Assembly: GCA_903789495.1 (NCBI GenBank)
Contig: CAIFEQ010000002.1
Span: 1-64,000, forward strand
Direction: 5' to 3'
DNA: 64,000 nucleotides
Source: an uncultured Erysipelotrichaceae bacterium
Lineage (GTDB): Bacteria > Bacillota_I > Bacilli_A > Erysipelotrichales > Erysipelotrichaceae
Both the position numbers and the translations under genes were made by a program. The notes under the pieces are model-generated. The model saw nothing but the letters and a program-made list of their open reading frames with translations. It did no database searches and was not told the DNA's origin. Positions 1 through 64,000 of this stretch are shown here, one piece after another (the first letter of the stretch is position 1; every line of letters starts with the position of its first letter).

Positions 1-130
1 CATCGCTGCTGGCTTTACCGCTTTTCACTCTGTTTCCTGACTGTCAAACTCCCGAATACGACTGGCTGTTTCATAAGAGATGAACCTCCTCTTGTTCTGT
101 CTTCAGTATAGCCTGTTTCCCCTTCCTCCG

Positions 131-152
131 TTCTGCTACGATAGGAGCAGAA
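131..152 (+). promoter_or_regulatory. Inverted repeat upstream of GH13 gene
   Basis: A perfect 7-bp inverted repeat, TTCTGCT (131-137) and AGCAGAA (146-152), flanks a -10-like TACGAT (137-142). The likely ribosome binding site AAGAGG (152-157) follows directly, before the ATG at 165. Position and symmetry suggest an operator, perhaps for the TetR regulator two genes on. The binding protein is not identified. Confidence 0.4.
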
Positions 153-164
153 AGAGGTTCTTCT

Positions 165-1712
165 ATGAAACCGGAATGGCTGAATACTGCTGTATTCTAT
201 GAAGTCTATCCCCAGTCCTTTCAGGATTCCAACGGCGACGGGGTCGGGGATCTGCCCGGTCTGCTGCGCCGGCTGGACTATATCCATGATCTTGGCTGCA
301 ATGCGATCTGGATCAATCCCTGCTTTGTGTCCCCGTTTGTCGATGCCGGCTATGACGTGACGGATTTCCGTCAGGTTGCCCCGCGCTATGGCACCAACCA
401 GGATCTGACCGCCGTGTTCGACAAGGCTCACGCCCTGGGCATGCATGTCCTGCTGGATCTGGTTGCCGGCCATACTTCGAATCAATGTGAATGGTTCCGG
501 CAGTCCTGTCTGCCCGAACGGAACGCTTACAGCGACCGCTATATCTGGACCGATTCCATCTGGAAGGCACCGGCGCACATCGGTTCCATCATGGGCTGGT
601 ACCGGGGCGGCTATGACCGCGACGGGGCGGTGGCCTGCAACTTCTTCACCAGTCAGCTGGCGCTGAACTACGGGTTCTTTGAAAAAGACCCGGACTGTGC
701 CTGGGAACAGGATATGGAGGATCCCGGGCCCCGGGCAACCCAGGAAGAACTGAAGAACATCATGGCCTTCTGGCTGGACCGGGGTGCGGACGGATTCCGG
801 GTGGACATGGCCTACTCCCTGATCAAGAACGATCCGGAATTCAGGGGAACACAGAAACTCTGGCGCCGTTTCCGGGCCTGGCTGGAGGAAAACTACCCGG
901 AAGCGGTCCTGCTCAGTGAATGGGGCAATCCCGAACTGGCCATGGGCGCCGGCTTCCATCTCGACTTCCTGCTCCAGGTCGGTCCTTCTCACTTCAATGA
1001 TCTCTGCCGCACTGCCCATCCCTATTTCCGTAAGGATGAGCAGGGTTCTCTCAGAGACTTCTGGGCTTTCTATCAGAAGAACCTGCAGATCGCCGGCGAA
1101 AAACAGGGACGCATCTGCATTCCTTCGGGCAATCATGACATGGACCGCATGGCCAGGACCCTGGATCCGGACGAAAGCAGACTGGCCTTTGCCTTCCTGC
1201 TGACCATGCCCTGTGTTCCCTTCATCTACTATGGCGACGAGATCGGCATGCGTTATGTGCAGGTGCCGCATTCCGTGGAAGGCGGTTTCTTCCGTACCGG
1301 TTCCCGTTCGCCCATGCAGTGGGACACCAGTATGAATGCCGGCTTCTCAACCGCCCCGGCAGAGCGGCTGTATATCCCGCAGGATACCGAAGGCATGAAG
1401 ACCATCAATGTCGAAAGCGAGGAACAGGATCCCGGTTCCCTGCTGCATACCGTAAAAGAGCTGCTTGCCCTGCGTCAGGCGCATCCCGCCCTGCAGAGCG
1501 GTTCCTTCACCCTGCTGGAACCGGAATATCCCCTGGTCTACCGCCGCAGCACGGAACAGGAATCCCTGGACCTGTATTTCAACGTCGGCACAGAAGAACG
1601 AAAAGCACCGCTGCTGCAGGGACAATATCTCTTCGGCATCGGGGAGAGGCCGCAGGTGCAGGAAAATACCCTCCTGCTGGCCCCGCAGAGCTTTGCCGCA
1701 TACCGGAAATAA
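165..1712 (+). CDS. GH13 alpha-amylase-family glycoside hydrolase
   Basis: A 515-residue GH13 enzyme of the oligo-1,6-glucosidase/trehalose synthase/sucrose-hydrolase type, acting on alpha-glucosides by the retaining mechanism. The N-terminus (YEVYPQSFQDSNGDGVGD) is typical of the family. The four GH13 regions are visible: DLVAGHTS (region I), GFRVDMA with predicted nucleophile D214, LLSEWG with acid/base E252, and GNHD with D325. A short C-terminal beta domain follows. There is no signal peptide, so it is cytoplasmic and probably acts on imported sugars. The start uses the AAGAGG site eight bases upstream. The gene ends four bases before the TetR gene, so the two are probably co-transcribed. 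The exact substrate cannot be read from sequence. Confidence 0.9.
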   Translation: MKPEWLNTAVFYEVYPQSFQDSNGDGVGDLPGLLRRLDYIHDLGCNAIWINPCFVSPFVDAGYDVTDFRQVAPRYGTNQDLTAVFDKAHALGMHVLLDLVAGHTSNQCEWFRQSCLPERNAYSDRYIWTDSIWKAPAHIGSIMGWYRGGYDRDGAVACNFFTSQLALNYGFFEKDPDCAWEQDMEDPGPRATQEELKNIMAFWLDRGADGFRVDMAYSLIKNDPEFRGTQKLWRRFRAWLEENYPEAVLLSEWGNPELAMGAGFHLDFLLQVGPSHFNDLCRTAHPYFRKDEQGSLRDFWAFYQKNLQIAGEKQGRICIPSGNHDMDRMARTLDPDESRLAFAFLLTMPCVPFIYYGDEIGMRYVQVPHSVEGGFFRTGSRSPMQWDTSMNAGFSTAPAERLYIPQDTEGMKTINVESEEQDPGSLLHTVKELLALRQAHPALQSGSFTLLEPEYPLVYRRSTEQESLDLYFNVGTEERKAPLLQGQYLFGIGERPQVQENTLLLAPQSFAAYRK

Positions 1713-1716
1713 GCCT

Positions 1717-2253
1717 ATGAATACGCGTGAGAAAATCCGTGCCGCGCTGCTGCACCTGCGCTACGAAAACAAGACTGCCGATCCCCTGACCATTACCCAG
1801 GTCTGTAAGGAGGCCGGCATTGCCCGCAGCACCTTCTATACCTATTACGATTCCACCGATGATGTCCTGCAGGACATCTATGAATCAACGTTTGAAAAGC
1901 TGGAACAGATTGACGAGAATGCTCTGGCCAGCCGGCATCAGCTGGAAGTCAGCACCCTGGATACCCTGCGGGTCATCCGTTCCTACCGGGAGGCCTTCCT
2001 GGTCCTGATGGGCGACTATGGAGAAAAGCTCTTCCATGCCCGCAGTCTGCGGCATATCGAAGCCCATCTGCGTGCTCTGGTGAAGGCGGAGGGAAAGGCA
2101 GAAGATGAACTGAAGATCCGCTTCCTGGCAGAAGGAATCCTGGCCGCCATCCTGCTCTGGCTGGAACAGTGCCCGGAACTGCCGCCCGAAGACATGGCCG
2201 ATCTGCTGCTCGGCTTTGTAGACGATATTCTGCAGACCGACAAGACAAAATAA
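1717..2253 (+). CDS. TetR/AcrR-family transcriptional regulator
   Basis: A 178-residue one-component regulator. The N-terminal helix-turn-helix (about residues 24-50, LTITQVCKEAGIARSTFYTY) is typical of TetR, with an all-helical ligand domain behind it. The longer upstream reading frame overlaps the glycosidase and is rejected; the ATG at 1717 lies four bases after the glycosidase stop. The gene sits between the glycosidase and an SDR whose leader holds a 12-bp inverted repeat, so it may control either or both. The ligand is unknown. Confidence 0.85.
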   Translation: MNTREKIRAALLHLRYENKTADPLTITQVCKEAGIARSTFYTYYDSTDDVLQDIYESTFEKLEQIDENALASRHQLEVSTLDTLRVIRSYREAFLVLMGDYGEKLFHARSLRHIEAHLRALVKAEGKAEDELKIRFLAEGILAAILLWLEQCPELPPEDMADLLLGFVDDILQTDKTK

Positions 2254-2305
2254 AGGCAGAATGAAGGACGGAACCGACAGGACCCGGCCGGACTGTCCGG
2301 CTGCG

Positions 2306-2347
2306 GAAACAGCTCCTGGCTACAATCTGGAAAAAAGGAGCTGTTTC
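2306..2347 (+). promoter_or_regulatory. 12-bp inverted repeat covering SDR promoter/RBS
   Basis: GAAACAGCTCCT (2306-2317) is perfectly repeated inverted as AGGAGCTGTTTC (2336-2347), separated by 18 bases containing a -10-like TACAAT (2321-2326). The right arm includes the SDR Shine-Dalgarno AGGAG. It could be a DNA operator, for example for the adjacent TetR protein, or an RNA hairpin that masks the ribosome binding site. Confidence 0.55.
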
Positions 2348-2350
2348 AGC

Positions 2351-3115
2351 ATGAAAAAAGATCTCTTCTCTCTGCAGAACAAAGTCGCTGTGGTCACCGG
2401 CGGGAACCGCGGCATCGGCAAGGCCGTGGCCGGCTGTCTGGCGGATGCCGGAGCCGACATCGTCCTGCTGGATCTGGCAGATCCCTCCGAAACCGCCGCG
2501 GAAATTGCCAGGGAATACGGCATCCGGACCTGCGGGCTGGTCTGTGACGTGACCGATCCGCAGCAGGTGCAGGCCTGCCTGGAAAAGGGCGCCGAAACCA
2601 TGGGCACCCTGGATCTTCTCTTCAACAACGCCGGCATCTGCATTCATACGAACTGCCTGAAGGTTTCCCCGGAGGAATGGCGGAAGGTCATGAACGTAAA
2701 TGTCAGCGGCATGTTCTTCGTGGCCCAGGCCTTTGCCCGCTGGCTGCTGGATCATCACAAGACCGGGAATATCGTGAACACGGCTTCAATGTCCGCTCAG
2801 AAGGTACTCATTCCCCAGCAGATGACCTCCTACAATGCGTCCAAGGCCGCAGTCTGGCAGATGACCCGTTCCCTGGCCATTGAACTGGCGGAATCCGGCA
2901 TCCGGGTCAATTCCATTGCGCCGGGCTATATCTGCACCGAAATGACCTCGACCGTACCGGAAGAACTGCAGAAGACCTGGATCCGCTCCATTCCCTTCAA
3001 ACGCATGGCAGATCCGTCCGAACTGGCCGGAGCGGTCATCTACCTGCTCTCCGATGCGTCCACCTATACCACCGGCGCCTGCATTAACATTGACGGCGGC
3101 ATTACCTGTCTGTAA
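2351..3115 (+). CDS. Short-chain dehydrogenase/reductase (SDR)
   Basis: A 254-residue classical SDR, an NAD(P)-dependent oxidoreductase of the Rossmann fold. It has the cofactor motif TGGNRGIG (T16-G23), NNAG, and the catalytic Y161-x3-K165 (YNASK), with the C-terminal DGG typical of polyol and gluconate-type dehydrogenases. The ATG at 2351 is chosen because AAGGAG lies ten bases upstream and the Rossmann strand begins just after it; a longer in-frame start at 2261 would add an unlikely 30-residue leader. The substrate cannot be assigned; a sugar or polyol is plausible next to the glycosidase. Confidence 0.85.
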   Translation: MKKDLFSLQNKVAVVTGGNRGIGKAVAGCLADAGADIVLLDLADPSETAAEIAREYGIRTCGLVCDVTDPQQVQACLEKGAETMGTLDLLFNNAGICIHTNCLKVSPEEWRKVMNVNVSGMFFVAQAFARWLLDHHKTGNIVNTASMSAQKVLIPQQMTSYNASKAAVWQMTRSLAIELAESGIRVNSIAPGYICTEMTSTVPEELQKTWIRSIPFKRMADPSELAGAVIYLLSDASTYTTGACINIDGGITCL

Positions 3116-3124
3116 GTTCTTCCG

Positions 3125-3159
3125 GGCAGCTTCGAATCAAAAGATGAAGCTGCCTTTTT
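3125..3159 (+). terminator. Rho-independent terminator after SDR
   Basis: GGCAGCTTC (3125-3133) pairs with GAAGCTGCC (3146-3154), followed by five T. It separates the SDR from the convergent patatin gene. Confidence 0.85.
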
Positions 3160-3213
3160 CATGCGCACATGAAAAAGGGCAGTCCGCAGAGAACTGCACC
3201 GTTTTCTTCCGCA

Positions 3214-4059
3214 TCAGTCTTGATCCTTCACAAAGTCAAAGGCCCCTTCGGCATCCAGCCAGCCTTTCTGATACAGCTGTCGGATCGGTTCCGGATCCTG
3301 ACTCAGCGTCTTCATCTTCCCGATGGTATCCGGGGCGATGATTCTGACCTTCCCTTCTTTTTCCAGGTCCAGACACTGCGTCAGTTCCCGGTTATAGACC
3401 TCGGCCCGGCGGACCAGATCTTCCGCGGCTCTTGGGTATTTCCGGCGCATCAGCCTGGCCATGCGGGCATCGTTTTCCGGGGAACGGAAGTAATCCTTCG
3501 GTCTGGTCAAGATGACCACCACTTTGTCACAGCCGTCCTTCAGCGCCTTCTCAATCGGAATCGGATCCGAGATGCCGCCGTCATAATACAGACCGCCGCG
3601 CCAGGCGTAGGGCCGGTCGACTACCGGGACATTGGAACTGGCCTTCAGGGCTCCGAAGTCATCCTGCACCATGTCTTTGCCGTTGAAGTAGACCGGCAGA
3701 CCGGTACGGGCATCCGTAGCCACGATCCACCAGGTGCAGTCCGCTTTCCGGATCGCCTCAAAGTCCAGCGGATTCTCACCGCCCTGGTTGGTAATGGTGC
3801 CGTAGATGTAATCCACATCCACCATCTTTCCTTTGAAGATCAGATTCCGCAGACTGATGGCCTCTTTTCTGAGGTTATATACCGTATAGAACAGGTAGTT
3901 TCTGCCTTTCTGACCGGCAAAGTAGGAAGCCAGGTTGGCACTGCCGGCCGAGACACCGATACCGTAGGGAATCCGGATCTGCTTGGTGAGAAAACGGTCC
4001 ATCACGCCCGCTCCATAGCTGCCTCGGTTACCGCCTCCGACATCGATCAGTCCGATCAT
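3214..4059 (-). CDS. Patatin-like phospholipase
   Basis: A 281-residue patatin-family acyl hydrolase, predicted to cleave acyl groups from phospholipids with a Ser-Asp dyad. The oxyanion loop GGGNRG lies at residues 8-13, the nucleophile elbow is GVSAGS (Ser37), and the dyad Asp is in YYDGGISDP. No signal peptide is seen. The start at 4059 is preferred over an ATG six codons earlier because GAGGGAG sits well spaced before it. A -10-like TATAAT lies at 4089-4094 on the minus strand. This single-domain form is common in Bacillota; its physiological role is not known. Confidence 0.88.
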   Translation of the reverse strand: MIGLIDVGGGNRGSYGAGVMDRFLTKQIRIPYGIGVSAGSANLASYFAGQKGRNYLFYTVYNLRKEAISLRNLIFKGKMVDVDYIYGTITNQGGENPLDFEAIRKADCTWWIVATDARTGLPVYFNGKDMVQDDFGALKASSNVPVVDRPYAWRGGLYYDGGISDPIPIEKALKDGCDKVVVILTRPKDYFRSPENDARMARLMRRKYPRAAEDLVRRAEVYNRELTQCLDLEKEGKVRIIAPDTIGKMKTLSQDPEPIRQLYQKGWLDAEGAFDFVKDQD

Positions 4060-4136
4060 GTTCTTCTCCCTCTGCACATATTCCTGCGATTATAACAGCC
4101 GGCCGGGGAAAACACCAGAACCGGCTGACCCTGTGC

Positions 4137-4160
4137 AAAAGCCCTGCCTGGTCTCAGGGC
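4137..4160 (-). terminator. Terminator overlapping stop of Cna-B gene
   Basis: On the minus strand GCCCTG and CAGGGC (4155-4160 and 4141-4146) form a stem followed by TTTT. The stop codon of the surface protein (4154-4156) lies inside the stem, so the gene genuinely ends here and has no further exon for a membrane anchor. Confidence 0.7.
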
Positions 4161-5236
4161 CTGTCGCTGGTATTCGGAACCGCCGGCCGTTCAGGGACTG
4201 CGGGTGTTACCGGCGTGCTGCTTTCCGGTGTCGCTGTCGGTGTGGCCGTGGGAGTCGGTGTGCTGCTCAGGGAATTGGTCAGTTCCAGCGTAACCGTACT
4301 GCCGGAAGTGGACGAAGAGACCGAGGTCTCATAATCCGAACCATCTTCGGTCATGCTGTATGTATAGGCTTCACCGCTGTCCGGATCATACTGCAGCAGA
4401 TCCGTGATGGTATAAGACCATTCATTTTCTTCTGACAGAACATAGGAACTGCCTTCCGGATACACCTCGCCATCCCGGGTCAGATGCACCGTCACCGGCT
4501 GTCTTTCTTCTTCCGGTACGGAGGAATCCCAGACCTTTCTCAGCGTTACGCTGACATGTTTCGGCGAATAGTTCACCGTTACACCGATGATCTGCGGATA
4601 TCCACCCAGACTCTGTTCCGACTCATTCGTCAGAGCGGAAACAGTCGTATTGCATTGCTCATATGTTTCTGCCTCAACCGTCAGCGCATCCTGTTCTGCC
4701 TGCTCTTCGCCGTATTCATGAAACCCATAAACATCGATCCACCAGGATTCAGCATCCAGGATGTCCGGATCCGCCTCAAAAGTGACGAGGTGCAGGCGGC
4801 GAGGTGTGGTATTGCTCGTGCCGCTGTGGTAATTCGTATCATAATCCTCTGTCACCAAGGTTCTTGTCGTCGAATCTGCCTCCAGAGAAAAGGTATGCGT
4901 TTCCTGCGGCATATAAAGATCATAATGTTCCCCGGCGTCTTTAAACTCGAGATAGTCAAACGTGAGATTCTGCCCGTCGAACGTGAAAGACTGCAGAGAA
5001 CTGGCAGTACTGCTGCCCCCTCCACTTATACGCGCCATATGCAGTTTTTCCTTTTTCACATAGCTGACTGTGACCGGCTGGACATAGGCATCCTCTGCCC
5101 ATACGACGGTGATCCTGATCCGGTATAATGTTGTATCTACAACGGATGAGGCTTCGACCGGCAGCAGTGCTCCTGCTGCACTGACCAGTGCTGCGGATAA
5201 TGAAAGCAGGATTTTCCTGATCTGATTGTGTTTCAT
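4154..5236 (-). CDS. Secreted Cna-B domain surface protein
   Basis: A 360-residue exported protein. The start at 5236 follows a GGGGGG ribosome binding site and opens a signal peptide (KHNQIRKILLSLSAALVSAA). The centre is beta-rich, and a Cna-B-type domain begins at SVTLRKVWDSS and includes NEWSYTITDL. A Thr/Pro spacer (TPTPTATPTATP) leads to the terminal residues VPNTSDRP. That end resembles a sortase motif, but no hydrophobic segment or charged tail follows, so cell-wall anchoring is doubtful. The same ending style occurs in the surface gene near 60.2 kb. Likely role is adhesion or matrix structure, which is inferred. Confidence 0.75.
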   Translation of the reverse strand: MKHNQIRKILLSLSAALVSAAGALLPVEASSVVDTTLYRIRITVVWAEDAYVQPVTVSYVKKEKLHMARISGGGSSTASSLQSFTFDGQNLTFDYLEFKDAGEHYDLYMPQETHTFSLEADSTTRTLVTEDYDTNYHSGTSNTTPRRLHLVTFEADPDILDAESWWIDVYGFHEYGEEQAEQDALTVEAETYEQCNTTVSALTNESEQSLGGYPQIIGVTVNYSPKHVSVTLRKVWDSSVPEEERQPVTVHLTRDGEVYPEGSSYVLSEENEWSYTITDLLQYDPDSGEAYTYSMTEDGSDYETSVSSSTSGSTVTLELTNSLSSTPTPTATPTATPESSTPVTPAVPERPAVPNTSDRP

Positions 5237-5490
5237 ATGCCCCCCTGTTTCAGCCGTCTGCGGAAAACGGTTCTCAGCTGATACGGCCCTGCAGACTGCT
5301 GTCTTTACCAGAACCATATCATATTCCCGGGCGATGCAGGATCAGAAATGACAGTATTTCTGTATGATCTGCCCCTTCCGGATACACAAAGCCGGGAACC
5401 GAAAATGACCCTCCTTCCGGAAGGTCTCAGGGATCTGTATGCCGTCGGTACAGACGGAAGACAGCGAATACCGGTATGGTACGGTTTTCT

Positions 5491-6027
5491 TCAGAGCTGC
5501 CGGCCCAGCTGATAGGCGTCTTCCTGATAGCTGGTCTTGCGCAGATCTTCCACCGTCAGACAGCCGGCGGCGGTGATGCGGCCGCAGTCCTGCCAGTGCA
5601 GGTACTGCAGATTGCCCTCATAGGTGCCCAGCACCCCGGCAAAGACCTTCTCGTCGGCGTCTCCGGCCACCGTGAGCAGGGCGGCCTTCTTGGGATGTTC
5701 CCTCAGCCAGTTATCAATGCTGTAGAAGCGGTCCAGGGCAGCCTTGATCTGAGCTGTCGGGCCATAGTAATAGACCGGTGTGGCAAAGACGACCATGTCG
5801 CAGGTCTGCAGATGCTGGAGAATCTCGGTCATGTCGTCGTTGAAGACACAGGGATGCAGGCCGTTGCCGCAGTGTTCGCAGGCCGTGCAGCCATGGATCT
5901 TCAGCATGGCGCAGTCATAGCGTTCGATGGCGTGTCCCGCTTCCCGGGCGCCTTTGACAAAGCTGTCAATCAGGGACATGGTACAGCCGCTGCGGTGCGG
6001 ACTGCCGTTGAGGATCAGGATCTTCAT
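5491..6027 (-). CDS. Flavodoxin-like NAD(P)H:FMN oxidoreductase
   Basis: A 178-residue flavodoxin-fold protein of the NADPH-dependent FMN reductase/iron-sulfur flavoprotein family. The phosphate-binding loop is visible in ILNGSPHRSGCT, and the region CTACEHCGNGLHPC supplies several cysteines that may bind a cluster or act in redox. ATPVYYYG is the usual flavin loop. The start at 6027 has AAGGAG upstream. It begins five bases after the PNPOx-ferredoxin gene ends, so the two form an operon and probably exchange electrons. Confidence 0.85.
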   Translation of the reverse strand: MKILILNGSPHRSGCTMSLIDSFVKGAREAGHAIERYDCAMLKIHGCTACEHCGNGLHPCVFNDDMTEILQHLQTCDMVVFATPVYYYGPTAQIKAALDRFYSIDNWLREHPKKAALLTVAGDADEKVFAGVLGTYEGNLQYLHWQDCGRITAAGCLTVEDLRKTSYQEDAYQLGRQL

Positions 6028-6032
6028 GAATA

Positions 6033-6692
6033 TCAGCTCCTTGCAGATAAATTCCGTACTGCCTCTGCCGGGCAGATTTCCGCGCACAGGCCGCACTGCA
6101 GGCAGTGCGCGCTTTCAATCCGATAAGGCATCTGGGTATCGTCGATGCAGTTCTGCGGACAGAGGGCTGCACACTGTCCGCAGCCCGTGCAGGCTTCAGT
6201 GATGACATAGCCATAAGCCGTGTCTGTTTCCCCGCTGCCGATCCGGAAGGTTTCCCGGGTAATCGGCTCGGTGGACAGATCGAAGTACTCGCCCTGGCCC
6301 TGGGCCAGGCAGAACACCGTCAGGACCTGCCGGCTTGTCTCGCTGGGGTAGATCTGTTTCATGTACGGATTCTGCTCAAACAGTTCCGCAATCTTTGTTT
6401 TCCCCAGCTCCTGCACTTTCCCCCGCAGGGTGATGGACTGCATGTGCAGCGAGGCCTGGCTTTTCGCATAGCCTTCCCCGCCGCTTAAGCCTGTCAGCGA
6501 GATCCAGGGATGAGCCCGCAGCTGGGCACAGAAGGGCTTGCCTTCCGCCGTCAGGAAATAGACGGTCTTTTCGTCATACGCCATCAGGTCAATGGCCTGG
6601 GTTACGGGATGTCCCTGCTCATCCACTGTTGCCATGACCACGGTATGAATCTGCTCACTCAGGATCTGCAGGTAGTTCTTTCCCGCTGTCAT
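6033..6692 (-). CDS. PNPOx-like flavin domain fused to 2[4Fe-4S] ferredoxin
   Basis: A 219-residue fusion. Residues 1 to about 140 resemble the FMN-binding split barrel of the pyridoxamine 5'-phosphate oxidase family (VVMATVDEQGHPVTQ). The C-terminus carries two canonical cluster motifs, CTGCGQCAALCP and CLQCGLCAEICP. It is predicted to move electrons between flavin and ferredoxin-type clusters in the cytoplasm. A possible small membrane-protein gene overlaps its start and the flavodoxin-like reductase follows at five bases. Its true electron donor and acceptor are unknown. Confidence 0.85.
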   Translation of the reverse strand: MTAGKNYLQILSEQIHTVVMATVDEQGHPVTQAIDLMAYDEKTVYFLTAEGKPFCAQLRAHPWISLTGLSGGEGYAKSQASLHMQSITLRGKVQELGKTKIAELFEQNPYMKQIYPSETSRQVLTVFCLAQGQGEYFDLSTEPITRETFRIGSGETDTAYGYVITEACTGCGQCAALCPQNCIDDTQMPYRIESAHCLQCGLCAEICPAEAVRNLSARS

Positions 6693-6816
6693 GCGTTTCC
6701 TCTTCCTCTTTCTTCTGGCGGAGGGGCTTCAGCAGTTCATGGACAGCCAGAGCCCGCCACAGCAGCAGCACCGGGATCAGGATCAGCCCGGCGGTCTGTC
6801 TTTGATTCTTTGTCAT
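6655..6816 (-). CDS. Possible small single-pass membrane protein
   Basis: A 53-codon frame starting at the ATG at 6816 (an alternative ATG lies two codons earlier), with AAGGA eight bases upstream. Residues about 9-26 are hydrophobic (AGLILIPVLLLWRALAV), and the rest is charged (RQKKEEEETHD). Its end overlaps the start of the PNPOx-ferredoxin gene by 38 bases, as expected in an operon. I do not recognise a family. It could be a small membrane tether for the redox proteins or a chance frame. Confidence 0.45.
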   Translation of the reverse strand: MTKNQRQTAGLILIPVLLLWRALAVHELLKPLRQKKEEEETHDSGKELPADPE

Positions 6817-6876
6817 AGCCATATTCCTTTATGATTTCTTATACCATCTTTTTTGGTCTTCCGATATGATAATGCC

Positions 6877-8043
6877 ATGAAATTGCTGCTGGTCGTTGCC
6901 TATCTGGCCTTCATCAGTCTGGGCCTGCCAGACGCCCTGCTGGGCAGCGCCTGGCCGCTGATGGTCGGGGAATTTGCGGTGCCGGTGTCCTGGATGGGCG
7001 GCATTTCCATGATCATCGCCTTCGGGACCATCGTTTCCAGTCTGCAGGCAGACCGCCTCACCGCCAGGTACGGAACCGGCCGGGTGACGGCCGGCAGTGT
7101 CGCCCTGACCGCGGTGTCCCTGTGGGGATTTTCGGTCAGTCACTCCTATGGCGCTCTCTGTCTGTGGGCCATTCCCTATGGTCTGGGCGCGGGGTGTGTG
7201 GATGCCTCCCTGAATAATTATGTCGCCCTGCACTTTGCGGCTTCCCACATGAACTGGCTGCACTGCATGTGGGGGGTCGGGGCTTCGCTGGGTCCTTATC
7301 TCATGAACCGTTCCCTGCTGCAGGGGTACAGCTGGAACCGGGGCTACCGGATCGTTTCCCTGCTGCAGCTGAGTCTGACGGTGCTCCTTTTCCTGTCCCT
7401 GCCTCTTTGGCAGGACGATCATTCCGGCGGAACGGACGGGAAGCCGGCTGAGACCCTGTCCCTGCGGGAAGTCCTGGCCATCCCCGGGGCCGCCGAGAAC
7501 ATGGTTGTCTTCTTCTGCTATTGCGCCATTGAGGCAACCGCGGGCAGCTGGGCAGCCAGCTATCTGGTCCTGCATGAGGGCATGGCAGAAGAAACCGCGG
7601 CCGGTTATGCGGCGCTGTTCTATCTGGGCATTACCGCCGGACGGGCGGTGGACGGGTTCCTGACCCGCTGGCTGAATGATCATCAGCTGATCGGACTGGG
7701 GACCGGTCTGATTGCCCTGGGGCTGGCTGTGCTTATCGTCCCCGTCTGGCAAGACAGTGCGCTGGCCGGGTTTGTCCTGGCGGGACTTGGCTGTGCGCCG
7801 GTGTATCCTGCCATCATTCATGCCACGCCCAGGCACTTCGGCCCGGAACATTCCCAGGCTCTGATCGGGGTGCAGATGGCCTCGGCCTATACCGGCACCC
7901 TGCTGATGCCGGCGCTGTTCGGTTTCTGTACCCGGATTTTCGGTATCGGCCTGCTGCCGTGGTATCTGGCCGCTCTGCTGCTTCTGCTGGTCATCATGTT
8001 CCGGCGGGTCATTCAGAAAACGGCCTCCCGCTTCAGCGCGTGA
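6877..8043 (+). CDS. MFS transporter
   Basis: A 388-residue 12-helix major facilitator, related to the sugar-type MFS subfamily (FSLGLPDALLG-like opening, GxGxGxxDAS in helix 4: LGAGCVDASLNNYVA). It probably imports or exports a small solute by proton symport; the substrate is not readable. The ATG at 6877 is chosen although its ribosome site is weak; an upstream TTG at 6853 is possible. It is divergent from the small redox operon. Its last 11 bases overlap the tail of the convergent phosphatase gene. Confidence 0.85.
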   Translation: MKLLLVVAYLAFISLGLPDALLGSAWPLMVGEFAVPVSWMGGISMIIAFGTIVSSLQADRLTARYGTGRVTAGSVALTAVSLWGFSVSHSYGALCLWAIPYGLGAGCVDASLNNYVALHFAASHMNWLHCMWGVGASLGPYLMNRSLLQGYSWNRGYRIVSLLQLSLTVLLFLSLPLWQDDHSGGTDGKPAETLSLREVLAIPGAAENMVVFFCYCAIEATAGSWAASYLVLHEGMAEETAAGYAALFYLGITAGRAVDGFLTRWLNDHQLIGLGTGLIALGLAVLIVPVWQDSALAGFVLAGLGCAPVYPAIIHATPRHFGPEHSQALIGVQMASAYTGTLLMPALFGFCTRIFGIGLLPWYLAALLLLLVIMFRRVIQKTASRFSA

Positions 8044-8803
8044 AGCGCTGGCGGAACGCCGTCAGAGATTCTTCCGTAAAACCATATTCCTGTGCCAGGA
8101 AGGCTTCCGGACTGCCGCAGCGGCTGCGGATTTCCTGCAGCACCTGCACGGCGGTATCGGGATTCACGCTCAGCCGCATCGTATAGAGCTGTCCCAGCTC
8201 CGGATGTGCGGCGATTTCGTCCTGGTGCCGGGTAAAAGCCTGTGCCAGGTCGGCGGCAAAGAAGTCCTGACTGCGGGCATAATCTGCCAGAACCGCATCT
8301 TCCGGTACACCCAGGGCCAGTTCCAGCAGGATCGCCAGTACGCCGGTGCGGTCCTTGCCGGTGGCACAGTGGGACAGGATCGGGACATGGTCCTGCCGGA
8401 CCTGGCGAAAGAAGAGGCGGAAGGCTTCGTTGTCAAAGGGCATCTGCCGGTAATAACTGCGCAGTTTTGCCAGCAGGTCTCTACCTTCCTGGCCGACCTT
8501 GCGCATGCCTGCAGGCGAGAAGTCAATCTCCTGCCCGCCCTGGCTGACCAGACCAGAATGCTGCAGGAAGGTTACGCCGGGCAGAACCGGATCGGGATGA
8601 GCAGCGGTTTCCCCGCTGGTGCGCAGATCCAGCACATAGCGGATGCCCAGGCTCTGCAGCGTCTGCAGCTCCTGCTCATTCAGCCGGCTCAGGGCACCGG
8701 AACGATAAAAGATGCCCGGCCGGACCTGCCGCCCCTTCCAGGCAGGCAGTCCGCCGAGATCCCGGAAATTGAAGGAATCGGGAAAACGGGGATCAATGGA
8801 CAT
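8033..8803 (-). CDS. Tyrosine/serine protein phosphatase (CX5R)
   Basis: A 256-residue phosphatase of the bacterial PTP family (Pfam Y_phosphatase3 type). It begins with FNFRDLGGL, a hallmark of this group, and has the P-loop HCATGKDRTG with nucleophile C146 and R152. These enzymes dephosphorylate Tyr/Ser/Thr or phosphoinositides. There is no signal peptide, so it is probably cytoplasmic. It converges on the MFS gene with an 11-base overlap of coding ends. Confidence 0.88.
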   Translation of the reverse strand: MSIDPRFPDSFNFRDLGGLPAWKGRQVRPGIFYRSGALSRLNEQELQTLQSLGIRYVLDLRTSGETAAHPDPVLPGVTFLQHSGLVSQGGQEIDFSPAGMRKVGQEGRDLLAKLRSYYRQMPFDNEAFRLFFRQVRQDHVPILSHCATGKDRTGVLAILLELALGVPEDAVLADYARSQDFFAADLAQAFTRHQDEIAAHPELGQLYTMRLSVNPDTAVQVLQEIRSRCGSPEAFLAQEYGFTEESLTAFRQRFTR

Positions 8804-8838
8804 GGTTCCATTTTAGGGAAAAACGACAGGCTTTGTCC

Positions 8839-8861
8839 ATGCCGGGGTTTCCGGCATTTTC
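8839..8861 (+). terminator. Terminator-like hairpin ahead of 5'-nucleotidase
   Basis: ATGCCGG (8839-8845) pairs with CCGGCAT (8851-8857) around GGTTT, followed by TTTT. It lies upstream of a -10 TATAAT at 8887-8892, so it probably insulates the next gene from read-through. Confidence 0.5.
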
Positions 8862-8886
8862 CTGCGGAAGAAAGAGATCGTTATTC

Positions 8887-8892
8887 TATAAT
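8887..8892 (+). promoter_or_regulatory. -10 element of 5'-nucleotidase operon
   Basis: A consensus TATAAT 24 bases ahead of the ATG at 8916. A convincing -35 is not seen. Confidence 0.5.
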
Positions 8893-8915
8893 GAACGGGT
8901 AATCGAGGAGAAGAT

Positions 8916-10436
8916 ATGAGCAGAAGAATCCGTATCCTGGCAACCAGTGATGTCCACGGAACCATCTATCCCTACCGCTACTCGGACGGAAAGATGGAAA
9001 ACCAGGGACTGGCCAGACTGAGCACCCTGATTGCCGGCCTTCGGGATGAGAATACCATCCTGGTAGACAATGGCGACATCCTGGAGGGTTCGCCGCTGTC
9101 GTTCTACCACTACCACCAGCGACTGGAGGAAGTCTCCCCCATGACAAAGGCTTTCAATGCCATGCACTATGACTTTGTCAATCTGGGCAACCATGATTTC
9201 AACTATGGAGAAAAAGCCCTGCTGAACCATATCCGGAACCTGGATGCCGGCCTGCTGACCTCCAATGTCCTGTATAAAGACCGGCCCCTCGGCTACCGCT
9301 ATGCGGTGAAGGAGTTCTTCGCGAAGAAGGTCGTGCTGATCGGGGTGGTCACCCATTACATTCCCCACTGGGAAAGTCCGCAGCATATCCATCGCTTCCA
9401 GTTCCGGAATGCCCTGGAATCCCTGCGCCGGACCGTCGAGCTGGCCCGGCGTCTGGAACACCCGGACTACGTGGTCGTCCTGTATCATGGCGGCTTTGAG
9501 CGGGATCTGAAGAACGGCTATCCGACCGAAGAACTGACCGGCGAGAACCAGGCCTGGGAGATGCTCCAGAGCATCCCGGGGATCGATATCCTGATCACCG
9601 GACACCAGCACCGTTCCCTGGCCGGCCGGATGAACCAGACCGTCTATACCCAGACCGCCGACAACGGGCGGGAAATTGCCTGCATCGATATCGATGTGGA
9701 TTCGGGAGAAATCCTGCCCCGTCTGCTGCCTGCCGACATGGATCCCGATCCGCAGATAGAGGATCTGGCCCTGGCCGAGGAACGGGCCTGCCAGACCTGG
9801 CTGGATCAGCCCCTGGGCACCGCCAGAGTCGATCTGCGCATCGAGAATGAACAGGAGGCCCGGCTGCACAAGGCCCAGCTGATCACCTTCTTCAACAAGG
9901 TCATGCAGGAAAAGACCGGCGCCCAGCTGGCCGCTTCGGCCCTGTTCCCTGGGGCGCAGGGACTGGGACCGGCGATCACCATGCGGCAGGTCGTCAGTTC
10001 CTACCCCTATCCCAACACCCTGGTGCTCAAGAAAGTCAGCGGGAAGACCTTAAGGGCCTATCTGGAGAAAGACGCGGAGTACTGGACTCTGGAGGGAGAC
10101 CGGATCGCGGTTTCCCCGGAATTCGTCTCGCCGCAGCCCAAGCACTATAACTACGACATGCTGGACGGGATTGATTACATCATCAAAGTTGCCAATCCCC
10201 GCGGCCGGCGCATCGTCTCCCTGACGTATCAGGGACAGGAAATCACGGATGACATGAGTTTCACCCTGTGCCTGAACAACTACCGCGCTACCGGCGGCGG
10301 AAACTTCGACATGCTGGCCCGGGCAGAGACCCTGAAGTCCTTTCCCGGCAGCATGGTGGATCTCACCGCCGACTATATTCTCCGGCATCAGACCATTGAC
10401 TTTGCGCCGGTCGACAACATCCAGGTCATCCGCTAG
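8916..10436 (+). CDS. 5'-nucleotidase/2',3'-cyclic phosphodiesterase family protein
   Basis: A 506-residue two-domain enzyme. The N-terminal metallophosphatase domain shows the metal-binding motifs TSDVHG, DNGD, LGNHDF and TGHQH, which bind two metals. The C-terminal half is the 5'-nucleotidase substrate domain (NNYRATGGGNFDM). It hydrolyses nucleotides or related phosphoesters. Unlike most family members it lacks a signal peptide (it starts SRRIRILATSDVHG), so it is probably cytoplasmic. The AGGAG site before the ATG is good. It heads a tight three-gene run with the PP2C-like and PPC-domain genes. Confidence 0.9.
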   Translation: MSRRIRILATSDVHGTIYPYRYSDGKMENQGLARLSTLIAGLRDENTILVDNGDILEGSPLSFYHYHQRLEEVSPMTKAFNAMHYDFVNLGNHDFNYGEKALLNHIRNLDAGLLTSNVLYKDRPLGYRYAVKEFFAKKVVLIGVVTHYIPHWESPQHIHRFQFRNALESLRRTVELARRLEHPDYVVVLYHGGFERDLKNGYPTEELTGENQAWEMLQSIPGIDILITGHQHRSLAGRMNQTVYTQTADNGREIACIDIDVDSGEILPRLLPADMDPDPQIEDLALAEERACQTWLDQPLGTARVDLRIENEQEARLHKAQLITFFNKVMQEKTGAQLAASALFPGAQGLGPAITMRQVVSSYPYPNTLVLKKVSGKTLRAYLEKDAEYWTLEGDRIAVSPEFVSPQPKHYNYDMLDGIDYIIKVANPRGRRIVSLTYQGQEITDDMSFTLCLNNYRATGGGNFDMLARAETLKSFPGSMVDLTADYILRHQTIDFAPVDNIQVIR

Positions 10437-10449
10437 AAGGGACTTGCCT

Positions 10450-11244
10450 ATGAAGATTGTGGAACAGGGCCTCTTTGCCGAACATCCCCAGCCCGTCTAC
10501 TGTGAGGATGGCATCTGCCTCATGGATGATGCCGTGCTGGTCATCGACGGCATCACCGTGAAACGGCACGGGCTGGCCTGGAATGAAAAGTACGGCGGCC
10601 GCCTGGCCATGGAGGTTCTCCGGGAAGCCTTCCGGCACTGCCACAGCCGGAAAGATCCGGCCGGACTGGTGGAAGAGCTGAACCAGGCACTGGCCTTCTA
10701 TAACCAGGGCCGTGACAGCAATGATCAGATGAAGGCTTCGATCCTGCTCTATTCCGAGGTCAGTCATCAGGTCATTTCCTACGGGAACTGCCCCTGCCTG
10801 CTGGCCGGGGTTCCCCATCAGCAGACCAATGTCTGGCTGACCCGCTATGCTGCCCGCCGGGCCGAAATTCTGAAACAGGCGCTGCAGGACGGACACACCG
10901 TGGAAGAACTCCTGCAGGATGATCCGGGCCGGCAGGCCATCCACCAGGACCTGCATGAGCTGGAAGTGCATGAAAATACCCCGGATGGCTTTGCGGTCCT
11001 CAACGGCCGCCATCTCCATGCCCCGTTCCTGCAGACCTGGCAGGTGCAGGAAGGCGAGGAGATCGTGCTGGGAACGGATGGCTGGCCGCAGCTGTGCAGC
11101 AGCCTGGCCGAAACGCAGAAACGCTATGAAGAGACCCTGCAGAAGGATCCCTTATGCATCGATCTCTGGCCGCTGGCCAAGGGACCGCTGCCTGGCAATA
11201 CCCGTGTCGATGATGCGGCCTATGTCCGTATCATCTGTGCATAG
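10450..11244 (+). CDS. PP2C-like phosphatase-fold protein
   Basis: A 264-residue protein resembling the PPM/PP2C fold. Acidic motifs expected to bind metal are visible: MDDAVLVIDGIT near the start, LGTDGWPQL around residue 215, and the terminal RVDDAAYVRI. Typical PP2C proteins dephosphorylate Ser/Thr. The family match is judged from motif spacing only, so the activity is tentative. It starts 13 bases after the nucleotidase with AAGGGA upstream, and the PPC-domain gene follows 15 bases later, pointing to one operon. Confidence 0.65.
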   Translation: MKIVEQGLFAEHPQPVYCEDGICLMDDAVLVIDGITVKRHGLAWNEKYGGRLAMEVLREAFRHCHSRKDPAGLVEELNQALAFYNQGRDSNDQMKASILLYSEVSHQVISYGNCPCLLAGVPHQQTNVWLTRYAARRAEILKQALQDGHTVEELLQDDPGRQAIHQDLHELEVHENTPDGFAVLNGRHLHAPFLQTWQVQEGEEIVLGTDGWPQLCSSLAETQKRYEETLQKDPLCIDLWPLAKGPLPGNTRVDDAAYVRIICA

Positions 11245-11259
11245 AACAGGAGGTAACTC

Positions 11260-11679
11260 ATGGAGTACAGAAGATTTGGCAATGACATCATCGCCCGTTT
11301 CAACCGCGGAGAAGAACTCACCGAACAGCTGCAGAAGATCGCTCTGGCCGAGCACATCCGGCTGGCCAGTGTCGAAGCCCTGGGGGCAGTGGATGATCTC
11401 ACCGTCGGCGTCTATGACCTGGATGAAAAGGCCTACAGGAGCAATCATTTCACCGGCTCCTACGAGATCACGTCCCTGACCGGCTCGATCACCACCATGA
11501 ACGGACAGTACTACGCCCATCTGCATCTGTCAGCCGGGGATAATCAGGGGCATGTGATCGGCGGCCATCTCAACCAGGCCCGGATCTCCGTCACCTGCGA
11601 AATGTTCATCCACATCCTCGATGGCCAGGTGGACCGGGAAAAGGATCCCGAGACCGGCATCAACCTGCTGAAGTTCTGA
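11260..11679 (+). CDS. PPC/DUF296-domain protein
   Basis: A 139-residue PPC-fold protein (plants and prokaryotes conserved, DUF296). Family features are AHLHLSAGD with metal-binding histidines, GHVIGGHL, and the beta-rich ASVEALGAVDDLTVGVYD. In plants the domain accompanies AT-hooks; the bacterial single-domain proteins form trimers of unknown function. The ribosome binding site AGGAGG is strong. It is the last gene of the nucleotidase operon and is followed by a terminator. Confidence 0.85.
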   Translation: MEYRRFGNDIIARFNRGEELTEQLQKIALAEHIRLASVEALGAVDDLTVGVYDLDEKAYRSNHFTGSYEITSLTGSITTMNGQYYAHLHLSAGDNQGHVIGGHLNQARISVTCEMFIHILDGQVDREKDPETGINLLKF

Positions 11680-11681
11680 AG

Positions 11682-11704
11682 ATCAGGGCTCAGGCCCTGA
11701 TTTT
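11682..11704 (+). terminator. Terminator after PPC-domain gene
   Basis: ATCAGGGC (11682-11689) pairs with GCCCTGAT (11694-11701), ending in TTTT. Confidence 0.8.
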
Positions 11705-11755
11705 CCGTCTCAAAAGCCGATATAATGAAAGCACAGGAAAGGAATCGATACCATC

Positions 11756-13195
11756 ATGGATGATCTGAAATTCATCAAAGACGACACCGCGAAACGCTTT
11801 GCGGAAATCGCCGACATGAACCAGAAGGTCTGGTCCTATGCCGAAGCGGATTACGCGGAATTCAAGAGTGCCGAACTGGAAGCGAAGATTCTGGAAGACA
11901 ATGGCTTCAAGGTGGAACGGGGCATCGCCGACATGCCGACCGCGTTTATGGCCCGCTATGGCAGCGGTCACCCGGTCATCGGCATCACGGCCGAGTATGA
12001 TGCCCTGCCCGGTCTGTCCAATGAAAAGGGCGTAGCCGAGCACAAGCCGATTCCCGGCCAGACCCATGGCCATGGCTGCGGCCACTGTGCCCTGGGCGCC
12101 GGTGCGGTCGGGGCTGCCCTGATGCTCAAGGACTGGCTGGATGAAGCCAAGGTACCGGGTACCATTGAACTCTATGGCACCCCGGCCGAAGAGAACGGCT
12201 TCGGCAAGTCCTTCATGGCCAAGGCCGGCTGCTTCGACGGCCTCGACTGCTGCATCAACCGGCATCCGAATTCCATCAACTCCATGCACGCAACCAAGGC
12301 GGTCGGCTACTATGTGGTCCGCTTCACCTTCAAGGGTGTCTCCGCCCACGCGGCAGCCGCCCCGGAGATGGGCCGCTCGGCATTGGATGCGGTGGAGCTG
12401 ATGAATGTCGGGGCCAACTACCTGCGGGAACATCTGGTGGACAAGGCCAGAATGCACTATGCCTACCTCGATGCCGGCGGGGAAGCCCCGAACGTCGTGC
12501 AGTCGCATGCCTCGGTGCTGTACTACCTGAGAGCGCCGAAGCTGTCGTACTGCGACTACATGCTGGCGAGAATGAAGGACATGGCCAGAGGCGCCGCGCT
12601 GATGACCGGCACCCAGGAAACCGTCGAAGTGCTGGGCGGTCTGTGCGATGTGATTCCCAATGCCACCCTGGCGCAGGTCTGCTCCGATGCCTTTGTGGAG
12701 ATCGGCGGTCCAGACTTCGACGAAAACGACTATGCGATTGCCCGCACCTTCCTGGACATCCTGCCGGAAGAGGAAAAGGCAAAGGTCATCAAGGCCGGTG
12801 CGAAAGAGAACGGCGTCAGCGAGGAAGAATTTGCGAAGCATCCGCTGAATACCAAGGTTGAGCCCTTCTCGGAGAAGGACATGGACTACATCATGACCGG
12901 TTCCACCGATCTGGGCGATGTTTCTTACAAGTGCCCGATGGTCATGATGAGTGCGGCCACCTGCATCCCGGGTACTTCGATGCACTCCTGGCAGCACACC
13001 GCCATGGTCGGTACCTCGATCGGCGACAAGGGCGCTGCCTGTGCCGCCAGAGCCATGGCCTATGCCGCGACCAGGATCTACCGGGATCCTGCCATTGCCG
13101 AAAAGGCCAAGGAAGAACTGTTCAAGGTCACTGAAGGCAAGTTTGTCTCGCCGATTCCCGATGGCATGAAGCCGGGTACCGGCATCAACAGCTGA
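11756..13195 (+). CDS. M20-family amidohydrolase, AbgB-like
   Basis: A 479-residue M20 metallopeptidase most like AbgB, the p-aminobenzoyl-glutamate hydrolase subunit. It carries the metal motif GHGCGHC, the PAEENGFGKS segment and a dimerisation lid domain (VSAHAAAAPEMGRSALDAV). It hydrolyses an N-acyl amino acid or dipeptide-like amide in the cytoplasm. E. coli AbgB works with AbgA; here no AbgA or AbgT gene is adjacent. A -10 TATAAT lies at 11721-11726, and the gene is closed by its own terminator, so it is monocistronic. Confidence 0.88.
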   Translation: MDDLKFIKDDTAKRFAEIADMNQKVWSYAEADYAEFKSAELEAKILEDNGFKVERGIADMPTAFMARYGSGHPVIGITAEYDALPGLSNEKGVAEHKPIPGQTHGHGCGHCALGAGAVGAALMLKDWLDEAKVPGTIELYGTPAEENGFGKSFMAKAGCFDGLDCCINRHPNSINSMHATKAVGYYVVRFTFKGVSAHAAAAPEMGRSALDAVELMNVGANYLREHLVDKARMHYAYLDAGGEAPNVVQSHASVLYYLRAPKLSYCDYMLARMKDMARGAALMTGTQETVEVLGGLCDVIPNATLAQVCSDAFVEIGGPDFDENDYAIARTFLDILPEEEKAKVIKAGAKENGVSEEEFAKHPLNTKVEPFSEKDMDYIMTGSTDLGDVSYKCPMVMMSAATCIPGTSMHSWQHTAMVGTSIGDKGAACAARAMAYAATRIYRDPAIAEKAKEELFKVTEGKFVSPIPDGMKPGTGINS

Positions 13196-13214
13196 GTCTT
13201 TCCGGAACCGTTCA

Positions 13215-13240
13215 GCCTCAGCTTTCGGGCTGAGGCTTTT
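13215..13240 (+). terminator. Terminator after AbgB-like gene
   Basis: GCCTCAGC (13215-13222) pairs with GCTGAGGC (13229-13236), followed by TTTT. Confidence 0.85.
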
Positions 13241-13271
13241 CCTGCCAGAAAACAGACAGGGAGGAATGCAC

Positions 13272-14657
13272 ATGTCACAGAATATGGAAACACAGCATCT
13301 GCAGGAAATCTTTCAGATCATCCGTTCCGACAGGACAGCGGATCAGATCCGGGATGCCCTGGATGATTATCACGAAAACGATATTGCGGCGGTCATTCCT
13401 CAGCTCACGAAAGAGGAGCGGTTGAAGCTGAGTCAGTCGCTGGAGATCAGCCGGCAGGCAGATATCTTCTCCTACATGGACAATGCCGAGGACTATCTGG
13501 AAGAACTGCCGGATGAGCTGGCAGCGGAGATCCTGACCGACATGGAACCGGATGACGCCGTCGACTTCCTGAAGAACACCACCAGTGACAAGAAGACGTC
13601 CTGGCTCAGCCACATGAATGTGGATGACCGGACGAATCTGGAAAAACTGGCTGCCTATGAGGAAAACGTCATCGCGTCCCGGATGACCACGAACTTCATC
13701 TCCGTGAAGCTGAACCTGACGGTTCCCCAGGTCATGAAGGAAGTCGTGGCACAGGCGGCAGATCATGACAACATCGCCACGATCTACGCCCTGCACGAAG
13801 ACGGCACCTATGCCGGTGCCTTCAGTCTGAAGGACCTGATCATTGCCCGCAGGGAAACGCCGCTGAGCGACATCGTCGTGCCGGCCTATCCGTCGGTCTA
13901 TGCCGACGAGAAGATTTCCGACTGCCTGCAGGTCATCGAGGACTACTCCGAAGAATCCATCCCGGTCCTTTCCCGGAACAACCGGATCCTGGGTGTGGTG
14001 ACCGCCAATGATGTGGTCGAAGTCGTCGATCAGGAAATGAGCGAAGACTACGCCAAGCTCGGCGGTCTGTCCTCCGAGGGAGATCTGGATGAACCGCTGA
14101 AGCAGAGCGTGAAGAAACGCCTGCCCTGGCTGATCCTGCTGCTGTTTCTGGGCATGCTGGTGTCCTCCGTGGTCAGTGCCTATGAACAGGTCGTGGCCCG
14201 GCTGACCATCATCATGGCCTTCCAGTCCATGATCCTGGACATGTCCGGCAACGTGGGCACCCAGTCCCTGGCCGTGACCATCCGGGTCCTGATGGATGAA
14301 AACGTCACCGGCAAGGAGAAGAAGAAACTGGTCCGCAAGGAAGTCACCACCGGACTGGTCAACGGCCTGATCCTGGGCGTCATTGCGGTGTTCGGGGTCG
14401 GTCTCTACATCATGCTGGCCAAGGGCTACCCGGTTCAGACGGCCTTCCTGATCTCGCTGTGCATCGGACTGTCGCTGGTGCTGGCCATGGCGATCTCCAG
14501 TCTGGTCGGCACGATCGTGCCGATGTTCTTCAAGAAAATCGGGGTCGACCCGGCCGTCGCCTCCGGACCCCTGATCACCACCATCACCGATCTGGTCGGG
14601 GTCGTCACCTACTACAGCCTGGCCTGGGCCATGCTCAGCCGGTTCCCGGGCATCTGA
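13272..14657 (+). CDS. mgtE: Magnesium transporter MgtE
   Basis: A 461-residue MgtE-type Mg2+ channel/transporter. An acidic helical N-domain (about 20-130, with DELAAEILTDMEPDDAVDFL) precedes a tandem CBS pair (about 135-255). The pore region of five helices begins near residue 278 (RLPWLILLLFLGML) and includes the conserved SGNVGTQSLA. The cytoplasmic domains gate the pore by sensing internal Mg2+. The ATG at 13272 is preferred over 13266 because AGGGAGG is optimally spaced. No magnesium riboswitch fits in the short 5' gap. Confidence 0.93.
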   Translation: MSQNMETQHLQEIFQIIRSDRTADQIRDALDDYHENDIAAVIPQLTKEERLKLSQSLEISRQADIFSYMDNAEDYLEELPDELAAEILTDMEPDDAVDFLKNTTSDKKTSWLSHMNVDDRTNLEKLAAYEENVIASRMTTNFISVKLNLTVPQVMKEVVAQAADHDNIATIYALHEDGTYAGAFSLKDLIIARRETPLSDIVVPAYPSVYADEKISDCLQVIEDYSEESIPVLSRNNRILGVVTANDVVEVVDQEMSEDYAKLGGLSSEGDLDEPLKQSVKKRLPWLILLLFLGMLVSSVVSAYEQVVARLTIIMAFQSMILDMSGNVGTQSLAVTIRVLMDENVTGKEKKKLVRKEVTTGLVNGLILGVIAVFGVGLYIMLAKGYPVQTAFLISLCIGLSLVLAMAISSLVGTIVPMFFKKIGVDPAVASGPLITTITDLVGVVTYYSLAWAMLSRFPGI

Positions 14658-14670
14658 ATCAGACAACGAC

Positions 14671-14704
14671 AAGGCGGTCTGTGTGCGTACAGGCCGCCTT
14701 TTCC
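14671..14704 (+). terminator. Terminator after mgtE
   Basis: AAGGCGG (14671-14677) pairs with CCGCCTT (14694-14700), followed by TT; it separates mgtE from the convergent ppk. Confidence 0.7.
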
Positions 14705-14712
14705 TGTCTGTC

Positions 14713-14739
14713 AAAAGATCTCAGCCGGACGCTGAGATC
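14713..14739 (-). terminator. Terminator of polyphosphate kinase gene
   Basis: A perfect 9-bp stem, GATCTCAGC (14717-14725) with GCTGAGATC (14731-14739). On the minus strand it is followed by TTTT. The ppk stop codon overlaps the stem. Confidence 0.8.
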
Positions 14740-16879
14740 ACTTGGGACTGTAATGGGTCTTGAAGGGCTGGATCGGGGCATTGGCGCGGTCCTTCTGCGG
14801 CAGCAGGAGCGTTTCCCGGCTGGCGGGGGTGCGTTCCATCATGGCCTGCTGACTGTCCAGCAGGGGCATGTCATCCCGGATGTGATGATAGCTGCCATCC
14901 GGCCGCAGTTCCCTGGCCCGTACCCGGTCGGCAAAGCAGAGTTCCAGATACTCCTGTATCTCCTTCTTGCAGCGGGGATCGTAGATCGGCACCCCGACTT
15001 CAACCCGGCGTTCGGTGTTGCGGGTCATGAAGTCGGCGGAAGAGATATACACCTTGGCGCTGTTCCCGCTGCCGAAGCAGTAGATGCGGGAATGTTCCAG
15101 ATAGCGGCCGACGATGGAAATGACCTGCAGATTCTCCGTCTTGCCGGTGATGTCCGGCAGGATGCAGCAGATGCCGCGCACGATCATCCGTACCTTATTC
15201 CCGGCCTGGGCAGCCTTCTGCAGGGCCGCAATCAGTTCCTCATCGGTGATGGAGTTCATCTTCAGGGTGATGCATCCCCTGGAACCCTTGCGCTCTTCCT
15301 TATGAATCAGTTCCAGCAGTTTCGGTTTCAGGCTCACCGGCGCCACCAGCAGATAGCGGTAATGGCCGTCCAGCACGCCGGTCTTCATGTTCCGGAAATA
15401 GGCCTGGACATCCGCCAGGATGGAAGGACGGGCCGTCATCAGGGCCAGGTCTTCGTACTGTTTAGCCGTATTCTCATTGAAGTTGCCGGTCGCGATCAGG
15501 CAGACACTCTGGGTCTTTCTGGCCTTGGTCTTGGTGATCAGGCAGACCTTGGAATGGACCTTGTAATCCTCAAAGCCATACAGGATCGTACAGCCGGCTT
15601 CTTCCAGACGTTCGGAATAGTCGATGTTGTTCTGCTCATCGAAGCGGGCTTTCAGCTCAATGAGCACCGTAACCTCCTTGCCGTTCTCTGCCGCCTGGCA
15701 GAGAAAGTCCACCAGCCTGGCCTTGGAAGCCAGCCGGTAGATCGTGATCTGAATGGAGGTGACGGCCGGATCGACCGAGCACTGCTTCACCAGTTCCAGG
15801 AACGGATCCATGCTGGCATAGGGATAGTGCAGCAGGACATCCTTCCGCAGGATCTGCTCAAAGATCGGCTTCCGGTACTGCAGTTCCGGGGTCAGTTTCG
15901 GCGTATACGGCGGGTAGCTGTACCGGCGGGCCAGGGAGACCGGCAGAATTTTGGGCAGCTCGTAGCCGATCTTGCGGTTCAGAGGCATCTCGGCAATGGT
16001 CACCAGATGCTTGTTATGGATATGCAGATGGGAGTACAGATAGCGCCGCATGCGGGTGCTGGGTTCGGCGAAGAACTCGAGACGGACGATATCCAGCTTG
16101 CGGCGTTCCTCCACCATGTTCTCCATCTTCTCCCGGTAGTCGGTGATGTCATCGAAGGAATCGCTCTCCGCCTTGGAGAACTCGGCGGAACGCAGCAGGA
16201 TGAAGTTGGTGGTTTCCAGCAGTCTGGCGCCGCCAAACATGCCCGACATGTTTGCCGCGATCAGATCCGACAGATGCACGAAGCGGAACTTCCCCTTCCC
16301 GTGCCGGGGCAGCGGAATCAGGTTGGGCAGCTGGGAAGGCATCGGGGTAAAGGCAAAGATGCCATGGCCCTGATATTCCAGAATGGCCATGCAGTATTCC
16401 ATGCCGCTCTGCAGGACCGGCATGGGATGCTTGGCATCCACGATCCGGGCACCCAGATGAGGCATGATATTGCGGGCAAAGTAGTCCTTCAGATACTTCT
16501 GATCGGCCTTGTTCAGGGACTTCACGGAGACATCCTCAATCCCGATCTTCCGGTATTCCCGGATCAGATGGGAATAGATCCGGGCCCGCTTGCGGCAGAG
16601 CCGTTCGGCCTCGTCATAGATGGCATCGATCTGCTGTTCCGCACTCAGGCCGGACTTGTCGTCCACCTTTTCGGGATGCAGATCCATCATGTCCGTCAGG
16701 GCTCCGACCCGCACCCGGAAGAATTCATCCAGGTTGGAAGAAAAGATACTGATGAACTTCATCCGCTCCAGCAGCGGATTGGCCGGTTCCTCAGCCTGTT
16801 CCAGTACCCGTTCATTGAATTTCAGCCAGGAAAGTTCCCGGTTCTGTGTGAAGCCTTCCTTGTACAGATCGTGTATCAT
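14738..16879 (-). CDS. ppk1: Polyphosphate kinase 1
   Basis: A 713-residue PPK1, which reversibly polymerises the ATP gamma-phosphate into inorganic polyphosphate. The N-terminus (ELSWLKFNERVLEQA) and the two phospholipase-D-like catalytic domains are typical. The histidine that is phosphorylated corresponds to VHSKVCLIT and the second active-site histidine to YLEHSRIYCFGSG. Length matches the family. It is monocistronic and flanked by terminators. No exopolyphosphatase gene is nearby. Confidence 0.95.
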   Translation of the reverse strand: MIHDLYKEGFTQNRELSWLKFNERVLEQAEEPANPLLERMKFISIFSSNLDEFFRVRVGALTDMMDLHPEKVDDKSGLSAEQQIDAIYDEAERLCRKRARIYSHLIREYRKIGIEDVSVKSLNKADQKYLKDYFARNIMPHLGARIVDAKHPMPVLQSGMEYCMAILEYQGHGIFAFTPMPSQLPNLIPLPRHGKGKFRFVHLSDLIAANMSGMFGGARLLETTNFILLRSAEFSKAESDSFDDITDYREKMENMVEERRKLDIVRLEFFAEPSTRMRRYLYSHLHIHNKHLVTIAEMPLNRKIGYELPKILPVSLARRYSYPPYTPKLTPELQYRKPIFEQILRKDVLLHYPYASMDPFLELVKQCSVDPAVTSIQITIYRLASKARLVDFLCQAAENGKEVTVLIELKARFDEQNNIDYSERLEEAGCTILYGFEDYKVHSKVCLITKTKARKTQSVCLIATGNFNENTAKQYEDLALMTARPSILADVQAYFRNMKTGVLDGHYRYLLVAPVSLKPKLLELIHKEERKGSRGCITLKMNSITDEELIAALQKAAQAGNKVRMIVRGICCILPDITGKTENLQVISIVGRYLEHSRIYCFGSGNSAKVYISSADFMTRNTERRVEVGVPIYDPRCKKEIQEYLELCFADRVRARELRPDGSYHHIRDDMPLLDSQQAMMERTPASRETLLLPQKDRANAPIQPFKTHYSPK

Positions 16880-16990
16880 ATTTATCCCTTCTGCTCCGTT
16901 ATCCAGTATTTTTGTAGCAGAGCATTGTTAAGTTCATTTTAAATATAGCGCCTGTACTGCAGGAATGTCCGGATTCCGGCCGGAACAAGA

Positions 16991-17024
16991 GAAAACCGCC
17001 TGCAGCAGGTACACCGCAGACGGT
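16991..17024 (-). terminator. Terminator of MFS gene 17043-18329
   Basis: On the minus strand ACCGTCTGC pairs with GCAGGCGGT (17016-17024 with 16995-17003, one G-U pair), followed by TTTTC. Confidence 0.65.
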
Positions 17025-17042
17025 CGGAAGGACAGGCAGGAA

Positions 17043-18329
17043 TCACTCGGCTTTCTCACCGGCGTTCATGTGCAGGGTTTCCGGCATCTTCGCCAGCAGC
17101 GGCATCCTTACGAATGCCTCGAGGCAGATGAAGCCGATGAACAGCACATACGGACCCAGGGTGTCGTAGACCGTACCGGCTACGATGGCCAGAATGGCGG
17201 AGATGGTCATGCCGATCAGGCGTTCCACCCCCAGCCAGATGCCCATGACTTCCGGACTGACCAGTTCCCGGGTCAGGGCCGCAGCCAGCGTCAGACCGAT
17301 GTAGTAGAAGCCCTGCAGAACCCCGGCCAGGATCAGCGTGGCACTGGACTTCGAGGTCATCAGCAGGATCAGGCTGAGCCAGTACAGCGGCCAGATGACA
17401 TAGAGCACCTTCTTGCGGCCGACCTTGTCTGAGATCGCCCCGACAAAGTATCCGCAGACCGTAGAGGTGACGGCCTGCGCCGTGACCATGGTACCCAGGG
17501 TCTGTACCGAAGCCCCCTTGACCTCACTGGCAAAGACCTGGATATACGGCAGGATCATGGCCTGGGTCGCGGTGCCGATGGCGGCGACGATGACCCATCT
17601 CTGCAGCAGCCTGCTGGAGCGGATCAGCCCGAAGCCTTCCTTCAGCACCTGACTGTAGGACTGCCGCGGTGCGGCGATCCGGCGGTCATTGGACAGATTC
17701 TTCTGGACCACGAAGAAGGCCAGAATGCTTAGGAAGGCCGGAATGAAGAACAGGTAATGATAGTCATGGGCCGTGGCGGCACTGGTATCGCAGTGCACCA
17801 GATTCACCAGGACAAAGATGGCAATCTGCGGTCCGACAATGCCCAGGAAACCGGCCGCCAGCGATTCGCAGATCAGCATGCCCTTGCCCCGGTCGGAGTT
17901 CTTCAGGCAGTTGCCGCAGATCGTCCCGCAGCAGTGTCCGGCCGTCCCGGCTCCGACGTAGTACAGCATCATGGCCAGGATGCACCAGACCCAGCTCTGG
18001 GCGAAGGCATAGGTGAAATAGGCCGCCATCAGGAAGGCAATGCCGATGAGGTATACCTTCTTGTAGCCCTGCTGGTCAATGAACTTGCCGGTGATCGGTC
18101 CCAGCAGTCCCGACATGAGCATGCCGATGCTGGTGATGATGCCCAGCTGTGCCTTGCTCGCCCCCAGCGCAATGATGTACAGCGACAGATATGGATAGAT
18201 GATGTTGTAGCCGAGACGATCCAGAGAAGTCCGGACGACGGTCGTCCGCCAGTCCTTCATCTGGGCTTTCCAGAACGCCGGAATGCCGAAAAATGCCCCA
18301 CTGCCCTGCTTGGCTTCTGCAGTACTCAT
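17043..18329 (-). CDS. MFS transporter
   Basis: A 428-residue 12-helix major facilitator. The N-terminal half has the LGIITSIGMLMSGLLGPITG segment and the family motif between helices 2 and 3 (GKFIDQQGYKKVYL). It has no recognisable substrate-specific motif; drug or solute efflux is possible. A GGGAGGG site lies 12 bases before the ATG. It is followed by its own terminator. The next gene upstream is another MFS on the same strand, about 140 bases away, probably a separate unit. Confidence 0.85.
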   Translation of the reverse strand: MSTAEAKQGSGAFFGIPAFWKAQMKDWRTTVVRTSLDRLGYNIIYPYLSLYIIALGASKAQLGIITSIGMLMSGLLGPITGKFIDQQGYKKVYLIGIAFLMAAYFTYAFAQSWVWCILAMMLYYVGAGTAGHCCGTICGNCLKNSDRGKGMLICESLAAGFLGIVGPQIAIFVLVNLVHCDTSAATAHDYHYLFFIPAFLSILAFFVVQKNLSNDRRIAAPRQSYSQVLKEGFGLIRSSRLLQRWVIVAAIGTATQAMILPYIQVFASEVKGASVQTLGTMVTAQAVTSTVCGYFVGAISDKVGRKKVLYVIWPLYWLSLILLMTSKSSATLILAGVLQGFYYIGLTLAAALTRELVSPEVMGIWLGVERLIGMTISAILAIVAGTVYDTLGPYVLFIGFICLEAFVRMPLLAKMPETLHMNAGEKAE

Positions 18330-18472
18330 GCTTGTACATTCCCTCCCCGTACAAAGAAAACTTTCCTTTCGGAATTAGCTTCATTGTATCGCGTTTCCTA
18401 CAGGCATTGGGATATATTGACTGCTTCCGTGAAAAAGCCCCCGTTTCCGGCACAGGACAGGCAGATCTGACG

Positions 18473-20011
18473 CTACGCCTCTGCTTTTCTGCCGGACTTT
18501 GTCATCAGGGAGAAAACGATGGTGACGGCAGCCAGGGCAGCCAGCACAAACATGGCATTCCGCAGCGCCCCGGCATAAGCCAGCCGCAGGTTGGCGGCAA
18601 ACTGCGTGATCAGGGCCTGTCCGGCAGCATCTGTTTCTGCCAGCAGGGCTGCCAGCTGGCTCTGATCGGTCAGCAGGGTGGTGCCCAGATAGGAACGGAT
18701 CTGCTCCTCAGTCAGCACAGCCTGCAGGCCTTCCGGAATCGTCTGCGTCAGGTTTGCCTGAAAGGAAATGTTCAGAACCATACCCACCAGAGAAAGACCG
18801 ATGGTTCCGGAAAGAGACTGCAGAAACTGAATCGCCGAAGTCGCTTCACCGATCAGATGTTCCGGCAGTTCATTCTGGGCATGCAGAGTATAGACCATGG
18901 AGTATGTCGTGGTGCCAAGTCCGGACAGCAGAATGCCGAGGACGAAGAGGAGCAGATCCTGCGGTCCGCTGATCAGACCGATCATGATATCGGAGACCGT
19001 ATACACCACCGAGGTCAGGATCATGATGGGCTTGATTTTCCCGGTTCTGCCGATATAGGCGCCCAGGACATAGCCAAGGACCAGCTGTACGGCTGACTTG
19101 GCAGCCGTGATGATGCCGGCTGTGGTCGCCGTGGTCCCGCAGACCGCCATGCTCTGCATGGCCATGTAGGTCCCCACGGCATAGAGCGTCGGCCCCATCA
19201 GACAGACGCCGCCGATGATCAGACGGAACTCCCGGTTCCGGAAGAGTTCCGGTGAAAAGACGGGAGCGTCCGCATGATTGATGTGCTGTACGAAGAGGAA
19301 GAGGCAGATGAGGAACATGGCCAGCATGAGAATGACCGGGGCAGAGAACCAGGCGTACTGCTGACCGCCCCAGGAAAAGACCATGACAATGCCAATGGTA
19401 AGGCCGGAAAGAAGCAGTGTTCCTTTCCAGTCCAGACTGGCATCGGCTTCCACCCGGATGTCCGGCATCTTCAGCAGCAGAATCGCCAGTGTAATCACCG
19501 TCAGAGGGATGGAGAGGTAAAAGACCATGCGCCAGCCCAGAAAATCTCCGATCACGCCGCCGAACAGCGGGGCAGCCACATAGACGATCCCGGTAAGCGT
19601 GCCATAGAAGCCCATGGCCTTGCCCCGGCCTTCCGCATCGAGGGATTCGCCGAAGAAGGCCAGTACGTTGCCTAAAATGGTGCCGCTGCCGATCCCCTGC
19701 AGACCGCGCATGACCATATGAACCGTCATGCTCGAAGTCGCTCCGGCCAGAGCCGTGCTGAGGCCGTTGATGAGGACACCGGCGACGATCATGCGTTTCC
19801 GGCCGGTTCTGTGACCGATCATGGTGGAAATCGGCAGGGCAATGGAGTTGCACAGGAAGTTCAGCGTATACATGAAGGCATAGGCGCTGGTATCCTTGAG
19901 ATCCGAAACGATCTGCGGACCTACGATGCTGCCCATCGCAGTGATGAACATCAGTTCAAACAGGGCCAGATAACAGGCCGTCAGAATCCATTTCTTATTT
20001 TTTTCATTCAT
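18473..20011 (-). CDS. DHA2-family (EmrB/QacA-type) MFS multidrug transporter
   Basis: A 512-residue protein with about 14 hydrophobic segments, matching the DHA2 drug:H+ antiporter family. Motif C-like and helix 2-3 loop residues are visible (GHRTGRKRMIVAGVLI), as is GLQGIGSGTILGN in helix 4. It probably exports hydrophobic compounds. The ATG at 20011 is chosen over an upstream in-frame start because the 21 extra residues are highly basic and unlike the family. The SDR gene upstream on the same strand may be co-transcribed. Confidence 0.87.
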   Translation of the reverse strand: MNEKNKKWILTACYLALFELMFITAMGSIVGPQIVSDLKDTSAYAFMYTLNFLCNSIALPISTMIGHRTGRKRMIVAGVLINGLSTALAGATSSMTVHMVMRGLQGIGSGTILGNVLAFFGESLDAEGRGKAMGFYGTLTGIVYVAAPLFGGVIGDFLGWRMVFYLSIPLTVITLAILLLKMPDIRVEADASLDWKGTLLLSGLTIGIVMVFSWGGQQYAWFSAPVILMLAMFLICLFLFVQHINHADAPVFSPELFRNREFRLIIGGVCLMGPTLYAVGTYMAMQSMAVCGTTATTAGIITAAKSAVQLVLGYVLGAYIGRTGKIKPIMILTSVVYTVSDIMIGLISGPQDLLLFVLGILLSGLGTTTYSMVYTLHAQNELPEHLIGEATSAIQFLQSLSGTIGLSLVGMVLNISFQANLTQTIPEGLQAVLTEEQIRSYLGTTLLTDQSQLAALLAETDAAGQALITQFAANLRLAYAGALRNAMFVLAALAAVTIVFSLMTKSGRKAEA

Positions 20012-20159
20012 CGGGTAATTTATTCCTTTCCGTCCTGTGCTGCGGCCGCGGCTTACCCGGCTTTTGCGCCTCATGAAAGGAAGAACAGGAAAGCCCTGTT
20101 CTTCTCTCTGCTGTTCGTCCGTTCCTGAAACACAGGACTGTCTGCTGCCAGAATCCTGT

Positions 20160-20933
20160 TTACAGATCCAGATCCAGAACGTCTTTGTAGCGCTCGCCGC
20201 CGTCGATGGTCAGGTCGGCACCCGTTACATATCTGGATTCATCGCTGGCCAGATACAGGACGCCATAGGCAATGTCATCCGGTTCGCCAAGGAAGCCGAT
20301 TTCTGTTTTCTTCCGGCACGCTTCCAGAACTGCCGGATTATCACGCAGCACCTGGGTCATCGGAGTCATGATCGTCCCCGGAATGATCGTATTGACACGG
20401 ATGCCATATTTCCCGAGTTCCTGAGAAGCGCCGCGGGTCAGTGCCACCACGGCTCCCTTGGAAACGGTATAGACATTGAAGATGACACCGACGACGCCGG
20501 CCAGGGAGGAAATGTTGATAATGGAGCCCTTCCCGGCTTTCTTCATGGTCGGGGCAACTGCCTTGATGCCGCAGAACGGACCCCAGGCATTGACGGACAT
20601 GATCTTGTCAAAGGCCGCTTTATCGACTTTGTCGTAGATGTCGGCAGAACCGATGGCCGCGTTGTTCACGAGAATGTCAATGGTGCCGAAGTGATCGATA
20701 ACATCCTTTACCACCTGGTTCCAGTTCTCTTCCGAGGAAATATCCAGTTTTTCGGCAATGGCTGATTCAGGAAATTCCTGATTGATACGGTCAACGGTTT
20801 CCTGCAGCTGTTTCTCCGCTACGTCCGCAGCGGCAACTCTGGCGCCTTCTTTGGCAAACAGATACGCTTCAGCAGCTCCCTGTCCCATGGCTGCGCCGGT
20901 GATGATGGCAACTTTTCCTTTTAATCTGTTCAT
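20160..20933 (-). CDS. Short-chain dehydrogenase/reductase (SDR)
   Basis: A 257-residue classical SDR. The cofactor loop is TGAAMGQG (12-19), followed by VNNAAIG and the catalytic Tyr-Lys in YTVSKGAV; the C-terminus has DGG. The start at 20933 has AAGGAG seven bases ahead. It is about 150 bases upstream of the DHA2 transporter on the same strand. The substrate is not known. Confidence 0.85.
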   Translation of the reverse strand: MNRLKGKVAIITGAAMGQGAAEAYLFAKEGARVAAADVAEKQLQETVDRINQEFPESAIAEKLDISSEENWNQVVKDVIDHFGTIDILVNNAAIGSADIYDKVDKAAFDKIMSVNAWGPFCGIKAVAPTMKKAGKGSIINISSLAGVVGVIFNVYTVSKGAVVALTRGASQELGKYGIRVNTIIPGTIMTPMTQVLRDNPAVLEACRKKTEIGFLGEPDDIAYGVLYLASDESRYVTGADLTIDGGERYKDVLDLDL

Positions 20934-21426
20934 GTTTTCTCCTTGCATGCAGATCGGTTCACAGAAGATCTGCAGGTGCATCCTTTCTTTCCCGGGTCCG
21001 GTGCCGGCGGACAGTGCTCTTTCCCGACTGACGGTTTCCGGCTGCCGCCTGTTCCGGCCCAGAAGAAGCCGGTTTTCAGGAACAGGCAGAGCGTCAGAAA
21101 CACCTAGACAGCACCGCTGTCGGCAGATGATACACAGACCACAGGAAATCTGTTTCTCGGCCAGCCTGGGTCAGTGCCGCATTCCGGCAATGTCCCATGT
21201 TCTGATGACCCTGGCATGCAGATTGTCTTCGGGAACATCAAAGGTGAAGGTGCCTGAGCATCTTTCACGGCAGCAGCTGCATTGTTCATCACCGGTGATT
21301 TCCCCTGCCGGCCGCACTGGCAGGAGCAGGCTGTTCTGCTGTCTTCACTATAAAGAAAGAAAAAAACAGTCAGTGATACAGCTGTTTTCCCGAAAACCCG
21401 GATCCATAAACAGAACCTATCAATTC
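20934..21426 (-). other. Gene-free stretch with possible protein relic
   Basis: Apart from the LysR terminator at 21354-21387, no convincing gene is seen. On the minus strand a 57-codon open stretch (21174-21344) reads protein-like near its end (GTFTFDVPEDNLHARVIRTW) but has no start codon and no ribosome binding site. It may be the tail of a lost gene. Confidence 0.3.
21354..21387 (-). terminator. Terminator of LysR gene 21427-22320
   Basis: AAAACAG and CTGTTTT (21381-21387 with 21362-21368) form a stem on the minus strand, followed by a long T run. Confidence 0.65.
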
Positions 21427-22320
21427 TCACAAGAAAGCCGGAGACTGCAGGGCGTTTTCCAGCACATTGAGCAGCCGGATATCCGCCGAAGAAAGATATC
21501 TTTCCTTTTTCCAGACCGCCGTGATGGAAAACGTGCCGGCACCGGTTATGGGCAGCCGGATGATCTGTTCATCTTCCGGCAGGGCGATGTCGATGATGAT
21601 GGCCGACCCGATATTCTGGGCCACCATATTGCGCACGGTCTGCAGCTGGTTGGTGTAAAACACAATATTCCCGGGTTCAAAGCCGGGGACTGAATGCTTC
21701 AGATCTTCGATTGAGGTGCGGTGATCGGAAGTTTCCGTAAAAACGATCAGCGGTTCATTGCAGATCATGTTCGGCTGCACCGCCTTGTTCCGGGCAAGAT
21801 GATTTTTCCGTGAGGTATAGAAATGTACGGTCGAGGAACCGATCCGGCGGGTGTTATAGGCGCTGAAGTCGTCATAATCGCTGCTTCCGACAATGACCAG
21901 GTCTACGGTCTCGCTCTTCAGCAGTCGTCCGACTTCTTCTCTTCCGAAGGAAAAGGTTTCCAGACTGATGTCCGGATTGCTGACAGAGAAGTCGTGCAGG
22001 ACGTTGATCAGTGCCATGTTGAAGATGTAGGACATGCCGATTCTGACGTGTTTGACTTCATTCTTCTTTTCCCGGAAATGTTCTTCAATACGGACTGTCT
22101 GCTTGACGATGGATTTTGCCAGGTTTTCCAGTTCCGCACCGTCTTCCGTAATCGCCAGGTGTCTGTTGACCCGGTAAAACAGATCCACGGACAGTTCTTC
22201 CTCCAGCTGCCGGATGGCAGCGGAGACAGAAGGTTCTGAAACATGCAGTTTTCTTGCTGCCTCAGACATGCTTCCGTATTCACAGATGGCAAGAAAATAC
22301 TGCAGCTGCAGAATTGTCAT
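21427..22320 (-). CDS. LysR-family transcriptional regulator
   Basis: A 297-residue LTTR. The winged HTH is at the N-terminus (LQYFLAICEYGSMSEAARKL, then SEPSVSAAIRQLEEEL), with the periplasmic-binding-protein-like effector domain from about residue 90. The strong AGGAGG site precedes the ATG. A -10 TATAAT lies at 22377-22382 on the minus strand. It is downstream of, and on the same strand as, the lipoprotein flavoreductase gene, so it is the best candidate regulator of that reductase. Confidence 0.9.
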   Translation of the reverse strand: MTILQLQYFLAICEYGSMSEAARKLHVSEPSVSAAIRQLEEELSVDLFYRVNRHLAITEDGAELENLAKSIVKQTVRIEEHFREKKNEVKHVRIGMSYIFNMALINVLHDFSVSNPDISLETFSFGREEVGRLLKSETVDLVIVGSSDYDDFSAYNTRRIGSSTVHFYTSRKNHLARNKAVQPNMICNEPLIVFTETSDHRTSIEDLKHSVPGFEPGNIVFYTNQLQTVRNMVAQNIGSAIIIDIALPEDEQIIRLPITGAGTFSITAVWKKERYLSSADIRLLNVLENALQSPAFL

Positions 22321-22597
22321 AGGATCCTCCTGGAAGGCCTGAATGAATGGAAATCCCTTCAGAACAGATTATTAAAATTATAACAAACTCAGATTGCTTT
22401 ACAGGGCCGTATGGATGGAAATTCTGCAGCGCCTGGCTGATAAACAGTAAATTCTGTTTATGAAATTTCAGGATCTGTAGAAAAATCATATCAATCCCCG
22501 ATGTCCTGCTCTGCCTGTTCCCGCAGCTGATCAGCAAGGAAACCATGCCGCTGTATATCCCGGAATGATCCGCTGCAGAACAGCCTGCCAGAGGATG
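22321..22597. other. Intergenic region between flavoreductase and LysR
   Basis: It holds the LysR promoter (-10 TATAAT at 22377-22382, minus strand) and an AT-rich stretch (TTAAAATTATAAC region) that may be an LTTR box. The remainder, up to the flavoreductase terminator, shows no gene. Confidence 0.5.
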
Positions 22598-22630
22598 AAA
22601 AAAGCAGAAGAGGACATTTCCCCTTCTGCT
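22598..22630 (-). terminator. Terminator of flavoreductase gene
   Basis: GCAGAAG and CTTCTGC (22623-22629 with 22604-22610) form the stem on the minus strand, followed by six T. Confidence 0.8.
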
Positions 22631-22650
22631 CCGAAGACAGAATTCAGGAC

Positions 22651-24438
22651 TTATTCTGCTGCTGCGTTGGTGCCGGCAATCCGGCCGCAGGTGCTGTACA
22701 GACCCAGCGAACCGCCGAGCATGTAGTTCTCGTTGTAGAAGTAACGGTTGCTCATCTCACCGGCCGCATAGAGACCCTGGATGATGGTTCCGTCAGCCTT
22801 CAGCACATGCTGGTCTTCATCCGTGCTCACGCCGCCCGTGGAACCGAAGGTTCTCGGCACATATTTGACGGCATAGAACGGCGCCGTCTCCAGCGCGACC
22901 AGGCTGTCCGCGGCTTTTTCGAAGTCGGTGTCTTCACCGGCAGCGCAGAGTTCGTTGTAGTGATCATAGGTAGCCTGCAGCGTATCGGCATCCACACCGA
23001 TCTGATCCGCCAGATCGGCGATGGTGTCGGCCGTGTAGACCACACCGGCCTCAACACCGGCATCCAGCAGAGCCTTGTTGTCGGCATCCGTGGAATCAAA
23101 GATGTAGTAGTAAGGAGCCGTGCCATCCTGGATGATATCCGAGGCAATCGCATCGACATACGGCACATTCGGCGCTTCATTGCCGAACCGCTCGCCGTTG
23201 CCATTGATGCCGATCGCCGTAGCATAGACCAGGTTTGCCAGATCCGCATCCGCGGCCAGCACATCCGGATCTACGGCGATATCCCAGAGGGCACCGAAGC
23301 CGCTGCCGTCTTCGCAGAGAATCTCAGCACCGACTGCTTCTGCCATGGCAAAGCCGTCACCCGTGTTGGAAGCTGCAGAAGTGGATTCCGTATCCACCGC
23401 CGCCAGCTTCGGCGCATACTCGGCAACCAGCTCTTCGTTGTTGGCATAGCCGCCCGTAGCCAGAATGACTGCCTTGTTGGCAGTATAGGTGGTGATGGTA
23501 TCCGCACTCTCCACAACCGCACCGGTCACATTGCCGTCGGCATCTGTGGTGAGTTCTTCCGCCGTGGTGGACAGAACGATGTTCACGCCCTTGTCTTCCA
23601 GAGCAGCCGTCAGCTGTTCGACCAGACCGGCGCCATTGTCCACATCATGGGCGCAGACATAGGCACCGCCGTCAAAACCGGTATACGGCTCTTCTTCCCA
23701 CTGCACGCCGGCCTCAGCCAGCCAGTCGATTGTCGAACCGGTCTGCGATAGGACATATTCCAGACGATCCATATCCGGATAGCCGGAATCCTGTCCGCTG
23801 TATGCCATGTGGGCATCCCAGGCCGCTTCCATGTTTTCCAGAGACTGATCCACACCGCTGTCGGCATAGGTCTCGGAATCCACACAGATCAGGTAGCCGC
23901 CGGCGACATTGACCGTGCCGCCCAGGGTATCTGCCTTTTCAATGATGGTGACATCCACGCCGGCATCCTTGGCCGCCAGAGCAGCCGTCATGCCGGCCAT
24001 CCCGCCGCCGAGAACCAGAACATCAGTTTCGGCAGTCGCTTCCGTCTTGGCAGCTGCTGTGGCAGAAGCCTCAGCGCTGCTGGTGGAAACCGTGCCGCCT
24101 GCCTGCTCGATGCAGTCATTGACGGCTTCGATGATGGCATTGGACGTCAGAGTCGCGTTGGTGACCACATCCACATCCGTGGACTGTGCATCGATGATTT
24201 CCTGCGGAATCGTCTCAATCGCAGCTTCGGCGATTGCCGGCGTCTCGCTGTTGTCACCGACGGTTACCGACACGATTTCGTTGTCGCTGAATTCGACCGT
24301 TACCGTGACAGTGCCGTTCCGGCCCTCACCGGTACCCGTGTAGGTGCCCGCTTTGTACTTGGCAGAGCTGCTCCCCGAAGAACAGCCCGCAAGTGCAAGA
24401 AGCGAAGCCAGACCAAATGCAAGTGTCTTTTTCTTCAT
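22651..24438 (-). CDS. Lipoprotein flavoreductase (FMN-bind + FAD-binding 2)
   Basis: A 595-residue extracellular fumarate-reductase-like flavoprotein. It starts with a lipoprotein signal peptide (LASLLALAGC, lipid Cys19). An FMN-binding domain (about 30-115) ends in DVVTNATLTS, where ApbE would attach FMN to Thr96; the usual Gly of the Dxx[ST]GAT motif is Asn94. The FAD-binding domain follows (DVLVLGGGMAGMTAALAA) with GERFGNE in the active-site region. Such enzymes reduce small organic acceptors such as urocanate, fumarate or cinnamates in gut anaerobes. The substrate is unknown. GGAGAGGG precedes the start at 24438. Confidence 0.88.
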   Translation of the reverse strand: MKKKTLAFGLASLLALAGCSSGSSSAKYKAGTYTGTGEGRNGTVTVTVEFSDNEIVSVTVGDNSETPAIAEAAIETIPQEIIDAQSTDVDVVTNATLTSNAIIEAVNDCIEQAGGTVSTSSAEASATAAAKTEATAETDVLVLGGGMAGMTAALAAKDAGVDVTIIEKADTLGGTVNVAGGYLICVDSETYADSGVDQSLENMEAAWDAHMAYSGQDSGYPDMDRLEYVLSQTGSTIDWLAEAGVQWEEEPYTGFDGGAYVCAHDVDNGAGLVEQLTAALEDKGVNIVLSTTAEELTTDADGNVTGAVVESADTITTYTANKAVILATGGYANNEELVAEYAPKLAAVDTESTSAASNTGDGFAMAEAVGAEILCEDGSGFGALWDIAVDPDVLAADADLANLVYATAIGINGNGERFGNEAPNVPYVDAIASDIIQDGTAPYYYIFDSTDADNKALLDAGVEAGVVYTADTIADLADQIGVDADTLQATYDHYNELCAAGEDTDFEKAADSLVALETAPFYAVKYVPRTFGSTGGVSTDEDQHVLKADGTIIQGLYAAGEMSNRYFYNENYMLGGSLGLYSTCGRIAGTNAAAE

Positions 24439-24780
24439 TTCTTTCCCTCTCCTATGGGGCAATTAAATGTTAATAATTTAACTTTTCTTTTTCAAGAAAT
24501 ATACATGCCGATTTGTATGACTGTCTGTAATTCTTTTTTAACGCTCCCTAAGGCTCAGTTATGTCCGTACAGAACGGAAGCTGCTGTTCGGTCTCTCCTG
24601 TATCCTTCTATCTGCTTCTATCTATATGTATAGTGCTGCTTTCTGGTACAAGAGACTTCTGGAAGTCATACCGGAAAAGCGTCTGCCGATACCGGGTGTG
24701 TTGTCAGGTCTGATGGATCACAATCAGCAGCTTATCAGGCAGCAACATGTGACTTTCATGCTGGAATGGCATTAGAACTG
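24439..24780. other. Promoter region of flavoreductase; no gene
   Basis: An AT-rich leader with the palindrome GTTAA-TAAT-TTAAC (24469-24482), which resembles a site for a dimeric regulator. Beyond it no open frame with a start and ribosome site is seen. Confidence 0.4.
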
Positions 24781-24812
24781 AAAAGGCAGATTCTCACTCC
24801 GGAAAATCTGCC
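24781..24812 (-). terminator. Surviving terminator of decayed transporter gene
   Basis: GGCAGATT (24785-24792) and AATCTGCC (24805-24812) form an 8-bp stem; on the minus strand TTTT follows. It sits just after the stop of the transporter remnant. Confidence 0.7.
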
Positions 24813-24837
24813 TCCAGGAGAAAACAGCTCAGAAACT

Positions 24838-25119
24838 TCAGATGATCCCCATGCCGGTCCAGCCGACCATGGCCAGGATGTAGAGAATAATGGAAACCAC
24901 GACAGACCAGATGATCATCAGCGGGCCGATGAACTTCCGCCATCTGTTGTAGTTCACCCTGGCAATGGACAGTGCGCCCATGGTCACACCGACTGTCGGT
25001 CAGAGCAGATTGGTCAAACCAGCCTCTTTTTCACCGGTTTCCCGGTCTTGATCATGTTCCGCAGTTTCCGAAATGATGAAGACCCCGATAATGCCTGAAA
25101 TCTTAAAGACAGAAAGTGC
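24838..25119 (-). pseudogene. Remnant of YfcC-like ion/carboxylate transporter
   Basis: A 93-codon minus-strand tail of a multi-helix transporter. The segment GLTNLL-stop-PTVGVTMGALSIARV followed by NYNRWRKFIGPLMIIW and a hydrophobic helix ending MGII matches the C-terminal end of the YfcC/C4-dicarboxylate carrier family. In that family LLTPTSG is expected where an in-frame TGA (25000-25002) now lies. The natural stop (24838-24840) and terminator are intact. Nothing recognisable of the other several hundred residues remains upstream. An intact member of the family is at 48964-50358. Confidence 0.75.
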
Positions 25120-25291
25120 TGGCAGTTTCAATCTGTCATTTCATGCTGAAATTACCTGAAAGAAAAAATTACCAGAATTACCGGCCTGAACAATTTGACA
25201 AAAGAGTGCCAAGCAGTTTCCGGTTCTATTCATTGGAAGCCCTCTCCCGATCTGCTATCACATTCTTAGAAGCTTTGAAAAGGAGGTTCAA

Positions 25292-26203
25292 ATGGAAAAT
25301 AAACTAACCGAAGAACGGTACAAAGAGCTGCTTTACATTCTGGATGTGGAAACCGCTCATCCCAAGAAGCCTTATCCGCAGGAGATCCTGGATCTGGCCA
25401 AGTTATCCGACCGCAAAGTCATAGAGCTGGAGGCAGACGGCATTTCGTTCAAAAACTATCTCTGGACTCCCAAAGAACTGCCGGAAAAGGCTCCGCTGTT
25501 CATTAACATTCATGGCGGCGGCTGGTATATCGGCCATGAGCCCAATGATGATGCATTCTGCAGCTGGCTGGCTGATTATATGCATGGCGTCATTTTTGAT
25601 CTGGACTATACCTGCTCCAGGGATGCAGATATCGAAGTGATGGAGGATCAGTGCTGGGCAGCCTGCCTGTATGCAAAGGAACACTGCGAAGAATGGGGCT
25701 GTGACCCCAAACGGATTTCCGTTGGAGGCTACAGTGCCGGCGGTCATCTGACAGCTGTGCTGACACAGCGGGACAGCGCTGAGAATAAGCCTGTCAACTT
25801 TGCCCTGCAGATCAATGCTTATGGACCTGTGGATATGCGTCCTTCCCGTCCGGTAGAGCCGCAGAACGAATTTGAGGCCAAGATGAGCAAGCGTGGAGAT
25901 GCATTCAATGAACTGTGCTGGAGAGGTAATATGGATGCCTGCTACGACCCCAGGATCAGTCCGATTCTGGCTTCCGATGCAGTGCTCTGCCAGCAGCCCA
26001 GAACGCTGATCATTACAGCCGGCCACTGCCCGTTCAAAGGACAGGGTGAAGAACTGGCCAACCGGCTGATGAAGATCGGTGTGGAAACCACCATCAAGTG
26101 CTTTGTCAATTCCAGTCATGGGTTTATTCCTCACTTCGGCGTTGACTGGGAGCCTGCCGGAAAGCTGATGGCAAAGTACATCTGTGAAAGCTATGCGGAA
26201 TAA
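25292..26203 (+). CDS. Alpha/beta hydrolase (HSL/BD-FAE-type esterase)
   Basis: A 303-residue alpha/beta hydrolase. It has the oxyanion motif HGGGWYIG, the nucleophile elbow GGYSAGG and the terminal catalytic His in NSSHGFIPHFG, as in carboxylesterases related to hormone-sensitive lipase. No signal peptide is seen, so it acts on an internal ester or lactone. AGGAGG lies seven bases before the ATG. It begins a plus-strand run with an aldo-keto reductase, an SLC13-type carrier and a TIM-barrel isomerase, suggesting work on an imported sugar acid or its ester/lactone. Confidence 0.88.
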   Translation: MENKLTEERYKELLYILDVETAHPKKPYPQEILDLAKLSDRKVIELEADGISFKNYLWTPKELPEKAPLFINIHGGGWYIGHEPNDDAFCSWLADYMHGVIFDLDYTCSRDADIEVMEDQCWAACLYAKEHCEEWGCDPKRISVGGYSAGGHLTAVLTQRDSAENKPVNFALQINAYGPVDMRPSRPVEPQNEFEAKMSKRGDAFNELCWRGNMDACYDPRISPILASDAVLCQQPRTLIITAGHCPFKGQGEELANRLMKIGVETTIKCFVNSSHGFIPHFGVDWEPAGKLMAKYICESYAE

Positions 26204-26233
26204 GCACTTCTACAGAAAGTAATCCAAACGAGC

Positions 26234-26270
26234 ATGCAGGTCTGAAGAATAAAGGACCTGCATTCTTTTA
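26234..26270 (+). terminator. Terminator after esterase gene
   Basis: ATGCAGGTC (26234-26242) pairs with GACCTGCAT (26255-26263), followed by TCTTTTA. Confidence 0.75.
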
Positions 26271-26363
26271 CAGAAGGCTGCATATGTGTCAGGCTCCCCC
26301 ACCTGCAGCTGTAATACTGATTATCTTAATGACGTTATTGAAGGTGATCTGAGGAAGGGAAAA

Positions 26364-27212
26364 ATGAAAACAGTCAGACTAAAAGATGGAACACCGGTTC
26401 CCGCTCTGGGATTCGGCACCTGGTATCTGGGAGAATCCAGCCAGAGCTATGAAAAGGAACTGGAGTCTCTTCAGTACGGCATTGAGAATGGGCTGACCCT
26501 GATTGATACGGCTGAGATGTATGGAGAAGGCGCTGCCGAAGAACTCGTCGGCAGAGCTATTCGTCCTTACGAAAGGGAAAAACTTTTTCTGGTCTCTAAA
26601 GTTTACCCTTGGAATGCTGGCAGGGACCATATCTTTACCGCCTGCGAGAACTCACTGGAACGGCTCGGTACGGATTACCTGGATCTTTACCTTCTGCACT
26701 GGAATGGAAATGTTCCCTATGAAGAAACTATTGAATGCATGGAGGAACTGATCCGTCAGGGCAAGATCAGACGCTGGGGTGTTTCCAATCTGGATACGGA
26801 TGATATGGAATCCCTGATACAGGCCGGCGGCGAAAACTGCCAGACCGACCAGGTTCTCTATCATCTGGGATCACGCGGCGTTGAGTATGATCTGCTGCCA
26901 TGGCTGCGCAGACATGGAATGCCATTAATGGCATATTCTCCATTGGGCCACAGTGCCGCGATCCGCCGCCGGATCATTGCGAATTCTGCAGTCTGTCAGG
27001 CTGCCGAAGCTCATCACGCCTCTGTATATCAGGTAATGCTGGCATTTGTCCTGCGGCAGGACAATGTCTTTGCAGTGGTAAAGGCATCTTCGATAGACCA
27101 CGTCAAGGACAATTTGGCCGCGGCCGAACTGCAGCTGACACCGGAAGAATATGTGGCCATTGACGCAGCCTTCCCAGCACCGAAGCAGAAAACGGCTCTC
27201 GACATGTTATGA
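26364..27212 (+). CDS. Aldo/keto reductase
   Basis: A 282-residue NADPH-dependent aldo-keto reductase with the (beta/alpha)8 barrel. The catalytic tetrad is readable: Asp in DTAEMYG, its Tyr, Lys in LVSKVYPW, and His in LLHWNG. It interconverts aldehydes/ketones and alcohols. The start at 26364 is preceded by GAGGAAGGG. It has a terminator on each side, so it may be transcribed alone. A role in sugar-acid metabolism is suggested only by its neighbours. Confidence 0.9.
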   Translation: MKTVRLKDGTPVPALGFGTWYLGESSQSYEKELESLQYGIENGLTLIDTAEMYGEGAAEELVGRAIRPYEREKLFLVSKVYPWNAGRDHIFTACENSLERLGTDYLDLYLLHWNGNVPYEETIECMEELIRQGKIRRWGVSNLDTDDMESLIQAGGENCQTDQVLYHLGSRGVEYDLLPWLRRHGMPLMAYSPLGHSAAIRRRIIANSAVCQAAEAHHASVYQVMLAFVLRQDNVFAVVKASSIDHVKDNLAAAELQLTPEEYVAIDAAFPAPKQKTALDML

Positions 27213-27309
27213 GAAACTGTAGGCAGATAACATAAGTTTGAACTTTCTGATTTAAATTGAAAGAAAAGATTGCAGTACCGCGACTGGTCATGCACTTCAG
27301 CAAAAGATG

Positions 27310-27356
27310 AAAGCGGTTTTCTCTCCAGGAGAATTTCAGCCGCTTTTCCTTTTTTC
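27310..27356 (+). terminator. Terminator after aldo/keto reductase
   Basis: AAAGCGG (27310-27316) pairs with CCGCTTT (27340-27346) around an inner TCTCC/GGAGA stem, followed by a T-rich run. Confidence 0.7.
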
Positions 27357-27392
27357 TATCATGAAAGTACTCAGAAAAGGGGTACTTACAAT

Positions 27393-28679
27393 ATGACAAG
27401 AGAATTATTACTCACCTTAATCATTCTCGTGCTGACCATCATCGGCTTTATGAGCGGCAAGTTCAAGCTTGGTCTGGTCGGCATGACCGCTGCCACTCTG
27501 CTGTGCCTCACAGGCGTTTTGACGGTTGGGGAAGCTTTCGCTTACTTTTCCAACCAGAATATGGTCATGGTTGTTGCCTTCTTCATTCTGGGAGGTGCTC
27601 TGACCAAGACCCATTTCACAGAAAAACTGAGAGTCTGGCTGCTGAAACACTCTTCCAGCGGGACCCGTCTGGTTGCCATGTACTTCCTGGCCTGCGCCCT
27701 GCTGGTTCAGATTCTGCTGCCGACCCCTTTGATTTCTGTCATGATTCCGTTTATGGATGCCCTGGATGAGAACAGCGAAGTACAGCCTGCCAACCTTCTG
27801 TATCCAGGCGCTGTTGTTGCCCATGCCGCACAGAATGCCATTCCGCTGGGCTTCGGCCTGACGATGTTCGCCATGCTGAATACCTATCTGGATGCTTACG
27901 GTGTGGAAGCTCAGCTGGGGATGTTTGATGTCATCAAGGTCGCAATTGTTCCCTTCATTGTGCTGTATCTCTACTTTGTCTTCATCGGCTGGAAGCTCTT
28001 CCCCAAAGGTGATATCGATCGTTCCAAGATCGCCAAAGCCAAGGTCAAGGATGCCAGTGAATATGCAACTCCCGGCCAGGAAAAGCTGATCTATGCTTTA
28101 TTCATCATTTCCATGGTTCTGCTTGCCATCGGTAAGAATCTCCCCTTCCCGATGTACATCATTCCGGTCATCGCAGACCTGATTCTGCTGTATGCCAGGG
28201 TCATTAATGCGGCTGAAGTCAAGAAATACATGAATATGGATACCATCTTCATGCTGGGCGGCGTTCTTTCCCTGGCTACTGCCATGGCCAAGACGGGTGC
28301 TGGTGACTGGATCGCCAATCTGATTGTCAATGCGCTGGGCGGTCATCCTACCGGAATGCAGACACTCATCGCCTTCTATCTGGTGTCTTCCATTCTGACG
28401 CAGCTGATGTCCAACAGTGCAACCATGAACGTCTTTGCTCCGTTAGCCGTTGCCGTAGCAGTCAACCAGGGTTTCAATCCGCTGACATTCGTGGTTGCGA
28501 TCGCCATCGGTTCTACGGCAGCCATGTTAACCCCTATGGCTTCGCCGTCCTGCGCTGTTGCCTTCGGTGCCGGCAATTACAATCAGAAGGACATCTTCAA
28601 GGCCTGCCTGCCGATCTGGCTGATCTACAGTTTCTGCGTCATCTTCATGGTCAATGTGTTCTATCCGGTTGCTGGCTGA
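27393..28679 (+). CDS. SLC13/DASS-family anion transporter
   Basis: A 428-residue membrane protein with about 11-12 hydrophobic segments, in the ion-transporter superfamily that includes SLC13 dicarboxylate and ArsB-type carriers. The hairpin loops carrying SNSATMN and TPMASPS are characteristic of substrate and sodium binding. Such carriers take up di- and tricarboxylates; next to the glucarate genes an aldarate is a reasonable guess. The ATG at 27393 is used, with AAAAGGGG upstream. The TIM-barrel isomerase follows 76 bases later. Confidence 0.85.
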   Translation: MTRELLLTLIILVLTIIGFMSGKFKLGLVGMTAATLLCLTGVLTVGEAFAYFSNQNMVMVVAFFILGGALTKTHFTEKLRVWLLKHSSSGTRLVAMYFLACALLVQILLPTPLISVMIPFMDALDENSEVQPANLLYPGAVVAHAAQNAIPLGFGLTMFAMLNTYLDAYGVEAQLGMFDVIKVAIVPFIVLYLYFVFIGWKLFPKGDIDRSKIAKAKVKDASEYATPGQEKLIYALFIISMVLLAIGKNLPFPMYIIPVIADLILLYARVINAAEVKKYMNMDTIFMLGGVLSLATAMAKTGAGDWIANLIVNALGGHPTGMQTLIAFYLVSSILTQLMSNSATMNVFAPLAVAVAVNQGFNPLTFVVAIAIGSTAAMLTPMASPSCAVAFGAGNYNQKDIFKACLPIWLIYSFCVIFMVNVFYPVAG

Positions 28680-28755
28680 TCGGATTCCCCACTGATGAAA
28701 TCACAGGCATGGGTTCTGCTGAGTCCATGCCTTTCTTTGAAAGGAGCAAATAAAC

Positions 28756-29586
28756 ATGAAACCAGCATTGCAGACGATGTGCATCAACGAAACCATTGAA
28801 TCCGAAGGGATGCGGGCAGCGCTGCGGAAGGCTGCGGAAATCGGCTACGATGAGATTGAAATTTCCGGCCACATTGATCTGACGGATGAAGCCATCTCCG
28901 AGTGCATGTCTGCATGTCAGGAATATGGTCTGCATGTGTGCGCCTTAAGCTGCGAGTACAGCGGGCCCTTCAGTAAGGCATCCTACTTCCCGGGGCAGAG
29001 ATCCCTGCATCTGACCAGGGAAGGATTTGCCGAATGTGTCCAAACGGCAGAAAAGATGAACTGTGATATTCTGCGGTTCGCCGGCCTGCCGGTGGAATTT
29101 TTCCACAGCGAAGATGACCTTCGTTCCTATTTCTATGAAACGGAAGAATGCTGTCGGAAGCTGCAGGAAAACGGTCTGCGTTTATGCGCCCATAATCATG
29201 TCGGAGAATTCGCCCGGCTGAACGGGAAAACATTCTTTGAATGGGCGCTGGAACTGGCACCGGATCTGAATTTTGAAATGGATCTGTTCGGTGTGCAGAT
29301 GAGCGGTACCTCCCCGCTGGATTTCCTCAGTCAGGCCAGGGGAAGAGTACCCCTGCTGCATGCTTCGGATATATCCATAGCGGTGACCGAAGATCCCCGC
29401 TTCAGCCTGAACAATCTGCAGCGGGTTCCCATCGGCATGGGCAATTTCAACATGAAGGCGATCCTGAAAACCGCTGAAGAATGTGGTACGGAATACTGCA
29501 TCATGGAAGCTTCACAGCTGAAGGAGATCAGTTCATATGATGCCATGTCGGAAGCTCTGTCCTGCTATCGGGAGTGTGTTCAGTAA
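28756..29586 (+). CDS. Sugar phosphate isomerase/epimerase-like TIM barrel
   Basis: A 276-residue xylose-isomerase-like TIM barrel (AP-endonuclease 2 family). Metal-ligand candidates are seen in YDEIEISG, LCAHNHVGEF, FEMDLFGVQM and YCIMEASQ. Relatives isomerise or epimerise keto sugars and inositol derivatives. The ribosome site AAGGAG is clear. It follows the SLC13-type transporter on the same strand and probably acts on a product of the transported compound. The substrate is not known. Confidence 0.85.
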   Translation: MKPALQTMCINETIESEGMRAALRKAAEIGYDEIEISGHIDLTDEAISECMSACQEYGLHVCALSCEYSGPFSKASYFPGQRSLHLTREGFAECVQTAEKMNCDILRFAGLPVEFFHSEDDLRSYFYETEECCRKLQENGLRLCAHNHVGEFARLNGKTFFEWALELAPDLNFEMDLFGVQMSGTSPLDFLSQARGRVPLLHASDISIAVTEDPRFSLNNLQRVPIGMGNFNMKAILKTAEECGTEYCIMEASQLKEISSYDAMSEALSCYRECVQ

Positions 29587-29617
29587 GTTCTTTCCGACTG
29601 CTGTCCTGAAAACAAGG

Positions 29618-29646
29618 TGCCGCGTAATCAGCCGCGGCATCTGTTT
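29618..29646 (+). terminator. Terminator after TIM-barrel gene
   Basis: TGCCGCG (29618-29624) pairs with CGCGGCA (29633-29639), followed shortly by TTTT. Confidence 0.65.
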
Positions 29647-29699
29647 TCATATCTGTAACAGCCTGGGCAGTCAGCCTGCTGCTGGTACAGACTTTTTAG

Positions 29700-29737
29700 A
29701 AAAAAAATAGAGAAGCATCTGACGGAGAATGCTTCTC
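29700..29737 (-). terminator. Terminator of glucarate operon
   Basis: GAGAAGCA and TGCTTCTC (29710-29717 with 29730-29737) form a perfect 8-bp stem; on the minus strand a run of T follows. Confidence 0.85.
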
Positions 29738-29763
29738 GAATTAACAGGAGAAAATTACAGTAC

Positions 29764-31110
29764 TCAGCGCACGAGTGCCGGTTTTTTCGGATCAAACTTC
29801 CAGCCCGGAATCAGATACTGCATGCCCCTGGTATCGTCTCTGCCGCCCAGGGCGTGATCTAGATAGAGCTGGTGCGCCTTTTCGATCTGATCCATATCCG
29901 GTTCAATGCCCAGACCTGGTTTATCCGGAACCTGAATGACGCCGTTCACGATCTGCAGCGGTTCTCTGGTCAGCCGTTCCCGGCCTTCCTGCCAGATCCA
30001 GTGCGTATCCAGCGCATTGTATTCACCCGGTACGGCGGCGCCTGTCTGGGTGCACATCGCCAGAGAAATATCGAAGTGATTATTCGAATGCGAACCCCAG
30101 GTATAGCCGAGCTCATGGCACATCTGGGCAACCCGGACCGAACCCTCCAGGGTCCAGAAGTGCGGGTCGGCCAGGATGATGTCAACCGCCTGGGATTCCA
30201 GGGAGTGTCCCACCTGCCGCCAGTCGGTAGCGATCATGTTGGTGGCCGTCGGGAAACCGGTCCGGCGGCGGAATTCACTCATGATTTCCCGGCCGGAATA
30301 GCCGTTTTCCGCTCCGCAGGGATCTTCGCAGTACGTCAGAATGCCATGCATGCCTCTGACATATTCACAGGCCTGTTCCAGAGACCAAGCACCGTTAGGA
30401 TCGAGATCGATGCGGGCATCCGGGAAAGCTTTTTTCAGTGCCCTGATACAGAGCATTTCCTGATCTCCCGGCAGCACACCGCCTTTGAGTTTGAAGTCCC
30501 TGAAGCCATACTTCTTCTGCACGACTCTGGCTGCCGCAACGATCTTATCCGCAGTCAGGATTTCTTCATTTCTGAGGCGGTACCATTCGACATCACTGTT
30601 TCCTTCATCCATGTAGTCCAGATCAGTCTTTTCCCGGTCACCGACAAAGAACAGATAGCCAAGATACCGGACTTCATTTCTCTGTCTGCCTTCTCCCAGC
30701 ATGTCACACACCGCCAGACCCAGATACTTGCCTAAGAGATCGAGACAGGGCGCCTCAATCGCAGTCAGAACATGGACACCGGTTCTCAGATCATAGGTCT
30801 GCTGACCTCTTTCGTCCTTTCCGCCTTCGGCATCCAGCATCTTTCTGACCTTCAGCAGAGTGTTCTTATAATCCGCAATCCGGGTACCGATCACCAGCGG
30901 AATGGCTTCTTCCAGGGCTGCCGTGATCTTTTTGCCGCCCGGTACTTCACCAACACCCACATTGCCGGAAGAATCCCTTAAAACGACAACGTTTCGGGTG
31001 AAGTACGGAGCATGGGCACCGCTCAGATTTAATTCCATAGAGTCGTACCCGGCAACCGGATAGACTTCCATATGCTCGATGACAGGCACATTGCTCATAT
31101 GCTTAGCCAT
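29764..31110 (-). CDS. gudD: Glucarate dehydratase
   Basis: A 448-residue enolase-superfamily enzyme converting D-glucarate to 5-keto-4-deoxyglucarate. It shows the GudD hallmarks: [13 protein letters not shown] near the start, KLKGG with the catalytic Lys, metal ligands in [10 protein letters not shown] and YCEDPCG, and the catalytic His in [13 protein letters not shown]. Length matches E. coli GudD. The ATG at 31110 is listed, but the ATG at 31098 (MSNVPV) has better ribosome spacing. It begins two bases after the DapA-family gene and is the last gene of the operon. Confidence 0.93.
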
Positions 31111-31112
31111 CC

Positions 31113-32039
31113 TTACTGTTCAATCAGGCCCATGTTGATCAGGACACTGTGCAGATTTTCCTTCTGTGCCGGGGTCGCTTCCTGAATCGGATCCAGGCAC
31201 TTGCCAACCGCAAAGCCTTCCATCATCAGGCCCTCTTTGATTGCCTCGGGGAAGGTTCCCTGATTGGCCGCAATCCGCAGCGGTGCCAGCCTGTACTGTG
31301 CTTCCCGGGCACCGTCATAATCCCCTTCTGCCCACTTATCATAGATATCGGCCGCAATCCGAGGCGCCACATTGGCTGTAGAAGCGATAGCACCTGACGC
31401 CCCGTACATCAAGGCCGCAAAAATCATCGTATCCTTGCCCATGATGACATTAAACTTATCCCGGATATCCATGGTCAGACGCAGGTATTCTTCGCAGTTG
31501 GTCATATCTCCGGTGGAATCCTTGACGGCAATGATGTTGTCAAAGTCATGCGCCAGCTTGCTGACAACCGCAGGCTTGATGGTGATGTTGGTCTTGCTCT
31601 TGTTGTTGTACAGGATAATGGGCATATCCGTAGAACGGGCAATAGATGCATAGAACTCATAAAGTTCCTCATCCGACTGAGAGACAAACATCGGCGTGAG
31701 AACAGACACCGCATCATAACCGCCCAGTTCTTCCACCTGGTGGACCATGCGGATGACATTGCGGGTGGCAATGCTGGAGCAGCCAGCAAAAAGCTGAATC
31801 TTTCTGCCTTTGTCCGTCGTCATGTCACTGACCGCATCACGTACCGTCTTCAGGATTCTTACATAATCTTCGCCCTCGATGGCATAGAATTCGCCGGAAG
31901 TACCCAGCGGGAACAGCCCATGTACGCCGTTTTCAACAAGATGCCGGGAAAGCTTTCCCAGCATCTCATAGTTGACACTGCCGTCCGGATGGAACGGGGT
32001 GACAATCGGCGGGGTTATTCCATAAGGAATAAATGTCAT
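31113..32039 (-). CDS. DapA-family lyase, probable 5-keto-4-deoxyglucarate aldolase or dehydratase
   Basis: A 308-residue class I aldolase of the dihydrodipicolinate synthase/N-acetylneuraminate lyase superfamily. The Schiff-base Lys is K173 ([10 protein letters not shown]), the active-site Tyr is Y144 ([10 protein letters not shown]), and the carboxylate-binding loop is [10 protein letters not shown]. It lies between gudD and garR. Known family enzymes on this substrate are dehydratase/decarboxylases that make ketoglutarate semialdehyde. Here garR and garK need tartronate semialdehyde, so retro-aldol cleavage to pyruvate and tartronate semialdehyde fits better. That activity is inferred. Confidence 0.8.
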
Positions 32040-32088
32040 GACAGAATCACCCTTTCCGATTAAGAATGTCTGAAAAGAACCCTATATA

Positions 32089-32988
32089 TCAGCGTCCGAG
32101 CTTGATGTCGGTGAGCTTTTCGTAGTACTGCTCAATAGCGCTGTGATCAGCAGAACCCTTGCCCTCATTATGCAGATACTGCAGGATTTCCTGCACCTGG
32201 GCGGTCATCGGCAGCGGCGAACCGACGCTGTGTGCGCAGTCCAGAGCATTGTTCAGATCCTTGATATGCAGATCAATCCGGAAGCCCGGCTTGTCATTGC
32301 CTTCCATCATCATCGGAACCTTGGCGTTCATGACCGTAGAACCGGCCAGGCCGCCCTTGATGGCCTCGAATACCAGATGCGGGTCCACACCGGCCTTCTG
32401 CGCCAGAGTGAATGCCTCAGCACAGGCCTGGATATTGCAGGCCACGATGATCTGGTTTGCCAGCTTTGTGGTATTGCCGGCACCGACCTCGCCGCAGCGG
32501 ACAACGGAAGCACCCATGGCACTCAGCAGCGGCTTGCATTCATCAAAGACCTCCTGCTTGCCGCCGACCATGAAGCTCAGCGTGCCGTCAATGGCCTTCG
32601 GTTCGCCGCCGGATACCGGCGCATCAAGCATTTCAATGCCCTTCTTAGCCAGTTCAGCCGCAACTTCCTTGGCAGCAATCGGGTTGATGGAGGAGCAGTC
32701 AATATAGATCTTGTCAGAGGTCATGCAGTTGATCAGGCCGTTTTCGCCCAGCATGACCTGTTTGACCTGAGGAGAGTTCGGAACCATCGTGATGACGATA
32801 TCGCAGGTTTTGCCGATCTCCTGGTTGGTGGCTCCCTTGGCGCCAGCCGCAACACAGATATCAATGTTTTCCTGATGCAGGTCGCTGACCGTCACATCGT
32901 AGCCAGCCTTGAGCAGATTCTTGACCATGGGCTTGCCCATGATGCCCAGTCCGATAAAACCAATCTTCTTGTCTTTTAAATCCGTCAT
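32089..32988 (-). CDS. garR: 2-hydroxy-3-oxopropionate (tartronate semialdehyde) reductase
   Basis: A 299-residue beta-hydroxyacid dehydrogenase. It has the NAD(P) motif GLGIMGKPM, the substrate loop DAPVSGGEPKA and the catalytic Lys in GNTTKLANQ. GarR reduces tartronate semialdehyde to D-glycerate in glucarate/galactarate breakdown. AGGAG lies upstream of the start at 32988. It is the first gene of the garR-lyase-gudD run, behind a sigma-A promoter at 33014-33043. Confidence 0.9.
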   Translation of the reverse strand: MTDLKDKKIGFIGLGIMGKPMVKNLLKAGYDVTVSDLHQENIDICVAAGAKGATNQEIGKTCDIVITMVPNSPQVKQVMLGENGLINCMTSDKIYIDCSSINPIAAKEVAAELAKKGIEMLDAPVSGGEPKAIDGTLSFMVGGKQEVFDECKPLLSAMGASVVRCGEVGAGNTTKLANQIIVACNIQACAEAFTLAQKAGVDPHLVFEAIKGGLAGSTVMNAKVPMMMEGNDKPGFRIDLHIKDLNNALDCAHSVGSPLPMTAQVQEILQYLHNEGKGSADHSAIEQYYEKLTDIKLGR

Positions 32989-33013
32989 ATTTTTTCTCCT
33001 TCTCTGCACAATG

Positions 33014-33043
33014 AATATATAAGCATCCGGGATCCTCTCTCAA
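33014..33043 (-). promoter_or_regulatory. Promoter of garR-lyase-gudD operon
   Basis: On the minus strand TTGAGA (33043-33038) and TATATT (33019-33014) are separated by 18 bases, about 25 bases ahead of the garR ATG. This is a sigma-A-type promoter, so the operon need not depend on sigma-54 although an AAA-type activator lies upstream. Confidence 0.6.
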
Positions 33044-33152
33044 TTTCAAATGAGAACAATTTTACGGATTCCACCTGCTGAAAAGCCAAAAAATCTTGCA
33101 CATGAACAGATTCCTTTCAATGCATTTCAAGTTACTTGCAGAATGAAACAAT

Positions 33153-35057
33153 TCAGTCGGTGTTTTTCGGACTTCCGATATTGTATTTCTTCATATAGCG
33201 CCAGAGCGTGGTCTTGGAAATACCCATCTCACGGGCCACCTGTTCCCGTGAACCCTGATACTTTTCCAGCAGACGGGTAATTTCGTAAACCTTCTTATCC
33301 TGAGAGGTGACGATATGCGTTTTCTCATCATCGAAGTGAATGGCAAAGGTCTGCTCCAGCTGACGGCGGATGAACATCTCATTGGCTTCCCGCCGCTCAC
33401 AGGTCAGCACAACCCGCTGACTGACCTGGAGAATCTGAGGAACATTGCCCGGCCAGCTGTATTCCTGGAGCGTCTTGTAAGCTCCGCTGGTCAGTCGGAT
33501 ATAACGGTTATATATTTTCTGCCAGTGCTTCAGACAGACATTGAACAGAACCGGAATATCTTCCGGTCTCTGCTCTAGAGGCGGCAGGCTGATCGTCACA
33601 ACGCTCAGCGCATAGAGCAGTTCCGTGCTGAACTGTTCTTTGGCAGACAGGGCCTGCAGATCCTTGCTGGTTGAAGCAATGATGCGCATATCTGCTTCTA
33701 CATTGGTTCCCTGAAAGGTACGATAGCAGCCGGACGCAATAATACTGATCAGTTTGTTCTGTGATTCCAGAGACAGACTGTCAATATTGCGCAGATAAAG
33801 GGTTCCTTCCTGAGCAGCTTCGACCATGGACAGGGAGGGATCTTCGCGGCCAAACAGATATTCATCCATTTTTTCCGGAGGATAGGCAGTGCAGTCTACA
33901 GAAACAAAGGGATTTTCTGCCACCATGGACGCATTGTGGATGCCACGGGCAAAGAAATCGCGTTCCACTCCCTGCGGTCCGCTGAGCAGAATCGGAACAT
34001 GATGGCTGGCCGCCTTGCGTGCCCGTGTTACGTTCTCCAGCATAATGGCAGAGGCGTAATTCACATCCTCTAAATGCTGATTCGCCACAAAGCCCTTCTG
34101 CAGCATTTCCCGGCGCAGATCACTGTTCAGACGGCGGATGGTCCGGCCTTCCTGGAAGGTCAGATAGGCACCGCAGATGGTTTCCGCAAGACGGATGGGA
34201 GCGATGTTTACTGCATAAACCGTCTGGTTATAACGGTACATCAGAGAATATGTTTCTTTTCCTTTTTCGATGGTATCCTGCAGCACCTGCGTATCAAAAC
34301 CGGGCAGAACTGCCGTGACGGTCCTGCCGGAAAGTTCGTGCTGATCTTTCTGCAGAATGCCTTGCATGACCCGGTTGGCATTGATGATCCGACACGTATT
34401 ATCGATATGCAGAATGCCGTTGAAATTATTTTCGACAATGGCTTCTGCCTCAGCACTGCTCCGCCGCTTGGTATCAATGACTTCACACATCTGTTCCGCC
34501 AGAATCAGGGCATGATGCAGGCCTTCCGAACCGCCCTTGGCAAAATAGGCCGGTATGCCCAGCTCCCGGGCCAGGGCACAGCAGTGCCGCCCGCCGATGA
34601 TGACATCCACACCTTCATTATTCGCCTTGATCATCAGTTCCCGGATATTATCGCCGGCTCCCACCAGCAGGGTCTGAATATCCGCGCCGAACAGTTCTGA
34701 AAAATGCGTGACATCGGGAAACATATTGGCATAGCCGATCAGCCTGATTCTGAGCCGATGATCCAGATGCACTTCATGCATGATCTGATAGATCAGCACG
34801 GCTACTTCCTGCGCTGTGAGACTTAACGGCACGATCGGCACAGAGACTTTCAGCTGCTGATGCAGCATTTCTCCCTGCAGGCCGCGGGCAATGAACAGAT
34901 CACAGCCTTCCGCTACGGCTTTTTCCGCATGCCTGACGACATCTGCATTGGGCAGCTGTTCAATGAACATCGGTTCCATGTGCTGATAGCCGCGTACGGC
35001 ATCGGCCATTTCCTGGATCGACATGGAACCAGGCAGATAAATTCCGATCCTGGCCAT
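33153..35057 (-). CDS. PrpR-N/PAS/degenerate AAA+/Fis-type regulator
   Basis: A 634-residue regulator. Residues 1 to about 190 resemble the PrpR sensory domain, about 205-310 a PAS domain (NNFNGILHIDNTCRIINAN), about 330-560 an AAA+ sigma-54 activator domain, and the end is a Fis-type HTH (EQVAREMGISKTTLWRYMKK). The AAA+ core is degenerate: the Walker A is GPQGVER without the Lys, and the GAFTGA loop is missing (YLFGREDPSLSM). It probably acts without ATP hydrolysis or sigma-54. It begins three bases after the CdaR/PucR gene and likely controls sugar-diacid genes. Confidence 0.85.
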   Translation of the reverse strand: MARIGIYLPGSMSIQEMADAVRGYQHMEPMFIEQLPNADVVRHAEKAVAEGCDLFIARGLQGEMLHQQLKVSVPIVPLSLTAQEVAVLIYQIMHEVHLDHRLRIRLIGYANMFPDVTHFSELFGADIQTLLVGAGDNIRELMIKANNEGVDVIIGGRHCCALARELGIPAYFAKGGSEGLHHALILAEQMCEVIDTKRRSSAEAEAIVENNFNGILHIDNTCRIINANRVMQGILQKDQHELSGRTVTAVLPGFDTQVLQDTIEKGKETYSLMYRYNQTVYAVNIAPIRLAETICGAYLTFQEGRTIRRLNSDLRREMLQKGFVANQHLEDVNYASAIMLENVTRARKAASHHVPILLSGPQGVERDFFARGIHNASMVAENPFVSVDCTAYPPEKMDEYLFGREDPSLSMVEAAQEGTLYLRNIDSLSLESQNKLISIIASGCYRTFQGTNVEADMRIIASTSKDLQALSAKEQFSTELLYALSVVTISLPPLEQRPEDIPVLFNVCLKHWQKIYNRYIRLTSGAYKTLQEYSWPGNVPQILQVSQRVVLTCERREANEMFIRRQLEQTFAIHFDDEKTHIVTSQDKKVYEITRLLEKYQGSREQVAREMGISKTTLWRYMKKYNIGSPKNTD

Positions 35058-35060
35058 TCC

Positions 35061-36137
35061 TCAGCCCTCCTGTTTCTTCTGTGCGTTCATGTAATTCTGA
35101 ATCATCAGTACCATCTTGACCGCCATGGCATCATCCAGCCGGCGCAGGTCAAAGCCGGTATTCTTTTCAATTTTGTTCAGACGGTAGATCAGGGAATTCC
35201 GGTTGATATACAGCTGCCGGCTGGTATCCGTCACACTCAGATCATTCTCAAAGAATTTCCGGATGGTAAAGATAAGTTCTGGATCCAGGGAGTCCCACTG
35301 TTCTTTCGTGAACATTTCATGCAGAAACTGCCGCATATCCGCTTCTGACAGCTTGGAAACCAGACCAGCTATGCCCATCCGGTCATAGCGAACCACGGAG
35401 CGGACCGGATCAAAGGCATTGCATGCATACAAGGCGGCATCCGCCTGCTGAAAGGCTTCCGGCAGATCATGCATGTCCCTGAACAGCAGACCGATGCCGA
35501 CCTGCAGACTGATCTGGTACTGACGGTTGATCTTCTCCACCATCTTCTCCATTTCATCCTTGATGAGAGACAGATCTTTTTCCTTCAGTGCTTCCTTGAC
35601 CAGGACAACATTCTGATGTTCGGAGGAATAGATAAAGTCGTGGCCGCGGTCGGTCAGCAGAGAATCCACGATGCTGTACAGTTTCGAAGCTGGCATGCCG
35701 GAACAATGAATCACACAGACATAGCGGTCCGCCGGGTTGCGGATGTGCAGAGCCTTAAGCCGGTCATACAGAACGGCATTGTCAATTTCCCGGGCTGCAA
35801 TCTGGCGGACAAATTCATTGGTATCGTCCTTTTCATCTTTCATTGCAAGCATGGCTTCCAGCGAGCCTGCCAGCAGTTCGGCTTCCAGAGAAGCCTTTTC
35901 ACCTGTCTCGTCAACGAAGACATACCATTTTTCACTGGCGGTCTGCTGAAACTTCCGATAAGTCGAGCCTTCATGGATAAAGGCGCTGCTGTTAAAAGGA
36001 ATGCCGGAGCGCACGGATCCGGTCTGGGAATCGGCAGAACAAGCCAGCACCAGTCCTGAGGAGTCAATCACGCCAAAAACGGAAGAAACCCGCAGGCGCA
36101 TGTCTCCCACATAACGGCGAAAAAGAGAATTGTACAT
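35061..36137 (-). CDS. CdaR/PucR-family regulator
   Basis: A 358-residue regulator with the PucR-type C-terminal HTH (SVTDTSRQLYINRNSLIYRL, then NKIEKNTGFDLR) and a GGDEF-like middle region. CdaR of E. coli, with this C-terminus, activates glucarate, galactarate and glycerate genes. The ATG at 36137 is chosen because it opens the conserved fold; its ribosome site (GGGTGA) is weak. The PrpR-like gene follows at three bases, so both regulators are made together. A second CdaR-type gene is at 39006-40151. Confidence 0.82.
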   Translation of the reverse strand: MYNSLFRRYVGDMRLRVSSVFGVIDSSGLVLACSADSQTGSVRSGIPFNSSAFIHEGSTYRKFQQTASEKWYVFVDETGEKASLEAELLAGSLEAMLAMKDEKDDTNEFVRQIAAREIDNAVLYDRLKALHIRNPADRYVCVIHCSGMPASKLYSIVDSLLTDRGHDFIYSSEHQNVVLVKEALKEKDLSLIKDEMEKMVEKINRQYQISLQVGIGLLFRDMHDLPEAFQQADAALYACNAFDPVRSVVRYDRMGIAGLVSKLSEADMRQFLHEMFTKEQWDSLDPELIFTIRKFFENDLSVTDTSRQLYINRNSLIYRLNKIEKNTGFDLRRLDDAMAVKMVLMIQNYMNAQKKQEG

Positions 36138-36563
36138 GGAAATATCACCCGCCCATTTCACAATGAAACGAAATCTTTCAAGCAGATTATACAACCGTTC
36201 GCCTGCCAGCAAAAAATGTCTTTCCCTTCCTGCCTTCTGCGCAAGAATACAGAATGCGGTCATCGGAAGAGAACCGGACAGGGATTCAGAACGCTGTTTA
36301 TGGTCAAGAAGCCATGGTCTGAGAAAGTTTTCAGCTGCATAGCAAGATCACTTCAATTCTTTGCTTTGTTCGCGTCAGCTGCTCATGGTTGGGACGGAAA
36401 ACGAACGGAATGAAACCTCCTGGTTCAGATAATTTCACTTTTCCACATTTTCTGCATTTCAGCGGAAGAAAAGATTTTCCTTTTCGTTCTCCGTAATAGG
36501 ATTTGCCCCGTTTTTTCCTTATTCTGAACGTACAGGATAAAGGAAGTAGAGGAACAGAAAATT
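36138..36563. other. Divergent intergenic region of the sugar-diacid cluster
   Basis: A 426-base region between divergent CdaR/PucR and mannonate-dehydratase-like genes. It must hold promoters for both. AT-rich, T-tract sequence lies at 36470-36540. No gene or clear palindrome is seen. Confidence 0.5.
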
Positions 36564-37553
36564 ATGGCAATTACCATGCAGATCCCTGTACTGTTCTCCA
36601 AAAAGGCCAGTACACCGGATAATGAATTACAGCTCATCCGCGAAATGGGCATTACCAACGTTGATCTCAACTTCGACTATGAAACATGCAATTACGATGA
36701 CCTGTCTGCCGTTCTGGAGCACCTGAAGCAGTTTGGTCTGGAAGCCGGCAACCTCTCCTGCATGCCGCTGCAGAAGAACAAGATCATTGATCTGGGCTGG
36801 GATACCAGAGATGCTGAAATTTACAAGTATAATGATCTGATCCGGCTTGCTCACAAAGTCAATGTCCCGATTGTTTCCGTTGCCTGGCAGCCGAATGGCA
36901 TCCTGCGCACCGGCCGGATGTAATTCAAGTGTGCCCAGGGGGGTATTACGGGTTATGTCGATATGGAGGAAATCTCGAAGCGGTAAAATGCCAACGACCG
37001 GCTGTACACAGTCGATGAAATCTGGGAGAACTTCGCATATTTCCTGAAGAAGACCCTGCCGGTAGCGGAAGCGGAGGGCGTCCGCATGGCCCTGCATCCC
37101 AATGATCCGCCGGTGGAATATCTGGCTGGCGTCGGTTCGCTGATTTACCGGACCGAAGACTATAACCGGGCTTTTGCCTTAGCAAATGAATCGCCTGCAC
37201 TGGCCATGAAGATGTGCATCGGCTGCTGGCTGGAAGGCGGCAGTGCCTTCGGCGATCTGATGGCCGACATTGAAGACTTCTGCAAGCGCGACAAGATTGT
37301 CGTAGTCCACTTCCGCAACGTTACTTCTACCATTCCTTATTTCGAAGAAGTCCTGGCTGAAGATGGCTATGCTGATATGTATGCCATCATGAAGAAATTC
37401 GTGGAGTGCGGCTATGACGGACTGATGTCTGTCGATCATGTCTTCTCCCCGCATGAAAAGGACAATCCCAACCGCACCGTCGGATACTGCTATCCGACAG
37501 GCTATGCCAAAGGCCTGCTGCACACAGCTGAAGCCGAAGCAGGCAAGCACTGA
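36564..37553 (+). pseudogene. Mannonate-dehydratase-like gene (UxuA family) with two stop codons
   Basis: A 330-codon frame coding for a mannonate-dehydratase-like TIM barrel. Family landmarks are AWQPNGILRTGR, WENFAYFLKKTLPVAE, ALHPNDPP, MCIGCW, VVHFRNV and SVDHVF. Two in-frame TAA codons, at 36921-36923 (codon 120) and 36984-36986 (codon 141), interrupt it, yet all later motifs stay in the same frame. UxuA dehydrates D-mannonate to 2-keto-3-deoxygluconate. Translation from GGAAGTAGAGG would give only a 119-residue fragment. The decay looks recent. Confidence 0.85.
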
Positions 37554-37590
37554 ACATTCTCCTCCTTCTGAACAATTGATGCAGCAAAGA

Positions 37591-37616
37591 GGTTCCGTTT
37601 ATAGCGGAATCTTTTT
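37591..37616 (+). terminator. Terminator after mannonate-dehydratase-like pseudogene
   Basis: GGTTCCG (37591-37597) pairs with CGGAATC (37605-37611, one G-U), followed by TTTTT. Confidence 0.65.
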
Positions 37617-37781
37617 CATAGATTTGGGAGATAAGGAAAAGGCCTGTCTGACTGACAGGCCAGAGCGTCATGGTTAAACTGCAGCCGACAGCCTGAACCT
37701 GATGCTGTTCAGGCCCGCCAGCCGTTTTCGGATCGTCATGAACGGACAGCGGAGAATGCTCTCAGATTGCTTCTCTGCTGT

Positions 37782-38906
37782 TCATTCTGTCATTTCTCTG
37801 ATCATGTCCTGTACGGCCAGGGGAATGTAAGCCGTCGGATTCCGGATACACTCCTCTGTTGCTGCATAGGCGGTCAGCGGATAAGCATGAACCCGGTGCC
37901 GCTGCAGCTGCTCCTGACTCAGAGCACAGCTGCCGCAGATTGAGCAGACCGGCTTGCCGTTGTTTCCTTTGAGAATACCGGTCAGTACCTTGCCCTCCAG
38001 ACTCTGACTGTCCAGACGTCCCTCGCCTGTGACAATCAGATCTGCAGTACTGACATACTGGTAGAAATTCGTGATCTTCAGCAGCTCATCGATTCCGCTG
38101 CGGATCTCGGCATTCAGGAAAGCTGCGCACCCGCCGCCAAGTCCGCCGGCAGCGCCGGCCCCTGGCATGGTTCTGAGATCCGGCATGCCCGCCTGGATCA
38201 GCAGGCTGGCCAGGTGATCCAGTCCTTCATCCAGAATCTTCTGCTGCTGAGGATCTGCCCCTTTCTGCGGTCCATAGACATAGGCGGCGCCGTTCGGTCC
38301 GGTCAGAGGATTATTCACATCGCTCATCACGATGAACTCGGATTCCGCAATGCGGGGATCCCGGTTCTGCAGATCAATCTTCTGAATGTCCTGCAGACTG
38401 CCGCCGGCCGGAACGAAGGATCTGCCCTCCCGGTCCAGGAACTGCACCCCCAGAGCCGATGCCATGCCGCAGCCGCCGTCTGTGGTGGCACTGCCGCCGA
38501 CACAGATCTCAAAGTGCCGGATCCCCTGATCCAGCGCATCTCTGATCAGCTGCCCGACACCATAGGTAGTTGCCGTCAGAGGATGCAGGCCGATCTGTTT
38601 CGTCAGACCGCTGGCCTGAGCCATCTCGATGATGGCCGTCTTCTCATGCGCATTGTCAATGATGCCATAGCTGGCCTGGATGCTGCGGCCATCGGGAGAG
38701 CATACGGTAATCGTATGCCGTTCTCCCGGAATGCAGCCAAGGATGGTGTCCAGACTTCCCTCACCGCCGTCTGCCATGGGAATCCGGATCAGCTGAAACT
38801 GACTGTTGATCCGTTTCAGTTCATCCGCGATCAGACTGGCTGCTTCCACAGCGGTCAGGGAACCCTTGAAACTGTCTGGGATGATGAGAACTGTCTGTAT
38901 TTTCAT
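37782..38906 (-). CDS. garK: Glycerate kinase (GarK/GlxK family)
   Basis: A 374-residue glycerate kinase of the GarK family, phosphorylating D-glycerate to 2-phosphoglycerate. Landmarks are IIPDSFKGSLTAVEAA, PMADGGEGSLD, GGSATTDGGCGMA, PGAGAAGGLGGG and VTGEGRLDSQS. Length is normal. It lies 99 bases after a cdaR-type gene on the same strand and probably shares its transcript. It completes the route from glucarate through tartronate semialdehyde. Confidence 0.93.
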   Translation of the reverse strand: MKIQTVLIIPDSFKGSLTAVEAASLIADELKRINSQFQLIRIPMADGGEGSLDTILGCIPGERHTITVCSPDGRSIQASYGIIDNAHEKTAIIEMAQASGLTKQIGLHPLTATTYGVGQLIRDALDQGIRHFEICVGGSATTDGGCGMASALGVQFLDREGRSFVPAGGSLQDIQKIDLQNRDPRIAESEFIVMSDVNNPLTGPNGAAYVYGPQKGADPQQQKILDEGLDHLASLLIQAGMPDLRTMPGAGAAGGLGGGCAAFLNAEIRSGIDELLKITNFYQYVSTADLIVTGEGRLDSQSLEGKVLTGILKGNNGKPVCSICGSCALSQEQLQRHRVHAYPLTAYAATEECIRNPTAYIPLAVQDMIREMTE

Positions 38907-39005
38907 TTCCGTCCTCCCGTTTATAAAAGGAACTCCAACCTTAGTTTAGAATTCCTTCTTTTTCACAACAATGTTCTGCGTGACAAAGTATTTCAGAATT
39001 TTCTG

Positions 39006-40151
39006 TTACCGGGATGATTCAAGTCTCATTTCGTCATAGAATTCCAGCGCCAGCTGATAGAGGAACAGGGCATGATAGCTGCGCGGATCCTGACCGGTCG
39101 TCTCGGCAAGCTTGCGCAGACGGTATTGCACGCTGTTCTTATGCAGGTTCAGCTTCTGGGCAACGGCTGTAAGAGAACCGTTTTCGGCAATATAGATGCG
39201 CAGGAACTGCATCCACTCATCCAGATCCGGCATCAGATCGTCGGTAAAGAGCTGCCGGATGAACGCTTTCTTCTCATTCTTGTCCGGGATCTGCATCAGC
39301 AGATGCAGGGGATCGAGTTCATCGTAGACGCAGACGGACTTCTTCTGCCGGCTGGCGGTCATCAGGGCTGTTTCAGCCCGGATGTAGGCATCCCGGGGAG
39401 TCTGACAGCCGGGACTGCTGATGCCGGCCTGCAGGGAAAATCCGTACTTTCTTTCGATGACTTCCTGCAGGTCTGCCATGGCCTGCAGCAGTTCCGGATC
39501 AGTGTATTCCGGCAGGAGCGAGATGACCTTCAGGCCGGACTGATAGGATTCGGCCTGCAGACGGTTATGCAGCAGATTGATTACTGTCTGGCCGATCTGG
39601 ACCAGCTGTTCTTTTTCTTCGACTTCTTTTCCTTTCAGATCGATTTCCACCACTGCCAGGCGTCTGAACCGGGAGACATCGATCTGCAGCAGTTCTGCCT
39701 GCCGGGCTGACTGCTCGGTCATGGTGTCGGAAAGCCGGCCGAAGATGTATTCTTCCAGAAAGCTGTCATGGGCCTTCTGGTAGATCATTTCCTGATCCTT
39801 GCGGTAGTTCTCTGCCAGCATGATCTCGGTCATCCGCTTGACGATCTGGCCGTAATTGGAGACCACCTGGCTCTGACCGGTGATGCCGATGACGCCGACG
39901 ATCTCGTTGTTCAGCAGGATCGGCAGGTTGATGCCGTTGACGGCACCCTCATATTCATCATTGCGTTCAATGACGAGATCTTTCAGGTTGTTCTGAATGA
40001 TATGCAAAGCCCCGCCATGCACCGTACCGATGCGGGCGGGATCCGTACTGTCAATGATGATGCCGTCTGTTCCGATGAAATTGATGTTCTGATGAATCAG
40101 GGCGGCGATCTGCGTCACAATCTGATGCACATTATCCTTGGATAGATTCAT
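39006..40151 (-). CDS. cdaR: Sugar diacid regulator CdaR
   Basis: A 381-residue CdaR-type activator. The N-terminal sugar-diacid recognition domain is clear (about 1-135, LSKDNVHQIVTQIAALIHQN), followed by a GGDEF-like region and the PucR-type HTH (SLTAVAQKLNLHKNSVQYRL). In E. coli CdaR responds to glucarate, galactarate and glycerate and turns on gud and gar genes. Here it is upstream of garK. It probably controls garK and the gudD operon. Confidence 0.9.
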   Translation of the reverse strand: MNLSKDNVHQIVTQIAALIHQNINFIGTDGIIIDSTDPARIGTVHGGALHIIQNNLKDLVIERNDEYEGAVNGINLPILLNNEIVGVIGITGQSQVVSNYGQIVKRMTEIMLAENYRKDQEMIYQKAHDSFLEEYIFGRLSDTMTEQSARQAELLQIDVSRFRRLAVVEIDLKGKEVEEKEQLVQIGQTVINLLHNRLQAESYQSGLKVISLLPEYTDPELLQAMADLQEVIERKYGFSLQAGISSPGCQTPRDAYIRAETALMTASRQKKSVCVYDELDPLHLLMQIPDKNEKKAFIRQLFTDDLMPDLDEWMQFLRIYIAENGSLTAVAQKLNLHKNSVQYRLRKLAETTGQDPRSYHALFLYQLALEFYDEMRLESSR

Positions 40152-40275
40152 GCGTTACTGTCTTTATGCCTATTATAGACAGAATCTGCTGAACCGAAAC
40201 AGAACTAGCCTTGCCAAGGAGGAAGATTGCAAAAGAAAATCTCTGCCCCTTGCTGAGGCAGAGAAGTTCTGCGTT

Positions 40276-40959
40276 TCAGTCTTCCGGACTGATCTTGTTC
40301 AGCAGATCGATCAGGGTTTTCTTTTCCTCATCGGTCAGGTTCCCGAAGAGATCCGCGAACTGGGCACTGCGTTCGTCCTCCAGCTCGGCTGCCCGGCTCT
40401 GGCCCTTTTCGGTCAGAGAGATCAGGGTAGCCCGCTTGTCGCTGGGATCCGGTATCCGCTGGATATACCCGCCGTCTTCCAGACGATCCAGGAATTCTGA
40501 CATGCTCGAGGCATTGACGCCCATCTGCTGAGCGATCTCTTTCTGATGCATGCCAGCAGGGGCATCATTCAGGATTTCCAGGATATGTTCACGGGCCATC
40601 GGTCCCCGGTGCGGACGCGGTCCTCTGGGGCCGTCATCCGGTCCATGCCTGCGGCACTCATGCGGCGGCATCTCTTCCGGACCGTGCATGTGACGTCCGC
40701 ATTCTCTGTCTTCCGGACCAGGTCCGCGGTGACCGCACTCCCTGTCTTCCGGTCCATGCATATGACGTTCACACGACATGTCTCCGGGACCCCGGTCATG
40801 GCCTCTGCCATGTCCGCAGCCGCAGTGTTCTTCCTCTTCCGGGAAGGGCGGCATCCCCTCAGGCGGGGCGGGCATCTCCTCCGGACGAGGTCCGCGCGGA
40901 CGCAGCTGACGCCGGGTTCTGCGCAGGGCTTCAAACAACTGTTCATCTAACGATTTCAT
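40276..40959 (-). CDS. MarR-family regulator with Cys/His/Pro-rich N-terminal region
   Basis: A 227-residue protein. A normal MarR winged-helix core occupies about residues 119-227 (HQKEIAQQMGVNASSMSEFL and the wing DPSDKRATLISL). Residues 20-118 are Pro/Gly/Glu/Arg-rich low-complexity sequence with six Cys and ten His between 45 and 105, including the near-repeats HMHGPEDRECG and PEDRECGRHMHGPEE. Such composition suggests metal binding, which is inferred. The start at 40959 follows AAAGGAGG. A sigma-A promoter flanked by two matching palindromes lies upstream, pointing to autoregulation. Confidence 0.85.
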   Translation of the reverse strand: MKSLDEQLFEALRRTRRQLRPRGPRPEEMPAPPEGMPPFPEEEEHCGCGHGRGHDRGPGDMSCERHMHGPEDRECGHRGPGPEDRECGRHMHGPEEMPPHECRRHGPDDGPRGPRPHRGPMAREHILEILNDAPAGMHQKEIAQQMGVNASSMSEFLDRLEDGGYIQRIPDPSDKRATLISLTEKGQSRAAELEDERSAQFADLFGNLTDEEKKTLIDLLNKISPED

Positions 40960-40976
40960 GTCGTTCACCTCCTTTC

Positions 40977-41038
40977 GTTTGGTACCGAACATTTTATAGC
41001 ATGAGAGCTCCTTCCTGTCAACTGTTTCGGTGCCGAAA
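40977..41038 (-). promoter_or_regulatory. MarR promoter with two palindromic operators
   Basis: On the minus strand TTGACA (41021-41016), 17 bases, TATAAA (40998-40993) form a near-perfect sigma-A promoter. Upstream of the -35 lies TTTCGG-TG-CCGAAA (41025-41038); just downstream of the -10 lies GTTTGG-TA-CCGAAC (40977-40990). Both share the half-site CCGAA and are centred about 48 bp apart, as expected for a repressor that shuts its own promoter. Confidence 0.75.
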
Positions 41039-41087
41039 TATTAATTTTTCTCCCGATGGGACAGAAGAAAAAGAGACCAGATTGGTC

Positions 41088-41645
41088 TCATGGAAGCTGG
41101 GGAAACAGATTCAGACAGAACTGCGCCATGGCGTGAGGGGATTCCTGTGCGCCGTTTTTCAGCCAGGTGATGAGGATATTGCAGATAGCGCCGGAAAAAC
41201 AGTAGATCCGGTATTTTTCCATCGACTTCTGCGGCATGGAACCGAACAGGCTCTCCGCATACTCATCCAGAAGATTCTGGAACATGTCGGCAAATCCGGC
41301 TCTGTACAGCGTCAGGACATAGGACTTGACGGAGAGAAAAACCGTAAAGAGTCTTTCCAGCGACTGGCCCAGCTGAGCACGGGGAACCGGTCCGTCCAGC
41401 TCCGGATCAATGCCTTCCATGACCATGTCATGAATGGTCTCCATGCCCTGACGCAGCACATCCTTCTTGGACTGGAAATTGCGGTAGTAGGACGCCCGGG
41501 CGACGCCGGCCTTCTGGATGATGTCGGTGACGGTGATGGCTGAGAAGTCCTTTTCCATCAGCAGATCAAACAGCGCTTCTGAGATGGCCCGGCGTACCCG
41601 TTCATTTTCTTCCGCATTGGAAGCGATCTTTCTTGTCTGACGCAT
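41088..41645 (-). CDS. TetR-family transcriptional regulator
   Basis: A 185-residue TetR regulator. The HTH lies at about residues 38-65 (ITVTDIIQKAGVARASYYRN). The ligand domain is typical of the Bacillota TetR group with C-terminal TetR_C domains (YRIYCFSGAICNILITWLKN). The ATG at 41645 is selected because of GAGGAAGAGG upstream; a start 17 codons earlier lacks support. It is divergent from the MATE gene and is the probable repressor of it. Confidence 0.88.
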   Translation of the reverse strand: MRQTRKIASNAEENERVRRAISEALFDLLMEKDFSAITVTDIIQKAGVARASYYRNFQSKKDVLRQGMETIHDMVMEGIDPELDGPVPRAQLGQSLERLFTVFLSVKSYVLTLYRAGFADMFQNLLDEYAESLFGSMPQKSMEKYRIYCFSGAICNILITWLKNGAQESPHAMAQFCLNLFPQLP

Positions 41646-41707
41646 GCCTCTTCCTCGGTTCAGATAATTTGTATCATCGAAATCCGGCAGTCTCAAGAGA
41701 CAAAATG

Positions 41708-41723
41708 CTGTCTGATGCGACAG
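41708..41723. promoter_or_regulatory. Candidate TetR operator between tetR and MATE genes
   Basis: CTGTC-TGATGC-GACAG is a 16-bp inverted repeat in the divergent region. Its location fits an operator for the TetR protein. Confidence 0.4.
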
Positions 41724-41735
41724 ATAGCGGAAAAG

Positions 41736-41759
41736 TGGCTCAGCGGAGCCATTTTATTT
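41736..41759 (+). other. Hairpin in MATE leader region
   Basis: TGGCTC (41736-41741) pairs with GAGCCA (41746-41751), flanked by AAAA and TTTTATTTT. It looks like a terminator and lies about 60 bases ahead of the MATE start, so it may be an attenuator or insulator. Confidence 0.4.
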
Positions 41760-41810
41760 TCTGTCGGCGGTGATATGCTTTGTATCAGCAAGGCAGGAGG
41801 AAGGACTCAA

Positions 41811-43196
41811 ATGAAGGAAAAGAAAGACTCTCTGGAAGTATTTGCCTCGGCTTCGATCCCGAAGGCCGTGCTGAGCAATACGATCCCGGCGATGGCCGCG
41901 ATGCTGATGGTGCTGATCTACAACCTGGCAGATACCTTCTTCATCGGCCAGACCCACAATGCCCTGATGGTGGCGGCAGTTTCCCTGGCAACGCCGGTTT
42001 TCCTGATCTTCATGGCGCTGGGGACGATCTTCGGCATCGGCGGCACCAGCGTCATCTCCCGTTCGATCGGTGCCGGCCGGCAGGACTATGCCCGCCACGT
42101 CTGTGCCTTCTGCATGTGGGGCTGCACGATTGTCGGTATCATCATGACCATCCTGCTGCTGGTGTTCATGGATCCGGTGCTGAGCCTGATCGGCGCCAGC
42201 GCCCAGACCTGGGAATACGCAAGACAGTACCTGCAGATTGTTGCCCTGGCCGGACCGTTCGTCATGATCTCGAACTGCTATGCCAACATCATCCGTGCCG
42301 AAGGGCATGCCGGTCTGGCCATGATCGGTCAGCTGGCAGGCAATCTGCTCAATGTCATTCTCGACCCGATCATGATTCTCTCCTGGAACTGGGGCGTGGC
42401 CGGTGCCGCTGTCGCAACGGCCCTGAGCAATCTGATCAGTGCCCTCTACTATATCCATTACTTCCATACCGGCCGTTCCATTCTGAGCATCGCCTGGAAA
42501 GATGCGACGATTCATGACGGGGTCATGAAGAACGTTCTGTCCATCGGCATACCGGCAGCCCTGGGCGATATGCTGATGAGCGTATCCAACATTCTGGTCA
42601 ACGCCCGCATGGCCGCCTATGGCGACATGGCGGTGGCCGGCATCGGCGTGGCCATGAAGGTGACGATGATCACCGGCATGATCTGCATCGGCTTCGGGCA
42701 GGGCGTGCAGCCGCTGCTGGGCTGGTGCGTCGGGGCAAAGAACTGGCCGCGTTTCCGCAGATCGCTGCGTTTCTCCGTTCTGTTTGCCCTGGCTCTGAGC
42801 ACCGTGATGACCGTGGTCTGCTATGCCTATACCGGCGAAATCGTGCATGCCTTCCTGGATCAGGCGGAAGCCTATGCGTATGCCTGCCAGTTTGCCCGCA
42901 TCCTGCTGAGCACCAGCTTCCTGTTCGGCATGTATTATGTTCTTTCCAATGCCCTGCAGGCCATGGGTGCGGCCGGCAGTGCGCTGATCATAAACATGAG
43001 CCGGCAGGGACTGATCTACATACCCGCGCTGTTCCTCCTGGAAAGCGTGATGGGCATGAACGGTCTGGTCTGGGCCCAGCCGTGTGCGGATGTGCTGTCT
43101 CTGATTCTGGTCATTGTGCTGTATCTGCATACCTACCGCAGGGTGACGGCAGACCAGGCGGAACCGGCCGCTCAGCTGGCCCAGACACACGCCTGA
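41811..43196 (+). CDS. MATE-family efflux transporter
   Basis: A 461-residue MATE antiporter with about 12 helices. The N-terminal half (VLIYNLADTFFIGQ) and the C-terminal repeat (FCIGFGQGVQPLLGWCVGA-like region) are typical. It exports cationic or hydrophobic compounds by Na+ or H+ exchange. The ATG at 41811 has GGAGGAAGGA upstream; the earlier in-frame start is rejected. It is divergent from the TetR gene and ends at a bidirectional terminator. Confidence 0.9.
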   Translation: MKEKKDSLEVFASASIPKAVLSNTIPAMAAMLMVLIYNLADTFFIGQTHNALMVAAVSLATPVFLIFMALGTIFGIGGTSVISRSIGAGRQDYARHVCAFCMWGCTIVGIIMTILLLVFMDPVLSLIGASAQTWEYARQYLQIVALAGPFVMISNCYANIIRAEGHAGLAMIGQLAGNLLNVILDPIMILSWNWGVAGAAVATALSNLISALYYIHYFHTGRSILSIAWKDATIHDGVMKNVLSIGIPAALGDMLMSVSNILVNARMAAYGDMAVAGIGVAMKVTMITGMICIGFGQGVQPLLGWCVGAKNWPRFRRSLRFSVLFALALSTVMTVVCYAYTGEIVHAFLDQAEAYAYACQFARILLSTSFLFGMYYVLSNALQAMGAAGSALIINMSRQGLIYIPALFLLESVMGMNGLVWAQPCADVLSLILVIVLYLHTYRRVTADQAEPAAQLAQTHA

Positions 43197-43260
43197 GAAA
43201 GAAACGAAGGTCTGATAAGGAACTCTGCTTTCCTGTCTTCTGCCCTATCACCGGTTAACA

Positions 43261-43307
43261 AAAACGGGTTCTGTTTCACTGAATGCTCAGTGAACAGTTC
43301 CCGTTTT
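43261..43307. terminator. Bidirectional terminator between MATE and ABC operon
   Basis: AAAACGGG (43261-43268) pairs with CCCGTTTT (43300-43307), with an inner stem TTCACTGA/TCAGTGAA. A runs and T runs flank it so it serves both converging transcripts. Confidence 0.85.
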
Positions 43308-43390
43308 CTTGAATTCAGGACCGGGTCCCCCAGCGTGTCTGGTTTCTGTCTAAGACAGCCTGGCTGCCCGGCCTTTCCGGAGGAGGAATC

Positions 43391-44239
43391 TTACATGTTC
43401 CCTTCCCAGACGTCCTCTTTCATGTTGGTGATGATGTAGACCAGAGCACCCGCCAGGCACAGCAGGAACATGAGCACGGACAGGGCCGCGGCCCGCTGGT
43501 AGTCCATGTAGGTCGCCACCTGCTGATACAGCAGGATCCCCAGCATCTTGGGGTTGTTGGGTCCGGTCAGATACGGAATCGTGAAGGAAGCGATCTGACC
43601 CATGGCAATGAAGGTGGCCGAGACGATGAGGTCCTTGTAGGTCAGCGGCAGGATGATGTGCCGCAGCATCTGCCACTTCGAGCAGCCGGCATCCCGGGCA
43701 CTCTCGATGCAGGCGTCGGATACCCCGGACAGGGCCGCGCTCATCATCATCGTCGCAAAGGGAATGTTGAACCAGAGATTGCAGATGACAATGCCCTTGA
43801 TGTCATAGAGCAGGCCCGGCTTGTAGGAAGACCCCAGTGCCCGGGCAATGCGGGAGATCAGGCCGGAGTCCTTGATGACGTTCATGACCGCATAGACCGC
43901 CGCAATGCCGGGAATGAACCGGGGCAGCAGATAGAGTCTGCCGATGGCCCGGGAGATCGGCGTGTCCTTGAAGCGCAGATAGAGGGCCAGCAGGAACGCC
44001 AGGCCGGAACTGATGAGCGTGGTCAGCAGGGTTTCCTCAATCGTGAAGAGCAGACTCTGGAAGGCGGCCGCACTGGAGAAGAAATACGTATAGTTCTCCG
44101 TGGTAAAGACCCCGTCGGCGGTATGGAAAGACTCCACCACCGTGTTGATGATCGGATAGACCACCACCAGAACCATGATCGCTACGGCTGGCAGGACCAT
44201 GACATACGGCAGCCAGCGGTGTCCTTTTTTCTGCTTCAT
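43391..44239 (-). CDS. ABC transporter permease
   Basis: A 282-residue inner-membrane permease of a type I ABC importer (polyamine/iron/2-aminoethylphosphonate class). It has six hydrophobic segments and the ATPase-docking loop EAA motif ACIESARDAGCSKWQ, followed by ILPLTYKDL. It pairs with the permease at 46480-47301. It is the last gene of the operon. The substrate is unknown. Confidence 0.88.
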   Translation of the reverse strand: MKQKKGHRWLPYVMVLPAVAIMVLVVVYPIINTVVESFHTADGVFTTENYTYFFSSAAAFQSLLFTIEETLLTTLISSGLAFLLALYLRFKDTPISRAIGRLYLLPRFIPGIAAVYAVMNVIKDSGLISRIARALGSSYKPGLLYDIKGIVICNLWFNIPFATMMMSAALSGVSDACIESARDAGCSKWQMLRHIILPLTYKDLIVSATFIAMGQIASFTIPYLTGPNNPKMLGILLYQQVATYMDYQRAAALSVLMFLLCLAGALVYIITNMKEDVWEGNM

Positions 44240-44266
44240 AACGGAATCCCCTGCCTTTCTTTCTGC

Positions 44267-45460
44267 TTACTGCGCCAGAATGCCGATCTGCTCGGTCCAT
44301 CTGGTGCGGATGTCGGTCTGGATGGTGCCGATCGAGAGATAGTGCAGGCTGTCCATGTCGACTTCGTCCAGCCAGTCCGCATGATCGATGTCGGTCAGAT
44401 TGGCCGAATCGACAACCGGCGTGGCATACATGATGTTCCAGTCCTGGGCCTGGGCTTCATAGCTCAGGTAGTAGTCGATGACCGCCAGGGCTGCTTCCTT
44501 GTCCGAACCAATGGTGGGCATCAGGAAGCCGGCCAGACCGCCCATGAACGGCTCTTCCAGCTGGGTCAGAACGATGCTGTCGGGCAGGGTGCCCATGGCC
44601 TTTTCCGACAGCACCATGTTGGCAAAGGCCGGGGTCATGTCCACTTCACCGGTGGCCAGCAGATCCAGGGAGCCCTGGTTCTTGACCGGATACTGGACCT
44701 TGCCGGCGGTCTGATACAGGTAAGGATGCAGTTCTTCCAGCAGGGCAAAAGCCGCATCCCACTCGGCGGTATGATCGGTCTCCCAGGTCGGATCATCGCT
44801 CAGCGCCGCTTCTGCCGGCAGCTGGTTGTAGATGGTATTGGCCACGAAGGCAAAGCCGGCATTGCCGGTCGTCGGGTCGTTGTAGGTGAAGCGGCCCGGA
44901 TGGTCCTCGATCCACTGGTAGAGTTCATCCGCCGTGGTCGGCACTTCATCGGCCGGTACGGTATCGGAGTTGTAGGCCAGGAAGACGCTGGTGCCGCGGT
45001 ACGGGATGAAGGTATCGCCGACCACGTTGTCCTTGTACTTGACGTTGGCATAGTTCGGAATCTTGCTGGTGTCGATCGGTTCGAAGAAGTCATCCGAGGT
45101 CTGGGCCAGGATGGCGGTAATGGCGGAGTCATCGGTGGCGATCAGGTCGAAGTCGGTGTTCGTTTCGCCGGCCTTGTAGGCAGCGGCCAGGCGGTCCGGC
45201 AGAGACTGTTCATTCGTGCCGGAGACGATGAACTGAATTTCGACATGCGCGATGGTGTTGTAGTCGGGATCGGCATTGAAGCTGTCCGCGATAGCCTGCA
45301 GGGCATCCCCGACCTCCTGGCCGCCGTTGGACCAGATAGTGACCGTAGGGACTTCGCTGCTGTCCGCAGAACCCGAGGTGCCCGAAGCGCTGCAGCTGCC
45401 CAGCATACTGGCTGCGATGGCGGCGCAGAGACCGAATCTGACTGTCTTTCTGAAATGCAT
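44267..45460 (-). CDS. ABC transporter solute-binding lipoprotein
   Basis: A 397-residue extracellular binding protein. The signal peptide ends in a lipobox (SMLGSC), and a Ser/Gly linker follows. The fold is that of family 1/6-type solute-binding proteins (VTIWSNGGQEVGDALQAIAD, FMGGLAGFLMP). It captures the substrate for the two permeases. The GGGAG site precedes the ATG. The ligand is not recognisable from sequence. Confidence 0.88.
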   Translation of the reverse strand: MHFRKTVRFGLCAAIAASMLGSCSASGTSGSADSSEVPTVTIWSNGGQEVGDALQAIADSFNADPDYNTIAHVEIQFIVSGTNEQSLPDRLAAAYKAGETNTDFDLIATDDSAITAILAQTSDDFFEPIDTSKIPNYANVKYKDNVVGDTFIPYRGTSVFLAYNSDTVPADEVPTTADELYQWIEDHPGRFTYNDPTTGNAGFAFVANTIYNQLPAEAALSDDPTWETDHTAEWDAAFALLEELHPYLYQTAGKVQYPVKNQGSLDLLATGEVDMTPAFANMVLSEKAMGTLPDSIVLTQLEEPFMGGLAGFLMPTIGSDKEAALAVIDYYLSYEAQAQDWNIMYATPVVDSANLTDIDHADWLDEVDMDSLHYLSIGTIQTDIRTRWTEQIGILAQ

Positions 45461-45481
45461 CTTTCTCCCTCTCTTTCTGGA

Positions 45482-46462
45482 TTAAGCCTGTGTTTCCTGA
45501 TTCAGTTCGACGAAATGCTCGTAGGTGTAATCAATCCGCATGCCGGTGCGGTAGGCCTGGCTGTTCTCCTTGGGCAGGAAGGCTTTGTATTCCTGTCCGG
45601 TGGCGTTATCCCGGAAACGGATCCGGGCATAATGGCCGAGCATCATGACACTGAGGATCTCCCCCTGAGATCCGTTCTGCTTCAGGATCATGTCCTCCGG
45701 CCGTACGGCCCGGTATTTCCCGTTTTCCGGAATGAAGTTCATGTCCCCGATGAAGCTGGCCACGAACATGGACTTCGGATGGTTGTAGATCTCGGCCGGG
45801 GTATCGATCTGCTGGATCACACCCTGGTGAATGACCGCGATCCGGTCGGAGATGGCCATGGCCTCTTCCTGGTCATGGGTGACGAAGATGATCGTCAGTT
45901 CCGTCTCCTGCTGGATGCGCCGCAGTTCATCCCGCATGGAGGCACGGATCTTGGCATCCAGGGCACTGAAGGGCTCATCCATGAGCAGCACGCTGGGTTG
46001 CTGGACCAGGGCCCGGGCAATGGCGACACGCTGCTGCTGACCGCCGGACAGCTGGGACGGATACTTCTTCTCCATGCCGTCCATATGCACCAGTTCCAGC
46101 ATCTGATGAATTCTTCTCTTCCGTTCCTCTTCCGGCACCTTCTTCAGCTTCAGGGCGAATTCCATGTTGCCCATGACACTCATATGCGGCCAGAGGTTAT
46201 AGCCCTGGAAGACCATGTTGGTCGGCCGCTGCTCGGGCGGCAGACCGGAGATGTCCTTCCCGTCCAGCAGGATCTGCCCGGCATCCAGGGCATGGAAGCC
46301 GCCGATGCAGCGCAGGATTGTCGTCTTGCCGCAGCCGGACGGCCCCAGCAGGGTCAGCAGTTCATGGTCATAGACATCGAAGGAGATATCCTCTACCCCT
46401 TCATGGGCACTGAACATCTTTTTCAGATGCCGGATCTGCAGACGGACTTTCTTTTCACTCAT
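45482..46462 (-). CDS. ABC transporter ATP-binding protein
   Basis: A 326-residue importer ATPase of the PotA/UgpC/FbpC type. The Walker A is GPSGCGKTT, the signature is LSGGQQQRVAIARAL, the Walker B is LLMDEPFSALD and the switch His is in VTHDQEEA. A C-terminal TOBE-like region follows (GDMNFIPENG). It drives the importer encoded by the adjacent permeases. Confidence 0.93.
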   Translation of the reverse strand: MSEKKVRLQIRHLKKMFSAHEGVEDISFDVYDHELLTLLGPSGCGKTTILRCIGGFHALDAGQILLDGKDISGLPPEQRPTNMVFQGYNLWPHMSVMGNMEFALKLKKVPEEERKRRIHQMLELVHMDGMEKKYPSQLSGGQQQRVAIARALVQQPSVLLMDEPFSALDAKIRASMRDELRRIQQETELTIIFVTHDQEEAMAISDRIAVIHQGVIQQIDTPAEIYNHPKSMFVASFIGDMNFIPENGKYRAVRPEDMILKQNGSQGEILSVMMLGHYARIRFRDNATGQEYKAFLPKENSQAYRTGMRIDYTYEHFVELNQETQA

Positions 46463-46479
46463 GAATGACTCCTTTCTTC

Positions 46480-47301
46480 TCAGAGCTTCAGGCCCTTGGA
46501 AAGGGTGTCGGCACTCAGATACTTCCGGAACACAATCAGCAGGATGATGGACGGAATGAGCAGAATGATGGTAAATACGGCACCGGCCGTATCCGGGTAG
46601 GACATGATGACGCCATACAGTTCACCCGGCATCGTGCGCACATTCGGCAGACCGATCAGCAGGGTGCCCTGGGCTTCTTCCATGGAGCCCAGGAAGGTAT
46701 ACAGGGCCGCTACAACAATCCCCGGCCAGGCCATGGGCATGGTGATATGCAGGAAGGTCTGCAGCGGTGTCGCGCCGAGATCCCGGGCACTCTCCTCCTG
46801 CTGACGGTGCACATTCCGGAAGGCACCGGACGGGATCCAGACCATGAACATCATGGTATTGACGATATGGACCAGAATGACGCCCAGCCAGGTGCCGATC
46901 AGGTTGAGCTTGTAGAACACCACGGCCATGGCGGTATAGATGCCCATCTTCGGGAAGGCGTTGGTCAGCAGGAAGCTGAGCCGCACCAGACTTCTGCCCT
47001 TGAACTGATAGCGGGCAATGGCATAGGCCGCCGGCAGACAGACCAGCAGCGAAATCAGGGTCACCACCACGGCCAGTTCCAGGGACGTGAAGATCGACGT
47101 GACCAGACTCTTGCGGGCCAGGATATACTTCCACCACTTCAGGCCATATGTCTTCGGCACGATATCCGGGAACTGATAGTCCTCCGCAAACGAGATCAGA
47201 AACATGTTCACTATCGGTCCGTAGAAGAACAGCAGGAACACCACCATCAGGATGTATTCCCAGAACCGCTTCTTTCCCAGTGTGTAGTACAGTCCCTTCA
47301 T
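46480..47301 (-). CDS. ABC transporter permease
   Basis: A 273-residue second permease, with six helices and the docking motif EESARDLGATPLQTFLHITM. The start at 47301 follows AGGAGG, and its ATG overlaps the stop of the PHP gene in an ATGA, so the two are translationally coupled. With the first permease it forms the heterodimeric channel. Confidence 0.9.
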   Translation of the reverse strand: MKGLYYTLGKKRFWEYILMVVFLLFFYGPIVNMFLISFAEDYQFPDIVPKTYGLKWWKYILARKSLVTSIFTSLELAVVVTLISLLVCLPAAYAIARYQFKGRSLVRLSFLLTNAFPKMGIYTAMAVVFYKLNLIGTWLGVILVHIVNTMMFMVWIPSGAFRNVHRQQEESARDLGATPLQTFLHITMPMAWPGIVVAALYTFLGSMEEAQGTLLIGLPNVRTMPGELYGVIMSYPDTAGAVFTIILLIPSIILLIVFRKYLSADTLSKGLKL

Positions 47302-48245
47302 GCCTGTTTCCTCCTGCGGTACGGAGCCAGAACGCACAGCAGCTGATCAAAGACTGCTTCGTTCCGGTAAGCCTTCAGCACCGCATACTGCACTTCTTCC
47401 GGCAGAGGCAGATCCGCCGGCTGCTCCCGCGCAACCGTGGCGCGCTGCAGGGCCCCGGTGTTGTCTTCCATGGTCACCAGCACCGGTTCGTCTTCTTTCC
47501 AGCAGGCGCCGGCATAAGGATGCCGGCAGGTGTCGGAAATGGCAACATGCAGGCATCCATTCTGTTCTTCCCACTCCAGAAGCGGCCCCCGCGAGACGAT
47601 CGTCCGCTGCTGCAGGATGGCTGCCAGCACCATTTCCTGCTTCGTCAGCCCTTCCTGCACCGGGGCGAAGGTCGTAAAGACTTCTTTGTTCACCGGCAGA
47701 TGGTGCAGATCAATGCCCGTGCAGGCCGCCAGGGGATACCCGGCCAGCACCAGCTTCTGCCACCAGGCCAGGGCCTGTTCATTGCCCAGGAACCAGTCCG
47801 GCCCGGAGGTATTGAAGACCTCGATATAATCGATCTTTTCCAGATCCCTGATCTGCATCGAGAAGCGGCAGCCGGTCATGATCGGTTCCCCGACGCAGAA
47901 GGGATGCGCGATCCCCACCGCCCGGGCGCCATGCCGGCGCAGGCGGTCCAGGATGGCATCCGGAAACTGCGGGTTCAGATCCGACCAGTCCATCATGCTG
48001 GTCATGCCCAGGGCCAGGACGTGACCATACATCGTGGTCAGCTCCAGTCCCGGCAGAACCGCCAGGTCACTGCCCTCTGACGCGGCAATGGCTCTTTCCT
48101 GTCCGGCCGTCGTATTATGGTCCGTCAGGGCCAGGACGTCATAGGCTTCCTGCCGGGCATACTGCACCAGTTCCTCGACACTGAGGGCGCCGTCGGACTC
48201 GGTGGTGTGATTATGCAGCTCGGCATGCAGATAAGTCCTGCTCAT
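47298..48245 (-). CDS. PHP-domain metal-dependent phosphoesterase
   Basis: A 315-residue PHP-domain hydrolase. Metal ligands are in HAELHNHTTESDG (His7, His11, His13), LALTDHNTT, GIAHPF and CTGIDLHHL. Relatives hydrolyse phosphoesters, including CehA/McbA and phosphodiesterases. The start at 48245 overlaps the stop of the 154-residue gene (ATGA), and the stop overlaps the permease start, which ties it tightly to the importer. It probably processes the imported compound, so an organophosphate substrate is a fair guess. Confidence 0.88.
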   Translation of the reverse strand: MSRTYLHAELHNHTTESDGALSVEELVQYARQEAYDVLALTDHNTTAGQERAIAASEGSDLAVLPGLELTTMYGHVLALGMTSMMDWSDLNPQFPDAILDRLRRHGARAVGIAHPFCVGEPIMTGCRFSMQIRDLEKIDYIEVFNTSGPDWFLGNEQALAWWQKLVLAGYPLAACTGIDLHHLPVNKEVFTTFAPVQEGLTKQEMVLAAILQQRTIVSRGPLLEWEEQNGCLHVAISDTCRHPYAGACWKEDEPVLVTMEDNTGALQRATVAREQPADLPLPEEVQYAVLKAYRNEAVFDQLLCVLAPYRRRKQA

Positions 48246-48706
48246 AGGCTGTCCGTCCCTTCTACCAGGACCGAATAATGCGTATCGTCCGCGACGATGT
48301 TGAAGCACTCCAGCACCAGACGGTAGAAACCGCCGGCCACCCGGGTGCGGAGGAAACCCCGGGAAGCTTCCACGGCGGAGATCACCGCCGTCTTGACCTT
48401 CGCATTGCGGTGCGCCGTGCCCAGACACTGCTCATCCCGGAAAACCGCGAAGTTGATTTCTGCCTTGGCCGCGTTCCGCAGGAAGTTCTGTTTCTCTTCC
48501 GACAGGGCTTCCCATGTTCCGCCGTTGTTTTCCACCGCCCGATGGCAGGCTTCCTCATAGGCCTCTCCTCTGTCCTCCGGCTGCAGTCTGTCAAAAGCCA
48601 CCGTGATCTGCAGCTTCTGCACGGTCTCCGGCAGGACAAAGGTATAGATGATCTGTCCCTGGTATCCCCTGTTCAGGGTCCCCATGAATTCCTGGTGGTA
48701 TCCCAT
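48242..48706 (-). CDS. Conserved-type hypothetical protein of the ABC/PHP operon
   Basis: A 154-residue protein with no signal peptide. The opening (YQGQIIYTFVLPETVQKLQI) and the later FYRLVLECFNIVADDTHYSV look beta-rich, with a helical middle (EAYEEACHRAVENN). It resembles the beta-sandwich that precedes the PHP domain in CehA/McbA-family enzymes, here as a separate gene; this match is by impression. It is the first gene of the operon, with GGGGGAAAA upstream, and overlaps the PHP gene by four bases. Confidence 0.65.
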   Translation of the reverse strand: MGYHQEFMGTLNRGYQGQIIYTFVLPETVQKLQITVAFDRLQPEDRGEAYEEACHRAVENNGGTWEALSEEKQNFLRNAAKAEINFAVFRDEQCLGTAHRNAKVKTAVISAVEASRGFLRTRVAGGFYRLVLECFNIVADDTHYSVLVEGTDSL

Positions 48707-48902
48707 GTTTTCCCCCTTTTCGGCCCCATGTTAAAAAGGCAGAACCGTCCATACCACCGGCCTGCCGTTATACTTCCGTTAAATTATGGAAAAGAAGGAA
48801 GTGCTGTTAAATCTGCCTGTTCCAAATCTTTACTGGCGCTTTTCGCAGCCGGCCGAAAGAAAACAGGCAGAAATACTGCCGTAAAGATTTCCGTCAGGCA
48901 AA

Positions 48903-48933
48903 GAAAAGCCCCAGGCATGACTGTTCATGCCTG
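48903..48933 (-). terminator. Terminator of YfcC transporter gene
   Basis: CAGGCATG (48912-48919) and CATGCCTG (48926-48933) form the stem; on the minus strand TTTTC follows. Confidence 0.8.
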
Positions 48934-48963
48934 AGGGCGGGGAGGCGGAGACCGTCGGACCGT

Positions 48964-50358
48964 CTACAGACCGGTCCAGCCGATCGATCCCAGGAAGTAA
49001 AGGGTGATGGCACAGTAAACATAGATGGCGGCAGTAAACGGAAGGATCCATTTGAAGTATTTATTAAAAGGAATCGGTGTCAGATCCAGGGAGGCAATGA
49101 CGGTGCCGCCGATCGGAGTGATCATGTTGGTCACGGCATCGCCGTACTTGAAGGCGGTGACACCGATCTGCATGGGAATGCTCAGCGCTTCGCACATCGG
49201 CTGAATGATCGGGCAGAGAATGGCCGTCTTGGCCGAGGCGGATGGAATGAGCATGTTGATGAGCGAGACCACGATGAAGATCCCGATGGCTGCCCAGCCG
49301 GCATTCAGACTGCGCAGCGGCAGGCAGGCCGTATAGACGATGGTATGCATGATATTGCCCTTGGTCATGACCTGGCTCATGGCATTGGCTGTCCCGATCA
49401 GGACAGAGACAAAGGCCATGGTAGAAGCGCCCTTGGCAAACTTCTGGGAAATCTCATTCATGGAATAGCCATGGATCAGACCGATGACGAACAGATAGAT
49501 CAGACAGACGGCCGGGAAGACTTCATAGCCGTAGCCGAAATAGCTCTGCATGATGACTACGGTAATCGGTTCGGCAATATACAGCAGGGCAATGACCACA
49601 TCCCGCTTCCGGTAATGGCTTTCGATCTGGATCTCGGTATTGTCTTCCAGCTCGTCATACCATTCCGATTTGCCGAGGATCGAGCTCTCGGGATTCTTCG
49701 CCACTTTCTTGGCATAGCGCCAGATCCACCACATGCTGAAGAGCAGGATCGGAATCTGCAGGATGGTCCGCATGCCGAAACCGGAATAGGCCGGTACGTT
49801 CATGGTCATCTGGGCCAGCAGGACATGAACCGGGGAACTGGTCCAGGCAATCAGCACATCACAGATCACCAGGAAGAATCCGACCGGCGGATCCACACGC
49901 AGCTTCTTGGCAATCATCAGGCCGATCGGAATCATGGCAATCAGGTAGTCGCCGCCGGCAAACGTGCCGTAGACGAAGAACACCGCCGTCAGGGCCGGCA
50001 GAAGGATATCAATGCCCTTATCCTTCAGCTTGTATACGGCCTGGTCCACCAGATTGTCCAGAGCCTTGGAATCCAGCACCACCTGGGTCAGACCGCCCGT
50101 AAACAGCAGGGAGGCAATGATGGCACCGGAGTTGGTAATGCCGTCCTTGATGCACAGCAGTGCCTGCCAGGGACTGATCGGGGTCTGATAGCCCAGATAA
50201 TGGAATTCACTGCCGATCAGCTTGCCCGTTTCCGGGTCAGTCGCAAACTGGCCGGCCGGAACGATGTAAGTCAGAATGCTCATGATCATCATGATGCCCA
50301 GGACGATCAGCAGCAGGTGGGGCATCTGAAAGGCTTTCTTCTTCTTTTTTTCTGCCAT
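48964..50358 (-). CDS. YfcC-family transporter
   Basis: A 464-residue multi-helix carrier of the YfcC/C4-dicarboxylate anaerobic carrier family. Family landmarks are ILTYIVPAGQF near the start, LINMLIPSASAKTAI, and DAVTNMITPIGGTVIASLDL near the end. Members are thought to move carboxylates, peptides or amino acids, possibly with Na+. The ATG at 50358 is preferred over a GTG three codons earlier; its ribosome site AAGGTGA overlaps the end of the amidohydrolase gene, showing coupling. It probably imports the substrate of that amidohydrolase. Confidence 0.88.
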   Translation of the reverse strand: MAEKKKKKAFQMPHLLLIVLGIMMIMSILTYIVPAGQFATDPETGKLIGSEFHYLGYQTPISPWQALLCIKDGITNSGAIIASLLFTGGLTQVVLDSKALDNLVDQAVYKLKDKGIDILLPALTAVFFVYGTFAGGDYLIAMIPIGLMIAKKLRVDPPVGFFLVICDVLIAWTSSPVHVLLAQMTMNVPAYSGFGMRTILQIPILLFSMWWIWRYAKKVAKNPESSILGKSEWYDELEDNTEIQIESHYRKRDVVIALLYIAEPITVVIMQSYFGYGYEVFPAVCLIYLFVIGLIHGYSMNEISQKFAKGASTMAFVSVLIGTANAMSQVMTKGNIMHTIVYTACLPLRSLNAGWAAIGIFIVVSLINMLIPSASAKTAILCPIIQPMCEALSIPMQIGVTAFKYGDAVTNMITPIGGTVIASLDLTPIPFNKYFKWILPFTAAIYVYCAITLYFLGSIGWTGL

Positions 50359-50363
50359 GGCAC

Positions 50364-51668
50364 TCACCTTCTGACCGGACGGATGTCCTTGTAGATGGTG
50401 CCGCCCTTCATGACCAGATGCACCGAATCCGGATCGCAGAGAATCTCCAGATCTTCCAGCGGGTTGCCGTGCACAAACAGCAGATCGGCAAAGGAACCGG
50501 CTTCCAGCACCCCGATCTTGCCATCCGGTTAGGGATTCAGGAAGGTCGTCAGCTTCGACAGTTCATAGGCATTTCCGGTAGCGGCTTTCAGGCCCCGGTA
50601 GCTGCCGAAGAATTCCTTATATCTCCGGAAATCCCGCAGCTGCTTGTCCCGTGGTTCATCCTGCACGCATTCTTCCCGGAATGGATCGGTGCCGAAGACA
50701 AAGTTCAGATCATACTTGTTGATCAGTTCAACCTGATGGTACAGACCTCTGACCATGTAGGAGATCTCCGGCTTCTGCCGCCTGACCGGTGTTCCCAGCA
50801 GGGTCGGGAACGGCTTGGAGCGTTTGACTTCCCTGCCGGCTCCCCATTGCGGGCAGACGCAGATCCAGGAACCGGTATCCCGGATGCGCCGGGCATTATC
50901 TTCATCCATCAGGGTAGCATGCTCAAAGGAACGCACGCCCGCATCCAGGGCCCTGCTGATCGAGGCCGGGATATAGAGATGGGCCATGACATAGGTGCCA
51001 AAATCCGAAGCGGCCTGCACGGCGGCCTTCATCTCTTCCAGCGTGAACTGCACGGTAAACAGCGGATCAAAGAAGGTGGCCATGCCGCCGCCGGCCATGA
51101 TCTTGATCTGGCTGGCGCCCAGGAACAGCTGCTGGCGGGCGGCCTTCAGCACTTCGTCCGGTCCGTCTGCCTTGGCCATGAAGCCATAGAGATTGGATTT
51201 GTTGGTGTCCTGCCGGTCCATGGAAAGATCCGAATAATAGCCGGAGTGATCATGCCCGCAGGTCTGCACAATGGCTGCATTGGAGGGGAAGATCCGCGGT
51301 CCCTTCAGCATTCCGTTGTCGATGCAGTTCTTCAGACCGACGGTGACCCCGCCGGCATCCCGACAGGTGGTAAAGCCGCGCATCAGAATTTCTTCAGCGT
51401 AGCGGGCGCTGCGCAGGACATACTCATCCCAGCGGTAGGTAGCCAGGGTGGCGACCGGTGCCGTCTGGGAAAAATGGATGTGGCTGTCGACAAGGCCGGG
51501 AATGATCGTATAGCCTCGGGCATCCAGGACGACGTCAAACTCGTCGGCCGGGACCTCCCTGTCCGTGATTTCCACGACCTTGTCATCCTGAATGATGATG
51601 GCGGAATCGGAAGTCAGATGATTCTCGGTACCGTTGAAAACGGCGGCGTGTTCAATCAGCTGTCTCAT
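50364..51668 (-). pseudogene. Metal-dependent amidohydrolase interrupted by TAA
   Basis: A 435-codon amidohydrolase-superfamily gene (imidazolonepropionase/prolidase-like). It has the metal motif GLVDSHIHFSQ, the lysine region GASQIKIMAGGG, then YVMAHLY, FEHATLMD and FGTDPF. An in-frame TAA at 50529-50531 (codon 380) cuts off the last 55 codons. These remain intact and in frame: PDGKIGVLEAGSFADLLFVH and the end VMKGGTIYKDIRPVRR. In relatives the site usually reads NPYP, so a Tyr codon may have mutated. The start at 51668 follows AAGGAG. The truncated product lacks the strands that close the beta-sandwich. Confidence 0.82.
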
Positions 51669-51838
51669 CAGAATTGTTCTCCTTCTCCGTAGCCGGTTCA
51701 CTGAGGTGAAACGTTCTGATCTGACAATAGCCGACAGGTCAGCCGCTTTCCGCTCTGAAAAAAGCAAAGCCTCATGCGGAAAATGCAAGCAGAAAGACGC
51801 ATGAAGCTATGTATGATGTGCATAGGAGATACACCGCC

Positions 51839-52786
51839 ATGAGTGATATCAAGAATTTCCGCTACCTGCTGGAGGTCAGCCGCTGCCGCTCCATCAGCGA
51901 AGCGGCCAATCATCTTTTCATCAGTCAGTCCCAGCTGAGCCGGATTATCCGCTCCATTGAAGATGAGTTCAATGTGATGATCTTCGAGAGACGCAGCGGC
52001 CATATCTGCCCGACCGCGCAGGGGCTGACCTTCCTGGAGAACGTCCAGGCACTGGTCAATGACTATGACAGTCTCTCTCAGATGAACCAGCTGAGGACGT
52101 TCAAGGTCGCCATTCAGAAATTTTCCTATCTGTACCAGGGCCTGACGGCCTTTCTGAACCAGAATCCGGCCATTCATACGCTGAAGATCTATGAGACGGA
52201 TGAAAACCACATCCGCACGCTCATCGCCAGCGGTGAGATGCAGGCCGGCATCACCCACATCCAGATTCAGAAGCGCGGCCTCATGCTCAAGGAATTCACC
52301 GAAAGCGGTCTGACTTATTCCCGGCTCTGGCCGGTGCAGAATGCCTTCATTGTCCGGACCGGCCATCCGCTGACGGAAAAGGGAGAACAGCTCTCAGTTG
52401 AAGAAATGTATGATTACCCGCTGGCCATCCTCGATACCGGAGATGCCCACAGCATCTATATCGGCGAAGAATATGCACCGTTCTTTCAGGTCATTGATCC
52501 GGAACGTTTCCGTCAGCAGATTCTCTTCAAGGACTTCACGTCGCTCTATGCCTTCACCGACCGCTCGGATGCGATCATTCTCGGGCATATTGCCCCGGTA
52601 GGCATGTCTGCCGGACGGGTCACTCTGCCGACCAGCCGGCTGATCGAAAAAGAGACCACGGAATTCGGCGTCCTCTTCCGCAGGGACAGCAGTCCGGCAG
52701 TCCGGAAACAGGTCATCAGCATGATCCAGTGTCTGCGTCAGCCGGATGAGCAGAAAGATCCGGCCGAAAGAACCCGTCAAGACTGA
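51839..52786 (+). CDS. LysR-family transcriptional regulator
   Basis: A 315-residue LTTR with N-terminal winged HTH (FRYLLEVSRCRSISEAANHL, then SQSQLSRIIRSIEDEF) and effector domain. AGGAG lies upstream of the ATG at 51839. It is divergent from the amidohydrolase/YfcC unit, the usual layout for an LTTR and its target. A hairpin terminator follows at 52937-52954. Confidence 0.9.
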   Translation: MSDIKNFRYLLEVSRCRSISEAANHLFISQSQLSRIIRSIEDEFNVMIFERRSGHICPTAQGLTFLENVQALVNDYDSLSQMNQLRTFKVAIQKFSYLYQGLTAFLNQNPAIHTLKIYETDENHIRTLIASGEMQAGITHIQIQKRGLMLKEFTESGLTYSRLWPVQNAFIVRTGHPLTEKGEQLSVEEMYDYPLAILDTGDAHSIYIGEEYAPFFQVIDPERFRQQILFKDFTSLYAFTDRSDAIILGHIAPVGMSAGRVTLPTSRLIEKETTEFGVLFRRDSSPAVRKQVISMIQCLRQPDEQKDPAERTRQD

Positions 52787-52936
52787 CACTGACCTGATGC
52801 TCTGCCTGTTCCCAGATACTTCTGATGTAAACGGATGTAACGCTTCTTCTGCCATCAGTAAATGATGCTGATATGAGAAAAGCCGTACGATGTGATCTGC
52901 CGGAAACACCAGGATAAAAGGTATTTACATCATTCC

Positions 52937-52974
52937 TGCATGCTTCAGCATGCATGATTTCTGTTTTCTTTTAC
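52937..52974 (+). terminator. Terminator after LysR gene
   Basis: TGCATGC (52937-52943) pairs with GCATGCA (52948-52954) around TTCA, followed by a T-rich run. Confidence 0.65.
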
Positions 52975-53090
52975 ATGTTTCCGGTCAATCCTGCTATCCG
53001 CTCTGTTTTAACTTTCAGGTTCAAGCGCCAGCACAAAAAGTTTCTTCCTTGCATCCTCTCTGACTTTCATAATGTTCATAGTTAAATTCA

Positions 53091-53111
53091 GGATGCGGCG
53101 CTGCCGCATCC
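53091..53111 (+). promoter_or_regulatory. Perfect hairpin in flavoreductase leader
   Basis: GGATGCGGC (53091-53099), loop GCT, GCCGCATCC (53103-53111): a perfect 9-bp stem only a few bases ahead of the ribosome site GGGAGG. There is no T run, so it is not a terminator. It may be an operator at the transcription start or an RNA stability/translation element. Confidence 0.6.
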
Positions 53112-53123
53112 AAGGGAGGAAGA

Positions 53124-54995
53124 ATGCTCAGAGGGAAAAACAGAGCGGCTGCTATGCTGGCTGTTCTGCTGACTGTTTCCAGCGCAGGATGCGCCGCCAA
53201 TCAGTCGGCAGAAACTGCGTCTGCTGCTACCAGCTCATCTGCTGCATCATCCGGTTCACTGACACCTGGGACCTATACAGGTACAGCAAGCGGCGTCTGC
53301 GATGACGTAACCGTAGAACTGGAAGTCAGTGAAGACCGCATCGTCAGTGCCAGAGTCACACATGTCAACGATTACCCGGTTATTTCTGACAAGGCTGCCG
53401 AATGTGTATCACAGGAAGTTGTCGACAAGCAGTCCGTTGCCGTTGATGCTCTGACTGGCGCAACGCTGACCAGCGCGGCCATCATGACAGCCTATCGCGA
53501 TGCTCTTTCCAAAGCCGGCGATGATATCAGCGCCTTCACTGAACAGGAACAGAAGGAACTGGCTGAGGGAGAAACTGAAACTTATGATGTCGTTGTTGTC
53601 GGCGCCGGACCTGCCGGTCTGACGGCCGCCTTATCTGCCGCTGAAGATTCTGAGCTTTCAGCAGATGCAGACAGCGGTCTATCGGTTCTGGTCGTAGAGT
53701 CCATGGGATTCGGCGGCGGTTCCATGAATTTTTCCGGCGGCATCGTAGCGGCCTATTCAGGTACTTCGCTCAATGATGTGACCGGTGTCTCCAATACCCG
53801 TGAGGAAGTAGAAGAAAACTTCACCAGCTGGGGCAGCAATGATGCTGTCAACCAGACCATCATGGATACGGCCATCGATTATGTGCCGCAGGTGCTCAAT
53901 GGCCTGAAAGCACGTGATTTCTATTATGATGATGACTTTGCGGATGTCTGCACGTCCCGGGATCTGACCTATACCACCATGGCTACCAAGAATCCCAATA
54001 CCGGTGATTATATTACCCAGTATGACTATTACACGCATGGCGGGGCTGCCTGGATGGCAGATTCGCTGACTGACATTGTCGAAGATGCCGGTATTGAAAT
54101 CCGCTTCAATACAACGGCTGTCGAACTGGTCGTCGATGACAATACCTGCACCGGCATTGTGGTTGAAGGGCCGGACAGCCGGTATCAGATCAATGCAAAG
54201 AAAGTGATCCTCTGCACCGGTTTCGCTGATACCAATGAAGAAACCGCTTCGATGTTCTTCCCGGATCGGCCGCAGGCAACCTGGTCCGGCCCGGCTGGCA
54301 ATACGGCTGCCGCAGCCAAATGGATCACTGCCATGGGCGGCGAAGTCTTCGTTCAGCCCAGCGGCCATACTTCTCTCGGCACAAATGCGACGCTTGGCTA
54401 CTTCGGTCCGGCTTATCGCGTGATTTCCAAATATCCCGGCGTCTGGGTCAACAGCGACGGTGAACGCTTCTTTGATGAAAGCGGGACCAGGAATCCTGCT
54501 GTTCTGGCAGACCTGGATCAGCCTGTTGCCTATGCGATCTTTGACAGTACGCAGCCCGGCGCTGCCGATATGGATCTGCCGATCTATGAACATACCGGGT
54601 TCAAAGCAGATACCATTGAAGAACTGGCCGACCTGATCAACGTTCCGGCAGCTACTCTGCAGGCTACGATTGATCAGTACAATTCAGATTATGAAGCCGG
54701 CGGCGATACGGTATTCGGCACAGCAAAGGAAAACATGGCGCCTGTACTGGAAGCACCCTTCTATGCCCTGACCGTCCGCCAGGTCTGCACCAGTGAATGG
54801 GTCAGCGTCTATGCAGATGATGACTGCACCATCAAGCTGAGTGCTGACGGTCCGCGGATTGAAAATCTGCTGGGTGCTGGTGGTGCCATCTGCAATTCTT
54901 ACATGAAAAACGGGCTCGGAGCCGGCCTTGCCACAGCCATGACAACCGGAACTTATGCCGGTGAATGTGCCCGCAGCGCCATTCTGAACCAGTAA
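53124..54995 (+). CDS. Lipoprotein flavoreductase (FMN-bind + FAD-binding 2)
   Basis: A 623-residue extracellular flavoprotein, like the one at 22651-24438. The lipoprotein signal ends in SSAGC (Cys23). The FMN-binding domain carries a perfect ApbE flavinylation motif, DALTGAT (108-114), with FMN predicted on Thr114. The FAD domain has DVVVVGAGPAGLTAALSA and the active-site region NSDGERFFDES. It should pass electrons from FMN to FAD to an external organic acceptor. The start uses GGGAGGAAGA. The convergent LysR gene behind it may be its regulator. Confidence 0.9.
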   Translation: MLRGKNRAAAMLAVLLTVSSAGCAANQSAETASAATSSSAASSGSLTPGTYTGTASGVCDDVTVELEVSEDRIVSARVTHVNDYPVISDKAAECVSQEVVDKQSVAVDALTGATLTSAAIMTAYRDALSKAGDDISAFTEQEQKELAEGETETYDVVVVGAGPAGLTAALSAAEDSELSADADSGLSVLVVESMGFGGGSMNFSGGIVAAYSGTSLNDVTGVSNTREEVEENFTSWGSNDAVNQTIMDTAIDYVPQVLNGLKARDFYYDDDFADVCTSRDLTYTTMATKNPNTGDYITQYDYYTHGGAAWMADSLTDIVEDAGIEIRFNTTAVELVVDDNTCTGIVVEGPDSRYQINAKKVILCTGFADTNEETASMFFPDRPQATWSGPAGNTAAAAKWITAMGGEVFVQPSGHTSLGTNATLGYFGPAYRVISKYPGVWVNSDGERFFDESGTRNPAVLADLDQPVAYAIFDSTQPGAADMDLPIYEHTGFKADTIEELADLINVPAATLQATIDQYNSDYEAGGDTVFGTAKENMAPVLEAPFYALTVRQVCTSEWVSVYADDDCTIKLSADGPRIENLLGAGGAICNSYMKNGLGAGLATAMTTGTYAGECARSAILNQ

Positions 54996-55021
54996 AATCT
55001 TCTGCCTTGACAGCCCGCAGA

Positions 55022-55053
55022 AAAGGGACGCATCTTTGCCGGTGCGTCCCTTT
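55022..55053. terminator. Terminator between flavoreductase and LysR
   Basis: AAAGGGACGCA (55022-55032) pairs with TGCGTCCCTTT (55043-55053), serving both converging genes. Confidence 0.85.
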
Positions 55054-55067
55054 CATTTTCAGATGGT

Positions 55068-55988
55068 TCAGCGGCTGATACTTTCCGACTTGAGATGCTT
55101 TGTTTTCCGGATGGCGTTCAGCAGACGGTTTACTACCGGAAGTGGTTCCCGGGCATACAGAATGCCATAGGGAATCTGATATTCCCACTGAACAGGGATG
55201 ACCCGAAGCAGCGGATGCACATCCCGCCAGTATGCAATGGACATCAGCAGCCAGGAACGGTCCTCACATTGGTTGAAGACCTCGGTGCAGTAAAAAGGAA
55301 ATGTTTCAACAGCGATCTGCGGATATTCCAGCATCAAATCCTTTCTCAGCCGGTCCACTTCATTAAAGGATCCTTCCCTGAGCAGCATGACATGCTGACC
55401 GTACAGGTCTTTCATTTCAATTTTTTTCTTCTCATAAAGCGGATTGGAGCGGGGAACTGCCAGCTCCAGCGGAATCCTGTACAGTTCTTCGCCCAGGCAA
55501 TGCCGGTATTTCAGCAGCTGTTCATCAAAAATGCCCGGCACCACATCAATCTTTGTTCCCAGGTTCCCCAGTATCTCGCGGGCGTTTTCCGGTGTATTCT
55601 GAAACGGCACGATATGAAAAGTCAGTTCCGGATCTTCCTTCTGAATCTGATCCCAGCATTCCAGAAACGGCTGCACCGGCGTAATGGGAGAGCTGCCGAT
55701 GCGGATCACCCGCTGTCCTTCGCCGTTATATATGCTCTGCGCCCGCTTTACTGCCTCATCAGACCAGGCCATGATCTTTCTCGCATCCTTACAGAAGCTT
55801 CTGCCCGCCCCGGTCAGAACTACCCCATGATTGGTTCTTTCAAACAGACGCACATGCATGCTTTCTTCCAGCAGATTGATCTGCTTGATGACAGCCGTGG
55901 GCGTAATATAGAGCTTTTCCGCCGCCTTGGAAAAACTGCCGGCATCACAGACAGCAATAAACGTTTTAAGCTGAGGATTATAGATCAT
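55068..55988 (-). CDS. LysR-family transcriptional regulator
   Basis: A 306-residue LTTR. The HTH is KTFIAVCDAGSFSKAAEKLY followed by TPTAVIKQINLLEE. The effector domain starts near residue 90. AAAGGAGG lies upstream of the ATG. It converges on the lipoprotein flavoreductase gene. An open frame upstream ends in a TGA overlapping this ATG, but has no start of its own. Confidence 0.9.
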   Translation of the reverse strand: MIYNPQLKTFIAVCDAGSFSKAAEKLYITPTAVIKQINLLEESMHVRLFERTNHGVVLTGAGRSFCKDARKIMAWSDEAVKRAQSIYNGEGQRVIRIGSSPITPVQPFLECWDQIQKEDPELTFHIVPFQNTPENAREILGNLGTKIDVVPGIFDEQLLKYRHCLGEELYRIPLELAVPRSNPLYEKKKIEMKDLYGQHVMLLREGSFNEVDRLRKDLMLEYPQIAVETFPFYCTEVFNQCEDRSWLLMSIAYWRDVHPLLRVIPVQWEYQIPYGILYAREPLPVVNRLLNAIRKTKHLKSESISR

Positions 55989-56410
55989 GAACGTCCTCCT
56001 TTCTGCATCATGGCATTTCTGCAGACAGACAGATCTGATAAAACATGATTTTCTTTCTTTCCGAGCAGATCAGCGGTCTTGACCAGGACGCTGACCAGGA
56101 AGTCTGCCCGGTTCTGTTCTTCCTCAGGTGAGGAGACAGCGATAAAGGAAGTTCTGCCTCTTTCAGCAGAAAGATCTCATTGGAAAATCGCCGGTGCTGT
56201 TCTCAGGAACTTCACAGCGGTCCAGATTCTTTCAATGTGTATGGGCTAAGCAGCGGATCTGGTCCCTGTCAGCCGCGGGCCGACTGCCAGGCGGTTCTGA
56301 CGGCAGGCAATTTCAGCCTGTTTTTCCAGCGGTAAGATATTTCCGCGTCGTGAAAATACAGCGAAGCATCAAAGTCACGGTTAAACCGTTTCATATCGTT
56401 CTTTTATGGA
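55989..56410. other. Gene-free stretch upstream of LysR
   Basis: On the minus strand a 63-codon open stretch (55988-56176) runs into the LysR start and includes RTSFIAVSSPEEEQNRADFL; a stop precedes it and no start codon or ribosome site is present. I cannot assign it and treat it as non-coding or a relic. Confidence 0.3.
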
Positions 56411-56411
56411 A

Positions 56412-56431
56412 AGAGCTCCTAAGGGAGCTCT
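56412..56431 (-). terminator. Terminator of DivIC-like gene
   Basis: AGAGCTCC (56412-56419) and GGAGCTCT (56424-56431) form an 8-bp stem with a four-base loop, just after the stop on the minus strand. Confidence 0.7.
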
Positions 56432-56434
56432 CAG

Positions 56435-56770
56435 CTATTTGTTTTCGTCTTCGGGGAGGTAGAAGACCTGTTCCCCGTCTTTGGTGAGCATGTAGTTCCC
56501 GCGGGCATAGCTCTGCACATACTCGGGATCCTGCAGCTTCTCCTGTTCGCTGGTCAGGTAGGAGTTCTCATCCTGAACTTCCTGATACTTGGCCTGGACC
56601 TCCGCCAGCTGCTGACGCAGACTGATCGTCGTGTAGACCTCCTGGACCACCTTGTAGAGCAGGAAGACCGAAGCCCCGATCAGCAGGAAACACAGGAAAC
56701 GGAAAAACGGCGTCTGCCGACGGCGCTTTTTCGTCTTTTTCTTCTTTTCAACCTTTTTGCTGGTGCTCAT
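56435..56770 (-). CDS. Septum formation initiator (DivIC/FtsB-like)
   Basis: A 111-residue bitopic membrane protein. A very basic cytoplasmic tail (KKVEKKKKTKKRRRQ) precedes one transmembrane helix (FLCFLLIGASVFLLYKVV) and an extracellular coiled coil (QQLAEVQAKYQEVQDENSYL). The end, PEYVQSYARGNYMLTKDGEQ, is the typical DivIC/FtsB C-terminus. It stabilises the FtsL/DivIB complex in the divisome. It stands alone here, without the usual neighbours. Confidence 0.88.
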   Translation of the reverse strand: MSTSKKVEKKKKTKKRRRQTPFFRFLCFLLIGASVFLLYKVVQEVYTTISLRQQLAEVQAKYQEVQDENSYLTSEQEKLQDPEYVQSYARGNYMLTKDGEQVFYLPEDENK

Positions 56771-56944
56771 GCTGCTATAACCTGCGGAAGGCGGTTCCTG
56801 CGAGCCGTTTTTCCGGAAATTTCTGATACGAAAGGACTGCTGCCGAGAAGATGATCCGATCAGATCGGTAAGGTTTTCTTCTGTACCTGAACACTAGCAC
56901 AACTGCGCGATGCCAGTCAATGAAGTGCCCGGCCGGAAGAAGGA

Positions 56945-57784
56945 TCAGGACCGGCTGCCGCAGCGGTCCGCCACCTGTTTGATCTGTTCCAGGGTCAGCC
57001 CCTTCACGAGCATCACATCATCCACGACCTGTGTTTCGGCAATCTCCGACAGTGCCTGGATGGCCTTCTGGTAGTCTGTGTGGATCACGTCCTGGTTATC
57101 CGTGTCCGGTACAAGTGCCAGCTCCCAGTGCGTGATCTCCTTGCCCTCGTAAGCGGACCGGGGATGCCTGACCGGCAGAACCGTATCGACGCCTTCCCCG
57201 ATGGCATAGGCTCCCATCACATCCTGCCCGTTGCTGTAGTACCTGACCTTGGCCCGGTAGGCTTCTTTCCAGTTCAGGACCGGTTCATTGGCTGCGGTCA
57301 GTTTCTGCTGTTCTTCCTGCATCCAGGAAGCCACTTCTGCGGCAAGATCAATTTCCTGATTGGCGAAACGGCTGCGGACATGATTGGACCGGCTGTCATA
57401 GACCAGCTGCATGCCCTTGGGCTGTTCAATCTGATTCTCTTTGATCAGTTCCAGGATTTTCTGCCAGTCCGCCAGCAGTCTGTCACGGAACTGCTGGATG
57501 GAAGCTTCGGACACATCATACTCTCCGGTACCGGTTTCATTCAGAGCATCCTTGGCGACGATTCTGCCCTGCATCTGGTAGAACCAGTCCACCTGATCCG
57601 TTCCGGCACAGATGATGAAAACCCGTTCCTCATTCGCCTTGGCAAACTGATTGCCGGTTGTCAGCATGCTGTCGCGCAGGTCTTCAAGTCTGCTCTCGAA
57701 GTCCTGCCCGCTCTTGTTAGGCTGTGCCTGCTCCGGCTTCGTCTGCTGCTTATCCTTCTTTATGAATCTGTCCAGGAATGCCAT
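56945..57784 (-). CDS. Hypothetical protein
   Basis: A 279-residue soluble protein of unknown function. The N-terminus is hydrophilic (FIKKDKQQTKPEQAQPNKSG), the rest mixed alpha/beta with several acidic helices; no signal peptide or transmembrane segment is seen. The frame, codon use and GAGG-containing leader support a real gene. The start at 57784 is chosen over an upstream one that would add 27 residues without a ribosome site. No motif is recognised. Confidence 0.65.
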   Translation of the reverse strand: MAFLDRFIKKDKQQTKPEQAQPNKSGQDFESRLEDLRDSMLTTGNQFAKANEERVFIICAGTDQVDWFYQMQGRIVAKDALNETGTGEYDVSEASIQQFRDRLLADWQKILELIKENQIEQPKGMQLVYDSRSNHVRSRFANQEIDLAAEVASWMQEEQQKLTAANEPVLNWKEAYRAKVRYYSNGQDVMGAYAIGEGVDTVLPVRHPRSAYEGKEITHWELALVPDTDNQDVIHTDYQKAIQALSEIAETQVVDDVMLVKGLTLEQIKQVADRCGSRS

Positions 57785-58021
57785 ATTCCGTACCTCTTCT
57801 TTCTCTGTATTCAGATGGTTTCTGCTGCTAATCATAATACCAGCGGAAAGCAGAAAAGGTTTCATATTCGGTCAGAAAATATCTCTGGCAGAAACTTACG
57901 GGAATATCCCGGTATTCTGCAGGACCTTGGAAATCGGCAAAGTTCTCTTTAAAATGTTTTTGGTACGGATCGGCAGAGCTTTCTGCATGATCTGTCTGTG
58001 GGGGCATTGCAGCAGAGATTC

Positions 58022-60205
58022 ATGAAAAAGAAGCAACTGTCTGACTTGGCCGAAAGCCTGGCTTTGGTTTGCAGCATCATTTTTCTGCTGTGCGGATTTC
58101 CTCTTTCTGCAGCAGCAGAGGAACCCGCGGCAGGCATCGTGACCACGGGAGCGGTGACGGAAATCTACCTGGATGGCGTCAGCGGCAGTGATGCGAACGA
58201 CGGCCTCACCGTCAGCACCCCGGTGAAGACCTTTGCCCGGGCCAGGGCCCTGGCCGACAGCTATGACTCGGACACCCAGGCCATTACCATCTATATTCTC
58301 AATACGGTATCCATCTCCGGTGATATCAGTCTATCGGGTATCAATGCCACTGTAAAAAGATATCCCAGCTTCACCGGCTACCTGATGCAGGTCAGCAGCA
58401 GCAGTACCGCAGCTCTGTCGGACATCACCATTGACGGCAACAGCGAAAATGTGACCGGCACGGTCTCTTCTTCGCTGATTTCCAGCTATGGCACCCTGAA
58501 TATCCAGGACGGAACAGTCCTGCAGAATAATGCGATCACAGCCCAGGGATATTTCGCTTCCCGGGGCGGTGCAGTCCTGGCGTCCGGCGGCACCGTCACC
58601 ATGACGGGCGGCACGATCACCGGCTGCTCCGCCAACATGGGCGGCGGCATTTTCGTGATCAATGCGGTCATGAACTTTTCCGGCGGCGTCATCCGTTCCA
58701 ACAGTGCCGTGGATACCTACAGCGGTTCTTCCCGCCATGCCGCAGCGGGCGGCGGCATCTGCATCTATGACCGGAATGCCGTCCTGAATCTCAGCGGCAC
58801 GGCCCAGATCATCAATAATACGTCCGAGGACATGGGCGGCGGGATATCTGTCGGCACCAGCATCGCCAGCAATGAAGCGCAGACGCTGAACATGACCGGC
58901 GGAACGATCAGCGGCAATACGGCCGGTTCGGCCGGCGGCGGCATCTATATTCAGTCCGGGCTTGCCGAAGGAGCAGTCGGCACGGCCAACATCACCGGCG
59001 GAACCATTTCGTATAACACGATGTCCGGCACCGGCATTGGTAACAGTGACTTTGGCGGCGGCGGAATCTATGTGAACGGCTCTTCGTATATCGATTCCAC
59101 GACTTCGGAACGGGTTGTTCTGCATGGCATCCTGAACCTGACCAATGTCCTGATCACGGACAATACCGCCGCGCTGCAGGGCGGCGGCTATGCGGCCTGC
59201 CCGATCTCGGAGACCAATGTCTATGTCAATGACGGTGCGGCGCTCTTCGGGAATACCGCAGCCTCGGCCCAGGAAATCTATATCCTGGCCACCAATGCCT
59301 ATGAGCTGCATTACGGAGATCCGACCTATACGATTTCCACCATCATGCTGGGCGGCACTTCGTATCAGTGGAAATACGACGATGGTACGGAAGTTCCCTA
59401 CGATGAGATGACCGGTACGCTGGATGCGGATATCGATGAGAGTCTGTCTCTGCATACCGATGTCACTTCGGATGCCAATGCCGAAGCCCTGGCCACGGTG
59501 CGGATCATCGGGAACACCTCGGCAACCCGGGGCGGCGGGATCGGTTCCAACGGGGTGGTCAACATCGGCAAGCTCTCGACCCTGATTGATGTCACCGTCA
59601 GCAAGACCTGGCTCAATGATGACAGTGCCGACCGTCCCGACAGCATCACGATTGAACTCTACCGCAGCACGGAAGGCAGCGATGCCGATCCGATCTATGT
59701 CGGCTATCAGACCATGACTCCCGACAGTGATGGCAGCTGGCCGTCTCTGACCTTCAGCAACCTTCCTGTCGAGGACAGTTCCGGCAATGCCTGCATCTAT
59801 TCCGTGGCGGAAAGAACGGTGGACGGCTACACCTCGGTCATATCAGGCAGTCAGGAAGAAAGTTTCACCATAACAAACGTCCCGCAGATCTCGATTCCGG
59901 TCACGAAGGTATGAAGCGGCGGCGCCGGCAGCAGCGTGGTCATTCACCTGTACGCCGATGGCGAAGAGGTGTCTTCCTGCCAGCTGAGCGCGGACAATGC
60001 CTGGCAGTACACCTTCACAGACCTGGATCAGGTCAGGGAGGACGGTACGGCCATCACCTATACGGTGACGGAAGATGCTGTCAGCGGCTATACCACTTCC
60101 ATTTCCGGCAGCCAGGAGGAAGGCTTCACCATCACCAACACGAAGACTCCGCCCATCACCCGTCAGCCGGTTCCGGATACCGGCGACCGGCCTGCCGATT
60201 CATAA
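58022..60205 (+). pseudogene. Beta-helix/Cna-B surface protein interrupted by TGA
   Basis: A 728-codon exported-protein gene. A signal peptide (VCSIIFLLCGFPLSAAAEEP) is followed by a right-handed parallel beta-helix (about 60-520) with repeated GGTI-x-GNTA-x-GGGIY units. Two Cna-B repeats follow, the first opening VTVSKTWLNDD. The second opens IPVTKV then TGA (59912-59914, codon 631) where Trp is expected, and continues in frame as SGGAGSSVVIHLYADGEE. The C-terminus is QPVPDTGDRPADS: sortase-like, but with no membrane anchor. Without read-through the product is 630 residues and loses the last repeat. Likely role is adhesion. Confidence 0.8.
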
Positions 60206-60224
60206 TATCTTGAATGCCTGTCAG

Positions 60225-60255
60225 ATCCCGTACGCCGGTGCGGGATTTTCTTTTG
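60225..60255 (+). terminator. Terminator after surface-protein gene
   Basis: ATCCCG (60225-60230) pairs with CGGGAT (60241-60246), followed by TTTCTTTT. It confirms that the gene ends shortly after the PDTGD motif. Confidence 0.7.
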
Positions 60256-60297
60256 TCTGTCCGGTTTTATTTCCTGGGAAAAATCGGACGGAATTTA

Positions 60298-60325
60298 TTT
60301 ACAGGGTCGGATCTTACGCTATAAT
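60298..60325 (+). promoter_or_regulatory. Promoter of M20/transporter operon
   Basis: TTTACA (60298-60303), 16 bases, TATAAT (60320-60325): a good sigma-A promoter about 90 bases ahead of the ATG at 60415. Confidence 0.7.
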
Positions 60326-60367
60326 GCAGGTAACCTGCATATGGAATAGCGTTCCGCATATCGGAAC
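60324..60367 (+). promoter_or_regulatory. Compound palindromic operator of M20/transporter operon
   Basis: ATGCAGGT-A-ACCTGCAT (60324-60340) is a perfect 17-bp palindrome overlapping the -10 and the transcription start. GTTCCG-CATAT-CGGAAC (60351-60367) is a second perfect repeat in the leader, and GGAA-TAGCG-TTCC (60343-60355) overlaps it. The arrangement suggests repression, possibly by the IclR protein encoded two genes downstream. Confidence 0.65.
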
Positions 60368-60414
60368 AACCGTCAACAATCGCACCGTCACACATAAAGG
60401 AGGACAGGCATTTC

Positions 60415-61752
60415 ATGGACGAGATTGAACAGCGGATCAACGAAAGCATTCACCAGCATCATGACGAAATCATTGCCTTCGGACGGGACATTCTCTGCCA
60501 TGCCGAAATGGGCTACAAGGAGTTCCGCACGGCCGGAAAAATCGCCGACTGCCTGCAGAAGATTCTGTCGGAGGTGGAAACCGGCCTGGCCATCACCGGC
60601 GTCAAGGGGTATCTGAAGCCGAAAGGCACCCCGGGCCGTACGGTTGCCCTGATCGGCGAGATGGATGGCCTGCCGATCCCCGATCATCCGCAGGCCAATC
60701 CGGAAACCGGTGCCTCGCACTCCTGCGGCCACAATACCCAGGTCGCCGCCATGATCGGTGCCGCTCTGGTCCTCAGTGATCCTGCGATTCAGGAAGCCCT
60801 GGACGGCAACGTCATCTTCATGGGCGTACCGGCCGAGGAATTCGTAGACATTTCCTTCAAGAACGACCTGATCCGGCAGGGCAAGATCGGCTATGGCGGC
60901 GGCAAGTGTGAGCTGATCCGCATCGGCGCCTTCGATGATGTGGACATTGCGGTCGGCCACCATACCATGGTCCAGGAAGGACTGGCCCTGGCCAACCACA
61001 CAACCAACGGCTTCGTAAACAAGACCGTGACCTTCCATGGCCGTACCGCCCATGCGGCAGACGCCCCGCACAACGGCATCGATGCCCTGAATGCCGCCAT
61101 GCTGGCTCTGCATGGCGTCGACATGCAGCGGGAAGGCTACCGCGACGAAGACGGCATCCGCGTGCACAGCTTCCTGCCGGAAGCGGGCACGGCCATGAAC
61201 ATCATCCCGGACCGGGCGGTCATCGAAAGTTCCGTCCGGGCCAACAACGTCGACGCCTACGTCCAGACCTCCGAGCGCTATGACCGGGCCATGAAGGCCG
61301 GTGCCCTGGCGCTGGGCTGTGATGTGGACATCACCACCCTGCCGGGCTACCTGCCCGTCCATCCGGTCAAGGAAGCCCTGGGCCTGAAGGAAGCACTGCA
61401 GCTGTCTGCCCAGCTGGGCGGCTATCCGCTGCAGTACCGCGAGCAGGGCTACCACGAAAACGGCTCGACAGATTATGGCGACCTGTCCTGCTACCGGCCG
61501 GTGCTGCAGTTCCGTACCGGCGGCGCCACGGGTGCCCTGCACAATCCGAATCTGACCATCACAGATGAGGAACTGGCCTACATTGAGCCGGCCCGCATCT
61601 TCGCCCTGACTGCCTGCAATCTGCTGAAGAACGGCGCCGTCGAAGCCGAGCAGATCTGCCGGGACTACCACCAGAGCATGACCAAGGAAGCCTACATCCG
61701 CTACATGGACAGCATGTCCAAAACCGAGCATTTCTCCGCCGGGGTCCTCTGA
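60415..61752 (+). CDS. M20-family amidohydrolase, AbgA/aminoacylase-like
   Basis: A 445-residue M20 metallohydrolase of the AbgA/hippurate hydrolase group. Metal ligands are seen in ASHSCGHNTQ, VPAEEF, and VGHHTM, and the lid domain contains TVTFHGRTAHAADAPHNGID. It cleaves an N-acyl amino acid or related amide in the cytoplasm. AAAGGAGG precedes the ATG. A transporter follows 38 bases later and an IclR regulator after that, so the three probably form an uptake-and-hydrolysis unit. Confidence 0.9.
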   Translation: MDEIEQRINESIHQHHDEIIAFGRDILCHAEMGYKEFRTAGKIADCLQKILSEVETGLAITGVKGYLKPKGTPGRTVALIGEMDGLPIPDHPQANPETGASHSCGHNTQVAAMIGAALVLSDPAIQEALDGNVIFMGVPAEEFVDISFKNDLIRQGKIGYGGGKCELIRIGAFDDVDIAVGHHTMVQEGLALANHTTNGFVNKTVTFHGRTAHAADAPHNGIDALNAAMLALHGVDMQREGYRDEDGIRVHSFLPEAGTAMNIIPDRAVIESSVRANNVDAYVQTSERYDRAMKAGALALGCDVDITTLPGYLPVHPVKEALGLKEALQLSAQLGGYPLQYREQGYHENGSTDYGDLSCYRPVLQFRTGGATGALHNPNLTITDEELAYIEPARIFALTACNLLKNGAVEAEQICRDYHQSMTKEAYIRYMDSMSKTEHFSAGVL

Positions 61753-61790
61753 CCCATCCCAGTTCCATCAGTTAAAAGGGAGAGAACATT

Positions 61791-63011
61791 ATGGATCTGT
61801 CAAACATCTGGGCATCACAGCTGTTCTGTTTCACCATCTTCGCCTTGATCTGGGGGTTCGGAGACATCATCTCCGTGAAGACCAAAGGCTATGTTTCCGG
61901 CATTGTCATTTCCTGTGCCATCTATCTGTTCGGTTTCATTTCCGGTCTCATTCCCACCGACATCACCGCCGCCGACGGCTCCTCTCTGGGCTCGGCCATC
62001 ACCAACTCGACGATGATGACCGCCGTCAGTGCCTATGCCATGGCCCTGCTCATCACCAACCTGGGTACGCTGATCAACATGGATCAGCTGTCCAAGGAAT
62101 GGAAGACTGTGCTGGTGGCCCTGGCTTCCCTGCTCGGCGTCGCCCTGGTTTCCTTCACGGTCAACACCTGGCTGTTCGGCCGGGAGTACGCCCTCTCTGC
62201 CGCCTCCCCGCTTTCCGGCGGTCTGGTAGCCGGTGTACTGACCTCCAATGCGGCCAATGCGGCGGGCAAGCCGCAGTTCGGTGCCTTTGCCATGCTGTGC
62301 GTGGCCTTCCAGAACTTCATCGGTCTGCCGGTGGCCTCCTTCTGCCTGAAGAAGCAGTCGGAAAAGATCATCAACGGCACCTTCTCGACCGATACCGGTT
62401 CCGGATCGGCACATGCCTTCAGTATCCGCTGCATTCCGGAACTGCCTGACAAGTACAATACCGCCTATGTCATCATTGCCAAGGTGGCCGTCACCGCCGT
62501 GCTGGCCAATCTGCTGAGCATTGCGATTCCGGCGGTCAATGTCAATATCTGGTATCTGCTCTGCGGCATCCTGATGACCGAACTCGGCTTCCTGGACAAG
62601 CAGGCCCTGACCAAGGCCAACGCCAACGGCATGATCATGCTGGCGATGATGGCCCCGATGGGCGCCTCGTTTGCCTCCCTGGATCTGCAGACCCTGGGTT
62701 CCATGGTCGTCCCGCTGATCGGCTGCCTGGTCATCGGTGCCTGCGGCGCCATGGTGGTCGGCGCCATCGTCGGCAAGCTGCTGCATTGGGACAAGGAAAT
62801 CGCCATGGCCGTCTCCGTGACCTGCCTGATCGGCTATCCGGGTACTCAGATCGTCACCAACGAAGTCTGCAAGTCCCTGAACTGCGATGAAGAAACCCGG
62901 AAGAAGGTCTATGACTACATTCTGCCGAAGATGGTGGTCGGCGGCTTCGTGACCGTCACCATCGCCTCGGTCATCTTCGCGGGTATCGTGACCCCGATGA
63001 TCTTCCAGTAA
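61791..63011 (+). CDS. Multi-helix transporter of unknown family
   Basis: A 406-residue membrane protein with about ten hydrophobic segments (IWGFGDIISV at the start; SGGLVAGVLTSNAANAAGKP and TCLIGYPGTQIVTNEV inside). Gly/Asn-rich discontinuous segments recall the GltS/CitS-type carriers, but I cannot place it in a family with certainty. GGGAG precedes the ATG. It most likely imports the substrate of the preceding M20 amidohydrolase. Confidence 0.7.
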   Translation: MDLSNIWASQLFCFTIFALIWGFGDIISVKTKGYVSGIVISCAIYLFGFISGLIPTDITAADGSSLGSAITNSTMMTAVSAYAMALLITNLGTLINMDQLSKEWKTVLVALASLLGVALVSFTVNTWLFGREYALSAASPLSGGLVAGVLTSNAANAAGKPQFGAFAMLCVAFQNFIGLPVASFCLKKQSEKIINGTFSTDTGSGSAHAFSIRCIPELPDKYNTAYVIIAKVAVTAVLANLLSIAIPAVNVNIWYLLCGILMTELGFLDKQALTKANANGMIMLAMMAPMGASFASLDLQTLGSMVVPLIGCLVIGACGAMVVGAIVGKLLHWDKEIAMAVSVTCLIGYPGTQIVTNEVCKSLNCDEETRKKVYDYILPKMVVGGFVTVTIASVIFAGIVTPMIFQ

Positions 63012-63024
63012 TGCACTGAAGACC

Positions 63025-63064
63025 ACGCCGGCAGGCGGGAATTCCCTTCCGTCTGCCGGTGTTT
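63025..63064 (+). terminator. Terminator after transporter gene
   Basis: ACGCCGGCAG (63025-63034) pairs with CTGCCGGTGT further on (one G-U), followed by TTTTC. Confidence 0.75.
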
Positions 63065-63148
63065 TCTGTCAGACTGCCCGGGTTTGGTGGTATCCTGAGG
63101 TTGCTGTCCAGCCGGATCAATAACCCGGCCGCAAAGAAAGATCCGTTC

Positions 63149-63940
63149 ATGACAAAGAAAAATGAAAACATCCTGCAGTCGGTAGACAATGCCCTGACCA
63201 TCCTGGACCTGCTGGCCCGGCAGGAAGAAATGGGTGTTTCCGATGTAACCAAGGCCATGCACTGCGGCAAGAGCACGGCCTTCCGCCTGCTGTCTACACT
63301 GGAGAAACATGGCCTGGTCTATAAGACCGCCAATGCCCGCTACCGTCTGGGCATGAAGATGGCCATGTTCGGCGAGCTGGTTTCCCAGCGCGTGGAAATC
63401 GTCCAGGTGGTGCATCCCCATCTGCTGGAAATGACCCGGCAGATGAATGAAACGTCCCACCTGGTGATCTGGAACAACGAACTGAACATCATCGTCGCCG
63501 ACCGGGTCATGGGCCGTTCCGCCATTACCGGGGTCACCGGCGTCGGTTTCAGCACCTATGCCCATGTGACGCCCAGCGGCAAGGCCCTGCTGGCTTTTTC
63601 AGACGAATCCGTTCTGGATAATTATCTGAAAGAGGTGCGGCGGGAAAAGATCCAGCCGCCTGTCTATAACAGCAGCAGCCAGGTGCATCCCTTCAATGCC
63701 AGGGATGAGAAAGCTCTGCGGCAGGAAATCGCCCAGATCCGCAGCACCCGGATTGCATGTGATAACGGCAGCAATGTGACGGGGCTGACCTGCTATGCCA
63801 CCCCGATCCGCAGCGTTACCGGCAGGGCCATCGCGTCCATCAGCATCTCGGGTGCTTCGGTGGTCATTGAGCGGCAGAAAGAAGCCATCCGGCAGCTGCT
63901 GCTGAAGACCGCAGAAAAGATTGAGCAGGAAATTTCCTGA
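63149..63940 (+). CDS. IclR-family transcriptional regulator
   Basis: A 263-residue IclR regulator. The N-terminal winged HTH (ILQSVDNALTILDLLARQEE, then GKSTAFRLLSTLEKHGLV) is followed by the GAF-like effector domain (TPSGKALLAFS, GLTCYATPIRS). The ATG at 63149 is used; its ribosome site is weak (AAAGA) and the longer frame from 63059 overlaps the terminator. It probably represses the M20/transporter operon, whose promoter carries two palindromes. Confidence 0.88.
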   Translation: MTKKNENILQSVDNALTILDLLARQEEMGVSDVTKAMHCGKSTAFRLLSTLEKHGLVYKTANARYRLGMKMAMFGELVSQRVEIVQVVHPHLLEMTRQMNETSHLVIWNNELNIIVADRVMGRSAITGVTGVGFSTYAHVTPSGKALLAFSDESVLDNYLKEVRREKIQPPVYNSSSQVHPFNARDEKALRQEIAQIRSTRIACDNGSNVTGLTCYATPIRSVTGRAIASISISGASVVIERQKEAIRQLLLKTAEKIEQEIS

Positions 63941-64000
63941 GCAGTCTTTTTTTCATGCCTGAATGGTCAATTTTATTCTGGATTGTTAAAGCATGCCTGC

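Follow-up and report, generated by a model that had tools for sequence, protein, structure and literature searches.

The window, by which we mean the whole 64,000-nucleotide stretch of DNA that was analysed, contains an open reading frame whose product, under the standard code, opens with a signal-peptide-like sequence, continues through a long repeat region and a Cna-B domain and ends at a TGA codon (Table 1). Counted from the ATG at 58022, this product has 630 amino acids and the TGA is codon 631, as the initial annotation had read it; the codon is equally in frame with an alternative start, GTG 57998. Beyond the stop the same frame remains open for 96 codons, one fewer than the 97 first reported, until it reaches the TAA at 60203-60205. 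The repeat region, which had been described as a beta-helix, comes out as successive beta strands in an AlphaFold2 model built on the eight sequences of alignment A1 (mean pLDDT 80.9), and the terminator that had been placed at the end of the gene corresponds to a terminator-like hairpin.

Table 1. Features of the interrupted gene, and the Cna-B loci of the same genome that have similarly short C-terminal ends
Feature	Position	Strand	Basis or remark
Open reading frame under the standard code, encoding a signal peptide, the beta-helix region and the whole first Cna-B domain	58022..59914	+	Ends at TGA
Gly/Asn/Thr-rich beta-helix region (limits approximate), common to same-family relatives	58145..59569	+	Alignment A1; strand run in AlphaFold2 model
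First Cna-B domain, complete upstream of the stop	59591..59878	+	Pfam PF05738
Second Cna-B domain, broken in its first strand by the TGA	59897..60142	+	Pfam PF05738, residues 634-715 of the read-through frame
In-frame TGA where the second Cna-B domain has its conserved Trp	59912..59914	+	Paralogue has TGG
VPDTGDRPADS stub and TAA; resembles LPXTG but lacks a membrane helix and a charged tail	60170..60205	+	
Terminator-like hairpin with T-rich tail, beyond the original gene end	60223..60248	+	Pattern match only
Short-ended Cna-B loci	Window 60170-60205 and 4154-4180; L002, L121, L122, L124, L125, L126, L128, L129		

The open frame that follows the stop is not a chance continuation, because its codons match Cna_B: the 96 codons taken alone are recognised by the Pfam profile at E 8.2e-22 over profile positions 19-87. 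The part that precedes the stop matches PF05738 on its own at E 9.4e-16, and when the frame is read through, two Cna_B domains are found (E 1.4e-39; residues 532-627 and 634-715 counted from the GTG). In the AlphaFold2 model a long strand (622-640) links the end of the first domain to the start of the second, with the Trp position, 639, lying inside it; by this model, a stop at that position would leave the first domain complete and remove the remainder of the second. Separate translation of the tail was considered and rejected, both from the ATG that overlaps the TGA (59911), which is in another frame, and from GTG 59936, the first in-frame start past the stop, which has no evident ribosome-binding site.

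The same genome contains an intact, full-length paralogue on another contig (G000:C39:6454-8655, L002) that is 68% identical in amino acid sequence and has no stop; its codon aligned with the TGA is TGG. In family relatives the Cna-B domains of the same type likewise have their Trp within a matching K-x(0-1)-W context, in agreement with the initial annotation's placing of the TGA at a conserved Trp. Matches at E <= 1e-40 were found in 9 of the 272 family genomes. Among the homologues from these 272 genomes, none is interrupted by a stop within the region of the match, and so none carries the TGA itself, whose conservation among homologues would be expected of programmed read-through. Nor does any homologue among the aligned family relatives have its natural end at this position, a finding that had been named beforehand as one of two that would overturn the original interpretation; the TGA is consequently ruled out as a natural gene end. 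The relatives are not uniform in what follows the helix: certain ones, in G012 and G092, have a different repeat type there, and one (G293, L047) has a single Cna-B domain and a complete sorting signal, with the second domain entirely absent. A close copy from another strain was sought in collections of genome contigs, viral contigs, phages and plasmids, and none was present in them.

How long the stop has been in place can be judged from the sequence that lies behind it. In a comparison with the paralogue, the codons before the stop have a dN/dS of 0.297 (95% bootstrap 0.24-0.37) and those after it one of 0.220 (0.08-0.39); the constraint on the post-stop part is thus as strong as that on the pre-stop part. 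The 96 codons contain no further stop, and their GC3 matches that of the rest of the gene. The constraint and the lack of any added stop rule out an old pseudogene. From the upper limit of dN/dS, a simple mixture in which both lineages are taken as equal in length gives a rough bound: the tail would have been free of constraint for about a quarter, at most, of the lineage that leads from the paralogue split to this copy. Since the tail is undecayed, the stop must be young, or false, or read through, and its constraint would look alike if read-through had maintained it.

We favour the first of these, with somewhat better than even confidence: the TGA is a recent nonsense allele of one of two paralogous genes for secreted surface proteins. 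This was one of the two explanations originally offered, and a recent one-base change at a Trp codon is the one that best fits the intact TGG paralogue, the constrained tail and the lack of any relative that ends here. The main rival is that the stop is false, either a base error in the consensus or the consensus of mixed strains or of a minority allele, so that the living strain has an intact gene. The genome is a draft in 60 contigs, only one base is changed, and the undecayed tail is what an error predicts.

A second interruption in the window bears on both readings. An amidohydrolase (Xaa-Pro dipeptidase-like) gene on the minus strand (50364-51788), 9 kb away, has an in-frame TAA at 50529-50531, about 54 codons upstream of its natural end, and it is in these codons that the domain is completed: the post-stop part matches positions 303-344 of the 345 in the Amidohydro_1 profile, whereas read-through gives one match to positions 1-344, and the best NCBIfam match covers its profile from position 263 through the last, 398. 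That two genes of the window should both be interrupted in frame, with the domain continuing, is in keeping with consensus errors. To see how frequent such cases are, a 479-kb sample was scanned for coding signal that continues in frame past a stop, and six further junctions were checked with Pfam. At the TAA junction of window position 50529 a domain crosses the stop; at four other TGA junctions none does. The remaining junctions, of which part were checked, resemble neighbouring genes that share one frame. The beta-helix/Cna-B gene and the amidohydrolase gene are therefore just two recognised interruptions among 404 sampled genes, and the assembly is not obviously error-rich; moreover, constrained young nonsense alleles are common in bacteria (PMC7918605). 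On balance we consider a false stop possible but rather unlikely. The amidohydrolase break, being a TAA, is inexplicable by any property of tRNA-Trp, so that the breaks in this window are not specific to UGA, and the occurrence of two young breaks within 10 kb favours ordinary nonsense alleles or consensus errors.

The third prospect, that the stop is read through, depends on how UGA is decoded in this bacterium. In sampled stretches of the genome (479 kb, 404 predicted genes), TGA ends 238 of the 404 genes, TAA 138 and TAG 28. The prfB gene, which encodes RF2, is intact (G000:C1:27531-28568, L062); it has also kept a CTT-TGA-C site, the usual autoregulatory frameshift signal. Altogether 43 tRNA genes were found; in the ARAGORN listing a single tRNA-Trp appears, its anticodon being CCA, and no tRNA has a UCA anticodon. 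With UGA the main stop, RF2 intact and no UCA tRNA, a code in which UGA means Trp is ruled out. Selenocysteine is ruled out as well: the best score for a tRNA-Sec, 43.3 against a cut-off of 47, belongs to a tRNA-Ser gene, and shuffled sequences fold about as well as the RNA that surrounds the TGA (z-scores -0.6 to -0.9), which leaves no significant hairpin. The base that follows ordinary TGA stops in the 479-kb sample departs from its background, A being enriched (41% vs 27%) and C avoided (9.5% vs 25%).

There remains the possibility of leakage under the standard code, for which the sole tRNA-Trp(CCA) gene (G000:C7:33281-33354, L065) offers some grounds. Its product begins AGGGGUG UA GUAC AAUGGUA GUAC A UCGGU CUCCAAA ACCGC UCAU; U27 and C43 cannot pair, so that the anticodon stem has four pairs, while position 9 is A and the D stem has A24. 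Unpaired 27:43 is shared by all 27 readable same-genus relatives (L066-L093; U/C, with one U/U), and A24 occurs in every same-genus species that was read; position 9, by contrast, is C in 26 of the 26 relatives in which it is readable. The tRNA-Trp of a relative from another family has G27:U43. In E. coli, over-expression of a tRNA-Trp with C27A raises UGA read-through about 2.5-fold (PMC13092985), and UGA-A, the context of our site, is one that tRNA-Trp is prone to misread there, as stated or cited in PMC5289835. It can thus be proposed that this tRNA-Trp, with its four-pair stem and A24, reads some UGA as Trp, that a mixture of short and long proteins is made, and that the tail is still under selection, as its dN/dS of 0.22 would allow; the genus-wide unpaired 27:43 and the C9 of the relatives point in the same direction.

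Several observations speak against this proposal. UGA is the majority stop, UGA-A is also the commonest context of ordinary TGA stops in the sampled genes, and nearby back-up stops are hardly more frequent behind TGA genes than behind TAA genes; hence the genome gives no indication that UGA-A leaks strongly. About 6.5% of standard-code genomes have tRNA-Trp with the 4-bp stem only (PMC13092985), and the U27/C43 pair falls outside the variants tested in that study. The relatives do not conserve the stop, the hairpin does not rise above shuffled sequences, and the window's second interrupted gene is stopped by TAA. We therefore regard leaky decoding as quite improbable. The regulated read-through that had originally been offered as the second explanation finds no specific support, given the main-stop role of UGA, the UGA-A context that ordinary stops favour, the insignificant hairpin, the lack of a tRNA-Sec over the cut-off or of a UCA-anticodon tRNA, and the TAA of the other gene, although the unpaired top anticodon-stem pair of the sole tRNA-Trp leaves it a small probability. 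A broader form of the idea, in which the genus-wide four-pair tRNA-Trp makes UGA leaky and Trp-to-UGA changes, being partly suppressed, persist as switches between one- and two-domain surface proteins, seems to us very improbable. Were this tRNA-Trp to suppress UGA measurably, however, the locus would provide a natural test of the idea that, in bacteria with the standard code, Trp-to-UGA mutations can survive by virtue of such tRNAs.

What the stop costs the protein depends on its C-terminal end. This gene ends in VPDTGDRPADS and the paralogue in VPDTSDAPAQTEQAQR: in both, an LPXTG-like motif is present, with no membrane helix and no charged tail behind it, whereas family and genus relatives have the motif, a hydrophobic helix and a positive tail, that is, a full sorting signal. 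The end that had been called sortase-like is accordingly so in its motif, but the hydrophobic helix and positive tail that would complete a sorting signal are lacking, and neither copy can be counted among the sortase-anchored (LPXTG) proteins. Such a stub could not anchor the protein, so what the stop takes away is one Cna-B domain and not a wall anchor. Short ends of this kind recur in the genome: about ten of its Cna-B proteins end 1-10 residues from a VPxTxD-like motif, without membrane helix or charged tail, the variants being VPDTGD, VPDTSD, VPNTSD, VPNTAD, VPDTAD, VPDTRD, VPDTGA, VVNTSD and VPETSV. The helix is kept in the pilin that adjoins the one sortase (contig C52), and similar short ends occur in one other genome of the genus, G102.

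It could be argued that the one-domain form is the functional end of this copy, as it is in G293, and that the shortening was selected: the first Cna-B domain is complete before the stop, the G293 protein has a single one, and the stub that is lost had no anchor function. The parallel is imperfect, for in the G293 protein the sorting signal is complete and a second domain is altogether absent, and the undecayed tail of our gene excludes a long-standing shortening. We find a selected one-domain form most improbable.

The recent nonsense allele would have arisen as follows. The gene is one of two paralogues for a secreted protein that combines a beta-helix with two Cna-B domains, and a single change, probably recent on an absolute scale, would have turned a Trp codon into TGA where the second domain begins. 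If the living strain does have this base, RF2 would end translation there by the standard code, and the protein made would presumably be a secreted one of 630 residues, composed of the signal peptide, the beta-helix, the complete first Cna-B domain and a short remnant strand, with the second Cna-B domain and the VPDTGD stub lost. Its function may be covered by the intact paralogue on contig C39. As a nonsense allele the stop would be an ordinary one, young and confined to one of two paralogous surface-protein genes.

The locus can be compared with several known systems. With the Cna-B repeat surface proteins that have a beta-helix (Pfam PF05738), the product shares a signal peptide, a repeat region and Cna-B domains in which the Lys/Glu/Asn pattern of isopeptide-bonded repeats is visible in sequence; it differs in that the membrane anchor is absent from both copies and the stop interrupts the second domain. 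The recoding of UGA in selenoproteins resembles this case in having coding sequence after an in-frame UGA, but here the relatives' residue is Trp and not Cys, no tRNA-Sec exceeds its cut-off and no hairpin is significant. The tRNA-Trp system of PMC13092985 is similar in that the sole tRNA-Trp(CCA) of our genome also has an unpaired top pair in its anticodon stem and a TGA stands at a Trp position; in contrast, UGA is here the main stop, RF2 is present and no codon is reassigned, and the U27/C43 mismatch of this genus is not among the variants tested there. In that study 4-bp stems were associated with lower UGA use, and our sampled genome, with a four-pair stem and UGA as its commonest stop, is an exception to the reported link. 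The survey of in-frame nonsense alleles of bacterial genes (PMC7918605) drew on stops that strains or species have in common, whereas ours is in one genome only; the locus shares with those alleles the features typical of young, population-level stops, namely a single nonsense codon whose flanks are still under purifying selection.
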